Of a DNA stretch of 64,000 bases, positions 1 through 64,000 are shown piece after piece (position 1 is the first letter of the stretch; each line of letters starts with the position of its first letter). A program made the translations under genes and the position numbers. The stretch covers positions 372,001 to 436,000 of the forward strand of contig NZ_BAMS01000003.1 of the NCBI RefSeq assembly GCF_000616095.1. The letters are read 5' to 3'. The DNA comes from Sneathiella glossodoripedis JCM 23214 (GTDB lineage: Bacteria > Pseudomonadota > Alphaproteobacteria > Sneathiellales > Sneathiellaceae). Below the pieces are notes generated by a model. The model did not search any database and was not told the origin of the DNA. It worked only from the letters and a program-made list of their open reading frames with translations.

Positions 1-1190
1 GGGGAACCAGCAGCGATGTTGGCGTCGTGCAGAATGGCATACCACAAGTTACATCTGAACTGGATCTGGAATACGGCTTGCCCATTCATGTCCCTATGGT
101 TGATGTGCACACAATTGGGGCGGGCGGTGGCTCGATTGCCTATCTGAATGAGGCAGGTCTGTTGGAGGTGGGGCCGAGAAGCGCTGGCGCCATGCCGGGA
201 CCAATCTGCTATGGGCGCGGTGGTCGTGAACCCACAATTACAGATGCCAACCTGTTACTTCGCAGACTTGATCCCGAAGCTTTGCTGTCTGTTGAAAGTT
301 CCGTTTCTATTTCTGAAATTGAACAGATTTTTGAAAAGAAAATTGGACGTTTTCTGGGCATGAACGCGCTGGAAGTTGCGGATGCAATATTGAAAATCGC
401 GAATAACAAAATGGCGGGTGCCATACGGATGGTTAGCCTCTCCAAAGGGCTGGATCCGCGAGATTTTGCGTTATTTGCGTTTGGCGGCGCAGGTCCTCTT
501 CACGGAGTCTCTCTTGCAAGGGAACTTGGAATTCCGAAAGTCGTTTTGCCTGCCAGACCAGGAATAACCAATGCGCTTGGGTGTGTTGTTTCTGATCTGA
601 GGCATGATTTTGTAAATACGATCAATTGCCCATTACAATCGCTTGATATTGAGGAGGTACGCAGCCTAATTCGCTCACAAATCCAGCAAGGGCTGTCGGC
701 GCTTGAAAAAGACAACATAGTGGTTTCGAAACAGGCTTTTGTGTTTTCTGCAGATATGCAGTTTCAAGGACAAAGCCACATTTTACCGGTCACGATCAGC
801 GGACCTGATGTTACCCTTGAAGAATTGCAAAGCCGTTTCGATGAGGTTTATTGGACGCGTTTTGGTGTGGAACTTCCGGAAATAAGAGCTGTTCTGGTAA
901 ATGTGCACACTGCGGTTATCGGGCGTCGTGAAAGCGTGGATCTGGCAATGTTAAAAAGCAACACTCCTGCCGCGACGCTGGAGCAAGCTGTTGTATCCGA
1001 CCGCCCTATCCTGTTTGACGGTAAATGGCATGTAACTCAAATTTATGAGCGTGAGAGGTTACCAGACCAATTCAGATTGCAGGGGCCGGCCATTATTACT
1101 CAGTTGGATACAACAAGTGTCATAGAGCCCGGTTGCACAGTAGTTCAGGACGATTACGGGAACCTGATCGTGGAGATTTCCAATGAGTGA
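1..1190 (+). CDS. hyuA: Hydantoinase/5-oxoprolinase A subunit, C-terminal part (cut by window edge)
   Basis: The frame is open from the left edge and begins inside the conserved GTSSDV motif of the HyuA/N-methylhydantoinase A family, followed by the family signature HTIGAGGGSIA. Only about 395 C-terminal residues of a roughly 680-residue protein are present, so the start lies outside the window. The family opens hydantoin or 5-oxoproline rings, usually as an A-B pair and often with ATP, in the cytoplasm. Later landmarks are a glycine-rich FGGAGPLHG stretch and an ending typical of full-length A subunits. Its stop overlaps the start of hyuB by 8 bases, so the two are translationally coupled. 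The exact substrate (hydantoin, N-methylhydantoin, oxoproline, acetone) cannot be read from the sequence. Confidence 0.9.
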   Translation, partial: GTSSDVGVVQNGIPQVTSELDLEYGLPIHVPMVDVHTIGAGGGSIAYLNEAGLLEVGPRSAGAMPGPICYGRGGREPTITDANLLLRRLDPEALLSVESSVSISEIEQIFEKKIGRFLGMNALEVADAILKIANNKMAGAIRMVSLSKGLDPRDFALFAFGGAGPLHGVSLARELGIPKVVLPARPGITNALGCVVSDLRHDFVNTINCPLQSLDIEEVRSLIRSQIQQGLSALEKDNIVVSKQAFVFSADMQFQGQSHILPVTISGPDVTLEELQSRFDEVYWTRFGVELPEIRAVLVNVHTAVIGRRESVDLAMLKSNTPAATLEQAVVSDRPILFDGKWHVTQIYERERLPDQFRLQGPAIITQLDTTSVIEPGCTVVQDDYGNLIVEISNE

Positions 1191-2915
1191 GCTAGATCCA
1201 ATCACCCTTTCGGTTATTCAAAATGGCCTGGTTCAGGTTTGCAACGAAATGGACCTTGCTTTTGTACGGGCTGCTTTCAGTCCTGTAATATCAGAAGCGC
1301 TGGATCGCTCAGATGGCATATATGCAGCAGACACGGGTGAATTGATTGCGCAAGGTGAGCTGGGTTTACCTGTTTTTGTTGGTACAATGCAGTTCTCCAC
1401 TCAAGCAGTGATTGAGCGGGCGAAAGACGTACAGCCTGGTGACATTTATATCGTCAACGACCCTTATTTGGGTGGTACGCATCTTATGGATGTTAAATTT
1501 GTAAAACCATTTTTCTATAGGGGGAAACTATGGTCATGGCTCGCCAATACTGGCCATTGGCCTGATTTTGGCGGTGCTGTTCCTGGAGCTTTTCTGCCAA
1601 TGCAACGGAGGTTGAGCAAGAAGGGTTGCGACTTCCACCAGTAAAACTTTTCAAAGAAGGCAAGCTTGATCAGGAAATCCTTTCGATCGTGCTATCAAAT
1701 ATCCGAATTTCTGATCAGCGAATAGGTGACATAAAAGCTCAATCTGCAGCACTGCATGTTGGAGAGCAACGCTTGACCGAATTACTCGATCGATATGGAG
1801 AGGACACAGTTACGCAAGCAATTGGTGAGTTGAAGTGCCGTGCAAGGCAGCAAATGCGCCGCAAAATTAGCGATATACCTGATGGCACATATGAAGGGAT
1901 ATCCTATGTGGATTCCGATGGTGTTGTCGATGAGCCCCTTCGTATTTGTATGAAGGTTACCGTTGAAGGCGAAGAGATGCGATTTGACATGTCAAATTCC
2001 AGCCCGCCGTGTATGGGGCCGATGAACTCTGTTCTGGCGACTACAAAATCCTCTATCTATCTTGCCATAAAACATATCTTTCCTGATGTTCCCATAAATG
2101 CAGGAACTTTTGAGCCCCTTGTTATCAATGATCCTGAGGGAACTTTTCTCTATGCCAAATATCCGCGCCCGGTTTCTGGATGCGCGGCAGAAGTCAGCCA
2201 ACGTATCGCGGAAGCGGTTTTTAATGCATTGGTTGACGTTATGCGGGAAGAGTTGTTTGCAGCGCCTGCAGGAACTTCTGGCAACCTGGCAATTGGAGGG
2301 TATGATCCTGAGCGGGATAAGTCCTATGTCATGTATGTGATATCTGGTGGAGGGTACGGAGGGTATTCGGGTGCTGATGGATTGACCAATGGCTGTTCCA
2401 CAATCGGTATTTCCAAAACGACACCGATTGAGGTCATGGAGCAATATTACCCGGTTCTGTTTGAGGAGTATTCACTTCACGAAGGCTCTGGTGGCGCTGG
2501 CCAGTTCAGGGGTGGGTTTGGTGTGAATTATACTTTGCAATTACGTCGGGGAGAAGCGCGTGCGTCGATGGTGATGGATCACGGAAGATATGGGCCATCC
2601 GGCGCTTTGGGTGGGAGTGATGGCGGTACCAACAAAGTGACCGTTTTTACGGCAAATAAATCCTATACTCCTCCGCATTTATCCAAGGATCAGGATATTC
2701 ATATTCAGCAGGGTGATAAGATCGCCATATCCACACCGGGTGGAGGCGGTTTTGGAAAGCCGTGGTTACGTGATCCCCAGCGTGTAGAGCAAGATGTAGA
2801 GCTTGGATATTATACGCCCAAGCAGGCCGAAGACTTATTCTACGTTGTATTCGACAAAGACAGCTTGAAAATTGATGGAGACGCAACCGCACATCTTAGG
2901 CAGCGTTTTTGTTAG
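1183..2915 (+). CDS. hyuB: Hydantoinase/5-oxoprolinase B subunit (one frameshift)
   Basis: This is the B subunit partner of the upstream HyuA. It starts MSELDPITLSVIQNGL and carries family blocks such as DPYLGGTHLMDVK, GGSGGAGQFRGG and STPGGGGFGKP. The frame breaks near base 1590: the run TTTT in the codons for GAF should be TTTTT, which restores GAFSANATEVEQEG and leads into LRLPPVKLFKEGKLD. With one base restored the gene is 1734 nt, 577 residues, normal for the family. The downstream half therefore is not a separate gene. The 3' end overlaps the convergent transporter gene by 20 bases. I regard the frameshift as a probable sequence error, because many similar ones occur in the window. Confidence 0.9.
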
Positions 2916-3876
2916 AGTTAAAGCGCTTTAAAAATGCCTGGATGGGGGTTGCAATCAATCCTTTGGGAAACAGAACGACACTGACCATAAAAAGAAAGCC
3001 AAGTATCAGGAGCCAGTAATCACCGAACAGTTCGGAAAGCCAGTTTTCCGCAAGCCGGGTTGCGATAGCTCCCAAAAAGGCTGCGATTAATAGCTCTTTA
3101 CCGCCCAATGCAACCCAAATCAAAACTTCGGTAGATAAAGTAAAGCCAATAAGGGTGGGAGATGCAAACCCATCCAACGTCACGAATAACGCACCCGCAA
3201 GGCCGGCTATGGCAGCGCTTAAGCAAAATACTTTTAATTTGATCTGAAGAGGGCTGAAGCCAAAATATGTCAATCGCTCAGGATTTGTTCTTAGGGCGAT
3301 GAGTAGCGATCCGAAGTCAGATTTAACAAGCCATCCCAGTAATAGCGTAATACAAAAAACTATCGACCATAGAATATAGAAAGCGGGTCGGCTGTCCCAG
3401 ATTTCCAGATCGTAACTAAAAAGACCAAGATTAATTGGGGGGATATCAAGGAGGCCATTGTAACCCCCGAGTGCATACCAATTACTCATTAAACGCTCCA
3501 GTACCATGGCTATGGCGAGCGTAATAATTGCCAGATAGGGTCCATTTATTCCCTTACCGGCGAAAAGAAAAGAACCCAAAAGGGCAGCAAAGGCTGCCGC
3601 AGCCATACAGGCAAGAGAAAGACCCAGATAAAAATTGGCAGGAACAGGGGATAACATGCCCTTGGTGCTAACGGCCATAACATAGGCGCCGATGCCAAAA
3701 AAAATGGCCTGTCCAAAACACAGAATTCCGCCGTAACCCCAAACAAGTGACAGGGATAACGCAAACAGGCCATATATCAGATAATAATTTAACTGACCTG
3801 TCCAGTAGTCAGACAGGATCAGAGGCATCACTGCGAGCAGGGCGAAGGTGAAAATTATAAAAAGGTTATTTTTCAT
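2896..3876 (-). CDS. ABC transporter permease, UrtC/LivM family
   Basis: This is an inner-membrane permease of the branched-chain amino acid/urea type, 326 residues from ATG 3876; an adjacent GTG at 3879 is possible, and longer upstream extensions are not family-like. About ten hydrophobic segments are visible, with the LivM/UrtC block YGLFALSLSLVWGYGGILCFGQAIFFGIGAY near residues 28-58 and a conserved cytoplasmic EAA-like region around the ALRTNPERLTYFGF segment. It overlaps the preceding UrtB/LivH gene by 11 bases and is the last gene of a four-gene minus-strand operon. The ATPase partner has a UrtD-like signature, which argues for an amide, urea or hydantoin-type solute rather than leucine. 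That assignment is inferred. Confidence 0.88.
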   Translation of the reverse strand: MKNNLFIIFTFALLAVMPLILSDYWTGQLNYYLIYGLFALSLSLVWGYGGILCFGQAIFFGIGAYVMAVSTKGMLSPVPANFYLGLSLACMAAAAFAALLGSFLFAGKGINGPYLAIITLAIAMVLERLMSNWYALGGYNGLLDIPPINLGLFSYDLEIWDSRPAFYILWSIVFCITLLLGWLVKSDFGSLLIALRTNPERLTYFGFSPLQIKLKVFCLSAAIAGLAGALFVTLDGFASPTLIGFTLSTEVLIWVALGGKELLIAAFLGAIATRLAENWLSELFGDYWLLILGFLFMVSVVLFPKGLIATPIQAFLKRFNSNKNAA

Positions 3877-4723
3877 CACGCTCCCCCAACAGACCCGATG
3901 GTCGCATTCGAATAATGATAATTGCCAGAATGAAGACCGCGATTTGTGCAGCGACAGGGGAGACCCAGACACTGAGCAGGCTGTTAGTTCCGCCGATGGC
4001 ACCAGCACCGGCAAGAACTCCCGCAAGTGGCCCGGTTCCGCCGACCAGAATGGATAAAAATCCGGGAACGAGGTAACCTAAACCCATCTGTGGATCTACA
4101 CTGATTGTTGGTGCGATAAGAGCTCCTGCAAGTCCCGCCAATGCGGTACCAAAAACAAAACTCCATCGGTAAATTCGCCGTGTATTGATTCCCAAAGTCT
4201 CGGACGTATGGGGGCGTGCAATTACGGCCCGTGCCATCAAGCCAAAGTCGGTTTTCAGAAAAATCCAGAAAGTTGCGATAATCATGAAAAGTGAAGCAGC
4301 CATGATAAACAAGCGATAAATTGGATAGGAGAAATCGCCGATTGAAAAGCTTTCGTCTACAGGTGCAGAAACACTTTGAGCCTCGGGGCCAAAGACCAGA
4401 ACAATTGCTTGCTTCAGGGCAATAGATAACCCCCATGTGGCCAAAATCGTATCCAGTGGTCTTTGATAAATATGGCGAATGAGAAGGGTTTCTATCAGCA
4501 GACCTATGAAAGCAACCATTATGGGTGCCAATACAAGACCAAGCCAGAAAGGCAGATTATGACTTTGGCACAGGACCATAACATAGGCCCCAATCATGAA
4601 TAGTTCGCCATGGGCCATGTTTATAACGCCCATCATTCCAAATACGATCATCAGTCCTAGAGCGATCATGATCAGGATTAAAATATAAGAGCTTGCGTCC
4701 ACTAGTGGTATGATTATGTCCAT
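3866..4723 (-). CDS. ABC transporter permease, UrtB/LivH family
   Basis: This is the second inner-membrane permease of the Urt/Liv-type importer, 285 residues with about eight membrane segments. The N-terminal stretch ALGLMIVFGMMGVINMAHGE is the hallmark of LivH/UrtB, and LVGGTGPLAGVLAGAGAIGG near the C terminus is the other conserved block. It pairs with the UrtC/LivM-like permease downstream, which it overlaps by 11 bases. It follows the UrtE/LivF-like ATPase with a 7-base gap. The length and motifs are normal and there is no sign of damage. Confidence 0.9.
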   Translation of the reverse strand: MDIIIPLVDASSYILILIMIALGLMIVFGMMGVINMAHGELFMIGAYVMVLCQSHNLPFWLGLVLAPIMVAFIGLLIETLLIRHIYQRPLDTILATWGLSIALKQAIVLVFGPEAQSVSAPVDESFSIGDFSYPIYRLFIMAASLFMIIATFWIFLKTDFGLMARAVIARPHTSETLGINTRRIYRWSFVFGTALAGLAGALIAPTISVDPQMGLGYLVPGFLSILVGGTGPLAGVLAGAGAIGGTNSLLSVWVSPVAAQIAVFILAIIIIRMRPSGLLGERDEK

Positions 4724-4730
4724 GTTAGCC

Positions 4731-5432
4731 TCATACGCTCAGGTATGTTCTGAGTTTTTCGTCGCTGTTCCTCAGCTCTTCTTTACCCACGGTTTCCCTG
4801 ATTTCTCCGTTTTCCATAAAATGAATGTGATCCGCCATCGTCATCACCATGTCGACATTCTGCTCAACCAGAAGAATGGTCAGCCCTGTTGATAGCGCGA
4901 TCTTTTTAAGGCGGGTTGCGATTTCATGAACGATACTGGGTTGAATGCCTTCACTGGGCTCATCCAACAGGATGATTTCTGGCCGTCCTATTAACGTTCT
5001 GGCAATTGCCAGCATTTGTTGCTGTCCCCCTGAAAGGGTTCCGGCTTTTTGCGATGATCTTTCCTGCAAAACAGGAAACCACTCGTAAATTTGTGGCAAG
5101 AGTTGCAGGTTTTCTTTGCTTGACCCCAATGCGGAGAGACGAAGATTTTCCAGCACAGTCAGTTTGTCGAAGACTTCCCGACCTTGTGGTACATATCCCA
5201 GTTTCTTGTGAGCAATCTGGTGAGTTGGAAGGGAGTGAATAGGGACAGCATTGAAGAATATTTCACCGCTTTGTGCCCGAACTAGCCCCATTATCGTTTT
5301 CAGGAGAGTCGTCTTGCCCATTCCGTTGCGGCCCATAATGGCGCTTACTCCACCGGGTGCAATTGTGCAATTTAGCTCTTTTAGTACGGTAGCCTCTCCA
5401 TAGCCGCTGACCAGATTTTTAATCTCAAGCAT
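4731..5432 (-). CDS. ABC transporter ATP-binding protein, UrtE/LivF family
   Basis: This is a nucleotide-binding subunit of the importer, 233 residues from ATG 5432; an in-frame start at 5453 is also possible. Visible motifs are Walker A (GRNGMGKTT), signature LSGGQQQMLAIAR, Walker B (IILLDEPSEGIQPS) and an H-loop-type segment. The EGIQPSIV sequence after Walker B is typical of LivF/UrtE proteins. With the preferred start the gene overlaps the end of the preceding UrtD-like gene by 8 bases, which indicates translational coupling. It works as a heterodimer with that protein to drive the two permeases. Confidence 0.9.
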   Translation of the reverse strand: MLEIKNLVSGYGEATVLKELNCTIAPGGVSAIMGRNGMGKTTLLKTIMGLVRAQSGEIFFNAVPIHSLPTHQIAHKKLGYVPQGREVFDKLTVLENLRLSALGSSKENLQLLPQIYEWFPVLQERSSQKAGTLSGGQQQMLAIARTLIGRPEIILLDEPSEGIQPSIVHEIATRLKKIALSTGLTILLVEQNVDMVMTMADHIHFMENGEIRETVGKEELRNSDEKLRTYLSV

Positions 5433-6159
5433 GAAAGTCTCCGGCTTTACCAAAATATAATTCCTGAACTTCTGTATCCTGACGAATTTCCAGAAAATTC
5501 CCTGACTTCAGTAAAGTTCCACTGCTCATGACATGCAAAGGACAATTCAACCGTTCAATAAATCCGATATCATGTTCAATAACCAACACGGTGGCGTTGT
5601 TATTGGCATTAATGCTCTTGATCAGGTCGGCTGTTTGCTCTGTTTCCGACAGACTCATGCCTGCCGTTGGTTCATCCAACAAAATGACACGGGGAGACTG
5701 ACTAAGGATCATAGCAATTTCCAGCCACTGCTTTTCCCCATGAGAGAGTTCACTGCCCAAATCGTATTTTCGGTGGGCTAGTTTGGTTAGTTCCAGTATC
5801 TGCTGTACTGTCCAACTTGGCCCTTCGCTGGCAAATCGAGATTTGCGAAGGGTGGGCAGGTGAATGTTTTGCATAACCGTCAGGTCATCAAAAATAGAAG
5901 GTACCTGGAATTTCCGTCCGACACCGTGCCGGGCGATTTCGGTCGCGGTCATATTTTCCAGATGAACTCCGTCCAATATAATTGTTCCAATATCAGGTTT
6001 CAGCGCACCGCAAATGAGATTGAATAATGTGGATTTTCCGCAGCCATTTGGTCCAATGATTGCTGTAAGTGATCCTTCCTCAATCGACAGGTTAAGGTTG
6101 TCGACTGCTTTTAGGCCTCCGAATCTCCGAGTAAGAGATATGATATCAAGAAACGACAT
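5425..6159 (-). CDS. ABC transporter ATP-binding protein, UrtD/LivG family
   Basis: This is the first gene of the minus-strand transporter operon and encodes 244 residues. It has Walker A GPNGCGKST, the sequence GVGRKFQVPSIFDDLTV, and the unusual signature LSHGEKQWLEIAM, which closely resembles UrtD of urea/short-chain amide transporters (LSHGQKQWLEIGM in the family as I know it) rather than classical LivG. Walker B is VILLDEPTAGMS, and the histidine switch follows in VIEHDIGFIE. This is the strongest hint that the importer handles urea-like, amide or ureide solutes, which fits the adjacent hydantoinase genes. Confidence 0.9.
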   Translation of the reverse strand: MSFLDIISLTRRFGGLKAVDNLNLSIEEGSLTAIIGPNGCGKSTLFNLICGALKPDIGTIILDGVHLENMTATEIARHGVGRKFQVPSIFDDLTVMQNIHLPTLRKSRFASEGPSWTVQQILELTKLAHRKYDLGSELSHGEKQWLEIAMILSQSPRVILLDEPTAGMSLSETEQTADLIKSINANNNATVLVIEHDIGFIERLNCPLHVMSSGTLLKSGNFLEIRQDTEVQELYFGKAGDFHA

Positions 6160-6411
6160 GTCGAGTACTCAAGGTCATAAGTGAGCGAACAGAAATCAAT
6201 TCTGATTTGTCAGTGATCAAATGAAAAAAATATAAGTGCACAAAAGAAACTGCCTATTTTTTAAACTGTTTTACATTTTTTCTACAGAATGTGGGTCTGA
6301 TTACTTGCCTTTATAGAGAAATTCGTCAACAAGAGGCCAACTCAAAACTGGATAATTTTCATTTTTTATGAAATATTATTGTTTGTAAACGAATAAAATC
6401 GGGGAACGGCA
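6160..6411 (+). promoter_or_regulatory. Divergent promoter region between transporter operon and binding-protein gene
   Basis: This 252-base AT-rich gap separates the minus-strand ABC operon from the plus-strand binding-protein gene, so it must carry both promoters. I see no convincing operator palindrome or riboswitch-like structure. The plus-strand gene has a GGGGAA ribosome-binding sequence just before its ATG. Confidence 0.45.
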
Positions 6412-7581
6412 ATGACTCAACTTTCAAGACGTAATTTTTTGGTAACGAGTAGTGCAGCGATAGCGGTGAGCAGTTTCGCCATGCCAGCTATTTCCGCAGG
6501 AAAAACCATCAAAATTGGCGCGGTGCAGCCATTCTCCGGAGGGCTGGAGCTGTTTGGTAAGCAGGCGCAGATGGGACTTGACCTTGCAGCAGCAGAGATA
6601 AATGCAGCTGGCGGTATATTGGGCCATCAAGTGGAAATTTTATACGAAGACAATAAAACGGATCCAAAGACATCTGTTGAGCGCGCTCGAAAGGTAATTC
6701 AGCGCGATGAAGTTATCGCTGTGTCGGGACCTATTACATCTGCAGCCCGTGATGCCATGGCAGGAACTGTGAAGCGGCTTAAGACCCCTCTGTTGTATGC
6801 GACAAATTACGAAGGTGGGATCTGTGATCGATATCTGTTTTCTTTCAATACAGTCCCCAATCAGGATACCGCACCCCTTATTCCGTACTTGAAAGACATT
6901 GGGGTTGGTGACAGCTATTACATGTTCGGTGCAGACTATGTCTGGCCGCGAAATATGTTCAAAGCTGCCAATGATATGATCAAGCAGATTGGCGGTACAT
7001 CGCTTGGAGAAGAGTATACGCCATTTGGTGTGAAGGATTTTTCCTCTGTTATTCGAAAAATCGCGGATTCCGGCGCTAAAATCCTGCTGTTTGCGCTGCC
7101 GGGTGCGGATGGTATTACCTTTATCAAGCAGGCCGAAGAATTTGGCTTGATGGACAAAGTGACAGTTGCATTTCTAGGATTTGCTGAAACGTATCTCGGC
7201 GCATTCGGTGCAGGTAAGGGAGAGGGGATGTATGCTGGACTTCCCATGGTCGCAAATTCCGAAGAAGCCGGTGTTCAGGATTTTGTCGCCAAAATCAAAA
7301 AACGCGAAGGTGCGGATGCAGTCGTATCATTTTATGTGATGACCCATTACAATTCTCTGATGGCGGTAAAGGCTGGTCTTGAAAGAGCAGGAAAAGTGGA
7401 TCGGGAAGCACTGATTGATGGAATGTCTGGTTTGAGTTTTGACATTCCAACAGGCAAAGCGACGATCACGAAAGAAGACCATCACGTCGCAATGAATATG
7501 TATATTGGTAAAACTGAGGGCGGCACCCTAAATGTAGAAAAAGCACTGGGTGTTATTGAGCCTTCGAAACAGTGCGGCTAG
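6412..7581 (+). CDS. Periplasmic amide/urea/branched-chain-type substrate-binding protein
   Basis: This is the solute receptor for the divergent Urt/Liv-type importer, 389 residues of the type I periplasmic-binding fold (UrtA/AmiC/LivK superfamily). The N terminus has a twin-arginine motif (SRRNFLV) followed by a hydrophobic stretch ending near AISA-GK, so export by Tat is likely. The mature start TIKIGAVQPFSGGLELFGKQ and LAAAEINAAGGILGHQVEI are standard for the family. The ligand cannot be deduced; the neighbouring hyuAB and cysteine hydrolase suggest a hydantoin, ureide or nicotinamide-like amide. The cysteine hydrolase follows after 24 bases, probably in the same transcript. Confidence 0.9.
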   Translation: MTQLSRRNFLVTSSAAIAVSSFAMPAISAGKTIKIGAVQPFSGGLELFGKQAQMGLDLAAAEINAAGGILGHQVEILYEDNKTDPKTSVERARKVIQRDEVIAVSGPITSAARDAMAGTVKRLKTPLLYATNYEGGICDRYLFSFNTVPNQDTAPLIPYLKDIGVGDSYYMFGADYVWPRNMFKAANDMIKQIGGTSLGEEYTPFGVKDFSSVIRKIADSGAKILLFALPGADGITFIKQAEEFGLMDKVTVAFLGFAETYLGAFGAGKGEGMYAGLPMVANSEEAGVQDFVAKIKKREGADAVVSFYVMTHYNSLMAVKAGLERAGKVDREALIDGMSGLSFDIPTGKATITKEDHHVAMNMYIGKTEGGTLNVEKALGVIEPSKQCG

Positions 7582-7605
7582 TAAATACAGACATGAGGCG
7601 AAACC

Positions 7606-8336
7606 ATGCAAAGTGAGGCGATTACATCAGCCATTGGCGAAATTATGCCAATTCAGTTGGCGGAATTGAAGGTGGGTCAGGATTGCAAGGCTGTGGGTCT
7701 TGTTATTGTTGATGAAGTAAATGGTTTCGCATCCGTCGGCGCTGGTAATCTGGCGCCGCCGGTTCCCAATGAACAGGTCTCAACAATGGTGGCGGAGACG
7801 AACCGATTGGCTCAGGAGTTTTCCAAATCAGGAAAGCCTATTCTTGCCTTTCTTGATACTCATGAACCGGGAAAGGCTGAGCCGCCATACCCCCCTCATT
7901 GTGAGGCTGGAACCGGAGAGGAAGAGCTGGTTCCTGAACTTAAATGGTTGGAGCGCGATCCACAGACAACGCTTGTTCGAAAAGATTGCATTAACGGATT
8001 TGTTGGAAGCATTGACGCTGACGGAGAAAATAAATTCGTGAATTGGGTAAACAAGAACGAGCTTTCGGATCTTATCGTTGTGGGGATCTGTACTGACATT
8101 TGTGTCATGGATTTCGTGCTTACCAGCTTAAGTGCGAGAAACCATGCATGATGCCAACGCTTCAAAATATACATGTCTATGATAAAGGCTGCTCCACTTA
8201 CGATCTGCCGATTGAGGTGGCTCGAGACGCGGGGCTGCCGGAGGTGGCCGCACATCCACAAAACATTACGCATTATATGGGACTGTACTTTATGGCCTCT
8301 CGAGGGGCTAATCTTGTTGGATCCATATCAGTATAA
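7606..8336 (+). CDS. Isochorismatase/nicotinamidase-like cysteine hydrolase (one frameshift)
   Basis: This is a cysteine hydrolase of the nicotinamidase/isochorismatase/N-carbamoylsarcosine amidase superfamily. The catalytic triad is visible: Asp in IVDEVNGF, Lys in VRKDCINGF and Cys in GICTDICVMDF. A DTHEP...PPHCEAGT segment resembles the metal-binding site and lid of nicotinamidases. The frame breaks at about base 8146, where GG has become G; restoring it gives SARNHGMMPTLQNIHVYDKG and a 243-residue protein. The upstream transporter and hyuAB allow two readings: nicotinamide-type deamidation, or hydrolysis of an N-carbamoyl product of hydantoinase. The PPHC motif favours a nicotinamidase-like enzyme. 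The frameshift is probably a sequence error. Confidence 0.82.
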
Positions 8337-8343
8337 ATCTGGC

Positions 8344-8362
8344 TTATTAATTCAATTAATAA
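8344..8362. repeat. AT-only perfect palindrome after hydrolase gene
   Basis: TTATTAATT is followed by C and then AATTAATAA, a 9-base perfect inverted repeat with a one-base centre, located 8 bases after the hydrolase stop. It could serve as a weak terminator, since TTTTGTTTATTTTTG follows shortly after, or as a regulator site for the phn genes. Its function is not known. Confidence 0.4.
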
Positions 8363-8488
8363 TATCGATTTTGTTTATTTTTGAACTGTTCCTATACTCA
8401 TCATAATTTTCGCGGGTAGACTATCGAAGTCACATAAGCTTCATTTACACCTGCCAGTATGGATAAAGACTGATAGAGGGACAGATTT

Positions 8489-9725
<1,237 letters not shown>

Positions 9726-9740
9726 CCGTTGGGGGGTGGG

Positions 9741-11173
9741 ATGAAGAGCAGGTTTCAAAAACGTGCTGAGTCAATGAGAATTGGCGGTGAAAAGGTTGAT
9801 GCGGATGGAACAATTGACGTGGTCCACCCATATTCTAACGAAGTGATTGGTACCATACCGACTGGACAAAAGGAACATGTTAGACGGGCATTCGAGATTG
9901 CAGCCAATTACAAACCTGCTTTAAGTCGGCATGACCGATATGCAATTCTTCAGAAGACTGCGGATTTACTCGTAGCTCGCAAAGAAGAGATTTCTGATGT
10001 CATTACCGCGGAAGCGGGCTTGTGTAAAAAGGATAGCTTGTACGAAGTGGGTCGCGCCTACGATGTATTCAGTCTTTCGGCACGGTTATGTATAGTTGAT
10101 GATGGAGAAATTTATTCTTGCGATATTACCCCTCACGGTAAAGAGCGGAAAATATTCACGCTGCGAGAGCCGTTGACAGCAATTAGTGCAATAACGCCTT
10201 TTAATCATCCTCTAAATCAGGTGGCGCATAAAGTAGCCCCTCAATTGCAACGAATAACTGTATGGTTCTTAAACCAACGGAGAAAACACCACTGACTGCT
10301 TTGTTGCTAGCAGATATTTTATATGAGGCAGGTCTACCACCAGAGATGTTTTCTGTGGTCACTGGCAGGCCCGAAGATATCGCCGATGAGATGCTTTTAA
10401 ATGAGCATGCGGAACTCGTGACTTTTACCGGAGGAGTTCCCATAGGCAAATATATCGCTGAGAAAGCAGGATATAAACGTAAGGTTTTGGAGCTTGGTGG
10501 GAATGACCCTTTGATCGTTCTTGACGATGCTGATCTCGATAAGGCAAGCGATCTGGCGGTGGCGGGCGCCTATAAAAATTCAGGTCAAAGATGCACAGCG
10601 GTTAAACGTATTCTTGTGGACAACAAGGTTGCCGATGAGTTTGTCAATCTGCTCGCTCAAAAAACCGCACAACTAAAATATGGTGACCCGTTTGACCTTG
10701 AAATGGATATGGGAACCGTGATTAATGAAGCTTCAGCAAAACTTTTTGAAAAACGAGTAAAGGATGCTGTGGCCAAGGGAGCTGAATTGGTTTTCGGCAA
10801 TAAACGCGAGGGGGCGTTGTATTCGCCAACTGTCGTTGATCATGTCCCTTACGACTGCGAACTTGTTCGCGAAGAAACATTTGGACCCGTGGCGCCAATT
10901 ATACGTTTTGAAACAGTTGATGAGGCAATTCGTATATCCAATTCAACGGCATTCGGTCTGTCGTCAGGTGTTTGTACGGATAGCTGGCCACTTATTCAAC
11001 GTTTTATCAAGGAATTGAATGTTGGAACGGTCAATATTTGGGAAGTGCCGGGATATCGGATTGAAATGTCGCCTTTTGGCGGAATTAAAGATTCAGGATT
11101 GGGGTACAAGGAAGGTGTCCTGGAAGCGATGAAGAGCTTTACGAATTTAAAGACTTACTCACTACCGTGGTAA
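9741..11173 (+). CDS. phnY: Phosphonoacetaldehyde dehydrogenase (one frameshift)
   Basis: This is an NAD-dependent aldehyde dehydrogenase that oxidises phosphonoacetaldehyde to phosphonoacetate, the substrate of the PhnA encoded just upstream. Motifs include LELGGNDP with the general-base Glu, and the catalytic Cys in [21 protein letters not shown] and the [13 protein letters not shown] tail are typical of the family. The frame breaks near 10237: one missing base before the [15 protein letters not shown] segment. Restoring it gives 477 residues. The ATG at 9741 follows a GGGGGGTGGG ribosome-binding run; a second ATG at 9774 (MRIGGEKV) is an alternative start. The specific substrate rests on the phnA neighbour, since the fold alone would only say aldehyde dehydrogenase. 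Confidence 0.87.
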
Positions 11174-11199
11174 AATAGAAAGAAACTACTTGATGAAAG

Positions 11200-11228
11200 C
11201 TGCACTCTTGCTGGGTGCAGTTTTTTTT
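11200..11228 (+). terminator. Rho-independent terminator after phnY
   Basis: CTGCAC (11200-11205), a 9-base loop, GTGCAG (11215-11220), then eight T residues. It lies 27 bases past the phnY stop and separates phnAY from the ABC transporter operon. Confidence 0.85.
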
Positions 11229-11297
11229 GTGTTCACATCAATTTTACAACACAGCTTTTTGTAAACCCGATACAGTGTAGGAACTTGCGAAAGGGGA

Positions 11298-12374
11298 GTG
11301 CATTTGTCGGGGCTGAGTTTAGAAAGTGTGGTAACCAGATTTGAAGATGGTGGCCAGATTGGACCTATATCTTTATCCGTGCCAAAGGGAGAAATGCTGT
11401 CTCTTTTGGGGCCGTCGGGTTCAGGAAAAACGACAACGCTTCGGCTCATCGCGGGGCTTGAGCCGTTATTAGGCGGTGATATTTTGTTTGATGGTATCAG
11501 CTTGACGACGCTTGACCCTCGTGCGCGAAAAGTCGGTATGGTGTTTCAGAATTACGGACTGTTTCCTCATATGTCCGTGGAGAAGAATATTTCTTTCGGC
11601 TTGCGAATGAAGCGGGTTTCTGCTTCAGAAGTCCGGGCACGAGTAGAAGACATGATAACTGTGATGCAACTCTCTGGTCTTGAGAGCAGGTTTATGCATC
11701 AGCTTTCGGGGGGGCAGCGTCAGAGAGTTGCTCTGGCCCGTACACTTGTCATGGATCCAGATATTTTATTGTTGGACGAGCCTCTTTCAAATCTAGATGC
11801 AAACTTGCGAATTGAAACGGCAAAATTTATTCGTGATTTGCAGCAACGGTTAAATATTACGACGGTGTTTGTTACACATGATCAGGAAGAAGCTCTGTTA
11901 TTGGCGGATAGAGTTGCGGTAATGAGTGAGGGCGGCGTTGATCAGGTCGGCACACCCACTGAAATTACAGATCGTCCGGCATCGCCAAAAGTTGCTCGCT
12001 TTATGGGGGGGAAGAACCTCTTCAATGGCAGTGTTATTTCAGATCATGAAGTCCTTATTGAGGATTTCAGACTAAGCCATTCGTTAGAAAATAGCAGTGC
12101 TTTTAGAGATGCAAAATTAGTTATGATCCGGCCTGAACATATCGAATTGAAAGCAGAATGTGGTGATGGGCCTCTCTCTGACAACGTGATTGTCGGGAAA
12201 ATTCTTGAAGCGCGATATATCGGTGGCTTCATGTCTTATGAAGTGCAGGCCAATGACACTGTTTTTCACGTGAAAAGTGCGGGCCGTGAACGGCATAAGA
12301 GAGGTACCACGGTTCAAATGAGAATTCCGCCAGATTTAATTTGGCCCCTTCGAGAACGAAATGGAATGAGATAA
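11298..12374 (+). CDS. ABC transporter ATP-binding protein, PotA/YnjD-like
   Basis: This is the nucleotide-binding subunit of an importer, about 358 residues. It has Walker A GPSGSGKTT, a Q-loop in VFQNYGLFPHMSV, signature LSGGQRQRVALART, Walker B ILLLDEPLSNLD and H-loop FVTHDQEEAL. A C-terminal TOBE-like regulatory domain starts at about residue 240, with MIRPEHIEL. The GTG at 11298 abuts the AAGGGGA ribosome-binding sequence, so the TTG at 11304 may be the real start. Its last base overlaps the ATG of the binding-protein gene. The four transporter genes form one tight operon with a kinase downstream. Confidence 0.88.
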   Translation: MHLSGLSLESVVTRFEDGGQIGPISLSVPKGEMLSLLGPSGSGKTTTLRLIAGLEPLLGGDILFDGISLTTLDPRARKVGMVFQNYGLFPHMSVEKNISFGLRMKRVSASEVRARVEDMITVMQLSGLESRFMHQLSGGQRQRVALARTLVMDPDILLLDEPLSNLDANLRIETAKFIRDLQQRLNITTVFVTHDQEEALLLADRVAVMSEGGVDQVGTPTEITDRPASPKVARFMGGKNLFNGSVISDHEVLIEDFRLSHSLENSSAFRDAKLVMIRPEHIELKAECGDGPLSDNVIVGKILEARYIGGFMSYEVQANDTVFHVKSAGRERHKRGTTVQMRIPPDLIWPLRERNGMR

Positions 12375-13729
12375 TGCTGAAAATCAAGGGTATGAAAAGT
12401 TTCTTTTTAGCTAGTGTGCTAGGTGTGTGCGTCACGACGCCCGTTTTTTCGGAAACGCTAAGCGTGGAAAAATTTCGGTCAGAATTTCTAAATGGCAAAT
12501 TAAGCTGGGCGGCAGTGGAGGCAAGAGCGCGTGAAGAAGGGGAAGTAAACTTGTTTCATTGGGGTGGCAGTGAAAGTCTGAATAGCTGGATTGACAGGCA
12601 TGTTGTACCGGCTCTTGCGGATAAAGGAATAAAACTTCGAACTACGCGGCTTGGCGGAACCCGGGAGGCGGTGGATCTTGTCTTGACTGAAAAGCAGTCC
12701 GGTAGAGGGGTGGGAGAGGGGAGTGTCGATGCCATTTGGTTAAACGGAGATAATTTTTATACTCTGTCCCAACAAAATGCTTTGTTCGGCTCCTTTGCAA
12801 ACAAGCTTCCCAATTCAGTTAATTTTTACTTTGATCCCGCTGTGCCTGCAGCTCAATTAAACCTGTCTGATTTTGGAACGCCGACATTGGCACAGGAAGT
12901 TCCCTGGTCAGGAGAGCAATATGTCTGTTATTTCGATTCATCCCGTTTGGCGCGCAGTGACGCACCTTCGACTTTTTTAGAACTTGAAGATTGGCTGAAA
13001 GAAAATCCAGGACGGTTTACCTATGTAAAACCCCCACATTATGTGGGTAATACCTTTGTTCAATCAGTTTTATATGCGTTTAACCCAAACGGAAGCGGCG
13101 CAGTCGATTTTCAAAAATCAGTCTCGGATTTTAGCGAGAGCAGTTTCGCTGAACTTGTAAAACCGGGGTTTGAGTATTTGAAACGGATTGAGCCCTTTTT
13201 GTTGGGTGAGGGCTCGCCAATCTATGCTAAAAATCAGGCCGCTAATCAGGCACTGTTTAATAATGGTGAAGTTGATATAGGTTGTGAGTTTGGGTTGTAT
13301 CTGGTTGCAAATCTGCGAAAGACCGGGGCTTTTTCTGAAACAACAGAGACCATGTTATTTCCTAAAAATGGGATGATAAAAAACAAAAACTTTATCGCCA
13401 TTCCTTCAAATGCGCCAAATCCGGCTGCCGCGATGGTGCTCGCAAATGTGTTGTCATCAATTGATTTGCAGATTTCCAAATTGAAGGAGATTGGATATCC
13501 GCTAGGAATTGATCTTGGTAAACTTTCCGCAGATGATCAACAACGCGCTGTAGAGGCGGCACCATCTCATCACGGTGTGAGTGCGCAAGAGTTGGCATCA
13601 AATGCGGTGCCCGATACCAACGCGTCGCTGGTTAAAATTATTCAGGAAATCTGGATAGAATATATCGAGCGGAATAATGAAAAGCCATTTGAACAGATCG
13701 TTTCGGACGCATTTGCCAAACTGTCCTGA
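12374..13729 (+). CDS. YnjB-like periplasmic ABC substrate-binding protein
   Basis: This is an extracytoplasmic solute receptor of 451 residues with a signal peptide (about residues 1-29, hydrophobic SFFLASVLGVCVTTPVFSE). The mature part has a type II periplasmic-binding layout with VNLFHWGGSESLNSWIDRHV, a segment typical of the YnjB family. Large-ligand residues cannot be assigned. Start ATG 12374 overlaps the ATPase stop by one base (TAATG). The family is poorly characterised. The phosphonate genes just upstream make a phosphonate substrate possible, but the PfkB kinase downstream would fit a sugar or polyol equally well. Confidence 0.82.
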   Translation: MLKIKGMKSFFLASVLGVCVTTPVFSETLSVEKFRSEFLNGKLSWAAVEARAREEGEVNLFHWGGSESLNSWIDRHVVPALADKGIKLRTTRLGGTREAVDLVLTEKQSGRGVGEGSVDAIWLNGDNFYTLSQQNALFGSFANKLPNSVNFYFDPAVPAAQLNLSDFGTPTLAQEVPWSGEQYVCYFDSSRLARSDAPSTFLELEDWLKENPGRFTYVKPPHYVGNTFVQSVLYAFNPNGSGAVDFQKSVSDFSESSFAELVKPGFEYLKRIEPFLLGEGSPIYAKNQAANQALFNNGEVDIGCEFGLYLVANLRKTGAFSETTETMLFPKNGMIKNKNFIAIPSNAPNPAAAMVLANVLSSIDLQISKLKEIGYPLGIDLGKLSADDQQRAVEAAPSHHGVSAQELASNAVPDTNASLVKIIQEIWIEYIERNNEKPFEQIVSDAFAKLS

Positions 13730-13732
13730 TCT

Positions 13733-14621
13733 ATGAAAATAAACCGAAACCGAGGACTGTGCATCTTTGATCTCTTGTGTCTGCTTCCTGCAGTGATGGT
13801 TCTGCTTGTAATTTTTGTTGGTGCGTTTGTATTGGCGATATTGCAAAGTTTGGGATATGCACCGCAATACGGCATTCAGGAATTTTTGACTTTTGATTAT
13901 TATCTGAAGTTGGGCAGTGACTCAGGTTTCTGGATTTCGGTTTGGTTGACTTTTTATTATGCGATCGTCCCAACTTTTGTTGGGGCGGGGATAAGCCTTG
14001 CATTGGCCTTGATACTGGTAAAACGCTTCAAGGCCAAAGTTATCGCCGAATTTTTATACAAAATTCCTATGGTGGTTCCCTATTTGGTTGGGGTCAGCCT
14101 GGTTATTCTGCTTTTTGCCAACGGCGGCTTGTTTGCACGTATTTTCCATGCTTTTGGGATTGTCTCATCACCCGCTGAATTTCCAAGATTGCTCCAAACC
14201 AGTAACGGTATTGGCATTATGATGGTTTATCTTTGGAAACAAATCCCCTTTATGACCCTTGTGCTCTATTCAAATTTGATGGTTATCGGTCGTGAAGATG
14301 AGGAAAGCGCCAGATTATTGGGGGCATCGGCAAAGCAAGTCTTCTTTCATATAACACTACCAAAATTAATTCCGGCCATGATTACTGCCATGGCAATAGT
14401 ATTTGCCTTCAACTTTGGCTCTTTTGAGGTTCCCTATATTTTAGGAGCGGGTTATCCAAACACCCTCCCCGTACAGGCGTGGCAATTATTTGATAGCTGA
14501 TTATACAAAGAGACCTCTAGCTATGGCGACTGTCGTTGTGACTGTATGTCTTTCTCTCTTGACCCTGACAGCAGCATTTTTGGCGTATCGGGCTTTTGAG
14601 CGAAAAACCGGAAGAGGTTAG
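13733..14621 (+). CDS. ABC transporter permease, YnjC-like first subunit (one frameshift)
   Basis: This is an inner-membrane permease of the binding-protein-dependent (MetI-like) family with about six membrane segments. The EAA loop is visible near residues 190-215 as EDEESARLLGASAKQVFFHITLP. The frame breaks near 14493-14498: the sequence reads FDS-stop, but the next frame continues DYTKRPLAMATVVVTVCLS and ends RAFERKTGRG at 14621. One extra base, or two missing bases, in the GATAGCTGAT region explains it, giving about 295 residues. This is the only frameshift in the window that is not a single-base loss. It starts 3 bases after the binding-protein stop. Confidence 0.85.
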
Positions 14622-14622
14622 G

Positions 14623-15459
14623 ATGCTGAAATTTTGGCAAAAGACCTATCTATGGTTGGCGTTGGTTGCGTTTGCAGGGCCCTTTATCCCAACGATAATC
14701 GCTTCCTTTTCCTTTCGCTGGGGTTGGCCCGATTTACTGCCGTCAATCTGGTGGTGGGAGAGGCGGGGTGACGCAGGTATTCCGCTGGCATGGGATTATA
14801 TATTCGATCCGGTATCCCGTATTCTACCGGCATTTGGAAATACAATACTTATCGCCGGGATGGTGACGTTAGCTGCGGCTGCATTGAGCGTACCAGCGGC
14901 GCGTGTAATGGCTCGTCGTCGGTTTTTTGGCAGAACTTTTCTTGAACTCTATTTCCTGTCTCCTCTTATTATTCCTGAAATTGCTGTGGGGGCAGGTATC
15001 TTACTGATTTTTCTGGATAGCGGATTGTATGGAAGCGTAACAGGTATTGTCATCGCTCACTTGATCCCGGTCTTACCATATATGTTCCGAATGCTCGTAA
15101 ATGTGTATGCGGAACTTGATGAGACGCTGATTGAACAAGCGCAATTGCTGTCGGCAAAACCGTGGCAGGTTTTTATCTTTATCGAGCTGCCGTTAATTTT
15201 ACCGGGACTGGTTGCATCTGCCTTTTTTAGCATTCTAATTTCAATAAATGTATTTCTACTGACATTTTATGTGGGTAAGGGGCAGGTGGATACCTTGGCA
15301 ACGCTCTTGTTTTCCAAAATAAGTGCAGGGGGCATACTGGATCCCGTGTCAGCTGCTTTGACGCTTATAATGGTTGTTCCAGGGGTTCTTTTCCTGCTGG
15401 TAAGTCACCGGTTACTAGCCAAAAATATTTTCTCTTCAGGCATGGACAAACGTTTGTAA
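14623..15459 (+). CDS. ABC transporter permease, second subunit
   Basis: This is the second MetI-like permease, 278 residues from ATG 14623, one base after the restored end of the first permease. Six hydrophobic segments are visible. The EAA loop is ETLIEQAQLLSAKPWQVFIFIELPL near residues 165-190. It completes a full importer with the preceding ATPase, binding protein and first permease. A start further upstream at 14596 would lie inside the first permease and is not favoured. Confidence 0.87.
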   Translation: MLKFWQKTYLWLALVAFAGPFIPTIIASFSFRWGWPDLLPSIWWWERRGDAGIPLAWDYIFDPVSRILPAFGNTILIAGMVTLAAAALSVPAARVMARRRFFGRTFLELYFLSPLIIPEIAVGAGILLIFLDSGLYGSVTGIVIAHLIPVLPYMFRMLVNVYAELDETLIEQAQLLSAKPWQVFIFIELPLILPGLVASAFFSILISINVFLLTFYVGKGQVDTLATLLFSKISAGGILDPVSAALTLIMVVPGVLFLLVSHRLLAKNIFSSGMDKRL

Positions 15460-15503
15460 ATAGAACAGCCTTTGGCAGGACTGAAGGAAGGGTAACTAAC
15501 AAA

Positions 15504-16388
15504 ATGATCACAGTTTTTGGGTCAATCAATTTGGATCAGGTATATCAGGTCACCAGGCTGCCAAAAGCGGGAGAAACTTTAAGCGGTAACGCCTATATGC
15601 AAGTTCCGGGTGGAAAAGGCGCTAATCAGGCACTTGCAGCTCGTCGGTCTGGTGCAGAAGTGACAATGCTTGGGTGCGTTGGGCGCGATGCGAATGCGGA
15701 CTTGGCTTTGTCATTGTTGACGAAAGATGGTGTTGATTTAACATATCTGCAAATTTCCGAAGGTCCGACAGGTTGTGCATCCGTGTGGGTCGGCGCCGAT
15801 GGCGAGAATAGCATCGTGGTTTTTGCCGGAGCAAATGCTGAGCTTAACGCAACTAAGGTTCCAAAAGAGGTCATTGAGAAGAGTGATTTTCTGTTGCTGC
15901 AAATGGAGGTTCCTTCGGCGGAAAATTCTCAAATTTTAAAGATTGCCAAGAAGTGTGGTGTTACCACGCTTCTTAATCTGGCTCCGGTAGCACCTGTATC
16001 AGAAGATATGCTTCATGATTTGAATTATCTGGTACTCAACGAAATTGAGGCTTCTTTTCTGGCAAAACAGCTCGGTCAGCAAGCAATTGATATGGATCAA
16101 TTGTTGGCTTATTTTTCGGATACCTACGATTTATGTTGCGTGATCACACTTGGTGGCGATGGAGTGAAAGCGCAAAATGCTGGCGAACGCTTTTATGTTC
16201 CTGCTGATACTGTGGAAGTGGTGGATACAACTGCGGCTGGTGATAGCTTCATCGGTGGTTTTTGTGCAGCTCTGGAGCGGGGAGAGGCGTTGCAGGACGC
16301 ACTCAAGTCAGCAACTGCTATCGCTGGGCTTTCCTGTACCCGTGCTGGTGCGCAAACAAGCATACCCTATTTAAGAGAATCATATTAG
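15504..16388 (+). CDS. PfkB-family carbohydrate kinase, ribokinase-like
   Basis: This is a cytoplasmic sugar or nucleoside kinase of 294 residues. The N-terminal FGSINLDQVYQVTRLPKAGETL and GGKGANQALAARRSGAEV form the first PfkB signature. The C-terminal VDTTAAGDSFIGGFCAAL contains the anion-hole GAGD-type motif with the catalytic Asp. The pattern is closest to ribokinase (RbsK), but no ribose transporter is nearby. The upstream YnjBCD-like importer and the downstream FadR-type regulator suggest a dedicated catabolic unit. The substrate is unknown. Confidence 0.85.
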   Translation: MITVFGSINLDQVYQVTRLPKAGETLSGNAYMQVPGGKGANQALAARRSGAEVTMLGCVGRDANADLALSLLTKDGVDLTYLQISEGPTGCASVWVGADGENSIVVFAGANAELNATKVPKEVIEKSDFLLLQMEVPSAENSQILKIAKKCGVTTLLNLAPVAPVSEDMLHDLNYLVLNEIEASFLAKQLGQQAIDMDQLLAYFSDTYDLCCVITLGGDGVKAQNAGERFYVPADTVEVVDTTAAGDSFIGGFCAALERGEALQDALKSATAIAGLSCTRAGAQTSIPYLRESY

Positions 16389-16614
16389 TCTCTGTTCACT
16401 TTTTCGATTAATTTTTGCTCTTTTTGCTCGATTTTCGCTCATATTGAGGCTAGTAATTATATTATAAATAGAAAAAATTTGTGATACTTACACTTTTTGC
16501 GGTGTATTTGTGTCTTAATAAGAAAATTTTTACAAAACCATAATTATAACTATTGATCTGTATATTCAATAAACATTATAAATGTGAATTGAGTTTTAAT
16601 GGGGGGCAGATGCA

Positions 16615-17370
16615 ATGATTGGTAGTTTTGATCGAAGATATCCTAAAAACGGCATTCATGGACGAGTGGTGCATGAAGTGGGAAGGGCAATCGTCAATGG
16701 GCGCTTTAAGGAAGGTGAGCGCCTACCAAAAGAAGATTTCTTTATTGATCGATATAATGGTAGTCGCACGGCTATCCGTGAGGCATTTCGGGTTTTAACG
16801 GCTAAAGGTCTACTGGAAGCGAAGCAACGTGCAGGAACAAGTGTTCGTAAGAGGAAATATTGGAATATTTGGGATCCAGATGTGCTTTGCTGGCAGAGGG
16901 TGGAAAGCTTGACTAAAGGGCATGCTGAACAGCTCATGCAAGTTCGACAATTTGCAGAACCGGAAGCTGCGCGTCTGCACGCAATGAAACCCAATGAACT
17001 TGGTGGGGTCAGATATCTTGAAAAAGCGTGTCAAATGATCCACCGGGCTTGGGAAGAAGGAAATATCGACAAGTCATATGAAGCGGAGTTGGCATTTCAT
17101 ACTTTTTTACTGGAGACATGTGGGAATGAATATATTGCGCGGATGCGTGATGCGGTCAGACTATCAATATCCCATTGTCAATATAAACAATATAGAAGCG
17201 TCGAGGCGCGTCGCGGGCCAAGTCGCTGGTACGCTTATGTCGTTGAGAGAATCAAGGAACATGACGGTGATGCCGCATATAGCGGCGCTAAGACCCTTAT
17301 CGGGACATATATAGACGCCGCTAGACGGGAAAGAGACTTTTTAGGGTCGAAACCAAATGCAGTGGCTTGA
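16615..17370 (+). CDS. GntR-family transcriptional regulator, FadR/DgoR subgroup
   Basis: This is a DNA-binding regulator of 251 residues. The winged helix lies at about residues 15-80 (GRVVHEVGRAIVNGRFKEGERLPKE ... SRTAIREAFRVLTAKGLL). It is followed by the linker WNIWDPDVLCWQ, characteristic of DgoR/GalR-like FadR members that respond to sugar acids or sugars. The helical FCD effector domain follows, with metal-ligand-like Asp/His positions (AELAFHTFLLETCGN). It is preceded by a 226-base AT-rich gap containing no clear operator. It probably controls the neighbouring transporter-kinase operon. It ends 4 bases before the convergent carbonic anhydrase gene. Confidence 0.85.
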   Translation: MIGSFDRRYPKNGIHGRVVHEVGRAIVNGRFKEGERLPKEDFFIDRYNGSRTAIREAFRVLTAKGLLEAKQRAGTSVRKRKYWNIWDPDVLCWQRVESLTKGHAEQLMQVRQFAEPEAARLHAMKPNELGGVRYLEKACQMIHRAWEEGNIDKSYEAELAFHTFLLETCGNEYIARMRDAVRLSISHCQYKQYRSVEARRGPSRWYAYVVERIKEHDGDAAYSGAKTLIGTYIDAARRERDFLGSKPNAVA

Positions 17371-17374
17371 ATAG

Positions 17375-18070
17375 TTATCTCAAGTCTGCGTCAGAGTTGA
17401 TTTTGAAGGCGGGGTGAACTGCATCAGCGCTTGAGAAATCAACTTTGAGGTCCCGTAAATGTCCATCCTTAAGGCCGTATATCCAACCATGAATAGTTAG
17501 GTTCTGCCCCTTGCGCCACGCTTTTTGTACGATTGGTGTGCTAGCGACATTTCGAGCTTGTTCAACCACGTTTAATTCGCAGAGCCTGTCAACACGAACA
17601 TCGATGTCCTCTATTGCCATTACTTCATCATAATGTTTTTCAAGGACCTGTTTGATATGCGCGAGCCAGTTATCGATTGGGCCGAGCCCCTTGTCATCGA
17701 GGGCTGCTCTAACGCCGCCGCAATTATAATGTCCTGTCACGCAGATATGTTCGACCTGTAGAACTTCGACCGCATATTGAATAACAGACAAACAATTGGT
17801 ATCGCTGTGCGGAACTACATTTGCAATATTCCGATGGACGAATAGCTCACCGGGTTGCATACCAACTATTTCATTTGCTGGCACTCGACTATCCGCGCAG
17901 CCGATCCATAAATATTTCGGGGTTTGAATGTTGGCGAGCTTACTGAAAAATTCAGTATCCTCATTAGTTTTCTGAGTTGCCCACTCTATGTTCCGTTTAA
18001 ACAGATCTTCAGGGGTTGGGTGCATCCTGTCGCCTCTCTCTATCCAGTAATCTGTGTAATGCGAGCTCAT
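17375..18070 (-). CDS. Beta-class carbonic anhydrase
   Basis: This zinc enzyme interconverts CO2 and bicarbonate in the cytoplasm. The zinc ligands and catalytic dyad are visible: Cys-Asp in IGCADSRVPA, and His...Cys in VTGHYNCGGVRAAL. FVHRNIANVV and CLSVIQYAVEVL are the usual core. The length is 231 residues from ATG 18070; an internal ATG at 18025 (MHPTPEDLF) gives the length more typical of the Can-type enzymes. It is divergent from the paa operon. Confidence 0.93.
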   Translation of the reverse strand: MSSHYTDYWIERGDRMHPTPEDLFKRNIEWATQKTNEDTEFFSKLANIQTPKYLWIGCADSRVPANEIVGMQPGELFVHRNIANVVPHSDTNCLSVIQYAVEVLQVEHICVTGHYNCGGVRAALDDKGLGPIDNWLAHIKQVLEKHYDEVMAIEDIDVRVDRLCELNVVEQARNVASTPIVQKAWRKGQNLTIHGWIYGLKDGHLRDLKVDFSSADAVHPAFKINSDADLR

Positions 18071-18125
18071 TTGTACAAGTCTTGTCGTCTAATTCAAGAG
18101 GCTCATGTGAAAAATTACATATTTA

Positions 18126-18168
18126 TATGATACAAAATTTATTGATTTTTAATGAATAGTGTATCATA
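18126..18168. promoter_or_regulatory. Inverted repeat in the carbonic anhydrase-paaA gap, candidate operator
   Basis: TATGATACA at 18126-18134 and TGTATCATA at 18160-18168 form a perfect 9-base inverted repeat with a 25-base spacer, ending 36 bases before the preferred paaA start. Spacing of about three helical turns centre to centre suits two dimers or a looped pair. The binding protein is unknown. Confidence 0.45.
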
Positions 18169-18204
18169 AAGGGATGGGTGGGCTGTTTAAGAGTGGAGAT
18201 GCGC

Positions 18205-19173
18205 ATGACTAATCCGGATACTGATATTGCGAAACTCGAAGATGATTTTCAGAAGAAGGTTGACGCGGAAATCAGAATCGAGCCGAAAGACTGGATGCCA
18301 GAAGGATATAGAAAAACTCTGATCCGGCAGATGTCTCAACATGCGCATTCAGAGATTGTAGGAATGCTGCCGGAAGGGAATTGGTTGACACGGGCTCCAT
18401 CTTTGAAGCGTAAAGCTGTTTTGATGGCGAAAATTCAGGATGAAGGTGGGCATGGGTTATATTTATACAGTGCCACAGAGACATTAGGCATTTCGCGCGA
18501 TGAAATGTATGAGCAGCTACATTCGGGCAAGGCAAAATATTCCTCTATTTTTAATTATCCAACCCTGAATTGGGCAGATATAGGGGCTATTGGATGGCTC
18601 GTGGATGGCGCAGCGATTACCAATCAAATCGCCTTATGCCGTTGCTCATATGGTCCGTATGCGAGAGCGATGGTAAAAATCTGCAAGGAAGAAAGTTTTC
18701 ACCAACGTCAGGGCTACGAGATTATGATGACGATGGCGAGAGGTACAAAAGAGCAGCGCGAAATGGCCCAGGATGCCTTAAACAGGTGGTGGTGGCCTTC
18801 GCTGATGATGTTTGGTCCGCATGATAAGAACAGTAATCATTCCAATCAGAATATGGCTTGGAAAATTAAACGTTCATCCAATGATGAACTCCGTCAGCGT
18901 TTTATTGACGCCACTGTGCCTCAGGCAGAATATTTGGGTTTGACGATCCCTGATGACAAACTGGCCTGGAACGAAGAGACGCAGAGTTACGACTGGGGTG
19001 AAATCGATTGGGACGAATTTAAAAACGTTGTTGCTGGTAATGGTCTTTGTAACAGAGAGAGATTGCAAGCCCGCAAGGATGCCCATGAGGGGGGTAAATG
19101 GGTGCGCGATGCTGCGCTTGCCTATGCACAAAAGAAACGTAAGCGCGAAGCGTTAAAAACAGCAGCTGCTTAA
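18205..19173 (+). CDS. paaA: Phenylacetyl-CoA 1,2-epoxidase catalytic subunit PaaA
   Basis: This is the di-iron oxygenase subunit of the ring-epoxidising complex of aerobic phenylacetate breakdown. Diiron ligand segments are visible as [15 protein letters not shown] and [12 protein letters not shown] (Glu-x2-His patterns). The length is about 322 residues, as usual. The ATG at 18205 lies 6-7 bases after GTGGAG; ATG 18199 and an earlier start at 18178 are possible. It heads paaABCDE, with 14 bases to paaB. Carbonic anhydrase is divergent. No paaG, paaJ, paaK or paaZ is present in this window. Confidence 0.95.
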
Positions 19174-19187
19174 AGAAGGATTTAGTA

Positions 19188-19484
19188 ATGAGTGAGACTA
19201 GTACAGGCGAACTTCCGTTGTATGAAGTGTTTATTCGCAGCAAAAACGGGCTCCATCACAAGCACGTGGGGAGCTTGCATGCTGCTGATGATGAAATGGC
19301 CCTAACCAATGCTCGTGACGTGTATACGAGGCGTAGCGAAGGGGTCAGTATCTGGGTTGTGAAGGCTGAAAATATTGTGGCATCCCGTCCAGAAGACAGG
19401 GGGGCATTTTATGAACCCAACGATGATAAAATGTATCGTCATCCCACATTCTATAATATTCCGGACGAGATTGGACATATGTAA
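19188..19484 (+). CDS. paaB: Phenylacetyl-CoA epoxidase subunit PaaB
   Basis: This is a small 98-residue structural subunit. LYEVFIRSKNGLHHKHVGSLHA and ARDVYTRRSEGVSIWVVKA are the PaaB signatures. In the known complex PaaB bridges the PaaAC heterodimers. The gene ends one base into paaC (TAATG), a coupled pair. Confidence 0.96.
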   Translation: MSETSTGELPLYEVFIRSKNGLHHKHVGSLHAADDEMALTNARDVYTRRSEGVSIWVVKAENIVASRPEDRGAFYEPNDDKMYRHPTFYNIPDEIGHM

Positions 19485-20263
19485 TGAGTGTCTCTGTAGC
19501 CGAAATGACTGAACAGGATCAGCTGTTTGAATATACAGTAAGATTGGGCGACAATTGCGTTATCCTTGGGCAACGACTTGCGGAATGGTGTGGTAAGTCA
19601 CCTGTGCTCGAAGAAGAACTTGCGTTGATGAATGTTGGCCTTGATCTACTTGGGCAAGCGAGAATGCTGTTGGATTATGCTGGCAAGGTTGAAGGCGCAG
19701 GCAGAGACGAGGATAAACTTGCCTTTTTCAGGGATGCACAGGCCTGGAGAAATCTGTTGTTGGTTGAACAGCCAAACGGTGATTTTGCCAAGACAATGTC
19801 TCGACAGCTGTTTTTTGACTGCTTTCAGTTCCTGCAATATCAAAAACTGTCAAATTCAGCAGATACAAAGCTGGCTGAAATTGCGACTAAGTCGTTAAAA
19901 GAAATCACCTATCATGTTCGTCATAGTTCTGACTGGGTTATTCGCTTGGGAGATGGAACAGAAGAAAGCCATCAAAGAATGCAAAAAGCGGTAGACGAGC
20001 TTTGGGGCTACACACCCGAAATGTTTGATATGGATGCGGTTGATGAAGCCATGCTGAAATCAGGTGTAGGGGTGGACTTAAAAGAAATTGAACCAGCTTG
20101 GAAAAAGATGGTTGAAGGTGTTTTGAGTGAAGCGACGTTAAATTTCCCAGAACTGACATGGCAAGTCAGAGGAAGCAAAGAAGGCAAGCACACCGAACAT
20201 CTGGGCTATTTGCTAGCTGAAATGCAGTTTTTGCCACGGGCATATCCAGACGCAAATTGGTAA
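19484..20263 (+). CDS. paaC: Phenylacetyl-CoA epoxidase subunit PaaC
   Basis: This is the 259-residue structural partner of PaaA, a ferritin-like helical protein without a functional iron site. LAEWCGKSPVLEEELALMNVGLDLLGQAR is the family hallmark. The C terminus (GKHTEHLGYLLAEMQFLPRAYP) is intact. It starts at the paaB stop and is followed closely by paaD. Confidence 0.95.
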   Translation: MSVSVAEMTEQDQLFEYTVRLGDNCVILGQRLAEWCGKSPVLEEELALMNVGLDLLGQARMLLDYAGKVEGAGRDEDKLAFFRDAQAWRNLLLVEQPNGDFAKTMSRQLFFDCFQFLQYQKLSNSADTKLAEIATKSLKEITYHVRHSSDWVIRLGDGTEESHQRMQKAVDELWGYTPEMFDMDAVDEAMLKSGVGVDLKEIEPAWKKMVEGVLSEATLNFPELTWQVRGSKEGKHTEHLGYLLAEMQFLPRAYPDANW

Positions 20264-20268
20264 GATCA

Positions 20269-20766
20269 GTGACATCGACTAATCCGATTTACTCAAAAAG
20301 TGAAGTTTATAAGGTCCTCGAGCAGGTGAGAGATCCCGAGATCCCTGTGTTGTCGATTTCCGATATGGGGATTATTCGGGATGTCCTGATTGATGAAAAG
20401 AAAATCAACGTAGAAATAATGCCGACCTATTCAGGCTGTCCGGCCATGGATACGATAGCAGCAGACATTGAAAATACCCTTCACGTTAACGGATACGCCG
20501 ACGTACATGTTGAAACGGTATTGACACCCGCCTGGAGTAGCGATTTCATTTCCGATGAAGGTCGTCTTAAATTGCGAGAATTCGGTATAGCGCCTCCACA
20601 AAAAAATGCTAAAAGAGGAAGCCTTTTTCATAAGGAGGCTGTGACTTGCCCACAATGTGGTTCAGGTCATACAGAACTGGTTAGTCAGTTTGGCTCAACT
20701 GCTTGCAAGGCACTTTATAAATGCGAAGATTGCCTCGAGCCATTTGACTATTTCAAGTGTGTTTAG
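20269..20766 (+). CDS. paaD: Phenylacetyl-CoA epoxidase maturation protein PaaD
   Basis: This is a MIP18/SufT-like protein needed for iron or iron-sulfur loading of the epoxidase system. The N-terminal DUF59 fold shows VLEQVRDPEIPVLSISDMG and TYSGCPAMDTI. The C terminus holds a four-Cys zinc ribbon (CPQCGSGH ... CEDC) and finishes CV. GTG 20269 gives 165 residues, the size of E. coli PaaD; a TTG at 20257, overlapping paaC, is the alternative start. Confidence 0.94.
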   Translation: MTSTNPIYSKSEVYKVLEQVRDPEIPVLSISDMGIIRDVLIDEKKINVEIMPTYSGCPAMDTIAADIENTLHVNGYADVHVETVLTPAWSSDFISDEGRLKLREFGIAPPQKNAKRGSLFHKEAVTCPQCGSGHTELVSQFGSTACKALYKCEDCLEPFDYFKCV

Positions 20767-20778
20767 AAAGAAATAAGA

Positions 20779-21855
20779 ATGTCGATTTTTCATAACCTGA
20801 AGATTAAAAAAGTAGTTCAGGAAACATCCGATGCAATATCAGTTGAGTTTGAAAAACCTGCGGAACTGGAAAATGACTTTCAATATATTCAAGGACAACA
20901 TTTGACCTTGAAAGCTAAAATTGATGGAGAGGAGCTGCGCCGATCCTATTCGATTTGCAGCGCTGTTTCTGAACAAAAGTTGCGGGTTGCGATTAAACAG
21001 ATCGAAAATGGAAAATTTTCGACTTATGCGAAACAGAATTTCCGTGAAGGTGATGTTCTTGAGGTGATGGTCCCACAAGGTCGCTTTTTTACCGACCTCG
21101 ATCCGTCAAATACTAAAAATTACCTATGTGTAGCTGCTGGAAGTGGTATTACACCCATCTTGTCCATCGTTAAATCCATACTTGAAACTGAACCGCAGAG
21201 CAGTGTTTCTCTTGTCTACGGCAACAGAACTGTGTCAAGCATTTTATTTTTGGAAGAGCTTGAAGATCTAAAGAACAAGTATCCAACAAGAATGAACCTG
21301 CTGCATATTCTTAGCCGGGAAGAGCAAGATAGTGAGCTTTTTAATGGCCGAATTTCAGCGGAAAAGTGTGCTCAAATACTGGATGGTCCGCTGAAGGGAA
21401 TTAAAGTTGACGACGCGTTTATCTGTGGGCCCGAACAGATGACGCTTGATGTTAAATCCTGTTTGATAAGCAAAGGCGTGGATAAGTCCAATATTCACTT
21501 TGAACTGTTTATTACGGATGCAGCAATTGCTGATAGCCGTGAAAGAGTTGCGGCGGACAAACAGGTTTCAGGACCAAATCATGTTGTTAAAGTTGTATTG
21601 GATGGGAGCTCAACGGAAGTCACGATTGCAGAAGAGGGAGTTTCCATTCTGGATGCAGCGCTTGAGGCGGGAGTGGATGTTCCTTTTGCGTGCAAGGGCG
21701 GTGTTTGCAGTACATGTCGTGCCAAGGTACTTCAGGGTGATGTCCGAATGGACATCAATTACGCGTTAGAAGATGATGAAGTGGATGATGGGTATGTGTT
21801 GACCTGTCAGTCTCACCCTTTAAGTGATGATGTTATCGTCGATTTTGATCAATAG
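20779..21855 (+). CDS. paaE: Phenylacetyl-CoA epoxidase reductase PaaE
   Basis: This is the electron-donating subunit of 358 residues. FAD-binding RRSYSICSA is near residue 55, the NAD(P) domain begins at AAGSGITPILSIV near residue 117, and a C-terminal plant-type 2Fe-2S ferredoxin contains CKGGVCSTC and LTCQSHP. It passes electrons from NADPH to the PaaA di-iron centre. It is the last gene of the operon, and no obvious terminator follows in the 95-base gap. Confidence 0.95.
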   Translation: MSIFHNLKIKKVVQETSDAISVEFEKPAELENDFQYIQGQHLTLKAKIDGEELRRSYSICSAVSEQKLRVAIKQIENGKFSTYAKQNFREGDVLEVMVPQGRFFTDLDPSNTKNYLCVAAGSGITPILSIVKSILETEPQSSVSLVYGNRTVSSILFLEELEDLKNKYPTRMNLLHILSREEQDSELFNGRISAEKCAQILDGPLKGIKVDDAFICGPEQMTLDVKSCLISKGVDKSNIHFELFITDAAIADSRERVAADKQVSGPNHVVKVVLDGSSTEVTIAEEGVSILDAALEAGVDVPFACKGGVCSTCRAKVLQGDVRMDINYALEDDEVDDGYVLTCQSHPLSDDVIVDFDQ

Positions 21856-21950
21856 CGTTTCCGTTTAGACAAATTTCATTTTCCTCTGGCATTAAAATAA
21901 TAAGATACTGAATGATGCATGAATAATCAGACTGACTGAGGGGGACTGTC

Positions 21951-23537
21951 ATGTCAGATCAGAACAGAAATGCCGCTATTTTTTACGAAGTTGACGGCTT
22001 TTCAACTACGGGTGAACGCTTGTTAGGGCGCCAGGTCGCCGGCGAAAGCTTCCTGAGAGGGTTTGTCAAGAACGCAGATCTTGAGAGGTTTTTCTGTTAT
22101 ACTGATCATCCTGGCAAGTTTCAGTTATTTAAAAAACAAATCAGCGACTACCGCTTATCCAAACCCAAAGCTGAATGGATTAATCCGCTTGAACTTCACA
22201 AAATCCGAAACCCGGGTTGTGTTTTTTATTCTGGGCCGGGGCTTGGCAGTTTTGCGTGGCAACGCCAGTATATTACACCGAACGCGTATAGCCTTTGCGG
22301 GTTAACTCATACGACCTGTTCCCGAGAAGCAATGGATGCGTTCGGGCAACTGATAACCGGTCCATTGCATGAATGGGATGCTTTGATCTGTACGTCGCAA
22401 TCAGTCAAAAAAACTGTTGAATATGCGCTTGGTAACTATGCGGAGCATCTAGCGGAAAGAGGCGGTGGCAAGTTTGATATTCGGGTTCAGTTGCCAATTT
22501 TACCGCTCGGAATTAATTGCGATGAATTTGAATGGCCGGATACCGCGGATGCGTATGTAAAAGAATTTAAGGATCGACATTCAATCGGTTCAGACGACAT
22601 CGTCGTTCTTTACGTTGGGCGCCTAGCATCTCATGCAAAAGCGCATCCGCTCCTCATGTATCAGGCGTTGGAAAAAGCAGTACGCAAGACGGGAAAGAAA
22701 GTGCATCTGGTGCAGTCAGGCTGGTTTGCAACCGAGTCGATCGAGCGACAATTTGTCGAAGGTGCAAAAAAGTTCTGTCCGTCCGTGAACTGCATCTTTA
22801 TTGATGGACGCGACAAAGATACCAGAAAACATATCTGGCATGTGGGGGATATCTTCACAACACTCGCAGACAATATTCAGGAAACATTTGGGATAACTCC
22901 CCTCGAGGCAATGGCAGCAGGAATGCCTGTGGTTGCGACTGATTGGGACGGGTATCGCGAAACTGTCCGTGATGGAGTAGACGGGTTTTTGGTGCGTACA
23001 ACCATGCCTGAGCCTGGGTCTGGATTACCATTGTCTTACAGGTACCAGCTTGGAGTTGATCATTATGACCGCTATATCGGTCAAGTCAGCTTGTTTACCA
23101 ATGTGGATACGGATCACTGTGCTGAATGCTTTATAAAGTTGATCGAGAATCCTGATCTTCGGAAAAAAATGGGGGAGGCTGGTAGAGATCGGGCGAAGGG
23201 AGATTTTGACTGGCAGGTGCTTATACCGAAATATCAGGATCTGTGGTCCTCACTTGCAGAAAAAAGGCTCGCAGCTCAGATAGAAAAGCCGAAAGTTGCT
23301 GTTCCATTGATTGATGATCCGTTTTCCACTTTTGCTCATTATCCAACCGAATTGATGACTGCAAATTCGCGGTTAAGTCTGCAACCTGATGCCAGAGGAT
23401 CGGTTGGTCGCTACCTAAAGGACTCACTTGGGAATGGGGTCATCAAGCTTCTGCCAAGTGAGGAAAAGCTTGAGCAGATGCTCACCCATATTGATGAGGC
23501 AGGAGATGAGTATTGGGGATCTGGCGGCGAAATGTGA
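21951..23537 (+). CDS. Glycosyltransferase, GT4-type
   Basis: This is a 528-residue retaining GT-B glycosyltransferase. The donor-binding C-terminal domain begins with VVLYVGRLASHAKAHPLL, and the E-x7-E motif is ETFGITPLEAMAAGMPVVA. The N-terminal acceptor half includes GPGLGSFAWQRQY. An extra 70-residue tail after the GT domain has no recognisable motif. It is preceded by GAGGGGGA just upstream of the ATG. It converges on a second glycosyltransferase, and no polysaccharide export genes are adjacent. The sugar and acceptor are unknown. Confidence 0.85.
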   Translation: MSDQNRNAAIFYEVDGFSTTGERLLGRQVAGESFLRGFVKNADLERFFCYTDHPGKFQLFKKQISDYRLSKPKAEWINPLELHKIRNPGCVFYSGPGLGSFAWQRQYITPNAYSLCGLTHTTCSREAMDAFGQLITGPLHEWDALICTSQSVKKTVEYALGNYAEHLAERGGGKFDIRVQLPILPLGINCDEFEWPDTADAYVKEFKDRHSIGSDDIVVLYVGRLASHAKAHPLLMYQALEKAVRKTGKKVHLVQSGWFATESIERQFVEGAKKFCPSVNCIFIDGRDKDTRKHIWHVGDIFTTLADNIQETFGITPLEAMAAGMPVVATDWDGYRETVRDGVDGFLVRTTMPEPGSGLPLSYRYQLGVDHYDRYIGQVSLFTNVDTDHCAECFIKLIENPDLRKKMGEAGRDRAKGDFDWQVLIPKYQDLWSSLAEKRLAAQIEKPKVAVPLIDDPFSTFAHYPTELMTANSRLSLQPDARGSVGRYLKDSLGNGVIKLLPSEEKLEQMLTHIDEAGDEYWGSGGEM

Positions 23538-23622
23538 CATCAGGGCCGATCGGATGCAGCTATTTGCCGGATGGCTTGCGAAAATGGACCTTATCAAAGT
23601 TCTCTGACTTGTTGTGGCGAAT

Positions 23623-24858
23623 TTAAGCTTTATGTGTGTAATTGACCGCGAACTGTTGTTCATTGCGGGCTCTATCACGATCTTTGAAGCGCAAATGTGC
23701 CAAGCGGTTTACATTGACAAGCCCATCGAGCAGACCTGGTATCACCACATCTGAAGGTTTGTTTTGCTGGCTCAATTGTTTCAACGCTGTGCTCATTGTT
23801 TCAGTGGCTCGTTCTCCGTCATCTATTAACACACTGATCAGCTTCAGTTCGGCAGCACGGGTTGCTCGAATATATTGTTCCAGCCGTGGTACAGTTCTTG
23901 GAATGATCAACGCCCGTTTATCCATGGAGAGAACTTCACAAAATGTGTTGTAGCCGCCCATTGCGACAACTGCCGAGGCGCGGTCCATCAAGCTTTCCAT
24001 ATTGTTATTGAATGTAACGGATTTGACTTTTGGCAGTTTAGCCATCCGCTCGCGGAAACTGGCACGCAAATCTGTTGGCATAAAGGGGCCTAGAACAAAA
24101 AGTGCATTCAGAGGAAGGTCTGGATCTTCTTCATAGGCGCGAAGGACCCAATCGGTGAGGACGTCGCCATCTCCACCGCCGCCAACTGTAACCAAAACAT
24201 ATGGCTCTTCGATCTCGTCAAGTATTGCAGGTTCATTGCTGGGCTGTACTTTACGAGGGAGATAGCCTGTATAGGTTACTTTGCGCTTTATTTCGGTTGG
24301 CATTTCAATGCTGTTCAGCGGGTTGTAAAGCTGCTCGACACCGAACACCCAAATGTCATCATATAATTCTGACAGAGCGGGCAAAACATTTTTGCGTTTC
24401 CATTCTGGAATGAGAAGTGCAGGATCATCAAGAACGTCCCGAAGGCCCAATACAAGTTGGGTGCCTCTTTCCTTTAGAACTCGCAAAGTGTCTTCAACCT
24501 CTCCTTTAAGGCCAAAAGGTTCTTTGTCGACAATGAAGATATCGGGATCAAATGTTTCTGCTGTATGCCGAATGATAGACGCGCGCATAGCAAGCGTCTG
24601 TTCTGTATCGATGTGCAGACTAAGTGACGTATATTCGCCATTGCGCAGTTTGATAATACCTGGGATGCGTACAAAATCCACACGGGCTTTGAAATCAAAG
24701 CTGCCAATGATTGGGGAGCCGGAGAGTATAAGGACAGAGAGGTTTTGATTTTGCTCCACCAGCGCATGTGCCAAAGTACGGCACCGTCTCAGATGTCCAA
24801 GGCCAAACGAGTCATGACTATAAATCAGGATGCGCCTTGCGCCATTATCCAGGGACAT
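23623..24858 (-). CDS. MurG/GT28-like glycosyltransferase family protein
   Basis: This is a 411-residue protein that starts with RRILIYSHDSFGLGHLRRC, the glycine-His loop of UDP-sugar GT28-like enzymes. It contains VTVGGGGDGDVLTDWV and the donor-site AVVAMGGYNTFCEVLSMDKRALIIPR, both of the GT28/MurG C-terminal type. It is not MurG itself, as context and N-terminal spacing differ. A run of Gs precedes the ATG as ribosome-binding site. It converges with the GT4 gene, 85 bases apart. The two probably modify the same surface glycan, by inference only. Confidence 0.75.
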   Translation of the reverse strand: MSLDNGARRILIYSHDSFGLGHLRRCRTLAHALVEQNQNLSVLILSGSPIIGSFDFKARVDFVRIPGIIKLRNGEYTSLSLHIDTEQTLAMRASIIRHTAETFDPDIFIVDKEPFGLKGEVEDTLRVLKERGTQLVLGLRDVLDDPALLIPEWKRKNVLPALSELYDDIWVFGVEQLYNPLNSIEMPTEIKRKVTYTGYLPRKVQPSNEPAILDEIEEPYVLVTVGGGGDGDVLTDWVLRAYEEDPDLPLNALFVLGPFMPTDLRASFRERMAKLPKVKSVTFNNNMESLMDRASAVVAMGGYNTFCEVLSMDKRALIIPRTVPRLEQYIRATRAAELKLISVLIDDGERATETMSTALKQLSQQNKPSDVVIPGLLDGLVNVNRLAHLRFKDRDRARNEQQFAVNYTHKA

Positions 24859-25339
24859 TTTGACCCCCCAAAAGAAATACTTACGCCGGTTAAAGTTATA
24901 CTATCGACCATATAAACGTCTGTATACAATAATGCACTGATTATCTTTTCTTTGTACTGAGAATATTCCAGAGATTCTAGTTAGAAAATCTAAAAAATAT
25001 AATATTTATTGTTCAAATATTAGCGTTAACTATTTTTATTAACGAAATAGTTTTCACAAAATATCGCTAAATGGAATTAACAAAAATCTTTTTATTTTCA
25101 AATATTTAAATAACTTCATATTAATCTATGAGGGAATTAAATATTAATATTATTAATTTATTGGTGCAAAAATTATTTGAGAAAATTAATTACTTCCCCA
25201 TACGCTTTGAGCCCGAACATTAGTTTTACTTATAGATTGACCTACTGAAAAATTAGGTGGTCGGTTGGACGGGTAGTTTGGTTTTTTGCTTATGGTTGAT
25301 CTGAATTTGGTCAGTTTTAATCACCAAGAGGAGGTGACA
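24859..25339. other. Long AT-rich non-coding region upstream of pilus locus
   Basis: This 481-base gap has very low GC (roughly a quarter by eye) in its middle. It separates the divergent glycosyltransferase from the flp pilin and must carry the pilus promoter. Two overlapping dyads stand out: CGTTAA/TTAACG (25024-25044) and AACTATTT/AAATAGTT (25028-25052), which cannot form at the same time. No gene is supported here. Confidence 0.5.
25326..25337 (+). promoter_or_regulatory. Strong Shine-Dalgarno of the flp pilin gene
   Basis: AAGAGGAGGTGA is an almost perfect anti-16S match three to seven bases from ATG 25340. It decides the pilin start against the in-frame upstream ATG at 25286 and suggests high expression of the major pilin. 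Confidence 0.7.
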
Positions 25340-25531
25340 ATGAAAAAGGCGGTTTTTGATTTTTTTGCGGATGAAAGTGGTGTCACATCTGTCGAGTACG
25401 CAATGATGGCTGGTGCTGCAGCAGCGTTACTGGCTGCAGGGGACAATGTAATATACGAGAAAATCAAGTCCTTGATTTCCAGTCTCGACCTTGGAGGGGG
25501 AGCAAGCGGCGATGACTCCAGCGGTGTTTGA
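25340..25531 (+). CDS. flp: Flp/Fap-type major pilin
   Basis: This is a 63-residue type IVb pilin subunit of the Tad system. The short basic leader MKKAVFDFFADES is followed by the processing and hydrophobic region GVTSVEYAMMAGAAAALLAAGD; the Glu-Tyr pair of Flp pilins is present. The hydrophobic stretch is interrupted early by Gly-Asp, and the C terminus is rich in Gly, Ser and Asp, which is somewhat unusual. The next gene encodes the matching prepilin peptidase. The shorter start is chosen because of the strong ribosome-binding site. Confidence 0.88.
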   Translation: MKKAVFDFFADESGVTSVEYAMMAGAAAALLAAGDNVIYEKIKSLISSLDLGGGASGDDSSGV

Positions 25532-25552
25532 TTGAATTAAGGGGGAGTAGCT

Positions 25553-26077
25553 ATGGTCATATCGTTTATGAATATCGCATGGCACTCGCTGCTTCCCGTT
25601 TATGTCTGTGTTTTACTTGTCGTGGCTTCATGGAGCGACATTTGTGCACGGCGAATACCGAACTGGGTGTGCTTTCATATCCTTTTGTGCTATGCGGTTT
25701 ATAGCAGCGCCGCAAATGAGAATGGCCTTATCGGTAATGGTCTACTAGCTGGGTCGCTAGCACTTGCAGCTTTTTTCCCTTTGTTTCTTTTGAAGGTTTT
25801 AGGGGCGGGGGATGTCAAACTAATTACGGTGATGGCGTTTTGGATTGGAATGGATCACCTAATCTCGTTCTTCGTAATGATATCGGTTATGGGCATACCA
25901 GTTGCGTTTTTTTATCTGATGAGAGGAGTAATCGCTTTGCAATTAGTATTTATTCCTTTGGTTGGGGTCCGAGTCTCCAATGCAATTACAAGAGGCCCAT
26001 CATCAGTACCCTATGCTGTCGCTATATCAAGCGCTTCAATTTATCTGATGCTTCCTCTTATTACAGGGGACGGATAA
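25553..26077 (+). CDS. cpaA: Prepilin peptidase CpaA/TadV
   Basis: This is a membrane aspartic protease of 174 residues that cleaves Flp and pseudopilin leaders. The two catalytic Asp motifs are visible: SWSDICARRIPNW near residue 25 and LGAGDVKLITVMAFW near residue 85 (the GxGD motif). About five hydrophobic segments are seen. Its stop overlaps the cpaB start by one base. Confidence 0.92.
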   Translation: MVISFMNIAWHSLLPVYVCVLLVVASWSDICARRIPNWVCFHILLCYAVYSSAANENGLIGNGLLAGSLALAAFFPLFLLKVLGAGDVKLITVMAFWIGMDHLISFFVMISVMGIPVAFFYLMRGVIALQLVFIPLVGVRVSNAITRGPSSVPYAVAISSASIYLMLPLITGDG

Positions 26078-26949
26078 TGCGCTCTTTAATACTTTTCATC
26101 TGCTGTTTTGTATTTGTGGGTGGGGGAATATTTACAGTCTTTAAGGGTATTTACGAAGAGGTGGGTAAATCTGCAAAACCAAAGTCAGTCGCGATGATTG
26201 ACGTTAAGCTGGCTGTGATGCGGCAGGACTACGAGGCCACAGATATTGTCTCGGCTGCAGAGATTATTTGGTCTGATGCCAGTATTTCATCGGATGATGA
26301 ACAATTTCTTCAATACAATGAATTTATTGACAAGGGTGCAAGCTATATAGCGCTTAAAAGTCCCGTGAAAAGTGGGACTGCTTTGCGCCGAGATGTTGTG
26401 ATTTGGGGCGATAATCGAAATTTCATCCAAGAAGTTCTTAAGCCGTCTCATAAAGCGATATCTATCAATGGAAAGGCGTTTAGTGCACTTCTCCCTCAAA
26501 ATCATCCCGTAGGATCAAAAATGGGAATCTACCTGCGGCCGGATGAACGGACTGCAAAGGTTTTTGGCGGTCTTTACAATAATGTTCCTTTAAAAATTGC
26601 TCAAGGAGTTAGGGTACTTAAATGGGTCGAACATTCAAAGGGCTCGCTATTCCTAACCTTGGAGGTTTTAGATGCAGAGCTTGAAGCGCTTATGCAAGCT
26701 CAAAGGGTGGGGGTGCTTGAAGCTAGTACATCTACATCGCATGATATTGCAACCCGTAATCTGATAGCTCAGGCAGCATTTGATGCCCTGCATTTTAAGA
26801 ATAAAAAGAAAATTTTGGACCACCAACCTAATGTTAAGCGGCACATTATCGTATATCGCGGTGCGGCGGTTGAAAGAATTGACAATGTAGAAACTACTTT
26901 TTCGAAACTTGTTCAAGTAACAAATGACGCAATGGACAAGGCGCAATGA
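26077..26949 (+). CDS. cpaB: Flp pilus assembly protein CpaB/RcpC
   Basis: The product is 290 residues, with an N-terminal signal anchor (RSLILFICCFVFVGGG) and a SAF-like domain. VAMIDVKLAVMRQDYEATDIVSA and SPVKSGTALRRDVV match the CpaB repeats. It is a periplasmic factor that cooperates with the secretin. The ATG at 26077 overlaps the cpaA stop; any longer upstream reading would be inside cpaA and is rejected. It overlaps cpaC by 4 bases. Confidence 0.88.
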   Translation: MRSLILFICCFVFVGGGIFTVFKGIYEEVGKSAKPKSVAMIDVKLAVMRQDYEATDIVSAAEIIWSDASISSDDEQFLQYNEFIDKGASYIALKSPVKSGTALRRDVVIWGDNRNFIQEVLKPSHKAISINGKAFSALLPQNHPVGSKMGIYLRPDERTAKVFGGLYNNVPLKIAQGVRVLKWVEHSKGSLFLTLEVLDAELEALMQAQRVGVLEASTSTSHDIATRNLIAQAAFDALHFKNKKKILDHQPNVKRHIIVYRGAAVERIDNVETTFSKLVQVTNDAMDKAQ

Positions 26950-28286
26950 AAAGGATGACATGGCCCATTTTTTGTATTGTCGTACTTTTAACGACCTTGC
27001 CTGGATTGCTACGGGCGGAGCCGGACAGAATTCGGCTTCACGTCAATGAAGGCAGGTTTTTGACATTAGGGCAAGAGGTCACCGAAATCCTGATCACCAA
27101 TCCAAATGTGGCTGACGTCCAACTGACACAACACAGCGGCTTAATGATTTATGGCAAAAAAACGGGAGTAACGCAGATTGTTGCCCTAACGAAAGGAAAT
27201 CAAGTTCTGTTTGATCACAAGATTGAAGTTATCCCAGATTTGGAACGCTTGAGAAAATTGATTCAACAAGACTTGGGAGAGGCGAGTGTACGGTTAGATT
27301 GGGTATCCGATCGCATGTTACTTTCTGGAAAAGTTGGGAGCGTCGAGCAAATGGAAATGATCTTGAATTTAGCAGGAGGGGCACTTACGGATGAACAGAA
27401 GCTGGTCAATAATCTAAGAGTTTCTGCGGTTGCACAGGTAAATCTTAAAGTGCGGATTATGGAGATGAACCGTCGAGAGACTGAAAATCTCGGCCTTAAC
27501 TGGGACATTCTTTTTAATCCGGGCTCGATGGCGATCAATCTGATTTCTGGTCGAGCACCACTCTTTTCTGACCAAGGAACTGTTATTTCCGGTATAGGTT
27601 TGTTGGAAGGGGGCAGCGCAACAGCTGCTAGAACGGCATCTGGTAATATCAGTGTCGGAGCCGTTTTGGATGCGTTGGCTGAACAAAATCTTGTGACAGT
27701 ACTGGCAGAGCCTAACCTGACCTCACGCTCGGGAGAGACAGCTAGTTTTTTTGCCGGCGGAGAGTTTCCCATTCCCGTTGCTACTACAGATGACAATGTG
27801 CGTATCGAATTTAAACAGTTTGGAGTGATACTGGATATGACGCCAACTGTGTTGGCCGATCAGCGGATCAGATTGCATATAAAACCAGAAGTGAGTGAAC
27901 TGACTTCAATTGGAGCGGTGAAACTTGGTGGGATAGCAATCCCCGGAGTGGCCGCCAGACGTACAGAGGCAACTATTGAACTATCCAGTGGGCAAAGTTT
28001 TGCCGTTGCTGGATTGTTGCAGAACCAGCGAAAAGATTTGATCAGGGAAGTCCCATGGCTTGCAGAAATTGATGTATTGGGTCCTCTTTTTAAATCACGT
28101 GAATATCAGAACTCGGAAACCGAACTCGTTGTGATCGCGACCGCAAATATTGTGGAGCCAGTTGATCAAGATATATTTAAGGATCCTGCTGGTGAGGCAT
28201 ATCAGGACGGTGCAGTAATTTATCCAAAACATCCTGGAGGGTTAATAGGACCGAGAGGACTGACACTCATGGAGGTACACGATTGA
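26946..28286 (+). CDS. cpaC: Tad pilus secretin CpaC/RcpA
   Basis: This is an outer-membrane secretin of 446 residues with a signal peptide (ending near LLRAEP). The N-terminal BON/CpaC domain is RLHVNEGRFLTLGQEVTEILITNPNVADVQL. The secretin core contains VLAEPNLTSRSGETASFFAGGEFPIPVA and LELVVIATANIVEPV-like C-terminal sequence. It forms the outer-membrane channel for the pilus. It overlaps cpaD by 4 bases. Confidence 0.95.
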   Translation: MKRMTWPIFCIVVLLTTLPGLLRAEPDRIRLHVNEGRFLTLGQEVTEILITNPNVADVQLTQHSGLMIYGKKTGVTQIVALTKGNQVLFDHKIEVIPDLERLRKLIQQDLGEASVRLDWVSDRMLLSGKVGSVEQMEMILNLAGGALTDEQKLVNNLRVSAVAQVNLKVRIMEMNRRETENLGLNWDILFNPGSMAINLISGRAPLFSDQGTVISGIGLLEGGSATAARTASGNISVGAVLDALAEQNLVTVLAEPNLTSRSGETASFFAGGEFPIPVATTDDNVRIEFKQFGVILDMTPTVLADQRIRLHIKPEVSELTSIGAVKLGGIAIPGVAARRTEATIELSSGQSFAVAGLLQNQRKDLIREVPWLAEIDVLGPLFKSREYQNSETELVVIATANIVEPVDQDIFKDPAGEAYQDGAVIYPKHPGGLIGPRGLTLMEVHD

Positions 28287-28894
28287 TGCGCCAATTTCTC
28301 TTTTTAACTTTTGGTGCTTTAGTTGCCGTACCATTGATGGGGTGTGTCGGTATTAGTTCTAAAAAAAATGCTGCAGATTACTTTGCTCCGCAACGATTTA
28401 CTGACTTGCGGTTTGTTTTGAAGACGTCTGAATTCAAGAGTTGTTTGATTGAGAATTTAAGTCGGCCTGAATGTGTCGTCAGCGTAACAAATAAATTGGA
28501 AGACTTGCATCAACATAACATCGAGTATGTTCTGACTCTCCCCGTTGTGTCTTATGATGATCATAAAAGAGGTGAATTCTTAACTTTCTTCGAAAATCTA
28601 GGAATTAAACCAAGACAATTACAATACAATACTGTTCTAAATGGCGCTGGCAAGCGACTGCAAATCACCGAATATATTCCTCAACTCTTTTTACAAACCT
28701 GTATGACGAAGCTAAGAGCGTATAAGGTCGGTTGTGCGGTGTCTCAGAATAGAGCCCTCTCACTGGTGCGACAGACGGAGCTGTGGAAGGCCGCTGAGAC
28801 CACTAATACCGGAGGAGTGAATCATACTGGTGAGACGGGCCAGCATTGGACGACAAAAGAAAATCGCGTTAGAAATTCTGAGGTCGTAAAATGA
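28283..28894 (+). CDS. Probable CpaD-like pilus lipoprotein
   Basis: The product is 203 residues, with a lipoprotein signal peptide whose lipobox is VPLMGC near residue 21. The mature part contains no strong motif; CMTKLRAYKVGCAVSQNRALSLV near residue 150 resembles the C-terminal part of CpaD proteins. Assignment rests mainly on its position between cpaC and cpaE, where CpaD is expected to act as secretin pilotin/stabiliser. It overlaps cpaE by 4 bases. Confidence 0.65.
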   Translation: MMRQFLFLTFGALVAVPLMGCVGISSKKNAADYFAPQRFTDLRFVLKTSEFKSCLIENLSRPECVVSVTNKLEDLHQHNIEYVLTLPVVSYDDHKRGEFLTFFENLGIKPRQLQYNTVLNGAGKRLQITEYIPQLFLQTCMTKLRAYKVGCAVSQNRALSLVRQTELWKAAETTNTGGVNHTGETGQHWTTKENRVRNSEVVK

Positions 28895-30096
28895 AAAATC
28901 TTATCGGGGATCGTTTTTTTAGTCCAGCGGAGCTTGGAGATGGTCTAGCGGCTGCAGTTTTCCTCAAAAATAGTTCAGATATAAAAAGTGCTCGGCGTTT
29001 TTTTAAAGACGAAGTGGATTTGAACATTGAATTTATGCAAGGGGGGATCAATACAGCAATTAAATATTTTAGAGCCAAAAAATCACCTGCGGTTGTTGTG
29101 AGTGATATCAGTAACGAGGAACTGCCAGCCTCGCGAATTCAAGAGTTAAGACAGGTATGTCTGAGTGATTGTCGGTTCATCGCAATTGGTGATATTGATA
29201 GCATCTCCCTTTACAGACAATTGAAAGATTTGGGAGTAGATGAATATTTCACAAAACCTATCCCGTTATCACAGCTGAAAACTAGACTAAAGGCAATTTT
29301 AGGTGGTGAAGCTCCAAGGTCTCCGCGAAAAATTGGAGCCAGAAATATTGGGATACTTGGAGCGGCAGGAGGCGTGGGGACGACTTCAATTGCGTGTTCT
29401 GTAGCAGATATTCTGGCACAACATTATCGACGCAAAACTCTGTTATTGGATATGCAGGAAAATAGCCCGGCAGCCTCCGCCTGTTTCAACAGAACTAGAA
29501 ACAATGGCTTGGGCGTCCTATGTTCTAATCCCAACCGTATCGATAAACTGTTGTTCTCGCGCAATGTGGAAAAATTGAATGATCGACTGGATTTATTGGT
29601 GAGTGGCGTAAAAGCAGGAAGAATGATTGATGAATTGATAGTTCAGGCAAGTCACGAATTCCCATATCCAATAAATGCTGCGACAAAGGATATGTGCGGT
29701 TGGTCAGCAGCAGGTTGTTCGATAGATGAGTCTCTCTATAAAGCAGCAGTTAAATATAAAAGCTATGAGTTCATGTTTCTCTCCTCAGCGCTCGCGATGC
29801 AAAGAAGAAGTGGAGGTCAACTAAGTTCAATTCTCGTTCGTTTACGAGATACTCTAAAAGAACAAGAAGACCAGCGTAAACTCGTGCGATCGTTAGTGGC
29901 CGAAGGAAAATCAGCAGCAACAGTAATACTGGTTTTAATAGTAGTTTTACTAACGTTTCTATTGATGACTAACCCTTATCAAGCGCGCTTTTTTCTTGAG
30001 GATGAAGTTGGCAGAGAAATGGTTGGGTATTGTCTATTAAGCTTGGTCTCGGGTTTCATTGTTATTCATATAATTACGGGAGGTAGCCGTGAATAG
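28891..30096 (+). CDS. In-frame CpaE-TadB fusion created by a deletion (TadA/CpaF gene lost)
   Basis: Residues 1 to about 263 are CpaE-like: an atypical receiver domain, then a MinD/ParA-type ATPase with deviant Walker A GAAGGVGTTSIA near residue 153 and TLLLDMQEN. After EFPYPIN the sequence switches to the C-terminal half of the TadB membrane platform: ALAMQRRSGGQLSSILVRL, VRSLVAEGKSAATVI, and two hydrophobic segments. The C-terminal third of CpaE, the whole TadA/CpaF secretion ATPase and the N-terminal half of TadB, together expected to be about 2 kb, are missing. The joint is in frame at about base 29680. This is a genuine deletion or an assembly collapse. Confidence 0.85.
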   Translation: MKNLIGDRFFSPAELGDGLAAAVFLKNSSDIKSARRFFKDEVDLNIEFMQGGINTAIKYFRAKKSPAVVVSDISNEELPASRIQELRQVCLSDCRFIAIGDIDSISLYRQLKDLGVDEYFTKPIPLSQLKTRLKAILGGEAPRSPRKIGARNIGILGAAGGVGTTSIACSVADILAQHYRRKTLLLDMQENSPAASACFNRTRNNGLGVLCSNPNRIDKLLFSRNVEKLNDRLDLLVSGVKAGRMIDELIVQASHEFPYPINAATKDMCGWSAAGCSIDESLYKAAVKYKSYEFMFLSSALAMQRRSGGQLSSILVRLRDTLKEQEDQRKLVRSLVAEGKSAATVILVLIVVLLTFLLMTNPYQARFFLEDEVGREMVGYCLLSLVSGFIVIHIITGGSRE

Positions 30097-30996
30097 TTGG
30101 TTTTTATTCGCGGGTATGGGCTTTCTATGTGTTGGCCTCGTTTTGTTTTTCATTGCTATATGAGTCGTAAGAGAGAGTTGTTGTTCTATCGGTTCTCGAA
30201 ACTAAAGGGACTTACGGAAGACAAGTATGCCTTGAACAATACTAACTCCGGGGGGTATCGGGTACTCAAAAAAAGTCTAATAAACAATAAATCTAAAGCC
30301 AGTATTTTTGCGGATATTTATATTTACATCCGGAGGGCAGAAAGTTTACCCGAAAGCTTTGAATTGTATGAGAGAGCAATAGGTGCGTTAAGCACGGGTG
30401 TAATTTTTTCCTCATTTTCGTTAGCGACTGGCCTATTTGATGAAAGTATTTTATCGCAGCTAGGAGTTGTTCTGGTGGGCTGTTTCTGTGGCCCCATTAT
30501 CCTCGCCAATGCCAACTTGCGCTATCAGCGATATAAAAGTCGAAAGTTTGATCAATCTGCGACTGATGTGATCGATTTCCTGCTTCTAGGTGTTGATACA
30601 GGGCTGAGTATTGATAAAGCGCTTTTGCAGTCGAGCGTTGCGATGCGTGAGTTAAAACCTTGGATGTCTAGAGAACTCGAACTGACAAGTAAAGAATTAG
30701 CGGTATTACCTGAACGTGAACAGGCATTTGAAAATCTAATTCAGAGAACGGGGTCGAGTATATTTTCAACTCTTAAAGCGCATATTGTCTATGGCGAAAA
30801 ACATGGGACTGCAATAGGGGCATCATTAAGAGCGGTGGCGGCTGAGGCTAGACAGAACGCGTTGATGGTTGAGCAAGAAAAAGCAAGAAAGCTGCCTGTC
30901 TATTTAAGTATACCGGTTATGTTTTTGATTTTACCGCCTGTCATTATCATTTCTGCAGGACCAAGTATTGTCCAGCTTTCACGTTCCATACCTTAG
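30089..30996 (+). CDS. tadC: Tad pilus platform protein TadC (probable frameshift)
   Basis: This is the second inner-membrane platform protein of the Tad machine. A GTG at 30089, overlapping the tadB stop, begins MNSWFLFAGMGFLCVGLVLFF, a fitting TadC first membrane segment, but that frame stops at about 30163. The frame one base back then continues with YMSRKRELLFYRFSKLKG to the end. One missing base near 30155-30162 joins the two into a 302-residue protein. The core has DVIDFLLLGVDTGLSIDKAL, HIVYGEKHGTAIGASLRAVAAEAR and a final double membrane segment with PVMFLILPPVIII. Confidence 0.82.
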
Positions 30997-31006
30997 TGAG
31001 ATATTG

Positions 31007-31786
31007 ATGAAAACAACTTTCTTAATGCTGGTGATATTATCGATCTTGGGAGGCTGTGCCCATTTCCCGATAGGTTCAGAGACGGAGAATGCAATAGAAG
31101 CTGACCCAATAAAGCTAGCGAGATCTTTAGCTGAGAAAGGGGCCGTTAGGCCCGCGCTAGAGGTTTTGCGAAAGGCGGCAATGGCAAATCCATTAGACCA
31201 CACACTGAAAGCTGAACTCGCATGGTTATATTACAAATCTGAGGAATATGAACGGGCTCATGAAAGCTTTGCGGGATTGCTGGCAAGCGGACACCGGAGC
31301 TGTTTCATACTGACGGGTGCGGGCGTGTCATTGATTAAACTGAATGAACATGCAAAAGCTGTGCTCGTTTTTGAAGAATGTCTTGCGTTGGAAAGTTCTA
31401 ACAAAGAGGCGAGAAATGGGCTTGCGTTCGCTGCTACCTGGATTGGTAATTACAAGCGCGCACAACAATTATATTTTAAGTTGATATTGGATGAACCAGA
31501 AAATCTACATTACCGAAGCAATTACGCTGTTTCTCTGATTTTGGACGGTAAATATCGTGCCGCTGTTCAGGAGTTGTCTGGTTGGATAAGTCACCCTCGG
31601 TCGACTACTCAGCATAGGCAAAATCTTGCATTTTCATACGCAATGCTTGGAAATTGGTCAGCAGCGAGAAGCATGAGCGAAAGAGATTTGCCGCCGTCCT
31701 TAGTGGAACAAAATATGAGTTTCTACCGGTATTTACACAGATCAGGGAATAGAGGTGAAGTGCGTAGTGCTTTGCTAGCACAATGA
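31007..31786 (+). CDS. tadD: TadD-like tetratricopeptide lipoprotein
   Basis: The product is 259 residues from ATG 31007, with lipobox LSILGGC near residue 15. TPR-like repeats follow from about residue 40 (ALEVLRKAAMANPLDHTLKAELAWLYYKSEEYERA and two more). TadD proteins assist secretin or pilus assembly in the periplasm. An earlier in-frame start at 30968 lies inside tadC and lacks the signal peptide at its beginning, so it is not used. It overlaps tadE by 4 bases. Confidence 0.82.
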   Translation: MKTTFLMLVILSILGGCAHFPIGSETENAIEADPIKLARSLAEKGAVRPALEVLRKAAMANPLDHTLKAELAWLYYKSEEYERAHESFAGLLASGHRSCFILTGAGVSLIKLNEHAKAVLVFEECLALESSNKEARNGLAFAATWIGNYKRAQQLYFKLILDEPENLHYRSNYAVSLILDGKYRAAVQELSGWISHPRSTTQHRQNLAFSYAMLGNWSAARSMSERDLPPSLVEQNMSFYRYLHRSGNRGEVRSALLAQ

Positions 31787-32228
31787 GTAACAAGAACTCT
31801 AAATTTCTGAAGCTTATTCGAGAATACAAAGGAAGTGTTACTCTCGAGTTTGCAATTATTTTCCCAGTGTTTGCAATGTTGCTTGTTCTAACATTAGGAC
31901 TAGCAACAATAGTTGCAAAGAAATCCGCATTATTTTGGGCTGCCACAACCGTTTCAATGGGCGTCTCGAAGAATATCAGCATAACACCAGAATTGTTCCG
32001 TAGCCATCTGTTAACTGCTGTGAACACGCGAAGAGTGACCCTGATTGCACCTCAAAATTTACAAGTATTTTATCATTCATTTGAGGGAAATGAAGGATCA
32101 TAGCCTTTCGTGTTGTATGGGATTTCGGCGACAATTTATTCCCGACTTTTGATTTTGTAGACTCATTATACAGCTCGGAGGAGCTTGTCGTTTATTTCCG
32201 TCAAACACAGGGAGCAAATGGTGATTAA
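31783..32228 (+). CDS. tadE: TadE-like pseudopilin (one frameshift)
   Basis: This is a minor pseudopilin with a basic leader and the hydrophobic processing region GSVTLEFAIIFPVFAMLLVL. The frame closes at 32103, but a one-base loss near 32095 (GG instead of GGG) hides a natural extension, IIAFRVVWDFGDNLFPTFDFVDSLYSS..., which ends at 32228. The restored product has 148 residues. It overlaps the next TadE/F gene by 11 bases. This is another example of the homopolymer-loss pattern of the window. Confidence 0.8.
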
Positions 32229-32763
32229 GTCGCTCTATAAATTGATGAAAAATGAAAGTGCGAATGTGGCGGTTGAAGCCGCGGTTATATTTCCAATGAT
32301 TGTTTTATTAATTTTCGTTCTATTAGATTTTAGCCGTTATTACACGGCATCACAAAACCTGAACAACCTATCCGCCACGCTCTCGCGACACCTGGCATCT
32401 TTAAATAAAGTTAGTGAGAATGATCTGCTTTCAGTGCAGGCGTTAATTCATGACAACTCCGCTTCATTGGATCTAAAAATATTCTATCAGATCAAAATTA
32501 TATCTCTAAGTGGTTGGGGTGAAAATGGTGCTGATATTCTAGTGGATACAATCTTGGGTGGTGCAGACTGTGGAAGCGGTATTATCGAACAAGAGCTCAT
32601 AGATAATAAAGTACGTGGTTTCGTGCCTACGCAATATTTTGTTGGTGTTCGTTTTTGTGCAATCCCACAATATCAATCGTTTATCAGTTCCCTCAATTTT
32701 TTGCTTAAAAAGGGAATTTTCGTTGAAACCATCATATATTCGCCACGGACTGGTTGGAAATGA
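32218..32763 (+). CDS. Second TadE/TadF-like pseudopilin
   Basis: The product is 181 residues from ATG 32218. After a short basic leader, ESANVAVEAAVIFPMIVLLIFVLLDFSRYY is the TadE-like cleavage and transmembrane segment. The remaining domain contains cysteines likely paired outside the membrane (GGADCGSG and VRFCAIPQ). TadF is the expected identity by position; E/F assignments are not separable by eye. It overlaps tadG by 4 bases (ATGA). Confidence 0.78.
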   Translation: MVIKSLYKLMKNESANVAVEAAVIFPMIVLLIFVLLDFSRYYTASQNLNNLSATLSRHLASLNKVSENDLLSVQALIHDNSASLDLKIFYQIKIISLSGWGENGADILVDTILGGADCGSGIIEQELIDNKVRGFVPTQYFVGVRFCAIPQYQSFISSLNFLLKKGIFVETIIYSPRTGWK

Positions 32764-33998
32764 GTAATCGGTTACGTGTTCATAAGACTAAACAATTCCT
32801 AAAAGGAGAGGAAGGGGCGCTCGCGGTATGGTTCGCTCTTACATTTGCACTTTTTATTGGTGCTGTTGCTGTAGCAATAGACTTTATGCGTTTTTATGAA
32901 ACGCGGGGAAAGCTTCAGTCTATCGCGGTTTCTGCTGTGCAATTAGTATCGGCTAATTCTTCATATACTGATGGAGAGACACTGAATAAAATGGCTGAAG
33001 ATTTTGTCAATTCGCAGGTTCAATTCCATATAACGTCAGATATAGAACTTAGTGCTTTTTTATTGGAAGAGATTTCAGATACCTCAAAGCATGGCCACAA
33101 GATAACATTGCAGGCCAGTTTGCCCTACACATATATTTCAGTTGTCGGCATTAATCGACAGTTTCAATTTAATGTAGAAGTGAAATCAGAATTTAAGCCA
33201 ACAGAAGCTGATGTGGTATTAGTTTTGGACAATTCAAACGCTTTATTGTCCCAGCCATTGCAAGATACAGTCAATTTCCTTCAGAGCCAATTTAACAAAC
33301 AATCGGGCTTCGGCAATCAATTGCGATTAGGTGTCGTGCCAATGGCATCGGAATTTGTTAACATATCTCCCAATTCCAACTGGACTGATAACCCGGCAAG
33401 TCGTATTGGGTGCGTCAAGCGCAGGAAGGACGTTGCAGGAACTGATTTTACATTACCCGCGGACAATTTATTTCCAGCTTTAAGTAATGCTAACGTGATT
33501 GGTATTCAAAGTACCGAGGCGGAAACTTCAATTAGGAAAGGCCTTAAATGTCCGGCTCTACGCTTACTTCCACTTACTTCGGACTGGGGTCACATTGTAC
33601 GAGAGTTTTCAGTTCCTCAGTTATATCCCAAGTTTATATTAGAGCGTGGCCTGTTATGGGCGGGACGAATGCTTGCTCCAGAATGGGAAGGGGTGTGGCG
33701 AGGACAGTCATCGGTCAAGGGTTCGCCAAATAAACATATTCTTTTATTGTTGGGGACTGAGATAGGGAATGTGCGACAGTCTGCACGAGATTTCGTCCAT
33801 GTGTGTGAATTGCTGGCCTCAAATAGGATGAAACTTTGGGTGTTGGACCTTTCCAATGACGGCGAAAATTTGAACGCCTTTCAGAAATGTAGTGCGCTTG
33901 CAGGTTACAAGTCGGTGCTAAATCAGGAAGAGTTTAGGTCTGCAATCGCAGATTTCAGCCAGATTTTTGCGAATTACAGTATTTCTCACCTCGAATGA
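32760..33998 (+). CDS. tadG: TadG-like protein with von Willebrand A domain
   Basis: The product is 412 residues from ATG 32760. The N-terminal pilin-like segment is GEEGALAVWFALTFALFIGAVAVAIDFMRFYETRGKLQ (the putative Tad domain). A VWA-like domain follows from about residue 155 (EADVVLVLDNSNALLSQPL). The MIDAS-type DxSxS is altered to DNSNA, so metal binding is doubtful. It closes the pilus operon, which ends 20 bases before the convergent DUF1853 gene. Confidence 0.8.
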   Translation: MSNRLRVHKTKQFLKGEEGALAVWFALTFALFIGAVAVAIDFMRFYETRGKLQSIAVSAVQLVSANSSYTDGETLNKMAEDFVNSQVQFHITSDIELSAFLLEEISDTSKHGHKITLQASLPYTYISVVGINRQFQFNVEVKSEFKPTEADVVLVLDNSNALLSQPLQDTVNFLQSQFNKQSGFGNQLRLGVVPMASEFVNISPNSNWTDNPASRIGCVKRRKDVAGTDFTLPADNLFPALSNANVIGIQSTEAETSIRKGLKCPALRLLPLTSDWGHIVREFSVPQLYPKFILERGLLWAGRMLAPEWEGVWRGQSSVKGSPNKHILLLLGTEIGNVRQSARDFVHVCELLASNRMKLWVLDLSNDGENLNAFQKCSALAGYKSVLNQEEFRSAIADFSQIFANYSISHLE

Positions 33999-34017
33999 GG
34001 TTTGACTATGACGAGCT

Positions 34018-34890
34018 TCACCAATCGTCTGGCATAATAAAATGTCTGGCAATTTGCAGAGGAGGGTGAGAGCCGTGCTTGCTGCTTCCAAAGGCAATTA
34101 ATTGAGGTCGTTCGTTCAGATTCACAAGTTTTTCAATTTGCGAATAGTGTGTCAGTTGCTGCCAGTCTGCGTAAACATTTGTTGAAAACCAGTGAAGTTT
34201 AGGTAGGGCAGCAAAGTGAGTGGGCATGTTTTTAAAGTGCCGGGGCAGTTCGCCGACACTAAGCCATATTTCTTTCTGGCAATTGGGGTTTACTCTTGCA
34301 GGTAATTTTATATCGGTTGTATTGGACCGACGTTTATGAAAGAGGACGCCCTTAACAAAAGGAGATGACTTAACAGGTAGCTCTGGTCGAAGATTTAGGG
34401 TTTTAATAGCGTGGTTCACCATTGGCAGTTGGTGATCGAATAGCCGGGTAAATTTGCGTTTAAGGGTATCTTTTTTTAACGGTCCAACCCAACAGCTCTC
34501 TTGGCTTGTATCGTCGGTGTTTGCGTAGAATTTTACGGCAAGCTCCCAATGGTAGTAGACGTCGTTAAACAAAAAAACCAGATCGAGCTCCCCTATGGTG
34601 TTCCCCTCGTTTCTGATTTGGCGATTTTGGGCTATAATTTGAACATCGGGTAAATTCTTTAACCAAAAAGAGACTAGTGTTTCAAAATAACTGCCCAGAT
34701 TATGCCGCTTCATCAACGCAAGGTCATCGAGAATAATTTCTGGATTTTCCTCAAGCCTTTTAAGTAACTGGTTTGTTCCCTTGTGGTTGCGAAAATCCGG
34801 CTCGGGCAGGTTGCGAGTGAGGAATGGGCTCTTAATGACCCAATGAAGATCTTCAACAACGTGAGGTAAGTAATTTTCCAGTTGGCGCAC
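34018..34890 (-). CDS. DUF1853 family protein
   Basis: The product is 290 residues. The GELDLVFLFNDVYYHWELAVKFYAN segment near residue 130 is the diagnostic core of DUF1853 and looks like a PD-(D/E)xK-type nuclease fold (Asp-x-Val ... Glu-x-x-x-Lys). The function is unknown. It follows the TSUP permease gene by 20 bases and probably shares its transcript. Confidence 0.85.
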   Translation of the reverse strand: MRQLENYLPHVVEDLHWVIKSPFLTRNLPEPDFRNHKGTNQLLKRLEENPEIILDDLALMKRHNLGSYFETLVSFWLKNLPDVQIIAQNRQIRNEGNTIGELDLVFLFNDVYYHWELAVKFYANTDDTSQESCWVGPLKKDTLKRKFTRLFDHQLPMVNHAIKTLNLRPELPVKSSPFVKGVLFHKRRSNTTDIKLPARVNPNCQKEIWLSVGELPRHFKNMPTHFAALPKLHWFSTNVYADWQQLTHYSQIEKLVNLNERPQLIAFGSSKHGSHPPLQIARHFIMPDDW

Positions 34891-34910
34891 GAGGGTCTTT
34901 CATTTGGTGA

Positions 34911-35744
34911 TTACGTCATCAGACTATAAAACATTCGAAGTGATGTCAGAAACAGAAAGACCGCAAATGCCAGCTTGAGAAGTTTTGTCTCTATACTATG
35001 TGCAATATGCGCGCCCACTGGAGCAAACAGGATTGTCATTGGAACAATTACAAAAAATCCCAGCATATTAACATAACCGATATTCCCGGGCGGTAAGCCT
35101 GCAGCAGAAAGGCCTGAGTACAAAAACCCAATTGTTCCAGGAAAAGATATGATTAAACCGATTGCCGAAGCGGTTCCGACGGCCTTGCGAATGGGGTAGT
35201 TAAACAATGTCAGGATTGGTACAGTAAAAGTCCCCCCGCCAATTCCCATCATTGCGGAAAACCACCCTATGAATAACGCAAGGAAATCCCGTATGGGGCG
35301 CGGTGGAAGTTGGTTGGCTATATGCGCCCCTTCTGGACGAAAAGCCATATTGGCTGCAACGAGAAGTGCGAGAACCGCAAATACACCAGTCAGTATAGCT
35401 GAATTTACGACCGTTGCCATCCATGTCCCACCCAGAACCCCTAACAGAATAACAGGTCCCCAGGTCTTTAGCAGATCAGTGTCGATCGCTCCTTTTTTAT
35501 AATGAGAGCGGGCAGAGGATATGGAGGTCAGTATTATTGTGGCGAGGGATGTGCCAACCGCCACATGCATTCTGATGTCTTCAGGTACGTTGAAGAAAGG
35601 AAGTACATGGAACAGTACCGGTACAATAACAATGCCTCCACCCACTCCAAGCAGACCAGCCAGAATGCCGCCAAAAATACCGGTGGCAGCTAAAGTAACA
35701 ATCATACCTACGAGAAGAGGTGTGTCGCTGAACAGATCGAGCAT
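34911..35744 (-). CDS. TSUP (TauE/SafE) family membrane permease
   Basis: This is an integral membrane protein of 277 residues with about eight hydrophobic segments. Two family repeats begin with GGILAGLLGVGGGIVIVPVL (near residue 25) and SAMMGIGGGTFTVPILTLF (near residue 165). Members export sulfite, sulfoacetate or other organosulfur anions. No sulfur genes are close, so the substrate is open. It is upstream of the DUF1853 gene. Confidence 0.88.
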   Translation of the reverse strand: MLDLFSDTPLLVGMIVTLAATGIFGGILAGLLGVGGGIVIVPVLFHVLPFFNVPEDIRMHVAVGTSLATIILTSISSARSHYKKGAIDTDLLKTWGPVILLGVLGGTWMATVVNSAILTGVFAVLALLVAANMAFRPEGAHIANQLPPRPIRDFLALFIGWFSAMMGIGGGTFTVPILTLFNYPIRKAVGTASAIGLIISFPGTIGFLYSGLSAAGLPPGNIGYVNMLGFFVIVPMTILFAPVGAHIAHSIETKLLKLAFAVFLFLTSLRMFYSLMT

Positions 35745-35793
35745 GTAATTTACCTTGAATACTAACTACTAAAAATCGCGTTGGCGTGAATGG

Positions 35794-37233
35794 TTATCCT
35801 GTCTTTAATAAGTCCCGAATGACCAGCTCAAGCTTATTGAGTGAATTACATACCTCAACTGTTGTACAGTTAGGTGAAATTTTCCGCATCTCGGAATCGC
35901 CGGAGCCCCAAATATTCTTGCGCTCCGGGTTTAGCCAAATGACACGCTTGGATTTGTTTTTGATTTCTCGCAGAATATCAACTCTTGGGTCTGCGCCGTT
36001 CGACCGACCATCCCCCAGAAAAATGACAGTAGTCCGATTGTCGATTTGATCCATTACCAAGTCCCGGAAATCTTCCATAGCCCGGCCATAGTCTGTCGAT
36101 CGGCCCCCAAAACGTTCAATCGCTTCTGGGATGGCTTCCTCTGGGCCATATCGGTTAAACAGATCTGTGACTTCACCAAGTTCGCCGGAAAATGCGAAAG
36201 AGCGGACATTGGGCAGGACTTCATTCATACTGTAGAGGAACAGCAGTAGAAAACGGGCCACAGCAGCAACTGATCCACTAACGTCACACACGGCAAGAAC
36301 TTTTGGACGGTCTTTCTCTTTCTGTTTCCAGTAAGTTTCAAACATGATCCCGTCGTAGGCAATATTTCGACGCATGGTTTTGCGAATGTCCAAATGCCCG
36401 CGATTTTTTACCTTTCGAACCCGCGAATTCATGTCGGTCAAACGTTTCGCCATTTTACGCACCATTTCGCGCATTACTTTGAAATCACGGTTTTCAATAT
36501 TTGAAAGGCGAACTTTCTTAAGGACTTCCTGACGGAATTCGTTGCTTTTACCAGATGCAGTCAGCGCCAGTTGACGATCAACATAGTCTCGGACAGCTTC
36601 AAACAGTATGTTCAGTCTGCGCTCAAGCTCAGAAGCTTCAGTTTCCCGCTCGTTGCTGCGCCGATCACTAATTTCCTGTGTGATATCCCCAAGCCCCATA
36701 TCTTCCATTATGCGACGAGTGAATAGCCCTCGTTGTGTGGATAGAACTATATTTGATAGCCCCACAGAATCAGCGGATTGGGTAATCGCCATTGTAAGGC
36801 CTGCGCGGTCCGCATTTTCAAGCATCTCAAGCAGGCTGGTTTGGGGAGCACCGTCGCTCCCTTGCTGCCCAGAGGATCCGCCGCCGGCGCCATCTCCACC
36901 GCCTTGCCCTTGGACTGTTTGGTCCAATTGACCAAGTTCCGGAGGAAAATCTTCTGGTGCCGTTGGCGCTTCAATCGGAGCTTCGTTTGAATTTAAGGGA
37001 GTGTCCAGATCGAGTTCGGTATTGAGTGAGAAGAATTGATCAAAGCAGTCATTAAAACTGACAACTTCCTCAGCAGTTTTTGCCATGACTTGACCAAGTG
37101 CCGTTTTAAGCAGGGCGCGGTCCTGATAGCCGATCAGTTCAATTGTACGTGCAGCATCCATTGCTTCGCCAATGGAGACGGGAACATCCGAATAACGCAA
37201 CATCTCTATGAAATCGGCTAAGGGGCGGTTCAT
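35794..37233 (-). CDS. CoxE-like VWA domain protein
   Basis: The product is 479 residues. The first third is low-complexity acidic and glycine-rich (QGQGGGDGAGGGSSGQQGS). A C-terminal VWA domain contains KVLAVCDVSGSVAAVARFLLL near residue 330 and FGGRSTDYGRAMEDF, with conserved Asp and Ser metal ligands. These proteins work with MoxR ATPases as cofactor-insertion or complex-remodelling chaperones, as in CoxDE for carbon monoxide dehydrogenase maturation. It overlaps the preceding MoxR gene by 4 bases. Confidence 0.88.
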   Translation of the reverse strand: MNRPLADFIEMLRYSDVPVSIGEAMDAARTIELIGYQDRALLKTALGQVMAKTAEEVVSFNDCFDQFFSLNTELDLDTPLNSNEAPIEAPTAPEDFPPELGQLDQTVQGQGGGDGAGGGSSGQQGSDGAPQTSLLEMLENADRAGLTMAITQSADSVGLSNIVLSTQRGLFTRRIMEDMGLGDITQEISDRRSNERETEASELERRLNILFEAVRDYVDRQLALTASGKSNEFRQEVLKKVRLSNIENRDFKVMREMVRKMAKRLTDMNSRVRKVKNRGHLDIRKTMRRNIAYDGIMFETYWKQKEKDRPKVLAVCDVSGSVAAVARFLLLFLYSMNEVLPNVRSFAFSGELGEVTDLFNRYGPEEAIPEAIERFGGRSTDYGRAMEDFRDLVMDQIDNRTTVIFLGDGRSNGADPRVDILREIKNKSKRVIWLNPERKNIWGSGDSEMRKISPNCTTVEVCNSLNKLELVIRDLLKTG

Positions 37234-38180
37234 GCGCGGGCAGCTTTCTTTGCAGCAGCTATCATTTTCGGAATTTCAATATCCATATTATCAATGTCGT
37301 CTTCAAATTTTAGAATTATATTGAGGGTGTTACGCACCAGATCAGCATCCAGACTATCAGCATGCAAAAGCATCAGCGTGCGCGCCCAATCAATTGTTTC
37401 ACTAACTGCGGGTAGTTTTTTGAGATCTTGTGTTCGAAGTTGCTGAACAAATTCAACGAGCTGGTCCCGTAAACTGGCGTCAATATCAGGGATTCTAGCT
37501 TGAATAATTTGTTTTTCACGTTTGCTGTCTGGAAAAGGAATGTATAGATGCAGACATCGTCTCTTAAGGGCATCGCCCATCTCACGATTGTTATTGCTTG
37601 TCAGAAATACGACAGGTTTTGTCTTGGCTTTGATGGTTCCAATTTCTGGGACAGTTATTTGATAATCTGACAATATTTCCAGCAGATAAGCCTCAAATTC
37701 GTGATCGGACTTGTCAATTTCGTCTATCAGAAGCACACATTGTTTTTCAGATTTCAAAGCCTGTAGCAACGGCCTTGCTTCCAGGAATTTGTCTGAAAAG
37801 AAGTGGTCGCCAAATTGATGTAATCTGTCAATTGAGGCTTCCAGTCCTTGTGCATCCTCTAGCAAATCTCTCAGTTTTTCTTTGAGAATTTGAGTATACA
37901 GAAGCTGTTTTCCATACTTCCATTCGTATAACGCTTTGGATTCGTCCAGCCCTTCATAGCATTGGAGCCTGATTAAGTCTGTCCCCAACAGTTCCGCAGT
38001 CGCTTTTGCCAATTCGGTTTTGCCAACGCCCGGAGGACCCTCAACCAGAATTGGTTTGTCCAGTTTTTGTGACAAATAAATGGATGTGGCAATATGCTGA
38101 TCGCAGATATAGCCTGCTTTTTCAAAACGTTTTAGTATATCCTCAATTGCCGCCTGCGGCTTTTCATCGATGAATGTCAC
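37230..38180 (-). CDS. MoxR-family AAA+ ATPase
   Basis: The product is 316 residues from GTG 38180. Longer in-frame readings to 38453 run into the promoter of alaS and lack family similarity, so they are rejected. Walker A is VEGPPGVGKTELAKA, Walker B VLLIDEIDKSDHEFEAYL, sensor 1 FLTSNNNREMGDALKRRC. It is coupled with the VWA protein downstream. The pair could serve the molybdenum oxidoreductase at 54.6-57.4 kb, but that is only a guess, since CoxD/E-like pairs occur with other enzymes too. Confidence 0.88.
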   Translation of the reverse strand: MTFIDEKPQAAIEDILKRFEKAGYICDQHIATSIYLSQKLDKPILVEGPPGVGKTELAKATAELLGTDLIRLQCYEGLDESKALYEWKYGKQLLYTQILKEKLRDLLEDAQGLEASIDRLHQFGDHFFSDKFLEARPLLQALKSEKQCVLLIDEIDKSDHEFEAYLLEILSDYQITVPEIGTIKAKTKPVVFLTSNNNREMGDALKRRCLHLYIPFPDSKREKQIIQARIPDIDASLRDQLVEFVQQLRTQDLKKLPAVSETIDWARTLMLLHADSLDADLVRNTLNIILKFEDDIDNMDIEIPKMIAAAKKAARA

Positions 38181-38415
38181 GAGTAATTCCGATTTTCTGA
38201 TTAGGGGCTTTTCGGCCCGATATGTTTTTTGGTTGTTATTCTCTGATACTGTTTCAATAGCAGGAAATAATGGTTTGATCCAGTAGGAGTGGCCTAGATA
38301 CTTGTATCCCGCTGGACACAATCGCGTAGTCACGTTAAAAGGCGTGGTTGAACAGCAGTTTGACTGAGCATGAAAGTAGCCCTTGCCAGATAAATGGCGA
38401 TGGAGAGTGTAGAAA

Positions 38416-41065
38416 ATGACAACGGCAAAAGATATTCGATCTGGTTTCCTCAACTATTTCGGCAAAAATGGTCATGAGATAGTTGATAGTTCACCGCTTG
38501 TACCCAGAAATGATCCTACACTGCTCTTCACAAACGCGGGTATGGTGCAGTTCAAGAACGTTTTTACTGGTCAGGAAAAGCGAGATTATAATCGAGCTGT
38601 AACTACGCAAAAATGCGTCCGTGCCGGTGGAAAACACAACGACCTTGAAAATGTTGGTTATACAGCTCGTCACCATACGTTTTTCGAGATGCTGGGTAAT
38701 TTCTCATTTGGTGACTATTTCAAGGATCTGGCGATTGAACTTGCGTGGAACCTGCTCACTAAAGAGTTTGCTCTTCCTACAGAAAAGCTTTTGGTTACCG
38801 TTTATCATGATGATGAGGAGGCCGTTGATTTATGGAAAAAAATTGCCGGACTTTCCGATGATCGGATTATCCGGATAGCAACATCCGATAATTTCTGGTC
38901 GATGGGTGATACTGGACCTTGCGGACCATGCTCGGAAATTTTCTTTGATCATGGCGAAAAAATCCCTGGTGGTCCTCCAGGCTCTCCAGATGAGGATGGT
39001 GACCGGTTTATCGAAATTTGGAATCTGGTCTTCATGCAATTCGAACAGCAAGCGGGAGGTGAGCGTTTGAATTTGCCTCGTCCATCCATTGACACCGGTA
39101 TGGGGCTTGAGCGGATTGCGGCGGTTCTACAAGGTAAGCACGACAACTATGATATCGACTTGATGCGGCGGATTATTGAAGCCTCTGCTGATGCGTCCAA
39201 TGTTTCGGCTGATGGTGAGTTTGCGGTCTCCCATCGCGTAATTGCTGATCATTTGCGGTCTTCATCATTTCTCATTGCGGATGGTGTTCTTCCATCTAAC
39301 GAAGGGCGGGGTTATGTGCTGCGCCGGATTATGCGACGGGCCATGCGTCATGCTCATCTCTTGGGCGCCAAGGATCCGATGGTCTGGAAGTTGGTGCCGA
39401 CTTTGGTCGATGAAATGGGGGCAGCTTCCCAGAGTTGGAGCGTGCCCAATCCCTTATTACAGAGACATTGAAGACCGAGGAAACCCGTTTTAAGGAGACC
39501 CTAGGCCGCGGCTTGAAGTTGCTGGAGGATGCAACCGAAAAGTTGGGTGATAGTGAAGCCCTCTCTGGTGATGTTGCTTTCAAACTCTATGACACATACG
39601 GTTTTCCTTTGGATCTGACAAAGGACATCCTCAGAGGACAGGGGCGTGAGCTTGACGAAGCTGGCTTTGATGCGGCTATGACCAAGCAAAAAGAAGCTGC
39701 GCGTGCCGCCTGGTCCGGATCCGGCGATGCTGCAACTGACAAACTCTGGTTTGATTTGAGTGATAAGTTAAGTGCAACAGAATTCTTGGGGTACCAGACA
39801 GAGTCTGCAGAAGGGCAGGTACAGGCCTTGATAGTGGATGGTAAGGAAGTTCCTTCTGTAACGGAAGGGGATGACGTCATGGTGATACTGAACCAGACCG
39901 CATTTTATGCGGAATCTGGTGGCCAGGAAGGTGATTGCGGCGACCTGGTGAATGAGAACGGCCTTAAAATTGATGTTACCGATACTCAGAAAAAAGAGAA
40001 CCTTTTTGTTCATGTAGGAAAGGTGCTTCAAGGCTCCGCCAAAGTCGGAGATGTCGTTAATACACAGGTGAAGAAGGAGCGTCGATCACGACTCAAAGCT
40101 CATCATTCTGCTACTCATTTATTGCATGAGGCGCTTCGTCAACGCCTAGGTGATCATGTAACGCAAAAAGGATCTCTGGTCGCGGAGGACAGGCTTCGAT
40201 TTGATATTGCACATCCAAAGCCAATTAGCAGTGAAGAATTGCGGCAGGTAGAAAAGGATGTGAATGACCGTATTCGCCGAAACGCTAAAGTTGAAGTGCA
40301 TCTAACTACACCCGAGGAGGCAATTAAGGCCGGTGCTATGGCCCTTTTTGGGGAAAAATATGGAGATGAGGTTCGTGTAGTTTCCATGGGCGGTGTGGAG
40401 CCTCGAAAGGGGTAGGCCGATCATATTCAACCGAACTTTGTGGCGGTACACATGTGGAGCGAACTGGCGATATTGGCTTGCTTAAAATTGTGAGTGAAAG
40501 TGGTCTTGCCGCTGGTGTTCGGCGTATTGAGGCTGTCGCGGGAGAAGCGGCCCTAGATTATATTAACGAGCGTGAGGGCTTACTTAACAGCGCAGCAGAA
40601 GCGCTTAAAGCGTCTCCTGCAGATTTAGCCTCTCGCGTACATGCGTTATTTGAAGAGCGCAAAAAGCTTGAAAAAGAACTCAAAGAAACCCGTAAAAAGC
40701 TTGCTACGGGTGGTTCTCAAAACGCAGCGGCAGTAGATACCGTTGCGGGACATAATTTTGTGGCTCGCGTAATTGGTGATGTGCCCCCTCGTGACTTAAA
40801 GCCAATGGCTGATGAAATAAAAGCTCAGATTAAGTCTGGTATAGTGGTTCTGATCGCTGATAATGACGGAAAGGCATCCATCGTAATTGGGGTTACAGAT
40901 GATTTGACACCTGACGTGAACGCGGTCGATCTTGTTCGGCTTGGTTCAGAAGCACTTGGAGGCAAGGGCGGCGGCGGACGACCTGATATGGCGCAAGCAG
41001 GTGGACCCAATGCTTCGGCTGCCTCTGCTGCAATTGAAGCAATCAAGGCTGCAATCGTAAGTTAG
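38416..41065 (+). CDS. alaS: Alanyl-tRNA synthetase (two frameshifts)
   Basis: This is an essential class II aminoacyl-tRNA synthetase. The catalytic core shows [21 protein letters not shown] and [19 protein letters not shown]; the editing domain has [11 protein letters not shown] and CGGTHV; the C-terminal C-Ala domain ends in [12 protein letters not shown]. Two single-base losses break it. Near 39427 a base (probably T) is missing, restoring [17 protein letters not shown]. Near 40411 GGGG should be GGGGG, restoring [17 protein letters not shown]. With both restored the protein has 883 residues, the normal length. As alaS is essential, the breaks must be sequence errors. Confidence 0.95.
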
Positions 41066-41085
41066 TTCAGCTTGTATAAAGAGAG

Positions 41086-41199
41086 AACGGCAGGCTGTTG
41101 ACCCCTGCCGTTCCCCTCTGTGCTTACCGAAGCACAGAGCGCCTCCGAGTGACTACTCGAACTCCTTTTACGATTTTAAATCAGTGCTTTGTAAAAGGA
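41086..41199. other. Cluster of four stem-loops between alaS and htpX
   Basis: Four stem-loops lie in a row. AACGGCAGG/CCTGCCGTT spans 41086-41112, CTCTGTGCT/AGCACAGAG 41116-41139, CGAGT/ACTCG 41146-41159 and CCTTTTAC/GTAAAAGG 41164-41198. No T-run follows the first two, so they are not standard terminators on the plus strand. The gap between the genes is 303 bases. It may be a structured leader, a small RNA, or an alaS 3' end. Confidence 0.5.
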
Positions 41200-41368
41200 A
41201 GTTTAACTGTGAACTGAATAGTTGTTCTGCGTGAGGCGCCAATAGGGTAATTCTATGGCAGTGCGACTCAAATTTGTTACCCGATCAGTATATATTTTTG
41301 ACAGTCCATATTGAAGGATGCATTATTTTTCTTATCTCAAAGATCTGTTGTCTATGGAGGCATAGGTC

Positions 41369-42292
41369 ATGAATTTCTTTAAAACGGGTATCCTGATTGC
41401 GGGTATAACTGCGCTCTTCCTAGGTGTTGGTTTTGCCATCGGTGGTGAGAGCGGAATGTTTATTGCTCTGGCTGTTGCAATTGCAATGAACGGTTTTGCC
41501 TACTGGAATTCAGATAAACTGGTGCTTCGGATGTATGGTGCCAGGCAGGTGTCAGACGCAGACGCCCCGGAATATGTGGCGCTGGTCCGAAAGCTTGCTC
41601 AGAATGCTGGCTTGCCGATGCCAAAAGTCTATATTATGGACAATCCTCAGCCGAACGCCTTTGCAACTGGTCGAAATCCCGAAAATGCGGCTGTTGCTGC
41701 AACAACAGGATTGTTGAAAATGCTCACCCGTGAAGAACTGGCAGGTGTGATGGCTCATGAGCTCGCGCATATTCAAAATCGTGACACATTGATTATGACC
41801 GTGACCTCCACCATTGCAGGGGCGATCAGTATGCTCGCCAATTTTGCATTGTTTTTTGGTGGTAATCGAAACAATAACCTTGGGGTGGTTGGGACTTTGT
41901 TGATGGTCGTCTTAGCACCTGTTGCTGCAATGCTGGTGCAAATGGCGATTAGTCGCACTCGTGAATATTCCGCCGACAAATTGGGTGGTGAGATATGTGG
42001 TAACCCCGAGTGGCTGGCGAGTGCACTTCACAAATTGGAAAAGGGTGCAAGTTATATTGAAAATCCCGTTGCTGAACAAAATCCGGCTTCGGCAAATCTG
42101 TTTATTGTAAACCCGCTCCACGGAAAGGGTGCTGACAATTTATTTTCAACACATCCTTCAACGCAAAACAGAATAGCACGTTTGTTGGAAATGGCTCGGT
42201 TGCGTCCAAAGGCGCAAACTTCACGGCGGACTTCTGTTCCTTCGGCCTCGTCAAGAAAAGGTGGTGGTCCGCATACTCCCTGGAATAATTAA
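41369..42292 (+). CDS. htpX: Membrane zinc metalloprotease HtpX
   Basis: This M48-family inner-membrane quality-control protease has 307 residues. Two N-terminal hydrophobic segments lie at about residues 7-23 and 28-45, HELAH zinc motif at 130-134, and another hydrophobic pair at about 142-190. The third zinc ligand Glu is in [14 protein letters not shown]. The ribosome-binding site GGAGG lies 10 bases before the ATG. It degrades misfolded membrane proteins in cooperation with FtsH in characterised bacteria. Confidence 0.94.
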
Positions 42293-42294
42293 TC

Positions 42295-42924
42295 TCAAAG
42301 GTTTTTTGGAGACTTCACCATCGCACGAATTAAAAACCTCGCAAGAAGTTGTACAAATTCTTCTCTGCTTTTTCCCATGCGATAGGCTTGTGGCGCTGTT
42401 GACTGGATCAATCCCATCATGGCATGCCCCATCAATTCCGGATCTATATCATCATATAGTTCGTCATTGGTTCTGGACATTTTCAGGATTTTTATGAAGC
42501 CAGCAGCAAATTTGCTTCTCACAACCTTGCCGGTTGAATCTGATGGGTCAAAAACTTTTGTGTCAACAAGAGCAGAACGTAAAAGCCCCGGATTTTGTTC
42601 GGCGAATTCCTGAATGGCATTAAGAGCGTAATAAATATACTCCTCGAAGCTTTCAACTTTAGGGATTCGCTCTACCACAAATTGATGGAGGTCTTCCTGA
42701 GCTTCACTCGCGAATGCCATGAAAATCTCGCGCTTGTCGTGAAAATGGCTGTAAAAAGTACCGTGCGCAACATCAGCCGCCCGGGCAATATCTTGCGGAC
42801 GCGTTTCGTGATACCCGCGTTGAATGAATAGTTTTCGTGCGGCGCTTAGCAGTCTTCCCCGTTTTTCTGCTTTACGTTTACTGGCACGATCGGTTGCAAG
42901 TTTCCCCTCCAATGCATCCGTCAT
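42295..42924 (-). CDS. TetR-family transcriptional regulator
   Basis: The product is 209 residues. The N-terminal TetR DNA-binding domain is RLLSAARKLFIQRGYHETRPQDIARAADVAHGTFYSHFHDKREIF (about residues 24-68). The C-terminal ligand domain has no specific signature. It is divergent from the CoA-ligase operon, with a candidate operator in the 136-base gap. It probably represses that operon and responds to its substrate or its CoA thioester. Confidence 0.88.
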   Translation of the reverse strand: MTDALEGKLATDRASKRKAEKRGRLLSAARKLFIQRGYHETRPQDIARAADVAHGTFYSHFHDKREIFMAFASEAQEDLHQFVVERIPKVESFEEYIYYALNAIQEFAEQNPGLLRSALVDTKVFDPSDSTGKVVRSKFAAGFIKILKMSRTNDELYDDIDPELMGHAMMGLIQSTAPQAYRMGKSREEFVQLLARFLIRAMVKSPKNL

Positions 42925-42976
42925 GTAAAAGTTACCCCTTATTATTTTTTTTTACAGCTGACGCTGGTATTTTTCA

Positions 42977-42989
42977 TGACAATTTGTCA
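42977..42989. promoter_or_regulatory. Candidate TetR operator
   Basis: TGACAA-T-TTGTCA is a perfect 6-base palindrome with a one-base centre, located between the divergent TetR and CoA-ligase genes, 53 bases before the regulator's start and about 72 before the ligase ATG. Autoregulation plus operon control is the usual arrangement. Confidence 0.45.
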
Positions 42990-43060
42990 ATATCGTAAAA
43001 CACTACCAGTCAGCCAATAAAAACTGAACTAAAAAAATCACTGGGGGAGACGTGACCGGC

Positions 43061-44908
43061 ATGACTAGCTCAATACCATATTTGGAACTAAACCGACCTA
43101 AACCAGATATCTCCGTTCAAAAATCGAAGGATGGCTCATATCTGATTACCAACAATATTTCAATCGGAGAATATGAAAAAAATATTGCAAACTATTGGTT
43201 AAAGTCAGCAGAAGAGGTGCCCGACAGGGCTTGTCTAGTGAAATGCAGTCCTGATGAAGACTGGCCGCAACTGACATTTAAAGAAGCGGCTGACAAAGCT
43301 GATCAGATTAGCACTTGGCTTCTAAATAATGGCTATAACGCCGAAACGCCTGTTTTAATTCTGTCCGGTAACAGTTTTGCTCATGCACTTCTAACGATGG
43401 CCGCCCTGCAAATCGGAGTGCCAATTGCACCGTTGTCGCCGTCATATTCTTTAATGAGTGCAGATTTTGAACGGTTGCGTTATGCCAGTGAACTGGTAGG
43501 TGCAAATCTGGTCTTTGCTGAAGATGGTGATTTGTATGGTAAGGCGTTGAATGTGCTTGGTGAATTTGACCTTCAGACAGTTACTGTTTCTGGTGACACG
43601 CATGGTGGAATTCGTTTTGAAGACATGTTGGGGATTTGTGAGAGTGACAGGGTCCGTGCAGCACGTGCAAAAGTGCAACCAGCGTCGCTTGCAAAGATAT
43701 TGTTTACATCTGGGTCAACCGGGATGCCCAAAGCAGTTCCCAATACACAGGAAATGTTATGCTCCGCTCAAAAAATGGTGGAGCTGATGTCAGAACCGAG
43801 AGATCCTGAGGGGAATCCAACCATATTTCTGGACTGGCTCCCGTGGCACCATACTTTTGGAGCAAACGCTAACTTTCTAGGATGTTTGCGATTGGGTGGA
43901 ACCATGTATTTGGACGATGGAAAGCCGGTTCCAGGGTTGTTCCAACGGACAATTGAAAATATCAAGCGGATCAAACCAACGCGCTTCAGTTCAGTTCCAA
44001 CGGCTTATAGTTTCCTGCTTGATCAGATGGAGCAGGACGAGGAATTGGGGCGTGCATTTTTTGAGCGAATGCGCCTTTGCAATTACGGAGGTGCCGCGCT
44101 GTCTCAGGAATTGTTTGAACGTTTGCAGGTTCAGGCAGTGAAATATACCGGTAAGCGAATTCCTGTAGGAACCGGCTGGGGCGCAACCGAAACAACAGCA
44201 ATGGGAACGGCTGTTTTCTGGAACGAAGATCAGGTGGGCTTGGTTGGCGTTCCTTATTCAGGCATTACGCTCAAACTGGTTCCTGTACAGGATAAATTTG
44301 AAGTTCGCTTAAAAGGTCCCGCTGTTCACTCGGGCTATTACAAACGACCTGATTTAACGAAAGATTATTTTGACGAAGATGGGTTTTATTGCATCGGGGA
44401 TGCTGTGCAATTCATTGATCCCCAGCAGCCCGAACGGGGACTGGCCTTTAAAGGGCGTGTGTCGGAAGACTTTAAATTGTCTAACGGAACTTGGGTGGAA
44501 ACCGGGAGTCTGCGATTGACTCTCATTGACGCGTTAGATCCTTTTGCGCGTGATGTTGTGATTGCGGGTCATGACAAAGAATTTTTGTCAATTTTAATTG
44601 TACCCAGCGAGTTTGTGGTCAAAGACGCGATAAAGAGAGGTTTTGTTGATAAGGGACCGCTTTCCATAATCACGGACAGTGAGTTGATGGCAAAAATTTC
44701 GGAAAAAATTACGGCACATAACACCAAATTTCCGTCTAAAAGCCGCTTTGTCGGTAGTGCGTTGATTATGGGAAGCCCGCTGTCGGCGGACAAAAACGAG
44801 ATTACCGATAAACAATATATAAATCAGCGCGCCGTCCTTGATAACAGGGCGGAACTTGTAAGCCGGTTATATAATGACCAATTTGAAGACATCATGAAAT
44901 TCAACTAA
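43061..44908 (+). CDS. Feruloyl-CoA-synthase-like acyl-CoA synthetase
   Basis: This is an AMP-forming ligase of 615 residues (ANL superfamily). The P-loop is LFTSGSTGMPKAVPNTQ near residue 218, the second motif GTGWGATETTAMG, and the hinge/catalytic region GRVSEDFKLSNGTWVETGSLR. That FKLSNGTWV form is characteristic of the feruloyl-CoA synthase branch, which activates hydroxycinnamates. An upstream GTG at 43052 is an alternative start, but its ribosome-binding sequence (GGGGGAG) is then too close. It heads an operon with an MDR reductase and a FadJ-like enzyme, so beta-oxidation of the acyl-CoA is likely. Confidence 0.8.
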   Translation: MTSSIPYLELNRPKPDISVQKSKDGSYLITNNISIGEYEKNIANYWLKSAEEVPDRACLVKCSPDEDWPQLTFKEAADKADQISTWLLNNGYNAETPVLILSGNSFAHALLTMAALQIGVPIAPLSPSYSLMSADFERLRYASELVGANLVFAEDGDLYGKALNVLGEFDLQTVTVSGDTHGGIRFEDMLGICESDRVRAARAKVQPASLAKILFTSGSTGMPKAVPNTQEMLCSAQKMVELMSEPRDPEGNPTIFLDWLPWHHTFGANANFLGCLRLGGTMYLDDGKPVPGLFQRTIENIKRIKPTRFSSVPTAYSFLLDQMEQDEELGRAFFERMRLCNYGGAALSQELFERLQVQAVKYTGKRIPVGTGWGATETTAMGTAVFWNEDQVGLVGVPYSGITLKLVPVQDKFEVRLKGPAVHSGYYKRPDLTKDYFDEDGFYCIGDAVQFIDPQQPERGLAFKGRVSEDFKLSNGTWVETGSLRLTLIDALDPFARDVVIAGHDKEFLSILIVPSEFVVKDAIKRGFVDKGPLSIITDSELMAKISEKITAHNTKFPSKSRFVGSALIMGSPLSADKNEITDKQYINQRAVLDNRAELVSRLYNDQFEDIMKFN

Positions 44909-44923
44909 CAGGAAGTGATGAAA

Positions 44924-45957
44924 ATGTCAGAAATGAATAAACAATGGCTGCTGAAATCCCGCCCTCACGGGGAGCCAACACTGGACAATTTTGAATACGC
45001 AGAAACACCTGTACCTGAGCCGGGTGAAGGCCAGATGCTGCTCAAGACGATTTATATGTCACTTGACCCTTATATGAGGGGGCGGATGAATGATACCAAA
45101 AGCTACGCGGCTTCGGCACAACTGGGTGATCCAATGTCAGGCACAGGTGTTTCTGTGGTTGTAAAATCAAACCTGGATGGTTTCGCTGAAGGTGAATATG
45201 TGGTTTCCCAAACCTGCTGGCAGTCTCACAGTCTTTCAGACGGGCAGGGTGTCATGAAGGTTGATCCAAAAAATGCTCCTATTTCGACGGGTGTTGGTAT
45301 TCTTGGTATGCCTGGCCTTACCGCTTACGCGGGTCTTCTTGACATAGGCAAGCCAAAAGAAGGCGAAACTGTTGTTGTGTCTGCAGCTTCAGGGGCAGTC
45401 GGATCTATCGTCGGACAGATCGCAAAAATCAAAGGATGTAAAGTGGTCGGTGTCGCCGGTTCCCCAGAAAAATGCGCTTACGTAGTGGATGAATTGGGTT
45501 TTGACGAATGCGTTAACTACAAAGACGCGGATTTTGCTCAAAAACTGGCGGCTGCGTGCGACAAAGGTGTAGATATCTATTTTGAGAATGTTGGCGGAAT
45601 TGTTTTTGATACAGTCTTTCCGTTGATGAACGACTTTTCGCGAATTCCACTCTGCGGCCGTATAGCTAATTATAATATGACAGGCGATCCGGAAGGCCCC
45701 AATAAACTACCTGCCTTTTTTGGCAGATGCTGGTAAAACGTATCATGCTTAGAGGTTTTATAAGCTTTGATCACTATGACCGTTTTCCTGATGTTGTCAG
45801 GGATCTCGGTGGTTGGATTCGCGAAGGCAAGGTCAAATACAAGGAAGATATCGTACAGGGAATTGAAAATGCACCAGAGGCGTTCCTGGGGCTTTTGAAA
45901 GGTAAAAATTTCGGCAAGCTGCTGGTACAGGTTTCCGACGATCCGACACGCAGCTAA
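44924..45957 (+). CDS. Zinc-independent MDR NADP-dependent oxidoreductase (one frameshift)
   Basis: This is a medium-chain reductase of the leukotriene B4 dehydrogenase/curcumin reductase type, without a zinc site. Motifs are YMSLDPYMRGRM, GMPGLTAYAGLLDIG and the nucleotide-binding VSAASGAVGSIVGQIAKIKG. The frame breaks near 45716-45723: one base is missing in the TTTTTTGG run, which would join LPAFFGQMLVKRIMLRGFISFDHY. The restored product has 344 residues from ATG 44924, normal for the family. It follows the CoA ligase gene and may reduce an enoyl or enone intermediate. Confidence 0.87.
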
Positions 45958-45993
45958 AAACAGCAATCAGTCAAACCTTGGAAGGAATAATTA

Positions 45994-48078
45994 ATGACTG
46001 CAATTACAGATATGGTGAGTTACGAGGTCGAGGATGGAGTTGGCGTTATTGTCATCAATAATCCTCCTGTAAACGCACTGAGCGCGGGTGTGCGCGAAGG
46101 GATTAAAAAAGGAATTGAAATCGCTGGAATTGACGACAGTGTTTCTGCGGTTGTTTTGTGGTGTGATGGCCGGACATTTATTGCTGGCGCTGATATTACC
46201 GAGTTTGGTAAGCCTCTGGTCGGCCCAAGTCTTAATGAAGTAATCGCCCATATTGAAATGTGCCCGAAACCCGTTGTTGCTGCCATTCATGGTACAGCCT
46301 TGGGCGGCGGTCTTGAGACAGCCTTGGGGGCTCATTATCGCGTTGCTAATCCGGGGGCGAGAGTAGGGCTTCCAGAGGTGAAATTGGGAATTCTTCCAGG
46401 TGCTGGTGGCACACAACGTCTGCCAAGGGTGGTGGGTGTTCCAATGGCACTTCAAATGATTACCAGCGGTAATCCTATCAACGCAAAAAAAGCCCAGGAA
46501 GTTGGCTTGGTCAGTGAGGTTATCGAAACTGATTTAAAGGCGGGCGCGATTGCATTTGCGAAAAAGGTGGTTGCAGAAGGCAAGCCACTGGTCAAAATTA
46601 GTGATCAGAATGAACGCCTTCAGGAAGCTAAAGACAATCCTGCGATTTTCGATGATTTCAGAAAATCAATTGCTCGTAAAACTCGCGGTTTTCAGGCTCC
46701 TGAAAATTGTATCAAGGCCGTTCAGGCGGCGGTTGAGCTTCCTTTCCCCGAAGGTCTTAAAAGGGAGCGGGAACTGTTCATGGAACTGATGACTGGTGAA
46801 CAGTCAATCAGTCAACGGTATTTCTTCTTCGCAGAACGCCAGGCGGCAAAAATTCCAGATGTACCGAAAGAAACACCGCTAATTGATATTAATACCTGTG
46901 GTATCGTAGGTGCTGGCACAATGGGAGGTGGTATCGCCATGAACTTCCTGCAGGCTGGTATTCCGGTCACCATTGTTGAGACAACGCAGGAAGCTTTGGA
47001 CAAAGGTATTGCTGTCATTGAGAAAAACTATGCGGCAACAGTTTCCAAAGGACGCATGAGCCAGGAAGCCATGGATAAATGCATGAGCTTGCTCACTGGT
47101 TCGACAAATCTGGAAGATCTCAAAGACGTGGATATTGTCATTGAGGCAATCTTTGAAAATATGGACGTTAAGAAAGAGCTGTTCACCAAATTGGATGCCA
47201 TCTGTAAAGACGGGGCAATTCTTGCGACGAATACCTCTACTTTGAATATTGATGAAATTGGTGATGTGACGAAGCGTCCGGAATATGTAATCGGTCTGCA
47301 TTTCTTCAGCCCAGCCAATGTCATGAAGCTTTTGGAGGAAGTTCGCACCAAGAAAACCAGTGCGACCGTTATGGCAACCTGTATGGCGCTTGCCAAACGA
47401 ATTGGCAAAGTTCCTGCAATGGTTGGTGTTTGCGAAGGTTTCGTTGGTAATCGGATGCTCCATCGGAGATCCGAGCAAGCTACAGAACTTCTCATGGAAG
47501 GTGCACTGCCTCAAGACGTTGACAGAGTACTCTTTGACTTTGGTTTCCCAATGGGACCATTCGCAATGGCAGATCTTGCCGGTAATGATGTTGGATGGCG
47601 TATTCGTCAAGGAAAAGGCGTAACCAGCCCAATCGCCGATGCCATTTGTGAACTCGGCCGGTTTGGGCAGAAGACTGGTTCTGGATATTATCTGTATAAA
47701 GATGGTAGCAGAACTCCTACACCTGACCCAATTGTTGAAGACATCATTATCAAAGCTTCGAAGGAAGCCGGCATTACACGTCGTAAAATTTCAGATGATG
47801 AAATTCTAAAGCGTTGTATTTATCCAATGATCAATGAAGGGTGTAAAATTCTCGAAGAAGGAATTGCCTCTCGCGCAAGCGATATTGATGTGATCTGGGT
47901 TTATGGATATGGATGGCCAGTATATCGTGGTGGACCCATGCGTTACGCAGACTCTATCGGACTGGAAAATGTATATAACACCTTGCTCGAATACGAAAAA
48001 GAGCACGGCGAATTTTTCAAACCTTCAGCACTACTTGCGAAAATGGTTGAGGAAAAGAAAACATTTTCGGGCGTATAA
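45994..48078 (+). CDS. Bifunctional enoyl-CoA hydratase/3-hydroxyacyl-CoA dehydrogenase (FadJ-like)
   Basis: This beta-oxidation enzyme has 694 residues. The hydratase half at the N terminus shows [27 protein letters not shown] and [19 protein letters not shown] with the catalytic Glu residues. The NAD-dependent dehydrogenase half begins with [16 protein letters not shown] near residue 300 and has the catalytic His in [14 protein letters not shown]. It works downstream of the CoA ligase, converting enoyl-CoA to 3-ketoacyl-CoA. FadJ is known to form complexes with FadI in E. coli; no thiolase is present here. Confidence 0.92.
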
Positions 48079-48097
48079 ATTATTAGTCTCACAGAAA

Positions 48098-48127
48098 ACC
48101 CCGCAATTTACTAGCGGGGTTTTTTTG
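48098..48127 (+). terminator. Rho-independent terminator, likely bidirectional
   Basis: ACCCCGC (48098-48104), a 9-base loop, GCGGGGT (48114-48120), then T residues. It follows the FadJ-like gene by 19 bases. The opposite strand also has AT-rich flanks (AAAA before the stem), so it may also terminate the convergent MFS gene, whose stop codon lies inside the hairpin. Confidence 0.85.
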
Positions 48128-49586
48128 TTGCGGTTAGGAATGAATATGTAAGGTATAGGGCGGGCAGAAGTGATAGAGCGAAGACTGAAGCCGTCACAAG
48201 AAAGACATCCTCAAAAACAAGAGTTAGTGCCCTTATCTGATCGACCTCAGTAAGGACTTGTTGTCCCGAAACTTGCATGGCTTCATTTAAATGAAAATCT
48301 GATCGAGCGGTGATTAATAGAGCTGTCAAATTTACACCGATAGTACCGCCAAGTATTCTAAGAAAGTTCAGTGCACCAGATGCGTCGGGAACCTGATGAG
48401 CCTGCACAATTGAAAGCGAATATGTGCTGTTTGAAGGCATGATAAAGCCAAGCCCGATACGGCTGATTATGATCCAACCCGCGAGATAGAGAAAACTGGT
48501 GTCTGCTGTTGCATAACTGAGTGCAACAGTTGAACACACAAACGTTACCTGACCGATCAGGATCAATGGATAGCTCGGCATTCTGTCTATCAAACGTCCA
48601 ACTATGGGAAACACAATCACAAGCAGCAGTCCTGCAGGTAACAAAAGCAAACCGGCATCTGTTGCGCTGGTCTGCTGAACAGTTCTGGAAAATAGTGGAA
48701 TTGTATAAAAGCTGGAAAACATACCCGCGCTGGTGAGTGCCCCAATAATAGCTGACGCACAGATCCGTGGATCTTTAAACAACGCCAGTTGAACTAGCGG
48801 GTTAGTGCTTTTCACGTCTCTTATCAAAAACAAAACGAGAGTAATTGCGGCGATAAGTAAATACGGGAATACAAGTAAACTTGAAAAAGGGAAAAACTGA
48901 CTGTTCGACAATCCGCTTAGCAGGCAGGCTACACAAGCGCTGATAAGTATGAGGCTTTGGAAATTAAACCTAGCAATTGGGCGGTTTTCTGATTTGTCAG
49001 GGAGCAATAGGTAACCGAGTAGTCCCGCTAATAGTGCCAGCGGAAGGACAACTGCGAAGGTTGTGTGCCAATCCAGACTATCTGTAATAATGCCTCCAAT
49101 GACAGGGCCCATTGCTGGTCCTATGACCACACCCATTCCAAATAAACCCATAGCTCTTCCCCTCATTTCAGCTGGAAAGAGCATAAAAATCAGTGACATT
49201 GAAAGGGGTTGCAAGATGCCGGCGCCGATACCCTGAAGTATGCGGGCAGACACAAGAATTTCGTAATTAATTGACTGCCATCCGATCAGGCTTCCAATGG
49301 AAAAAGCTGCAATGGCAATCAGGAATGTTGAACGGGCGCCAAAATTATTCATAAGCCAGGCGGTGGTGAGCATGGCCACGCAAGACGCGCTCAGAAAGGC
49401 TGTCGACATCCACTGAGCAGAAGCCTGTGTAATATCAAAAGTTGCCATGATGTCGGTCAAGGCAACATTCACCATTGTTGACGAGAAAATAGCTGTCAAT
49501 AATCCTAATATTACGGAAAAGCCCGCCATCCATTTATAAGCAGGGCCGAATTTTTCCTGTAATCTGGTTTCACGCGCAGACGTCAT
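48111..49586 (-). CDS. MFS drug/solute exporter, DHA2 (EmrB/QacA) family
   Basis: This is an inner-membrane proton antiporter of 491 residues with about 14 hydrophobic segments. The N-terminal motif VNVALTDIMATFDITQASAQW is typical of DHA2 proteins, and RILQGIGAGILQPLSMSLIF and GMGVVIGPAMGPVIGGIITD are the conserved B and C motifs. Substrate is unknown; the position beside CoA-ester genes suggests efflux of an aromatic acid or toxic analogue. It overlaps the upstream CoA-transferase gene by 4 bases. Confidence 0.88.
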   Translation of the reverse strand: MTSARETRLQEKFGPAYKWMAGFSVILGLLTAIFSSTMVNVALTDIMATFDITQASAQWMSTAFLSASCVAMLTTAWLMNNFGARSTFLIAIAAFSIGSLIGWQSINYEILVSARILQGIGAGILQPLSMSLIFMLFPAEMRGRAMGLFGMGVVIGPAMGPVIGGIITDSLDWHTTFAVVLPLALLAGLLGYLLLPDKSENRPIARFNFQSLILISACVACLLSGLSNSQFFPFSSLLVFPYLLIAAITLVLFLIRDVKSTNPLVQLALFKDPRICASAIIGALTSAGMFSSFYTIPLFSRTVQQTSATDAGLLLLPAGLLLVIVFPIVGRLIDRMPSYPLILIGQVTFVCSTVALSYATADTSFLYLAGWIIISRIGLGFIMPSNSTYSLSIVQAHQVPDASGALNFLRILGGTIGVNLTALLITARSDFHLNEAMQVSGQQVLTEVDQIRALTLVFEDVFLVTASVFALSLLPALYLTYSFLTATKKPR

Positions 49587-50713
49587 TGGGCATCGCCAAA
49601 CTCTTTGCGTAGCCTGTCGTTATGCTCACCCAACTCAGGAATAGGACCATAGACCTCTTTTTGATCCTTGAACTTTATCGGTGATGAAACAAGTTTTACA
49701 GGTCCTTTTGGGCTTTGCACTTCAACGCGTTCCAACTGAGGGTGAAGGGATAAATCTTCAACTGAATTCAAAGATCCAAAAGCAACTTTCGCCTTTAGTA
49801 GTCGTTCACTGGCTTCCTGTCTGCACATTGTCTTAAAAATTTTGCTAATGTCTTGATGAAGCTGATCACGATTGGCTACTCTATCTTCATTGGATCTATA
49901 GCTTGGATTTTCCAGCAGGTGCGGGGCCTCTAGAGCAATCTCACACAGATTACGCCATTCGCGTTGATTTTGAATGGAAATGACAATCTTATCACCATCT
50001 CCAGTTTCAAAAGCTTCGTAAGGCGCAATGGACGGGTGCCGTAACCCACCGCGACCGGGTGCTTTTCCTCCATATTCCTGATGAAGTAATGGCACTGTCA
50101 TCCAATCCGCCATTCCAGCAAATAATGTGGATTTGATGGATTTTCCTATTCCAGTGGTTTTTCGTTCATATAATGCTTCAAGAACAGCGACAAGCGCGTG
50201 CATACCCGCGGCAATATCACAAACGGATACACCAACGCGCCCAGGCTCATCAGGAGATCCGGTAACCATCGCCAGGCCAGTTTCTGATTGCACCAGCATG
50301 TCATAGGCTTTCATTTGAGTAAACGGACCGCTTTCTCCATATCCAGAAATATCCACTGTAATGAGTTCCGGGCGCTTTTCTCTTAAACTTTCACAGTCGA
50401 GTCCAAATTTATTCACAACACCCGGTGCCAGATTTTGAATAAATATGTCTGCCTTTTGTATCATAGACTTTAGCAGTCTTAGATCTTGATCGTCTTTAAT
50501 GTTCAACTGAATGGATTCTTTACCCCTGTTGAGCCAGACAAAGTAAGCACTTTGTCCATTTACAACACTGTCATATTGGCGGGCGAAATCTCCTTCAGGA
50601 CGTTCAATCTTAATAACTCTGGCACCGGCATCCGCAAGTCGTGAGGATAGATACGGGGCTGCTACAGCCTGCTCAAGTGAAATAACAAGAATATCGTCTA
50701 ATGGGCGGGACAT
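49583..50713 (-). CDS. Class III CoA-transferase, CaiB/BaiF family
   Basis: The product is 376 residues. The N terminus has LADAGARVIKIERPEGDFAR and LNRGKESIQLNIKD, standard for the family. The catalytic Asp is in MKAYDMLVQSETGLAMVTGS near residue 145, and GVSVCDIAAGMHA follows. These enzymes move CoA between carboxylic acids without a free energy cost. With the MFS protein it forms a two-gene operon, convergent with the acyl-CoA operon. The acid partners are unknown. Confidence 0.9.
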   Translation of the reverse strand: MSRPLDDILVISLEQAVAAPYLSSRLADAGARVIKIERPEGDFARQYDSVVNGQSAYFVWLNRGKESIQLNIKDDQDLRLLKSMIQKADIFIQNLAPGVVNKFGLDCESLREKRPELITVDISGYGESGPFTQMKAYDMLVQSETGLAMVTGSPDEPGRVGVSVCDIAAGMHALVAVLEALYERKTTGIGKSIKSTLFAGMADWMTVPLLHQEYGGKAPGRGGLRHPSIAPYEAFETGDGDKIVISIQNQREWRNLCEIALEAPHLLENPSYRSNEDRVANRDQLHQDISKIFKTMCRQEASERLLKAKVAFGSLNSVEDLSLHPQLERVEVQSPKGPVKLVSSPIKFKDQKEVYGPIPELGEHNDRLRKEFGDAQ

Positions 50714-50915
50714 GCTAAATTTCCATATTATTTTTGATGACAGACTATCCGCTATGTTTGAGCCGAAGCAATCAGTTTTTATGACTTCTCACTGTTAATA
50801 CGGTGACCCACGTTCAACCAATACTAAAATTTCTGTAAATATTTAAAACTTTATAAGTATTTTAGGATATGCTTAATATTCAGGATGTCGTGAGTATGGA
50901 AGTGGGAGGTATCTA

Positions 50916-52021
50916 ATGCTTCGAATTCTGCTGATCGCACTGTGTATAGCAGTTTCTACTGTGGGGAGTATTAATTCGGTCTCTGCGAGCAGATTCGAAG
51001 ACTATTGGACAGTTGAAGAGTTTTTGTCGCTTAATGTTGAACAAGTCGCACTTAGCGAAACTTTTTCCATTGCTGTTCGAAAAGAGGCCAGGACAACTAA
51101 CTCATCTAATGCAGTTGCCAAAATAGCTGTTGTATACCCTGGCTTGCAGGTATCAGATTACTGGCGTCGTAGCATTGTATCACTCGAAAAGCGTTTGCAG
51201 GAAGCTGGTCAAAAATATGAATTGATTACCCATTTTACCAAGCCCGGCGAAAGTGTCGGCGAACAGGGGCAGAAACTCGGAGAGTTTTTGGCACAAGAAC
51301 CAGATTACCTCATTTTTACTTTAAACGTAAATCGCCATAAAAATGTCATTCGTAAATTGCTTGCGAGAAGTTCCACCCAAGTAATTTTACAGAATATCAC
51401 AACACCGCTTAAAGAGTTTTCTGCACTTCAACCTTTTCAGTATGTCGGGTTTGATCACGCATTGGGAACTGGATTACTCGTTGAGAGATACTTCGAGCTA
51501 TTCCCAAATGGAGCTGAATACGCCATTTTTTACGGTCCAAAGGGATATGTCAGTGACATGCGCGGAGGAACTTTTCTACAGGCCATGCAGAAAAATAAAA
51601 ACATGGTGTTGAAGGATTCCTATTTCGTTGGATTTAATAGAGAGAAATCACGTGAAGCGGCGCTAGAGGTTCTGAAAACACATCCCAACTTAAAGTTTAT
51701 TTTCAGTGCATCTACGGATATCGCCCTCGGTGTAATTGATGCAGTTGAAGAAATGGGGCTGCAAGGGAAAGTCATTACAAACGGTTGGGGGGGCGGTAGC
51801 GCTGAATTAGAGGCCCTGAGATCTAATAAAATGACTCTAACGGTAATGCGAATGAATGATGACAACGGTGTCGCCATGGCTGACGCTATTGTTTTGGCCC
51901 AGTCAGGTCTAAGAATAAAGTCCCAACAATTTACTCTGGTGATATGGTTTTAGTAGACAGTGATATGAATGACCTTGAAATTGAGGCTTTGAAGAAGCGT
52001 GCGTTCCGATATTCTGAGTAA
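50916..52021 (+). CDS. LuxP-like periplasmic autoinducer-2 receptor (one frameshift)
   Basis: This periplasmic-binding protein has a signal peptide to about residue 25 and 368 residues once restored, close to the 365 of Vibrio LuxP. Matching blocks are VVYPGLQVSDYW, LIFTLNVNRH, ILQNITTP, YVGFDHALG, NGWGGGSAELEA and TVMRMNDDNGVAMADAI. All AI-2-contacting residues I recall from the V. harveyi LuxP structure are present: Q78, S80, W83, N160, R216, S266, T267, D268, W291, R312 (one or two positions later than in Vibrio). The frame breaks at about 51921, where CCC should be CCCC, restoring SPTIYSGDM and the tail EALKKRAFRYSE, a LuxP C terminus. It overlaps the kinase gene by 23 bases. Confidence 0.9.
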
Positions 52022-54605
52022 GTTTCTTCCAAAAAGCGGAATATCTCTTTCCGTATTAATCCTGATTAGTCAGTTTTCATTATTGACGTTATTTGGCGTG
52101 GTGATGTTGATCGTCACTTATTACAGTTCAAGCCTTGTTGTTGAGAGTGAAAAGGAGCGCATAGAGGAAATTTCAGGAATTGTTGGGGATCTGGTTCTGG
52201 ATAAAGAACTGGAGGCGATTTCTGACTACACAGATTTACTCGCAGAGGAGCTTTCTTCTCTCAAAAATAGCCGAGGGTTCCCTGCAGAAGACTTGATCAG
52301 AGGGGCTTTTTACTCACAAGAAGAAGGTCGGATTGATTTCATTGCTATCCTTGACAGCGAAGGGAATATCATAACTGAGGTTAGCTCTGAATTCGAGGAA
52401 TATCCAGCCATTCGCAGCAGTTTTCGGACAGCGAAACCCCGAATTCAAAGATGGAACTGGGCTATCGAAAAGCGCGATAATGGTGGCATCAATAATGTTC
52501 TATTATATTATCAGAGTGAGTTGGTTGATCCAAGGCTGGGCCGAGTGACCGGATACCTGTTGAGCGGTATTTTTCTCAAAGATAACAGCAGCTTGATGGA
52601 AGAGATACTGTCGCGTAGTAACGCTATTTCGACGTCTTTAATTATAGACGGTAACACCCTGACCCATGTGGGTGAAGTGAGCCGAGCTGTGATTGAGGAA
52701 TATGTGCAAACAGGTCAGTTTTCCTCTGCAATTGAAGGGACCTCCGTTCGCTCTTTAGTACTTGGAGAAAAAGTCCCTGATTTACAAATTACAACTCTCT
52801 CTATTCTTCCTGCAGATTTTAATCAATCGCTTGAAGAGTTGTTTTTCTTATCTTCTGGTGCTGCTCTGCTATTCACACTGGGTATCTCAATACTCGCTAT
52901 TTATTTGACGCATCGTCAGATATTGCAACCCTTGGAAGCTCTCATCGATTATGCGAGGGAAGTTGGGCGGCGTGAGCTCAACCCGATTATTCAGCCATTT
53001 ACAATTTCAGAGTTCAATGAGGTGGGTAAAACTCTCACCGGTGTCTTCAATGATTTTCAGGAAAGTGAAAGGCGTTTTGAAGACATTGTGTCCATTGCGT
53101 CTGATATTATTTGGGAGACTGATACAGAGCATCGTTATTCTTTTATTGCCAGACAACCAGAAGCAAAAGTATTTGACCAACCCCAAAGCCCATTGCTTGG
53201 TACCCGCCGAGATGATTTAGCGTTCCAGGAAATACAAGGCATGAGTTGGGACGAATATCATCATATTCTGGAAACTCTGCAACCCTATAAAAATATATTG
53301 TTTAAATGGTCGATGGACGATGGTCGTGTATTCTATTTTTCCACCAGTGGTAAGCCAAGATACGATAGTAAAGGTAATTTCTTAGGCTATCGTGGCATGT
53401 CTTCGAACATTACCGCTGAAGTCGAGGCTCAACAGGAAGCGGAAGCCGCACAAGCGCAACTGCGACAATCGCAAAAACTAGAGGTTGTCGGACAGCTAAC
53501 AGGCGGAATCGCTCATGATTTTAATAACTTGCTGTCAGTTGTTATTGGAAATCTGGAGCTGGCGCTGGAGGATGAAAAGCTTGCTAAACCGATGCGTAAA
53601 TTACTCAATGATGCGATGCGCGGGGCAGAGAAAGGGGCTGCGCTAACCCATCAATTGCTGGCCTATTCCCGTCAACAGGCGTTGCATCCAAAACGGGTTC
53701 GGCCGCAGAAAGTGATCGCGGATATCAAAGCGCTGCTGCAACGGGCTGTGGGTGAGGGGATAGATTTTCACCTTCAGTTTGAAGATACTTGGTCGGTTTT
53801 AGTTGATCCGAATGAGTTGGAAAATGCGCTAATGAACCTTGTGGTTAATGCAAGAGATGCAATGAATGGTAGCGGTTCAATTAGTCTTGAGAGTTTTAAT
53901 ATTGAACTTGATGATGAGTATGTGGCTGGCAAGCAGGAATTAAAGGCAGGACAATATGTTTGCGTAGTTGTTTCCGACAATGGATCAGGTATCGAACCCG
54001 AACTGATGGAGCGGATATTTGAACCATTTTTCACGACCAAAGAAGTTGGTAAGGGGAGCGGCCTTGGGTTGAGTATGGTCTTTGGCTTTGCCAAGCAATC
54101 AGGTGGCCATGTCAGTATTTACAGTGAGCCGGGTGAGGGAACTTCAATCAAGCTAATGCTGCCACGTGTCTTTAGTGAAAGTGATGAAGACACTAATGTT
54201 AGTGTGGATGATGTCGTCAAGCTGGGTCAGGGAGAATGTGTCCTTGTGGTCGAAGATAATGAAGAGTTACGTGAACTCGTTAAAACTCAACTTTCCTCCA
54301 TTGGATATGAGACACTCGTTTGTAAGACAGGGGCGGAAGCTTTGGAGGCACTTATTATACAAGATGTTGATATTGTATTGAGTGATGTCATCCTGCCCGG
54401 AAGCATGTCAGGCATTGATATTTACAAATATGTCCGTAGCCAGTACCCGGAAAAAGCAGTGCAATTGATGTCCGGCTTTGCTGGTACAGCTTTTACTGCG
54501 GACAAAGATATTCCTGCGGATGCAAATATTCTGTTTAAACCTTTCACAAAAGCAAAACTGTCAGCGGCTCTTTATGATGCTAGGCACCAGTCAGATCAGA
54601 CTTGA
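51999..54605 (+). CDS. LuxQ-like hybrid sensor histidine kinase
   Basis: This is an inner-membrane receptor of 868 residues. A membrane segment lies at about residues 15-41, a periplasmic sensor of about 240 residues follows, then a second membrane segment (about 283-304), HAMP (305-360), PAS (about 357-475), HisKA with His506 in GGIAHDFNNLL, HATPase with NARDA, DNGSGI and GSGLGLSM, and a C-terminal receiver with Asp796 in IVLSDVILPG. The periplasmic part pairs with the upstream LuxP-like protein by position. The kinase core with HDFNNLL is a common hybrid-kinase type and may not be orthologous with Vibrio LuxQ. No HPt protein or LuxO homologue is present nearby. Confidence 0.85.
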   Translation: MRSDILSKFLPKSGISLSVLILISQFSLLTLFGVVMLIVTYYSSSLVVESEKERIEEISGIVGDLVLDKELEAISDYTDLLAEELSSLKNSRGFPAEDLIRGAFYSQEEGRIDFIAILDSEGNIITEVSSEFEEYPAIRSSFRTAKPRIQRWNWAIEKRDNGGINNVLLYYQSELVDPRLGRVTGYLLSGIFLKDNSSLMEEILSRSNAISTSLIIDGNTLTHVGEVSRAVIEEYVQTGQFSSAIEGTSVRSLVLGEKVPDLQITTLSILPADFNQSLEELFFLSSGAALLFTLGISILAIYLTHRQILQPLEALIDYAREVGRRELNPIIQPFTISEFNEVGKTLTGVFNDFQESERRFEDIVSIASDIIWETDTEHRYSFIARQPEAKVFDQPQSPLLGTRRDDLAFQEIQGMSWDEYHHILETLQPYKNILFKWSMDDGRVFYFSTSGKPRYDSKGNFLGYRGMSSNITAEVEAQQEAEAAQAQLRQSQKLEVVGQLTGGIAHDFNNLLSVVIGNLELALEDEKLAKPMRKLLNDAMRGAEKGAALTHQLLAYSRQQALHPKRVRPQKVIADIKALLQRAVGEGIDFHLQFEDTWSVLVDPNELENALMNLVVNARDAMNGSGSISLESFNIELDDEYVAGKQELKAGQYVCVVVSDNGSGIEPELMERIFEPFFTTKEVGKGSGLGLSMVFGFAKQSGGHVSIYSEPGEGTSIKLMLPRVFSESDEDTNVSVDDVVKLGQGECVLVVEDNEELRELVKTQLSSIGYETLVCKTGAEALEALIIQDVDIVLSDVILPGSMSGIDIYKYVRSQYPEKAVQLMSGFAGTAFTADKDIPADANILFKPFTKAKLSAALYDARHQSDQT

Positions 54606-54620
54606 GCATTTGACTAGCGG

Positions 54621-56893
54621 TTAAGCAATATACCCGGCTTTGGAAAGAGGTAATTCCCTGATTCGTTCACCTGTTGCCGTGAATAAAGCATTGGCAAGCG
54701 CTGGTGCGATGGGCGGCGTGCCCGGTTCTCCCACACCACCAAGAGGTCTGCCTGAGGGAGCTAAATGAACATCAATCTGAGGCGTGTTTGCTAGTCTGAT
54801 CATTTCGTAGTCTGGAAAGTTTTCCTGTTCAACTTGCCCGTTTTCAACAGTAATCTCACCAAATAGCGCAGCACTTAATCCAAAAATGATCCCACTTTCC
54901 ATCTGAGATACTACACCATCAGGTTCAGAACTTCACCACAATCTATGACGCATGTGACCTTATGCAGGGTGATTTCTTTGTCTGGGCTGACGCTGATTTC
55001 AACGACCTGTCCGACGATTGATCCAAAGCTTTCGTGCAACGCGATACCTCTGAAGTGTCCATCTGCAGCAGGTTCTTTCCAATTACTTTCTTTTTCCAGT
55101 CGGTTTAAGACTGCCAAAAAATCTTTGCTATCTGAAAGGTGGAGGCGACGAAATTCAATTGGGTCTATTTCCGCTTTGGCGGCAAGTTCGTCCATGAAGC
55201 ACTCGGTAAAGAAAGCGTTGTAGGAATGTCCGACGCTCCGCCAGTAACCAATAGGAACCTGGACAGGGGTTGGAAAGTGCTCCATCAGCTTATGAGGGAA
55301 TTCATAAGGGATATCTGCTGCCCCTTCCACCGTCGTGTTATCTGGCATATCAGCACCGGCAAACGGTAACATACGTTGCACGAACGCTCGGGAGATGGAG
55401 GGACTGGCAACTTTATTATGCCATGCCTGTACTCGCCCTTGAGAGTCCAGGGTCGCCTCAAATTTTGCTAACGCTGCGGGACGATACATGTCATGCTGCA
55501 TATCATTTTCTCTTGTCCATATCAGCTTAACAGGTCGGCCCTTAAATGCTTTGGCAAAATTGAGGGTCATCGAAACACAGTCAGTTTCCACTTTGCGGCC
55601 AAAGCCTCCGCCAAGGTAAGTATTGTGGACGCTGACATTCTCGGCATCTACTTCAGCTATTTCCTGGGCAATCCAGCTAATTAACGTGTTAGATTGGTTA
55701 GGTGTCCAGACCTCAACGGACGTATCCGTCACAATCGCGGTGCAATTCATAGGCTCCATACAGGCATGTGCGAGAAATGGGACTTTATAGGTTGCTGTAC
55801 TTTTACTAGCACCGGAGTTGGACAGCACAGATTTTGCATCACCTTCTTCAGCGTAGGAGCGTCCGTCATCCAACTTGAGTTGCTCTTCAAATTCGTTGAA
55901 TATACCGTCAGTGCTGAGAGAGGAATTGATGGTATCGTCGAAAGTAACGGGTAATTGTTCGACTGCCTGTTTGGCGCGCCAAAAACTGTTGGCGACTACG
56001 GCAACAGCATTTTCAAGTTTAACGGCTTTCAGCACGCCCGGCATATTTCCAATTTTGCTCTCGTCCCAGTGTTTAACTGTTCCGCCGAAAGTCGGGCAGA
56101 TTTTAACCGCGGCATAAACCATATCGGGAAGTGAGACATCTACGCCAAACTCGGCTTCTCCAGTAACTTTGGCAGGAATGTCAATTCTCTGTTGAGAATA
56201 TCCTATAACGCGACGCTCTGAGGGTTGTTTTAGCGATACTTCTTCCGGGATATCCAGTTTCGAAGCCGCTTGTGCGAGCTCACCATAGCTAGCGGAGTTA
56301 TCGCTGCTGTCGTGTATAATTTTGCCGGCTTTAGCATAACATTCAGATGCAGGGACTGACCAGCGATCAGCCGCCGCTTGGATCAGCATTTGGCGAGCGG
56401 TCGCACCTGCCTGTTGCATTGGAAGCCAGAAATTGCGAACGCTTGTACTTCCTCCTGTCGCTTGAATACCTAGTAGGGCGCCAACTTTCTTCATTGCCCA
56501 AGCGCCGGCAGTCTCTTCTCCTCTATGATGTCCATCTCCAAATGGCAGACTGTCTTGAATAATGGTGAAATTTGCATAGACGGCGTCGATCGGTGCCTGT
56601 TCCGGTGTAATGCCTGCGACGTCAACTTCCAACTCCTCTGCGACAAGCATGCATAACGCCGTGTGTATTCCTTGACCCATTTCAGCCTGTGAAATGGCGA
56701 CACTGATGTTTCCGTTGCTCGAAATTTTAACCCATGCGTTTAGGGTAAATTCATTTGTACCTGCAGTAGAAGCGTAAGGCGCTCTGTCGGGTACGTCATT
56801 TCCTCCAAAAGCATAGGCAACAGCCAAACCACCACCAACAAGGCCGCCTGCAATCAGGAATTTGCGACGTGTCAATAAAGTTGACTTTGCCAT
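54621..56893 (-). CDS. Molybdopterin-binding subunit of IorB-type oxidoreductase (one frameshift)
   Basis: This is the large catalytic subunit of a xanthine-oxidase-family enzyme such as isoquinoline 1-oxidoreductase or an aldehyde dehydrogenase. It has a Tat signal (LTRRKFLIAGG), the molybdopterin-binding blocks AEMGQGIHTALCMLVAEEL, GGGFGRKVETDCVS and GGVGEPGTPPIAPALANALF with the conserved Glu. The frame breaks near 54922, where CC should be CCC on the coding strand; this restores CGEVLNPDGVVSQMESGIIFG. The full length is then 757 residues. It lies one base downstream of the iron-sulfur subunit gene and works with it. Confidence 0.9.
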
Positions 56894-56894
56894 C

Positions 56895-57353
56895 TTATGC
56901 CTCCGTTTCCAGTTTTACAGCCCTGTGGATTGCTTTTCGAATTCTAGGGTAAGTGCCACATCGACATATATTTGTGATTGCATCGTCGATATCTTCATCG
57001 GTTGGGGAAGGGGTTTCTTTTAAGAGGGCTGACACAGCCATGATCATGCCCGGTTGACAATAGCCGCATTGGGGAACCTGTTCTTCTATCCAAGCTCTCT
57101 GGACAGCATTTCCAACTGTTCCCGTTAATCCTTCAATGGTTGTGATTTTGCTCTCTGCTACCATCGAAATGGGAACCGAGCAGGATCTCATCGCGGTGCC
57201 ATCGACATGGACAGTACATGCGCCGCAGGCGGCGATCCCACATCCAAATTTGGTTCCTGTCAAATCAAGATTATCACGTAGGACCCACAGAAGCGGCGTG
57301 TCTTCTTCTGCATCAATTTGAATTTCTTTACCGTTGATATTTAGCGTCAGCAT
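56895..57353 (-). CDS. 2Fe-2S subunit of IorA-type oxidoreductase
   Basis: The product is 152 residues with two 2Fe-2S clusters. The plant-type cluster is [15 protein letters not shown] with C...CGAC, plus CS in MRSCSVPI; the second domain has [13 protein letters not shown] and [11 protein letters not shown]. This is the small electron-transfer subunit of the molybdenum hydroxylase. The gene leads the operon, with a TetR operator candidate 28 bases upstream. No cytoplasmic FAD subunit is present, as in the IorAB type with membrane cytochrome acceptor. Confidence 0.93.
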
Positions 57354-57380
57354 GGCTCAGCCCCATATAATATTATTTAA

Positions 57381-57395
57381 ATGACCGCTGGTCAT
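57381..57395. promoter_or_regulatory. Candidate TetR operator upstream of iorA-like gene
   Basis: ATGACC-GCT-GGTCAT is a perfect 6-base palindrome with a 3-base centre, 28 bases before the start of the iron-sulfur subunit gene. The divergent TetR gene begins 121 bases away. The TGACC/GGTCA half-site is common in TetR operators. Confidence 0.55.
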
Positions 57396-57515
57396 AATGA
57401 TGGGGAGTGACTATTTATATGTCAATAGAAGGATACAAGAATTGTGAAATTCTTTGAATTTTAAGTTGCTAGGAGGCATAAGAAGCCTGTTTGCAAATAA
57501 TATGAGTTTGTTAAA

Positions 57516-58196
57516 ATGAAATTAGGCGCTGGAAAACGGGCAGTTAGCGAAGAGCAAAAGCAAGCGAGGCGAAATTCAGTTTTGGTCGCGGCTGGGGATT
57601 TGTTTTTGCAGGCCGGTTATTTTGAAGTCAGCATGAGTATGATTGCAAAAAAGGCAGGTATCGCGAAAGGTACGATTTACATCTATTTTCAAACCAAAGA
57701 AGAGCTATTTCTCAGTTTGTTACTAAGTGAGTTGGGAGAGTGGTTTGAGAATTTGCGTGATGAACTTCGAAAGGCTTCAGTACCTCTTGAAAATAACGAG
57801 TTTGTCGAAATACTAAGAGATACTTTCTTACACCGGATTAGATTGCAGCGCCTTATCTCCCTGATGCATCTGATTTTGGAAAAAAATGTATCCTACGATG
57901 AAGCGTTCGCGTTTAAAAGAGAGCTGCTTGCGCTGATGCGCAGCACTTCGCCGCTTATAGAAAAAGCACTCCCGTATCTCCCTGAGAATGGTGGAAATCA
58001 GGTTTTGATTGAGTTCCACAGCCTTTTAATTGGCTGGAGCCATATCACAGAAACGTCGCCAATCGTTGAACGCGTTCAACAACATCCAGAGATACAAGGG
58101 TTAAAATTTGAATTGGAAGATGCCTTGTTTAATTCATTGTCATTGGTCTTGGATGGCATGAAATATCGTAGTATTCGTCGAGAAATAACGGCTTAA
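57516..58196 (+). CDS. TetR-family transcriptional regulator
   Basis: The product is 226 residues. The DNA-binding domain is VLVAAGDLFLQAGYFEVSMSMIAKKAGIAKGTIYIYFQTKEELF (residues about 25-68). The C-terminal ligand domain has no specific motif. It is divergent from the molybdenum oxidoreductase operon, and probably represses it through the palindrome at 57381-57395. Its stop overlaps the end of the convergent recQ by 4 bases. Confidence 0.88.
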   Translation: MKLGAGKRAVSEEQKQARRNSVLVAAGDLFLQAGYFEVSMSMIAKKAGIAKGTIYIYFQTKEELFLSLLLSELGEWFENLRDELRKASVPLENNEFVEILRDTFLHRIRLQRLISLMHLILEKNVSYDEAFAFKRELLALMRSTSPLIEKALPYLPENGGNQVLIEFHSLLIGWSHITETSPIVERVQQHPEIQGLKFELEDALFNSLSLVLDGMKYRSIRREITA

Positions 58197-60013
58197 TTTT
58201 GCAAGATCTGGTTCAGGAACAGGTTTCCGTATTTGTCCCTTTTTGTTGTTCCCACTCCTTGAATCCCTGACAACTCATCTAATGTAGTCGGCCGATTGAA
58301 GACCATTTCTATTAATGTTTTGTCGTGAAAAATGACATAGGGTGGAATATTCGCTTTACGAGCAAGTTCAAGCCGGAGCTCTTTCAGCTTTGAGAAAAGA
58401 GAATTATCTTCATCATTATTGAATACGACAGATGACGGCGTTCCCATGCTGCTGGTTTTCAGTTTGCTCATATATAGCTTGCGACTCACAAAGGTTTCTT
58501 CTCCCTTAAGGAGGGGGCGACAGGCTTCTGTCAGTTTGAGGCTGCCAAAATTTTCCATGTCCTGAAGCACATAATCCTTGGCCAGTAATTGGCGAAGAAT
58601 TGCCTGCCATTCTTGTTTAGTTTTATGTTTGCCTTTCCCAAAAAGGGCGAGTGAATTATGAGATGCTGTGCTGACCTTGTCAGTTTCATTCCCCAGCAGA
58701 ACATCAATGATATGTGTGGCGCCATAAAGTTGGCCGGTTCTGAAGATTGCGGACAATGCCAAACGAGCTTCTTCCGTGGTATCGATTGTTTCCGGTTTGG
58801 TTAGGCAATTATCGCAGTTCCCGCAATCATCTGACTTTTCATCAAAATATTTCAGCAGGTATTTTCGTCTGCATTTGAGATTTTCGCAGTAACTTAGCAA
58901 GGCATTGAATTTCTGATGTTCAATAGCTAGCTGCGCCCTCGATTGATTGGTGCCGAGCAGGTTTCTAACTTTGGCGATATCCTGCTGACCATAGGTCATC
59001 CAGGCATCAGCGGGAAGACCGTCTCGTCCCGCTCGACCGGTTTCCTGATAATAGGCTTCGAGATTTTTTGGAAGGTCAAGATGAGCGACAAAGCGGACAT
59101 CGGGTTTGTCGATACCCATTCCAAAAGCGATGGTTGCCACCATAATTATTCCATCTTCTTTTAGAAATACTTCCTGATTGCGTGCTCTTTCCTCAGTGTT
59201 AAGTCCGGCATGATAGGGCAGGGATTTAAAGCCGTGAGTGTTGAGTTTTTCACTGATGGACTCAACTTTTTTTCGCGACATGCAGTAAACTATTCCCGCA
59301 TCAGATTTATGCTGCGAGGTTATGAAGCTTAGCAGTTGCGATACAGCGTTGTTCTTCGTGGTGACATGATATTGGATATTCGGGCGATCAAAACTGGATT
59401 TAAAAGTTCTGCCGTAGGTAAGATTTAATCTCTCCTGTATGTCATTTTGTGTGGCGCTATCCGCGGTTGCTGTCAATGCGATACGTGGGACATTGGGAAA
59501 AATTTCATGAAGAGCTGATAAGCGCAAGTATTCTGGCCTAAAATCGTGCCCCCACTGGGATACGCAATGGGCTTCATCGATGGCAAACAATGATACTTGA
59601 ATCTTTTTGAGTAAATCGAAAAATCCATCTGCAAACAGGCGTTCGGGCGCAATGTATAACAATTTTACTTTATTGGCTTGAACGTCTTCGATTACACGTT
59701 GGCGATCAAGTAAAGGCATCCCCGAATTTAGAGCTGCGGCTTCCACGCCTAGCTCACGCAGAGCCATTACCTGATTTTGCATCAGTGCAATAAGAGGAGA
59801 GATAACAACTGTCAGACCTTCAAAAATTAAAGCAGGGATTTGATAACACAGTGATTTGCCGCCACCTGTTGGCATGAGTACCAGCGCGTCCCGGTTTCCT
59901 AATACGTGATCGATGATTTCCGACTGGGCGCCGCGAAATTGGGGATAGCCAAATGTATTTTGCAAAATGTCCAAAGGTTTACGCAACATGGTTTCACTTA
60001 TACAGTTCTGCAT
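58193..60013 (-). CDS. recQ: ATP-dependent DNA helicase RecQ
   Basis: This superfamily 2 3'-5' helicase has 606 residues. Walker A is MPTGGGKSLCYQIPAL near residue 50, DEAH box AIDEAHCVSQWGHDFRPEYL near residue 145, motif VI near QETGRAGRDGLP. The zinc-binding RQC region has CRRKYLLKYFDEKSDDCGNC, and the HRDC domain ends with LDELSGIQGVGTTKRDKYG. The first ATG at 60013 is used; ATG 59989 (MLRKPLDIL) is an alternative start. It functions in recombination repair and fork restart. Confidence 0.95.
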   Translation of the reverse strand: MQNCISETMLRKPLDILQNTFGYPQFRGAQSEIIDHVLGNRDALVLMPTGGGKSLCYQIPALIFEGLTVVISPLIALMQNQVMALRELGVEAAALNSGMPLLDRQRVIEDVQANKVKLLYIAPERLFADGFFDLLKKIQVSLFAIDEAHCVSQWGHDFRPEYLRLSALHEIFPNVPRIALTATADSATQNDIQERLNLTYGRTFKSSFDRPNIQYHVTTKNNAVSQLLSFITSQHKSDAGIVYCMSRKKVESISEKLNTHGFKSLPYHAGLNTEERARNQEVFLKEDGIIMVATIAFGMGIDKPDVRFVAHLDLPKNLEAYYQETGRAGRDGLPADAWMTYGQQDIAKVRNLLGTNQSRAQLAIEHQKFNALLSYCENLKCRRKYLLKYFDEKSDDCGNCDNCLTKPETIDTTEEARLALSAIFRTGQLYGATHIIDVLLGNETDKVSTASHNSLALFGKGKHKTKQEWQAILRQLLAKDYVLQDMENFGSLKLTEACRPLLKGEETFVSRKLYMSKLKTSSMGTPSSVVFNNDEDNSLFSKLKELRLELARKANIPPYVIFHDKTLIEMVFNRPTTLDELSGIQGVGTTKRDKYGNLFLNQILQN

Positions 60014-60039
60014 AAGTCAATCAATTGCGAAAACTGATT

Positions 60040-60312
60040 TTATAATTTTTTTAGTTCAGTTATTTCTTCTTTCAGTGCTTGGATTTCGAGGGCCGCGTCA
60101 GTTAGCAGATTGCGTAGCCTGGTGTTTTCCAGTGCAACGTCTTTTAGCTTGTTGGCTTTCTCGCTCTGATCCTGTTGAGCTTTTTTTCGCCAGCGATACA
60201 AAGTTGCCTTTGATATTCCATGCTTTATTGACAGCTCTCCTATATCAGAACCATTTTCCATTTCAGCTAGGATTTGTGTAATCTCAATTTGTGCTTTTTG
60301 AATTCGTTTCAT
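60040..60312 (-). CDS. Small helix-turn-helix/coiled-coil protein at end of reb cluster
   Basis: The product is 90 residues from ATG 60312. Residues 5-48 hold a helix-turn-helix with GISKATLYRWRKKA, as in IS3-type OrfA proteins and some small regulators. Residues 50-88 form an almost continuous leucine heptad (LKDVALENTRLRNLLTDAALEIQAL). A partner OrfB and inverted repeats of an insertion sequence are missing. It is the last gene of the minus-strand reb array, 51 bases after the last reb gene. It could be a domesticated DNA-binding regulator for R-body expression, or a remnant. Confidence 0.6.
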   Translation of the reverse strand: MKRIQKAQIEITQILAEMENGSDIGELSIKHGISKATLYRWRKKAQQDQSEKANKLKDVALENTRLRNLLTDAALEIQALKEEITELKKL

Positions 60313-60363
60313 TTTGAAATTACACCTCACTAAAAACTTTTAGGGAAAAATATAAGCGTTGGT

Positions 60364-60693
60364 CTATTTATTGCCCATTTTATCAACAACAGCTTGTATG
60401 GCTGCCAAATTATCTGCAACCGCGCTGTCATTAATCAAGGCTTGTGAAGCCTTGGCTGCGGCAGCTGGGTCTGAAGTGATAAGTTGACGAGAAGCCGCAA
60501 GCGTAATTGCGTTGTGAATGGAATAACTGTGTTGCTGCTGTGCGATCACGTTTTGCAGTGCCAGTCCCACGCTGTGTGCCATTTGCTGATATAAAATTCC
60601 TACAGCTTCTGCCGGTGCTTCACCGATCACTTTTAGGCTTGTTTGACCAACTGCGTCTGTTATCTGGCTATTTACATAACTGTCTTCGCTCAT
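60364..60693 (-). CDS. R-body protein, RebB/killing-trait family
   Basis: The product is 109 residues starting MSEDSYVNSQITDAVGQ, with APAEAVGILYQQMAHSVGLALQ as second block and QQ near the centre. This is the RebB/'killing trait' family of R-body structural proteins, helical proteins that polymerise into coiled ribbons. The C terminus ends in a helical ALINDSAVADNLAAIQAVVDKMG. A good ribosome-binding sequence (CAGGAGT) precedes the start. It is one of at least six parallel paralogues in this locus. Confidence 0.85.
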   Translation of the reverse strand: MSEDSYVNSQITDAVGQTSLKVIGEAPAEAVGILYQQMAHSVGLALQNVIAQQQHSYSIHNAITLAASRQLITSDPAAAAKASQALINDSAVADNLAAIQAVVDKMGNK

Positions 60694-60734
60694 TGAAGTA
60701 CTCCTGGCAGGCTTTTAGCCTTTTCGACGTCAAT

Positions 60735-61085
60735 TTATTTACTCTCTTTTGTGCGAATATTTTTGGTTTTCTTATTTCGTTTTCTGCGTTTTTCCGGAAC
60801 AATTGCTGGTGGAATATGGATTATGGTTTGTTTTCGTTGTGGAGATAGCAGAAGTTGAAGATTTTGGGTCAACGCTGCTAAACCTACGGTATTTGCGTGT
60901 TGTTGATTAGAAACAGTATTCTGTGCACCTGTGCCCATGGCTTGAGACATGGTTTGGTAGAGCGCAGCCATAGAATGCGCTGGTGCCATGCCAGTGATCA
61001 AGGAATTGGATTGTGTAATGGCATCCGTAATCTGACTGTTTACTGACCTGATACCTGCTGTTTCACTTTTTGTAGTACTAGACAT
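60735..61085 (-). CDS. RebB-family paralogue with basic C-terminal tail
   Basis: The product is 116 residues from ATG 61085, which follows GGAG at a good distance; an ATG at 61097 is possible. It has SVNSQITDAITQSN, APAHSMAALYQTMSQ and NTVSNQQHANTV. After about residue 75 it departs from the others: EKRRKRNKKTKNIRTKESK is a strongly basic tail where the others have an acidic or neutral helix. It could be a nucleic-acid- or membrane-binding variant, or the result of a frameshift. An intercistronic stem-loop lies immediately upstream. Confidence 0.78.
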   Translation of the reverse strand: MSSTTKSETAGIRSVNSQITDAITQSNSLITGMAPAHSMAALYQTMSQAMGTGAQNTVSNQQHANTVGLAALTQNLQLLLSPQRKQTIIHIPPAIVPEKRRKRNKKTKNIRTKESK

Positions 61086-61112
61086 AATTTGCTCCAATGC
61101 ACACTGTTTTAA

Positions 61113-61158
61113 CTGAACCTCACTTATGACGCATGAAAGGGTCAGTCGTGAGGCTCAG
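61113..61158 (-). repeat. Intercistronic stem-loop in the reb array
   Basis: On the coding strand, CTGAGCCTCAC pairs with GTGAGGTTCAG (one G-U pair) across a 24-base loop. It lies in the 108-base gap between the paralogues ending at 61194 and starting at 61085. No T-run follows, so it is more likely an RNA processing or stoichiometry element than a terminator. Confidence 0.45.
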
Positions 61159-61193
61159 ATATCATCATTTGCTAGTTCGCAGAATTTGCTACA

Positions 61194-61553
61194 TTATGAG
61201 CTGAAACGAGGGGTGTTTGCGTTTCTATCACGCTCATAAGCGGCAAGTACACCTTTGAGGGAAGACATTGACTCGGCGATTGGGTTTCCGCTCAGGATTT
61301 CCTGCGTTGCTTTACCCTGTGTCGCTGTGTCGAGCGTGTACAGAACTGTAACTGCTCCTGTTACTACAGCACTATCAATTGAGTTTTTATGCTGCTGGTT
61401 GGCTACCATATTTTGCATGCTCATACCGGTGCTTTGAGCGAGCATCTGATAAAGCATGCCCATAGATTCTGCAGGGGCATCCCCAAGAACCTTGACGTTA
61501 GACTGGGTTACAGAGTCGGTTATCTGACTATTCATCCAGGTATTTTCCGCCAT
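61194..61553 (-). CDS. R-body protein, RebB family
   Basis: The product is 119 residues starting MAENTWMNSQITDSVTQSN, then VLGDAPAESMGMLYQMLAQSTGMSMQNMVANQQHKNSID. The two blocks are nearly those of the 62307 paralogue, which points to recent duplication. The C terminus ends in a short polar tail. The ribosome-binding site AAGGAG precedes the ATG. Reb proteins of this class build the ribbon of type 51 R-bodies in Caedibacter. Confidence 0.88.
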   Translation of the reverse strand: MAENTWMNSQITDSVTQSNVKVLGDAPAESMGMLYQMLAQSTGMSMQNMVANQQHKNSIDSAVVTGAVTVLYTLDTATQGKATQEILSGNPIAESMSSLKGVLAAYERDRNANTPRFSS

Positions 61554-61592
61554 TGTTTAACTCCTTTGGAAATTGAACTTATCTGTTAAAAA

Positions 61593-61913
61593 TTAGAACG
61601 CTCTCGCGGCTGCTTGCATGGCAGTTAGGGACTCCGCAACTGGATTGCCCCCGAGAATTTCAGCAGTTGATTTAGATGCGGTTGCGGCAGAGAGATTGTA
61701 AAGTACACTAGTGCCTTGTGTAGTTACCGCTAGGTCAATAGTGGACGCGCTTTGCTGATTGGAAACCGCGTTTTGCATGCTTGCGCCAACGACCTGACCA
61801 AAGACCTGGTAAGTGTTTGCCATTGAAACGGCAGGGGCCTCAGCCAAGCTTGTCACATTTGCTTGGGTAATTGAGTCTGTAATCTGTGAATTTACGGGTG
61901 TATCACCTGGCAT
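61593..61913 (-). CDS. R-body protein, RebB family
   Basis: The product is 106 residues starting MPGDTPVNSQITDSITQAN. It has LAEAPAVSMANTYQVFGQVVG, SMQNAVSNQQSAS and EILGGNPVAESLTAMQAAARAF. AAGGAGT stands before the ATG. Spacing to its neighbours is about 40-46 bases, so the whole array is one operon. This paralogue is shorter at the C terminus and has a Phe final residue. Confidence 0.88.
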   Translation of the reverse strand: MPGDTPVNSQITDSITQANVTSLAEAPAVSMANTYQVFGQVVGASMQNAVSNQQSASTIDLAVTTQGTSVLYNLSAATASKSTAEILGGNPVAESLTAMQAAARAF

Positions 61914-61959
61914 TTAAATAACTCCTTTAAGTACTTGGTGGTAAAAATGATGGCGGAGG

Positions 61960-62307
61960 TTATTCTTCGTCATCGTTTTTTGCTGCTTTCAATTCTGAAA
62001 TGATTGCCTGCAATGTCGAGAGAACTTCTGTATTGGAGTCATTCTCAATGATCTCCTTTGCAGATCTCGCATCTATTGCACCGTCAAGGTTGAACAGAAG
62101 ACTAATGCCCTGAGAGACAATGGCGGAATCTATGGTGTTCATGTTCTGCTGGTTCGAAACAGCATTTTGCATGGCTACACCTGTTGATTGTGCCAACATC
62201 TGATAGGCAGTCGCCATGGACTGCGCAGGAGCATTACCTAGAACAGTCATATTCGATTGTGTTACAGCATCTGTAATTTGACTGTTTACCGGAGTGTCCG
62301 TTGCCAT
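61960..62307 (-). CDS. R-body protein, RebB family
   Basis: The product is 115 residues starting MATDTPVNSQITDAVTQSN, with VLGNAPAQSMATAYQMLAQS and QNAVSNQQNMNTIDSA, and a strongly acidic C terminus (KNDDEE). It is the first reb gene after the aminopeptidase divergence, and the 212-base gap upstream must contain its promoter. GGAGGAAG stands before the ATG. Confidence 0.88.
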   Translation of the reverse strand: MATDTPVNSQITDAVTQSNMTVLGNAPAQSMATAYQMLAQSTGVAMQNAVSNQQNMNTIDSAIVSQGISLLFNLDGAIDARSAKEIIENDSNTEVLSTLQAIISELKAAKNDDEE

Positions 62308-62422
62308 TCAGTCTTCCTCCATCTGGTGACAAAAGTGAGAGCAATATGCTTCTCATTCGACAGCGATTAGACGAGAGTTGATGAGACGCTGTGAAAATCA
62401 AATTTCCATTTTCTTCTTTTCT

Positions 62423-62440
62423 GTTGCGAATTGTCGCAAC
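62423..62440. promoter_or_regulatory. 18-base palindrome between divergent reb and map genes
   Basis: GTTGCGA-ATTG-TCGCAAC is a perfect 7-base inverted repeat with a 4-base centre. It lies 115 bases upstream of the reb start at 62307 and 79 bases upstream of the map start, in the shared divergent region. It is a strong candidate operator; the regulator is unknown. Confidence 0.5.
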
Positions 62441-62519
62441 GGATTGAGATGTTTTTATCAGTCGCCGTGTGCTACATAGCTTTGGTTTTGTCAGTAAGCG
62501 GAAGAGGCATTTCCACACT

Positions 62520-63257
62520 ATGATCGCAAAATCAGATTCAGAAATAGCTGGTTTAAAAGAAGTCGGAGGAATAATCAGGAATATTCTTGATACAATTGAA
62601 ACTCACATACGTGTCGGTGTTTCGACTCTTGAACTGGACCAGCTAGTGGGGGAGATGCTGGCTCAGAATGGAGCGCGATCAGCGCCAAAGCTCGCTTATG
62701 ATTTTCCTGGCTATAGCTGCATAAGTTTAAATGATGAGGCAGCGCACGGTATTCCTTCAAACAGGAAACTTAAAAAAGGCGAACTTGTAAATGTGGATGT
62801 AAGTGCTGAAAAGAATGGGTTCTGGGCGGATTCAGGTCGATCTTTTGCTGTCGAGGGAGCAAGTGACGATGATCGGTTTTTACTTTCGGCAACGCGTCAG
62901 GCGCTTGCAGCCGGTATAGAGCAAGCTCGCGCTGGTAATCCTATTAGTTACATTGCAAGAGCCGTAGAAGAAGTTGCTACCTGCGCGGGTTTTAACATTA
63001 TTGATGGTCTAGTGGGTCATGGAGTGGGGCGGCACATTCACGAGCCCCCTGAAGTTCATAACACCTTTAACTCTGCTGGGGATGAAATATTGCAGGAAGG
63101 GCTTGTTATTACGATTGAACCCTTCCTGACAAAGGGTATTGGTGCCTATCGCGAAGGACGAGATGGCTGGACATTATTGACACTGGACAGAAATCGTGCT
63201 GCCCAGTTTGAGCATACATTGATCGTCACTAAGGAAAAGCCGATCATTGTAACCTAA
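62520..63257 (+). CDS. map: Type I methionine aminopeptidase inside the reb cluster
   Basis: This dinuclear metalloprotease removes initiator methionine and has 245 residues from ATG 62520. All catalytic elements are visible: His in NDEAAHGIP, metal Asps in VNVDVSAEKNGFWADSGRSF, His in VGHGVGRHIHEPP, Glu in TIEPF and Glu in FEHTLIVT. It is on the strand opposite to the reb genes and meets the next reb gene 3 bases after its stop. As MetAP is essential, this could be the only copy or a second, dedicated one. Confidence 0.92.
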   Translation: MIAKSDSEIAGLKEVGGIIRNILDTIETHIRVGVSTLELDQLVGEMLAQNGARSAPKLAYDFPGYSCISLNDEAAHGIPSNRKLKKGELVNVDVSAEKNGFWADSGRSFAVEGASDDDRFLLSATRQALAAGIEQARAGNPISYIARAVEEVATCAGFNIIDGLVGHGVGRHIHEPPEVHNTFNSAGDEILQEGLVITIEPFLTKGIGAYREGRDGWTLLTLDRNRAAQFEHTLIVTKEKPIIVT

Positions 63258-63260
63258 CTT

Positions 63261-63713
63261 TTAACCTCCCATCTTTTTGACAATTGCATCCATGGCAACT
63301 GCTGTTGCCGCAATTGCATCCGCAGTAATTCCTGCAATCTGTTGGCTGGTTTGTGAGCTTAATGCTGTTGCACCAGCGTTGGATACAGAATTTAAATTGC
63401 TGACAGCAGTTTGCGTTTGTGAGTTTAACGCCTGAGAAATGGCTGCAGTTTGAGCATTGTAGGATTCATTAATAGTTGCCCGTTGCGCGCTTAAAGCAGC
63501 CGCTTCTGCGTTTTTTAACGCTGTGATCACAGTTCCATTGGCAGTGTTGACATTATTTAGGATGTTAGAATTCACAGTCGCATTTTCCAAAGCTAAACCA
63601 GAAGAGTGAGCGGCAAATTGGTACAATAAACCCATCGCGAAGTTTGGGGATTCTTCTACATTTGCATAAAGACTGTCTAGTTTAGGAGTTGCAGGTTTGT
63701 CTGACGATGGCAT
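63261..63713 (-). CDS. Divergent Reb-like protein with long Ala/Ser/Thr/Gln-rich helix
   Basis: The product is 150 residues. It has ANVEESPNFAMGLLYQFAAHSSGLALENATVNSN, which corresponds to the APA-SM-YQ and QNAVSNQQ blocks of the RebB family, but it lacks the N-terminal VNSQITD block. From residue 60 onwards it is rich in Ala, Asn, Thr, Ser and Gln, and looks like a continuous helix or coiled coil. It may be the scaffold or assembly factor of the R-body. The product ends MDAIVKKMGG. Confidence 0.7.
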   Translation of the reverse strand: MPSSDKPATPKLDSLYANVEESPNFAMGLLYQFAAHSSGLALENATVNSNILNNVNTANGTVITALKNAEAAALSAQRATINESYNAQTAAISQALNSQTQTAVSNLNSVSNAGATALSSQTSQQIAGITADAIAATAVAMDAIVKKMGG

Positions 63714-63740
63714 TGTCGAAAATCCTTACAAAAGTTACTA

Positions 63741-64000
63741 TCATTGATTATTATCGCTCTGTGCTGCTTCCTGTTTTTCTGAAGAAGCGCCTTCAGAATT
63801 TGCTACATCGGTTCCAGTTTCTCTGCCTTCTGCGATGGCAAGCATATCTTCCCAGTTTTTCATACGAGCGTTTAATGGCATGTCCGCTACCTGTTGCGTA
63901 AGGCCGCTCCAAAGAAGATTGCCAGTGCCCGCTGCAATTGCAGCTGTTCCGAGAATATTACGCTGATGTTGAGTTGACACGGTGTTTTGATTGCTAACTC
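63741..64000 (-). CDS. Reb-like protein, N terminus beyond window edge
   Basis: This is a partial gene continuing past the right edge. Reading inward from the edge, the frame gives VSNQNTVSTQHQRNILGTAA, which matches the QNAVSNQQ block of the family. The visible C-terminal part contains a long acidic and Glu/Gln-rich tail (SEGASSEKQEAAQSDNNQ). A GTG at 63980 could mimic a start, but the family match shows that the true start is outside. The array therefore extends to the right. Confidence 0.72.
   Translation of the reverse strand, partial: VSNQNTVSTQHQRNILGTAAIAAGTGNLLWSGLTQQVADMPLNARMKNWEDMLAIAEGRETGTDVANSEGASSEKQEAAQSDNNQ

Follow-up and report, generated by a model that had tools for sequence, protein, structure and literature searches.

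The window, a 64,000-nucleotide stretch of the Sneathiella glossodoripedis JCM 23214 genome (C10:372001-436000), carries a second Tad pilus locus in which a single open frame joins the N-terminal part of CpaE (TadZ) to the C-terminal half of TadB, and in which the gene for the motor ATPase, cpaF (tadA), is missing. This arrangement is probably the product of a real and recent deletion in a redundant locus, at the cost of the motor, the docking ATPase and half of the platform. The deletion would span ~2.3 kb, with both ends in LDLL-coding stretches that match between cpaE and tadB; it would have taken the 3' part of cpaE, the whole of cpaF and the 5' half of tadB, leaving one open chimeric frame. 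Its product would retain from CpaE the folded N-terminal receiver-like domain and no more than a fragment of the MinD-like ATPase domain, and from TadB the T2SSF domain and the C-terminal helices but not the N-terminal membrane part. The second locus would be dispensable given the first, which lies about 97 kb away and has a TadA, TadB and TadC of its own.

The chimeric frame and its locus

The chimeric frame encodes 401 aa from an ATG start. HMMs built from relatives aligned its residues 23-244 with CpaE positions 21-242 of 409 (E 9e-60) and its residues 226-398 with TadB positions 142-314 of 319 (E 2.5e-39). Pfam placed T2SSF (PF00482) at residues 233-358, covering profile positions 2-124 of 125 with 41.8 bits, and ahead of it there were weak, partial matches to ParA/MinD-type families which ended at about residues 239-254. 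The CpaE and TadB homologies overlapped at residues 226-244, both including the motif LDLLV, and at this site the CpaE of several relatives reads RLDLL and the TadB of several reads EALDLLVRG. Since LDLLV fits CpaE and TadB alike, the joint likely lies within these codons (Table 1). The first-pass annotation had described CpaE fused in frame to TadB and a missing TadA, and the open frame, the relatives' HMMs and Pfam all confirmed it; the joint it reported is there in the sequence but had been placed at about 29680, some 80-95 bp too far downstream. Absent from the locus are CpaE beyond about position 242 of 409, the whole of CpaF, and TadB from position 1 to about 141 of 319, in agreement with the earlier description of the lost parts as the end of CpaE, all of CpaF/TadA and the first half of TadB. 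The corresponding stretch measures 2232-2389 bp in 16 relatives; the loss is thus on the kilobase scale, as anticipated, and slightly larger than the 2 kb or so then estimated.

In terms of domains, the chimera has the N-terminal receiver-like domain of TadZ/CpaE, recovered by both the CpaE HMM (residues 23-244) and AlphaFold2, and the cytoplasmic T2SSF domain of TadB (CpaG), recovered by PF00482. The MinD/ParA-like ATPase domain of TadZ/CpaE is incomplete, everything after about position 242 of 409 being gone, and the membrane part that precedes T2SSF at the N-terminus of TadB is missing, only positions 142-314 of 319 having been matched. AlphaFold2, run on an alignment of 14 rows that mixed two unrelated families (CpaE and TadB), folded residues 21-136 into strands alternating with helices (block pLDDT mostly 73-94), gave values of 58-80 for most of the TadB part, and left the MinD fragment (residues ~141-240) at 37-58 without strands. 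The same stretch in the intact CpaE of a relative (G008) was predicted with strands and block pLDDT mostly 64-91, from a shallower alignment of 6 rows. Going by these models, the ATPase fragment of the chimera is probably not a working domain. As the chimera lacks a whole ATPase domain and the TadB membrane part, the second locus is most likely unable to assemble its pilus by itself.

The genes of the locus are ordered flp, tadV, cpaB, cpaC, cpaD, [cpaE-tadB], tadC, tadD, tadE, tadF, tadG (Table 1). Among the components expected of a complete Tad locus, the Flp pilin, the prepilin peptidase, the secretin and TadE/F were found, with the reservations that flp scored under the curated cut-off and that tadE is short, and the TadA/CpaF motor ATPase was not found within the locus. 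The start of tadC and its first hydrophobic membrane helix (30089-30160) lie in a different frame from its body, as judged by hydropathy, and there is an 8-bp overlap between the tadC start and the tadB stop, which is also the case in G008 and G022. A search for the tail of tadE in another frame returned a match at chance level only (E about 3). Adjoining the locus on the minus strand (window 34021-34890) is a gene for a DUF1853 protein (PF08907), with homologues at the equivalent place in G004, G008, G022 and G003.

Table 1. Genes of the second Tad locus and the joint in the chimeric gene, in window coordinates
Feature	Coordinates	Strand	Evidence
flp, Flp/Fap pilin	25286..25531	+	Pfam PF04964, E 5.7e-7, 29.7 bits (curated cut-off 32.2)
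tadV/cpaA, prepilin peptidase	25553..26077	+	Pfam PF01478, E 1.1e-15
cpaB/rcpC, named by gene order	26077..26949	+	ORF; tblastn matches at the equivalent place in some relatives; no Pfam match (26080-26946 searched)
cpaC/rcpA, secretin	26946..28286	+	Pfam PF00263, E 2.5e-39; 44-57% identity to second-locus copies of genus relatives
cpaD, named by gene order	28283..28894	+	no Pfam match
chimeric gene, CpaE (TadZ) N-terminal 58% fused in frame to TadB C-terminal half	28891..30096	+	ORF, Pfam, relatives' HMMs
joint, codons 233-237 (LDLLV)	29587..29601	+	fits both CpaE and TadB of relatives; ~2.3 kb absent
tadC, second platform protein	30089..30996	+	Pfam PF00482, E 1.1e-9; hydropathy
tadD, TPR protein	30968..31786	+	Pfam TPR_19, E 3.1e-13
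tadE, pseudopilin	31783..32103	+	Pfam PF07811; 106 aa vs 132-180 aa in 17 relatives
tadF, pseudopilin	32185..32763	+	Pfam PF07811, E 3.3e-8
tadG	32754..33998	+	weak Pfam Tad/VWA matches under cut-off; tblastn matches in relatives

The single TadA and the quality of the assembly

The genome (3.63 Mb in 12 contigs, rated 100% complete) contains a single T2SSE-type ATPase of the TadA/CpaF kind, at C10:301946-303877, outside the window. It belongs to the first Tad locus (C10:297-306 kb, L002), which shares with the second the order cpaA-cpaB-cpaC-cpaD-cpaE-cpaF-tadB-tadC but, unlike it, has cpaF (645 aa), separate cpaE and tadB genes, and an evolution rate about as in relatives. When the second-locus CpaF of a relative was searched against all contigs, the only match above the cut-off was this first-locus copy; two further matches, at E 0.04-0.07, were at chance level and were rejected as candidates for a stray tadA. 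The genome search recommended in the first-pass annotation thus yielded one TadA, that of the first locus, and none belonging to the second. As a separate observation, a change of frame near the 3' end divides the first-locus tadC (L002 10892-11873) as well, and a whole tadC is therefore missing from both Tad loci in this assembly.

A collapse of the assembly had been among the options raised for this locus: the cell would then have an intact cpaE-cpaF-tadB order, of which 2.3 kb had been dropped in assembly. In the 29 genes of the window that were compared with those of G004, the closest relative (10,872 codons), there were 8 frame breaks (8 in ~32.6 kb of coding DNA, about one per 4 kb), whereas the controls had none (0 in 10,433 codons in the reverse comparison, 0 in 4,773 with G022 and 0 in 4,816 with G003), and at all eight breaks the window had net one base fewer than G004. 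Two of the eight had affected alaS (window 38416-41011), which is split over three frames and is the only recognisable full-size alanyl-tRNA synthetase gene of the genome, the remaining match being to a short editing domain. A living bacterium could hardly do without alanyl-tRNA synthetase, so the alaS breaks are taken as sequence errors. Frame breaks relative to G004, again each of net one base fewer, were also seen in five more genes (window 7606-11170, 44924-45954 and 54627-55651), namely those for an isochorismatase-type protein, a phosphodiesterase-type protein, an aldehyde dehydrogenase, a zinc-type oxidoreductase and one unnamed product.

This abundance of single-base errors, together with the retention of cpaF by all the relatives that could be judged (16 of 16), is what an assembly error has in its favour. 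However, the errors seen are single missing bases, of another kind than a kilobase-sized loss, and the missing cpaF was on no other contig. At the two deletion ends the DNA of relatives shares at most 9 identical bases in register, with no repeat long enough for a collapse, and 35 of the 36 G004 ORFs of at least 150 aa were matched in the window, with no sign of a further hole the size of a gene. A deletion at the same site is also present in the sister lineage, G004. Given this record, an assembly error at the joint is unlikely, and we infer that the deletion is real. Microhomology between cpaE and tadB may have been the route by which the deletion arose, but the few bases shared at the two ends in relatives count against it.

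From the break rate, about 2 breaks would be expected in the 8.7-kb second Tad locus, and 2 candidates were seen, the tadC start and the short tadE. As this count matches the background error rate, both breaks are no evidence of decay, and they were rejected as such; more generally, single-base frame breaks in this assembly are not to be taken as biology.

The locus in relatives and the timing of the probable loss

The genus search comprised 24 genomes, the window's own (G000) and 23 others. In every one of the 16 relatives with a contig spanning the operon, cpaE, cpaF and tadB were intact, with cpaF of 446-467 aa. Four of the other seven (G012, G013, G019 and G023) showed only part of the second locus, at contig ends, and G004, G011 and G015 gave no second-locus match in protein searches, in which G004 and G011 were matched at the first locus alone and G015, a genome 66% complete, at neither. 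The same neighbours flank the second locus in G000, G008 and G003, and in G022 as far as its stretch reaches. As its conserved flanking genes show, the second locus is vertically inherited. The loci of relatives such as G008, G022 and G003 (L066, L064 and L072) are accordingly orthologous to that of the window, with the same flanks and the remaining genes in the same order, and differ from it in that cpaE, cpaF and tadB are three whole genes. The presence of cpaF in all 16 judgeable relatives, together with the shared neighbours, indicates that it was once present and has been lost in the window's genome. The relative G002 has, on another contig (G002:C12:300-309 kb), a third Tad-type set of matches close together, to a secretin, CpaF and TadB.

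G004 is the closest relative by its 88% identity in a 694-aa flank protein, the highest among the genomes searched. The interval flanked by the homologues of window 24858 and 34917 measures 1938 bp in G004, compared to 10059 bp in the window, and this remnant (G004:C2, L171-L172) contains one 201-aa open frame that starts like Flp and ends with the last third of TadG. The window's flp and tadG proteins matched it by tblastn with E 6e-6 and 1e-12, respectively, and the TadG of 13 relatives also matched it at E 1e-3 or better. As in the window, a deletion in the same locus has left an in-frame chimera; unlike in the window, it is far larger and has joined flp to the tail of tadG. G004 thus carries an independent deletion in this locus. 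Of the three options put forward initially, the evidence most favours a genuine deletion by which the locus was inactivated, given the cpaF of 16 of 16 judgeable relatives and the deletion of G004's own; loss of function is a likely consequence of what is missing.

For 6 of 6 genes, the second-locus protein of the window's genome came out as the most diverged one when set against the similarity of six near relatives to each other; for the TadB half, the value was 0.283 versus 0.431 among relatives. In the first locus, cpaC, cpaD, cpaE, cpaF and tadB were within or above the range of their peers and tadC, whose frame is broken in this genome, was just under it (0.732 vs 0.746-0.771), in a comparison covering six of seven genes (cpaB, with one row empty, was left out). 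On a tree of five concatenated second-locus proteins from 15 genomes (1350 columns), the terminal branch of the window's genome measured 1.60, versus 0.25-0.82 in seven compared relatives. Fast evolution as proof of inactivation was nevertheless rejected, since G014 and G017, with intact cpaF, are likewise far from the rest on this tree. The sites invariant among relatives were kept to varying degrees: 88 of 94 in cpaC, 16 of 21 in cpaE, 12 of 19 in tadB, 12 of 15 in tadC, 11 of 14 in tadD and 17 of 30 in tadG.

No in-frame nonsense codon was found in the ~1811 codons of the open frames of the second locus. With a nonsense-to-missense opportunity ratio of 0.057, this absence allows at most ~52 neutral replacements at 95%, fewer than the excess seen, which suggests that most of the change came under some selection, before any inactivation, and that inactivation, if any, was late. 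The loss itself would likewise be recent, because the remaining genes read without nonsense codons. That the cluster consists of pseudogenes dead for a long time, tadC and tadE included, could be argued from the tadC start in another frame, the short tadE and the fast divergence, but the two breaks are just what the assembly error rate predicts for 8.7 kb, the tadC of the first locus is broken as well, and the frames are free of nonsense codons; we regard this as the least credible of the readings weighed. A recent deletion remains the preferred account of the chimera, and it amounts to ordinary partial gene loss in a redundant locus, with no departure from that pattern. If real, it adds another duplicated surface-fibre system that is being lost via internal deletions, part-way here and nearly completely in the closest relative.

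Comparison with known Tad systems

Searched against the named genomes, the chimera returned no match, and CpaC returned mostly alphaproteobacterial records with 33-44% identity. In the plasmid collection, 103 records matched, all at <60% identity and none covering 80% of the query. In the class search, where scoring was limited in most genomes to 4 candidates each, 163 of 385 genomes matched and, among the matches listed, only the window's own row spanned both halves. A literature search, exact phrases included and limited to the library searched, found no paper on a CpaE/TadZ-TadB fusion.

In published systems, TadB and TadC are described as having one T2SSF domain each and TadZ as a polar hub (PMC6668835), and mutating predicted contacts is reported to have stopped phage infection (PMC11300603). 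Deletion within a tad locus has also been described, for flp1 in P. multocida outbreak isolates (PMC12735514). Of the three initial options, that of an ATPase elsewhere serving the locus stood in so far as such an ATPase does exist, ~97 kb away in the first locus, but no sign of service to the second was found. The second locus would in that case supply the pilin, the secretin and the pseudopilins of a pilus driven by the TadA (and TadB/TadC) of the first locus, with the chimera as a possible combined docking and platform protein. The one complete TadA of the genome, the lack of nonsense codons in the remaining frames, the whole T2SSF domain of the chimera and the report of Tad systems split over two clusters, namely the Myxococcus Kil system and S. 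meliloti flp-2, whose secretin locus lies apart (PMC10934763), are in line with such a hybrid machine. Against it, the MinD half is cut short and without a predicted fold, the N-terminal membrane part of TadB is gone and 7 of its 19 invariant sites are changed, S. meliloti flp-2 has an ATPase of its own, and the chimera occurs in no other genome among the matches listed for the 385 class genomes. We consider such a machine improbable, and even less probable the stricter version in which the chimera is a working single-chain docking/platform protein and the first-locus TadA powers in trans a second pilus whose locus has no motor gene; if true, Tad motors would be capable of working with a platform other than their own.

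The nearest published parallel is the S. meliloti flp-2 cluster, which, as described in PMC10934763, is like the locus of the window a second Tad locus without some of its genes, possibly completed from elsewhere. Unlike the locus of the window, it has kept its own ATPase gene, cpaF2, and it is the secretin genes that are absent from it (PMC10934763).

Follow-up and report, generated by a model that had tools for sequence, protein, structure and literature searches.

The question raised by this locus is whether a receptor regarded as a Vibrio trait is also found, with its ligand pocket intact, in an alphaproteobacterium, and what it would do there. LuxPQ was concluded to be restricted to Vibrio or the Vibrionales (PMC524169, 2004, and PMC2561040, 2008), and the statement that LuxP occurs only in Vibrio has been repeated since (PMC7584622, 2020; PMC12503165, 2025). 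The narrow range of the two classical autoinducer-2 (AI-2) receptors has been used as a reason to question whether AI-2 truly signals between species. An intact pocket in a LuxP/LuxQ-type sensor of Alphaproteobacteria without luxS would allow interspecies listening to be tested directly. The gene pair analysed here lies in a stretch of 64,000 nucleotides (the window) from the genome of Sneathiella glossodoripedis JCM 23214, and it probably encodes a LuxPQ-type AI-2 receptor in a Sneathiella-like bacterium that has no luxS of its own. The features of the pair are listed in Table 1.

Table 1. Features of the luxP-kinase pair, in window coordinates.
Feature	Position	Strand	Basis and remarks
luxP homologue (predicted AI-2-binding periplasmic protein)	50916..52021	+	Two frames, one slip at about 51910-51922; LuxP structures, pocket, tree
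LuxQ-like hybrid sensor kinase, 868 aa, GTG start	51999..54605	+	Overlaps luxP by 23 bases
LuxQ-type periplasmic sensor domain, about residues 45-275	52131..52823	+	PF09308, 29.8 bits (cut-off 25.7); family profile; AlphaFold fold
HisKA domain, phospho-acceptor box GGIAHDFNNLLSVV	53490..53681	+	Pfam
HATPase_c catalytic domain	53805..54167	+	Pfam, 75.2 bits
Receiver (REC), C-terminal, no HPt after it	54240..54572	+	Pfam, 55.8 bits

Judged by its sequence, the first gene of the pair encodes a true LuxP, an orthologue with an intact pocket. Its product is 44.5% identical to V. harveyi LuxP (150 of 337 aligned positions; reference sequence taken from the PDB alignment). In a phmmer search against PDB sequences the LuxP chains are matched with an E-value of 1e-79 and the next family with 9e-14, and the protein scores far below the cut-offs of the NCBIfam RbsB and allose-binding models. 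The sequence-only reading of this DNA had named ten pocket residues as conserved, and all ten (Q78, S80, W83, N160, R216, S266, T267, D268, W291 and R312) are present at exactly the positions claimed. Seven members of this contact set are backed by PMC9687752, according to which Gln77, Ser79, Trp82, Asn159, Arg215, Thr266 and Arg310 (V. harveyi numbering) hydrogen-bond AI-2 in the structure 1JX6; the other three were taken from that earlier reading. In an alignment of 82 sequences, again in V. harveyi numbering, W82, N159, R215, T266, W289 and R310 are invariant, Q77, S79 and D267 are nearly invariant, and position S265 is occupied by S in 62 sequences, T in 11 and A in 9. Nine of the ten contact columns are conserved in 96% or more of the aligned sequences, which come from several phyla. 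The mean identity to the V. harveyi letter in this alignment is 0.97 at the contact columns, compared with 0.46 overall, and none of 20,000 random sets of ten columns matched the conservation of the contact set; this randomisation and the phmmer score gap exclude chance. Two paralogous binding proteins aligned as controls do not carry the signature, with QHWDRNEGYQ (L091) and PSWN-WGISY (L094) at the contact columns; L093, a LacI-type regulator, was excluded from the controls.

In a quick tree, many forks of which are weakly supported, the LuxP family is separated from the two long-branched paralogues with a support of 99, and the window protein falls inside a Sneathiella clade with a support of 97%. 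A ribose-, allose- or galactose-binding protein is ruled out by the score gap, the pocket and the tree. Recent transfer from Vibrio is unsupported: the window protein groups with Sneathiella, and V. harveyi LuxP sits elsewhere. A single clade of all alphaproteobacterial LuxP proteins is not rejected (AU p 0.56). With the Vibrio LuxP structures (1JX6, 1ZHH, 2HJ9) the window protein shares homology over its full length, the identity given above, the complete pocket and the C-terminal motif ALKKRAFRYS; it differs in coming from a Sneathiella organism without luxS and in being encoded, in the assembly, in two frames. The protein is predicted to bind AI-2.

Both open reading frames described previously (50916-51953 and 51999-54605) exist. 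The first is the LuxP frame until about residue 333; the LuxP C terminus, which had been claimed as present, resumes in the other frame from about 51917 as KVPTIYSGDMVLVDSDMNDLEIEALKKRAFRYSE and ends at a stop codon at 52019-52021. The kinase start at 51999 confirms the overlap that had been proposed, and the same 23-base overlap recurs in nine relatives. Loss of the contact residues on correction of the frameshift had been named as a possible objection; the slip removes none of them. Both luxP frames are otherwise intact, with all pocket residues present, and luxP is intact in the relatives. The slip is almost certainly an assembly error, since the only full-length alaS of the genome is broken in the same way. 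The genome (3.63 Mb in 12 contigs) is scored 100% complete, and its single full-length alaS match is split over three frames (38416-39471, 39435-40415 and 40454-41065). This stretch of the window (38416-41065), with alaS as three open reading frames in three frames, is a sign of assembly indel errors. The gene for a molybdopterin-binding oxidase subunit, which adjoins the kinase gene on the minus strand (54621-56893), is likewise split, into 93 + 660 aa; beside luxPQ in the relatives L002, L003 and L014 it is one open reading frame of 753-758 aa. Because an essential gene (alaS) and the neighbouring oxidase gene are both broken, the small indels look assembly-wide, and we infer that luxP is intact in the organism.

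The partner had been read as a LuxQ-like kinase. This holds for the periplasmic half, on the combined evidence of Pfam, profile and fold, but not for the catalytic half, which is that of a PRK13557/CckA-type hybrid kinase with an HDFNN box. The Pfam match to the LuxQ periplasmic family spans just part of the model, and the case for a LuxQ-type domain is therefore carried by the family alignment and the fold. A profile built from the N-terminal halves of 41 partners found no PDB chains other than those of LuxQ (E 4e-32 to 1e-21). In the AlphaFold model of kinase residues 1-319 (mean pLDDT 89.3), the closest folds are the periplasmic domains of V. cholerae and V. harveyi LuxQ (3c30, 2hj9 and 1zhh), with Z of 17.9-18.8 over about 200 residues and an rmsd of about 3 Å; the next fold has Z 12.8. 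The whole kinase scores 152.8 bits with the LuxQ_Vibrio model (NF041947), for which the cut-off is 1200. Its top kinase models are PRK13557 (337.7 bits, cut-off 631) and CckA (333.3 bits with the Brucella CckA model, cut-off 1000), both scores lying below the cut-off. The protein has transmembrane helices and all catalytic residues and, from sequence and model, appears to be an active hybrid kinase.

Compared with Vibrio LuxQ (NF041947; 2HJE, 3C30), the window kinase has the same periplasmic fold and family, is likewise membrane-bound, ends in a receiver and overlaps luxP; it differs in a whole-protein score far under the cut-off and in the HDFNN, PRK13557/CckA-type catalytic half. With the CckA/PRK13557 hybrid kinases it shares the HisKA-HATPase-REC core; unlike them it has a LuxQ-type sensor half, it misses both cut-offs, and a separate CckA candidate is present in the genome. 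The HDFNN box is common to the other readable partners of the Sneathiella clade (L002-L005 and L014), and partners from Kiloniella, Nisaea and Thalassobaculaceae have HELRTPL or HEFRTPL boxes instead. In one close relative (L002:10299-10682) a stop codon parts the kinase from its receiver, which is still readable downstream in frame.

The absence of luxS from the window, noted previously, extends to the whole Sneathiella genome (3.63 Mb, 100% complete), and none was found in the 30 relatives searched; SahH is present in the Sneathiella genome. LuxU and LuxO had also been reported as missing from the window, and a comparison with curated models agrees, giving weak matches far below the cut-offs. 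For LuxO, no orthologue above cut-off was found in the genome, the best match scoring 306 bits (cut-off 800). A search of the genome for HPt domains found seven places, among them two small stand-alone HPt proteins (L098 and L100) and a ChpT gene beside L096. In an NCBIfam scan of the three HPt-type places L096, L098 and L100, the LuxU model reached at most 28.6 bits (cut-off 140); the ChpT score is 176.7 bits (cut-off 240). The separate CckA candidate, L117, scores 770.6 bits, and the core type of the window kinase is common to many other kinases of the genome.

The locus appears to encode a listen-only receptor for AI-2 that signals into an alphaproteobacterial phosphorelay. By analogy with Vibrio, LuxP would sit on the periplasmic domain of the kinase, and borated AI-2 (S-THMF-borate) would close LuxP and shift the kinase between its kinase and phosphatase states, in a direction presumably set as in that system. 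A separate phosphotransferase is expected because the HDFNN kinase has a receiver and no HPt; going by the domain anatomy, the receiver may pass its phosphate to ChpT or to one of the two small orphan HPt proteins, and from there to a response regulator other than LuxO, through which target genes would be reached. Lacking luxS, the cell would depend mainly on its neighbours for the AI-2 that it senses. DPD, the precursor of AI-2, can form without LuxS, so the term ‘listen-only’ is not to be taken strictly.

Some of these observations could be explained in other ways. The binding protein could be LuxP-like by descent and have as its ligand another small furanone or a sugar-like compound, the pocket being kept for related chemistry. 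Ligand switching is easy in periplasmic binding proteins, and 20 of the 82 rows have T or A at position S265. Yet the window protein has lost none of the ten AI-2 contacts, nine of the contact columns are conserved across phyla at the level given above, the paralogues L091 and L094 have no such signature, and LuxP proteins from outside Vibrio bound AI-2 in a published assay (PMC12268683); we judge a different ligand to be quite unlikely. Less probable still is a decaying pseudogene pair, in which the frameshifted luxP no longer works. Like breaks occur in the only full-length alaS and in the adjoining oxidase gene, the luxP frames and the kinase gene (868 codons) show no other damage and keep the pocket and catalytic residues, and the genes of relatives are intact; against these stand the frame slip itself, which is present in the assembly, and the absence of the pair from other genomes of the genus.

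A further reading is a more specific form of the preferred one: the kinase would act through the CckA-ChpT-CtrA relay, so that AI-2 would adjust cell-cycle or motility control. The catalytic half scores 333 bits on the Brucella CckA model (cut-off 1000) and ChpT is present (176.7 bits, cut-off 240), as this form would have it. Against this reading, the genome encodes a CckA candidate elsewhere (L117, 770.6 bits), and with many kinases of the genome sharing the core, the resemblance gives no particular reason to choose ChpT. This relay is a tentative proposal that we regard as rather doubtful, and the favoured explanation is stated here in its general form, as a LuxPQ-type AI-2 receptor.

The sequence-only reading had presented such a receptor as an oddity of one alphaproteobacterium, and this part of it has to be given up, since LuxP with a LuxQ-type partner occurs in many marine lineages and homologues outside Vibrio had already been noted (PMC2561040 and PMC12268683). 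A scan of GTDB genomes gave 85 loci, the best 80 of which were analysed; these 80 come from Alphaproteobacteria, Gammaproteobacteria (mostly marine), Magnetococcia, Campylobacterota, Desulfobacterota, a Deferribacterota MAG and a Bacteriovorax MAG. A gene with a LuxQ periplasmic domain lies downstream on the same strand in 68 of these best 80 loci, and three of the 12 loci without such a neighbour stop at a contig end. The outputs of the 68 partners are a histidine kinase in 34, GGDEF or GGDEF-EAL in 22, SpoIIE in one and none recognised in 11, two of which run off the contig. Some of the histidine-kinase partners carry a receiver, and one (L050) carries a receiver and an HPt. All 11 loci of the Stappia/Labrenzia/Roseibium type have a GGDEF-EAL partner. 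When the kinase or c-di-GMP label is placed on the LuxP tree, at least five changes are needed.

A LuxQ-periplasm match was found in 9 of 385 genomes drawn evenly from the window's own class, where the domain is uncommon but not unique. Carriage in the genus is patchy, with a clear LuxP in 8 of 19 genomes and several near-complete genomes without one; the Sneathiella relatives that carry it have the same pair, overlap and neighbours. luxS was found in 20 of 49 LuxP genomes searched (14 of 16 from Gammaproteobacteria, 5 of 5 from Campylobacterota and one Desulfocapsa, with a partial match) and in none of the 19 alphaproteobacterial LuxP genomes searched, some of the genomes in this survey being incomplete MAGs. 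The absence of luxS from the alphaproteobacterial LuxP genomes supports a listening role there.

Individual loci add further arrangements. In Motiliproteus (L023:6974-12188), whose genome has luxS, luxP is followed in one run by a LuxQ-type kinase, a single receiver and a REC-GGDEF-EAL protein, a possible relay from AI-2 to c-di-GMP. An alphaproteobacterial MAG (L013:6983-11395) has luxP, a LuxQ-type kinase and then a REC-HD_5 response regulator, the HD_5 domain of which would be a c-di-GMP phosphodiesterase. In a Desulfococcaceae locus (L026:7001-10473), LuxP adjoins a LuxQ-periplasmic protein with a terminal SpoIIE phosphatase domain. Partners with PAS domains only or with no recognised output occur in Oceanimonas, Oceanisphaera, Marinobacterium and Onishia (L051, L052, L053, L058, L059, L064, L074 and L075) and may be truncated receptors. 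In Motilimonas (L067, L068 and L077) LuxP has no LuxQ-type neighbour, and in L067 a TetR-type regulator adjoins it.

On balance, and with some reserve, we favour the view that LuxP and its LuxQ-periplasmic partner form a portable AI-2 sensor, joined to different outputs in marine bacteria of several phyla: repeatedly to c-di-GMP enzymes (the GGDEF-EAL fusions, and the REC-GGDEF-EAL and REC-HD_5 proteins of L023 and L013) and in Sneathiella to a CckA-type kinase. In the Alphaproteobacteria, without luxS, it would serve mainly for eavesdropping. The ‘Vibrio’ receptor appears to be a widespread and reusable AI-2 ear, and one AI-2 sensor on several engines is a more interesting result than the single pair.

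Parts of this distribution are known. PMC2561040 notes LuxP homologues in Neptuniibacter, Marinomonas, Desulfuromonas and Desulfovibrio; in Neptuniibacter and Marinomonas, both luxS-negative, it describes a PAS-containing regulator next to the LuxP-like protein. In PMC12268683 (2025), 267 LuxP proteins are reported from RefSeq genomes, mainly of Proteobacteria and most abundant in ocean habitats; three of the 267, from Proteobacteria and Deferribacterota, bound AI-2, and the role given to LuxP is the transport of AI-2 into the cell. As far as their available text goes, these two reports differ from the present analysis in describing no LuxQ-type sensor domain as a shared partner, no swapping between kinase, c-di-GMP and phosphatase outputs and nothing of this alphaproteobacterial pair. 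A survey of Cache domains (PMC4822843, 2016) lists 115 LuxQ-periplasm members and enters 112 of these under histidine kinases; the sensor domain is the same, whereas here GGDEF or GGDEF-EAL is found in 22 of the 57 LuxQ-type partners with a recognised output. In the literature searched, no description was found of LuxP coupled to GGDEF-EAL through LuxQ-type sensors, or of output swapping. LuxP outside Vibrio is thus known, from the 2008 and 2025 reports, and what is new at the Sneathiella locus is the same sensor with a different kinase in an organism that has no luxS itself. With outputs exchanged behind a conserved sensor, the loci described here would supply candidates in which to look for control of c-di-GMP by AI-2 in marine bacteria.

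Elsewhere in the window, the minus strand at 60364-63713 encodes several small proteins in a row, which belong to the RebB ‘killing trait’ family (R-body type). Two of them are confirmed by Pfam (60735-61097 and 63261-63713), and at least three more are alike by eye.
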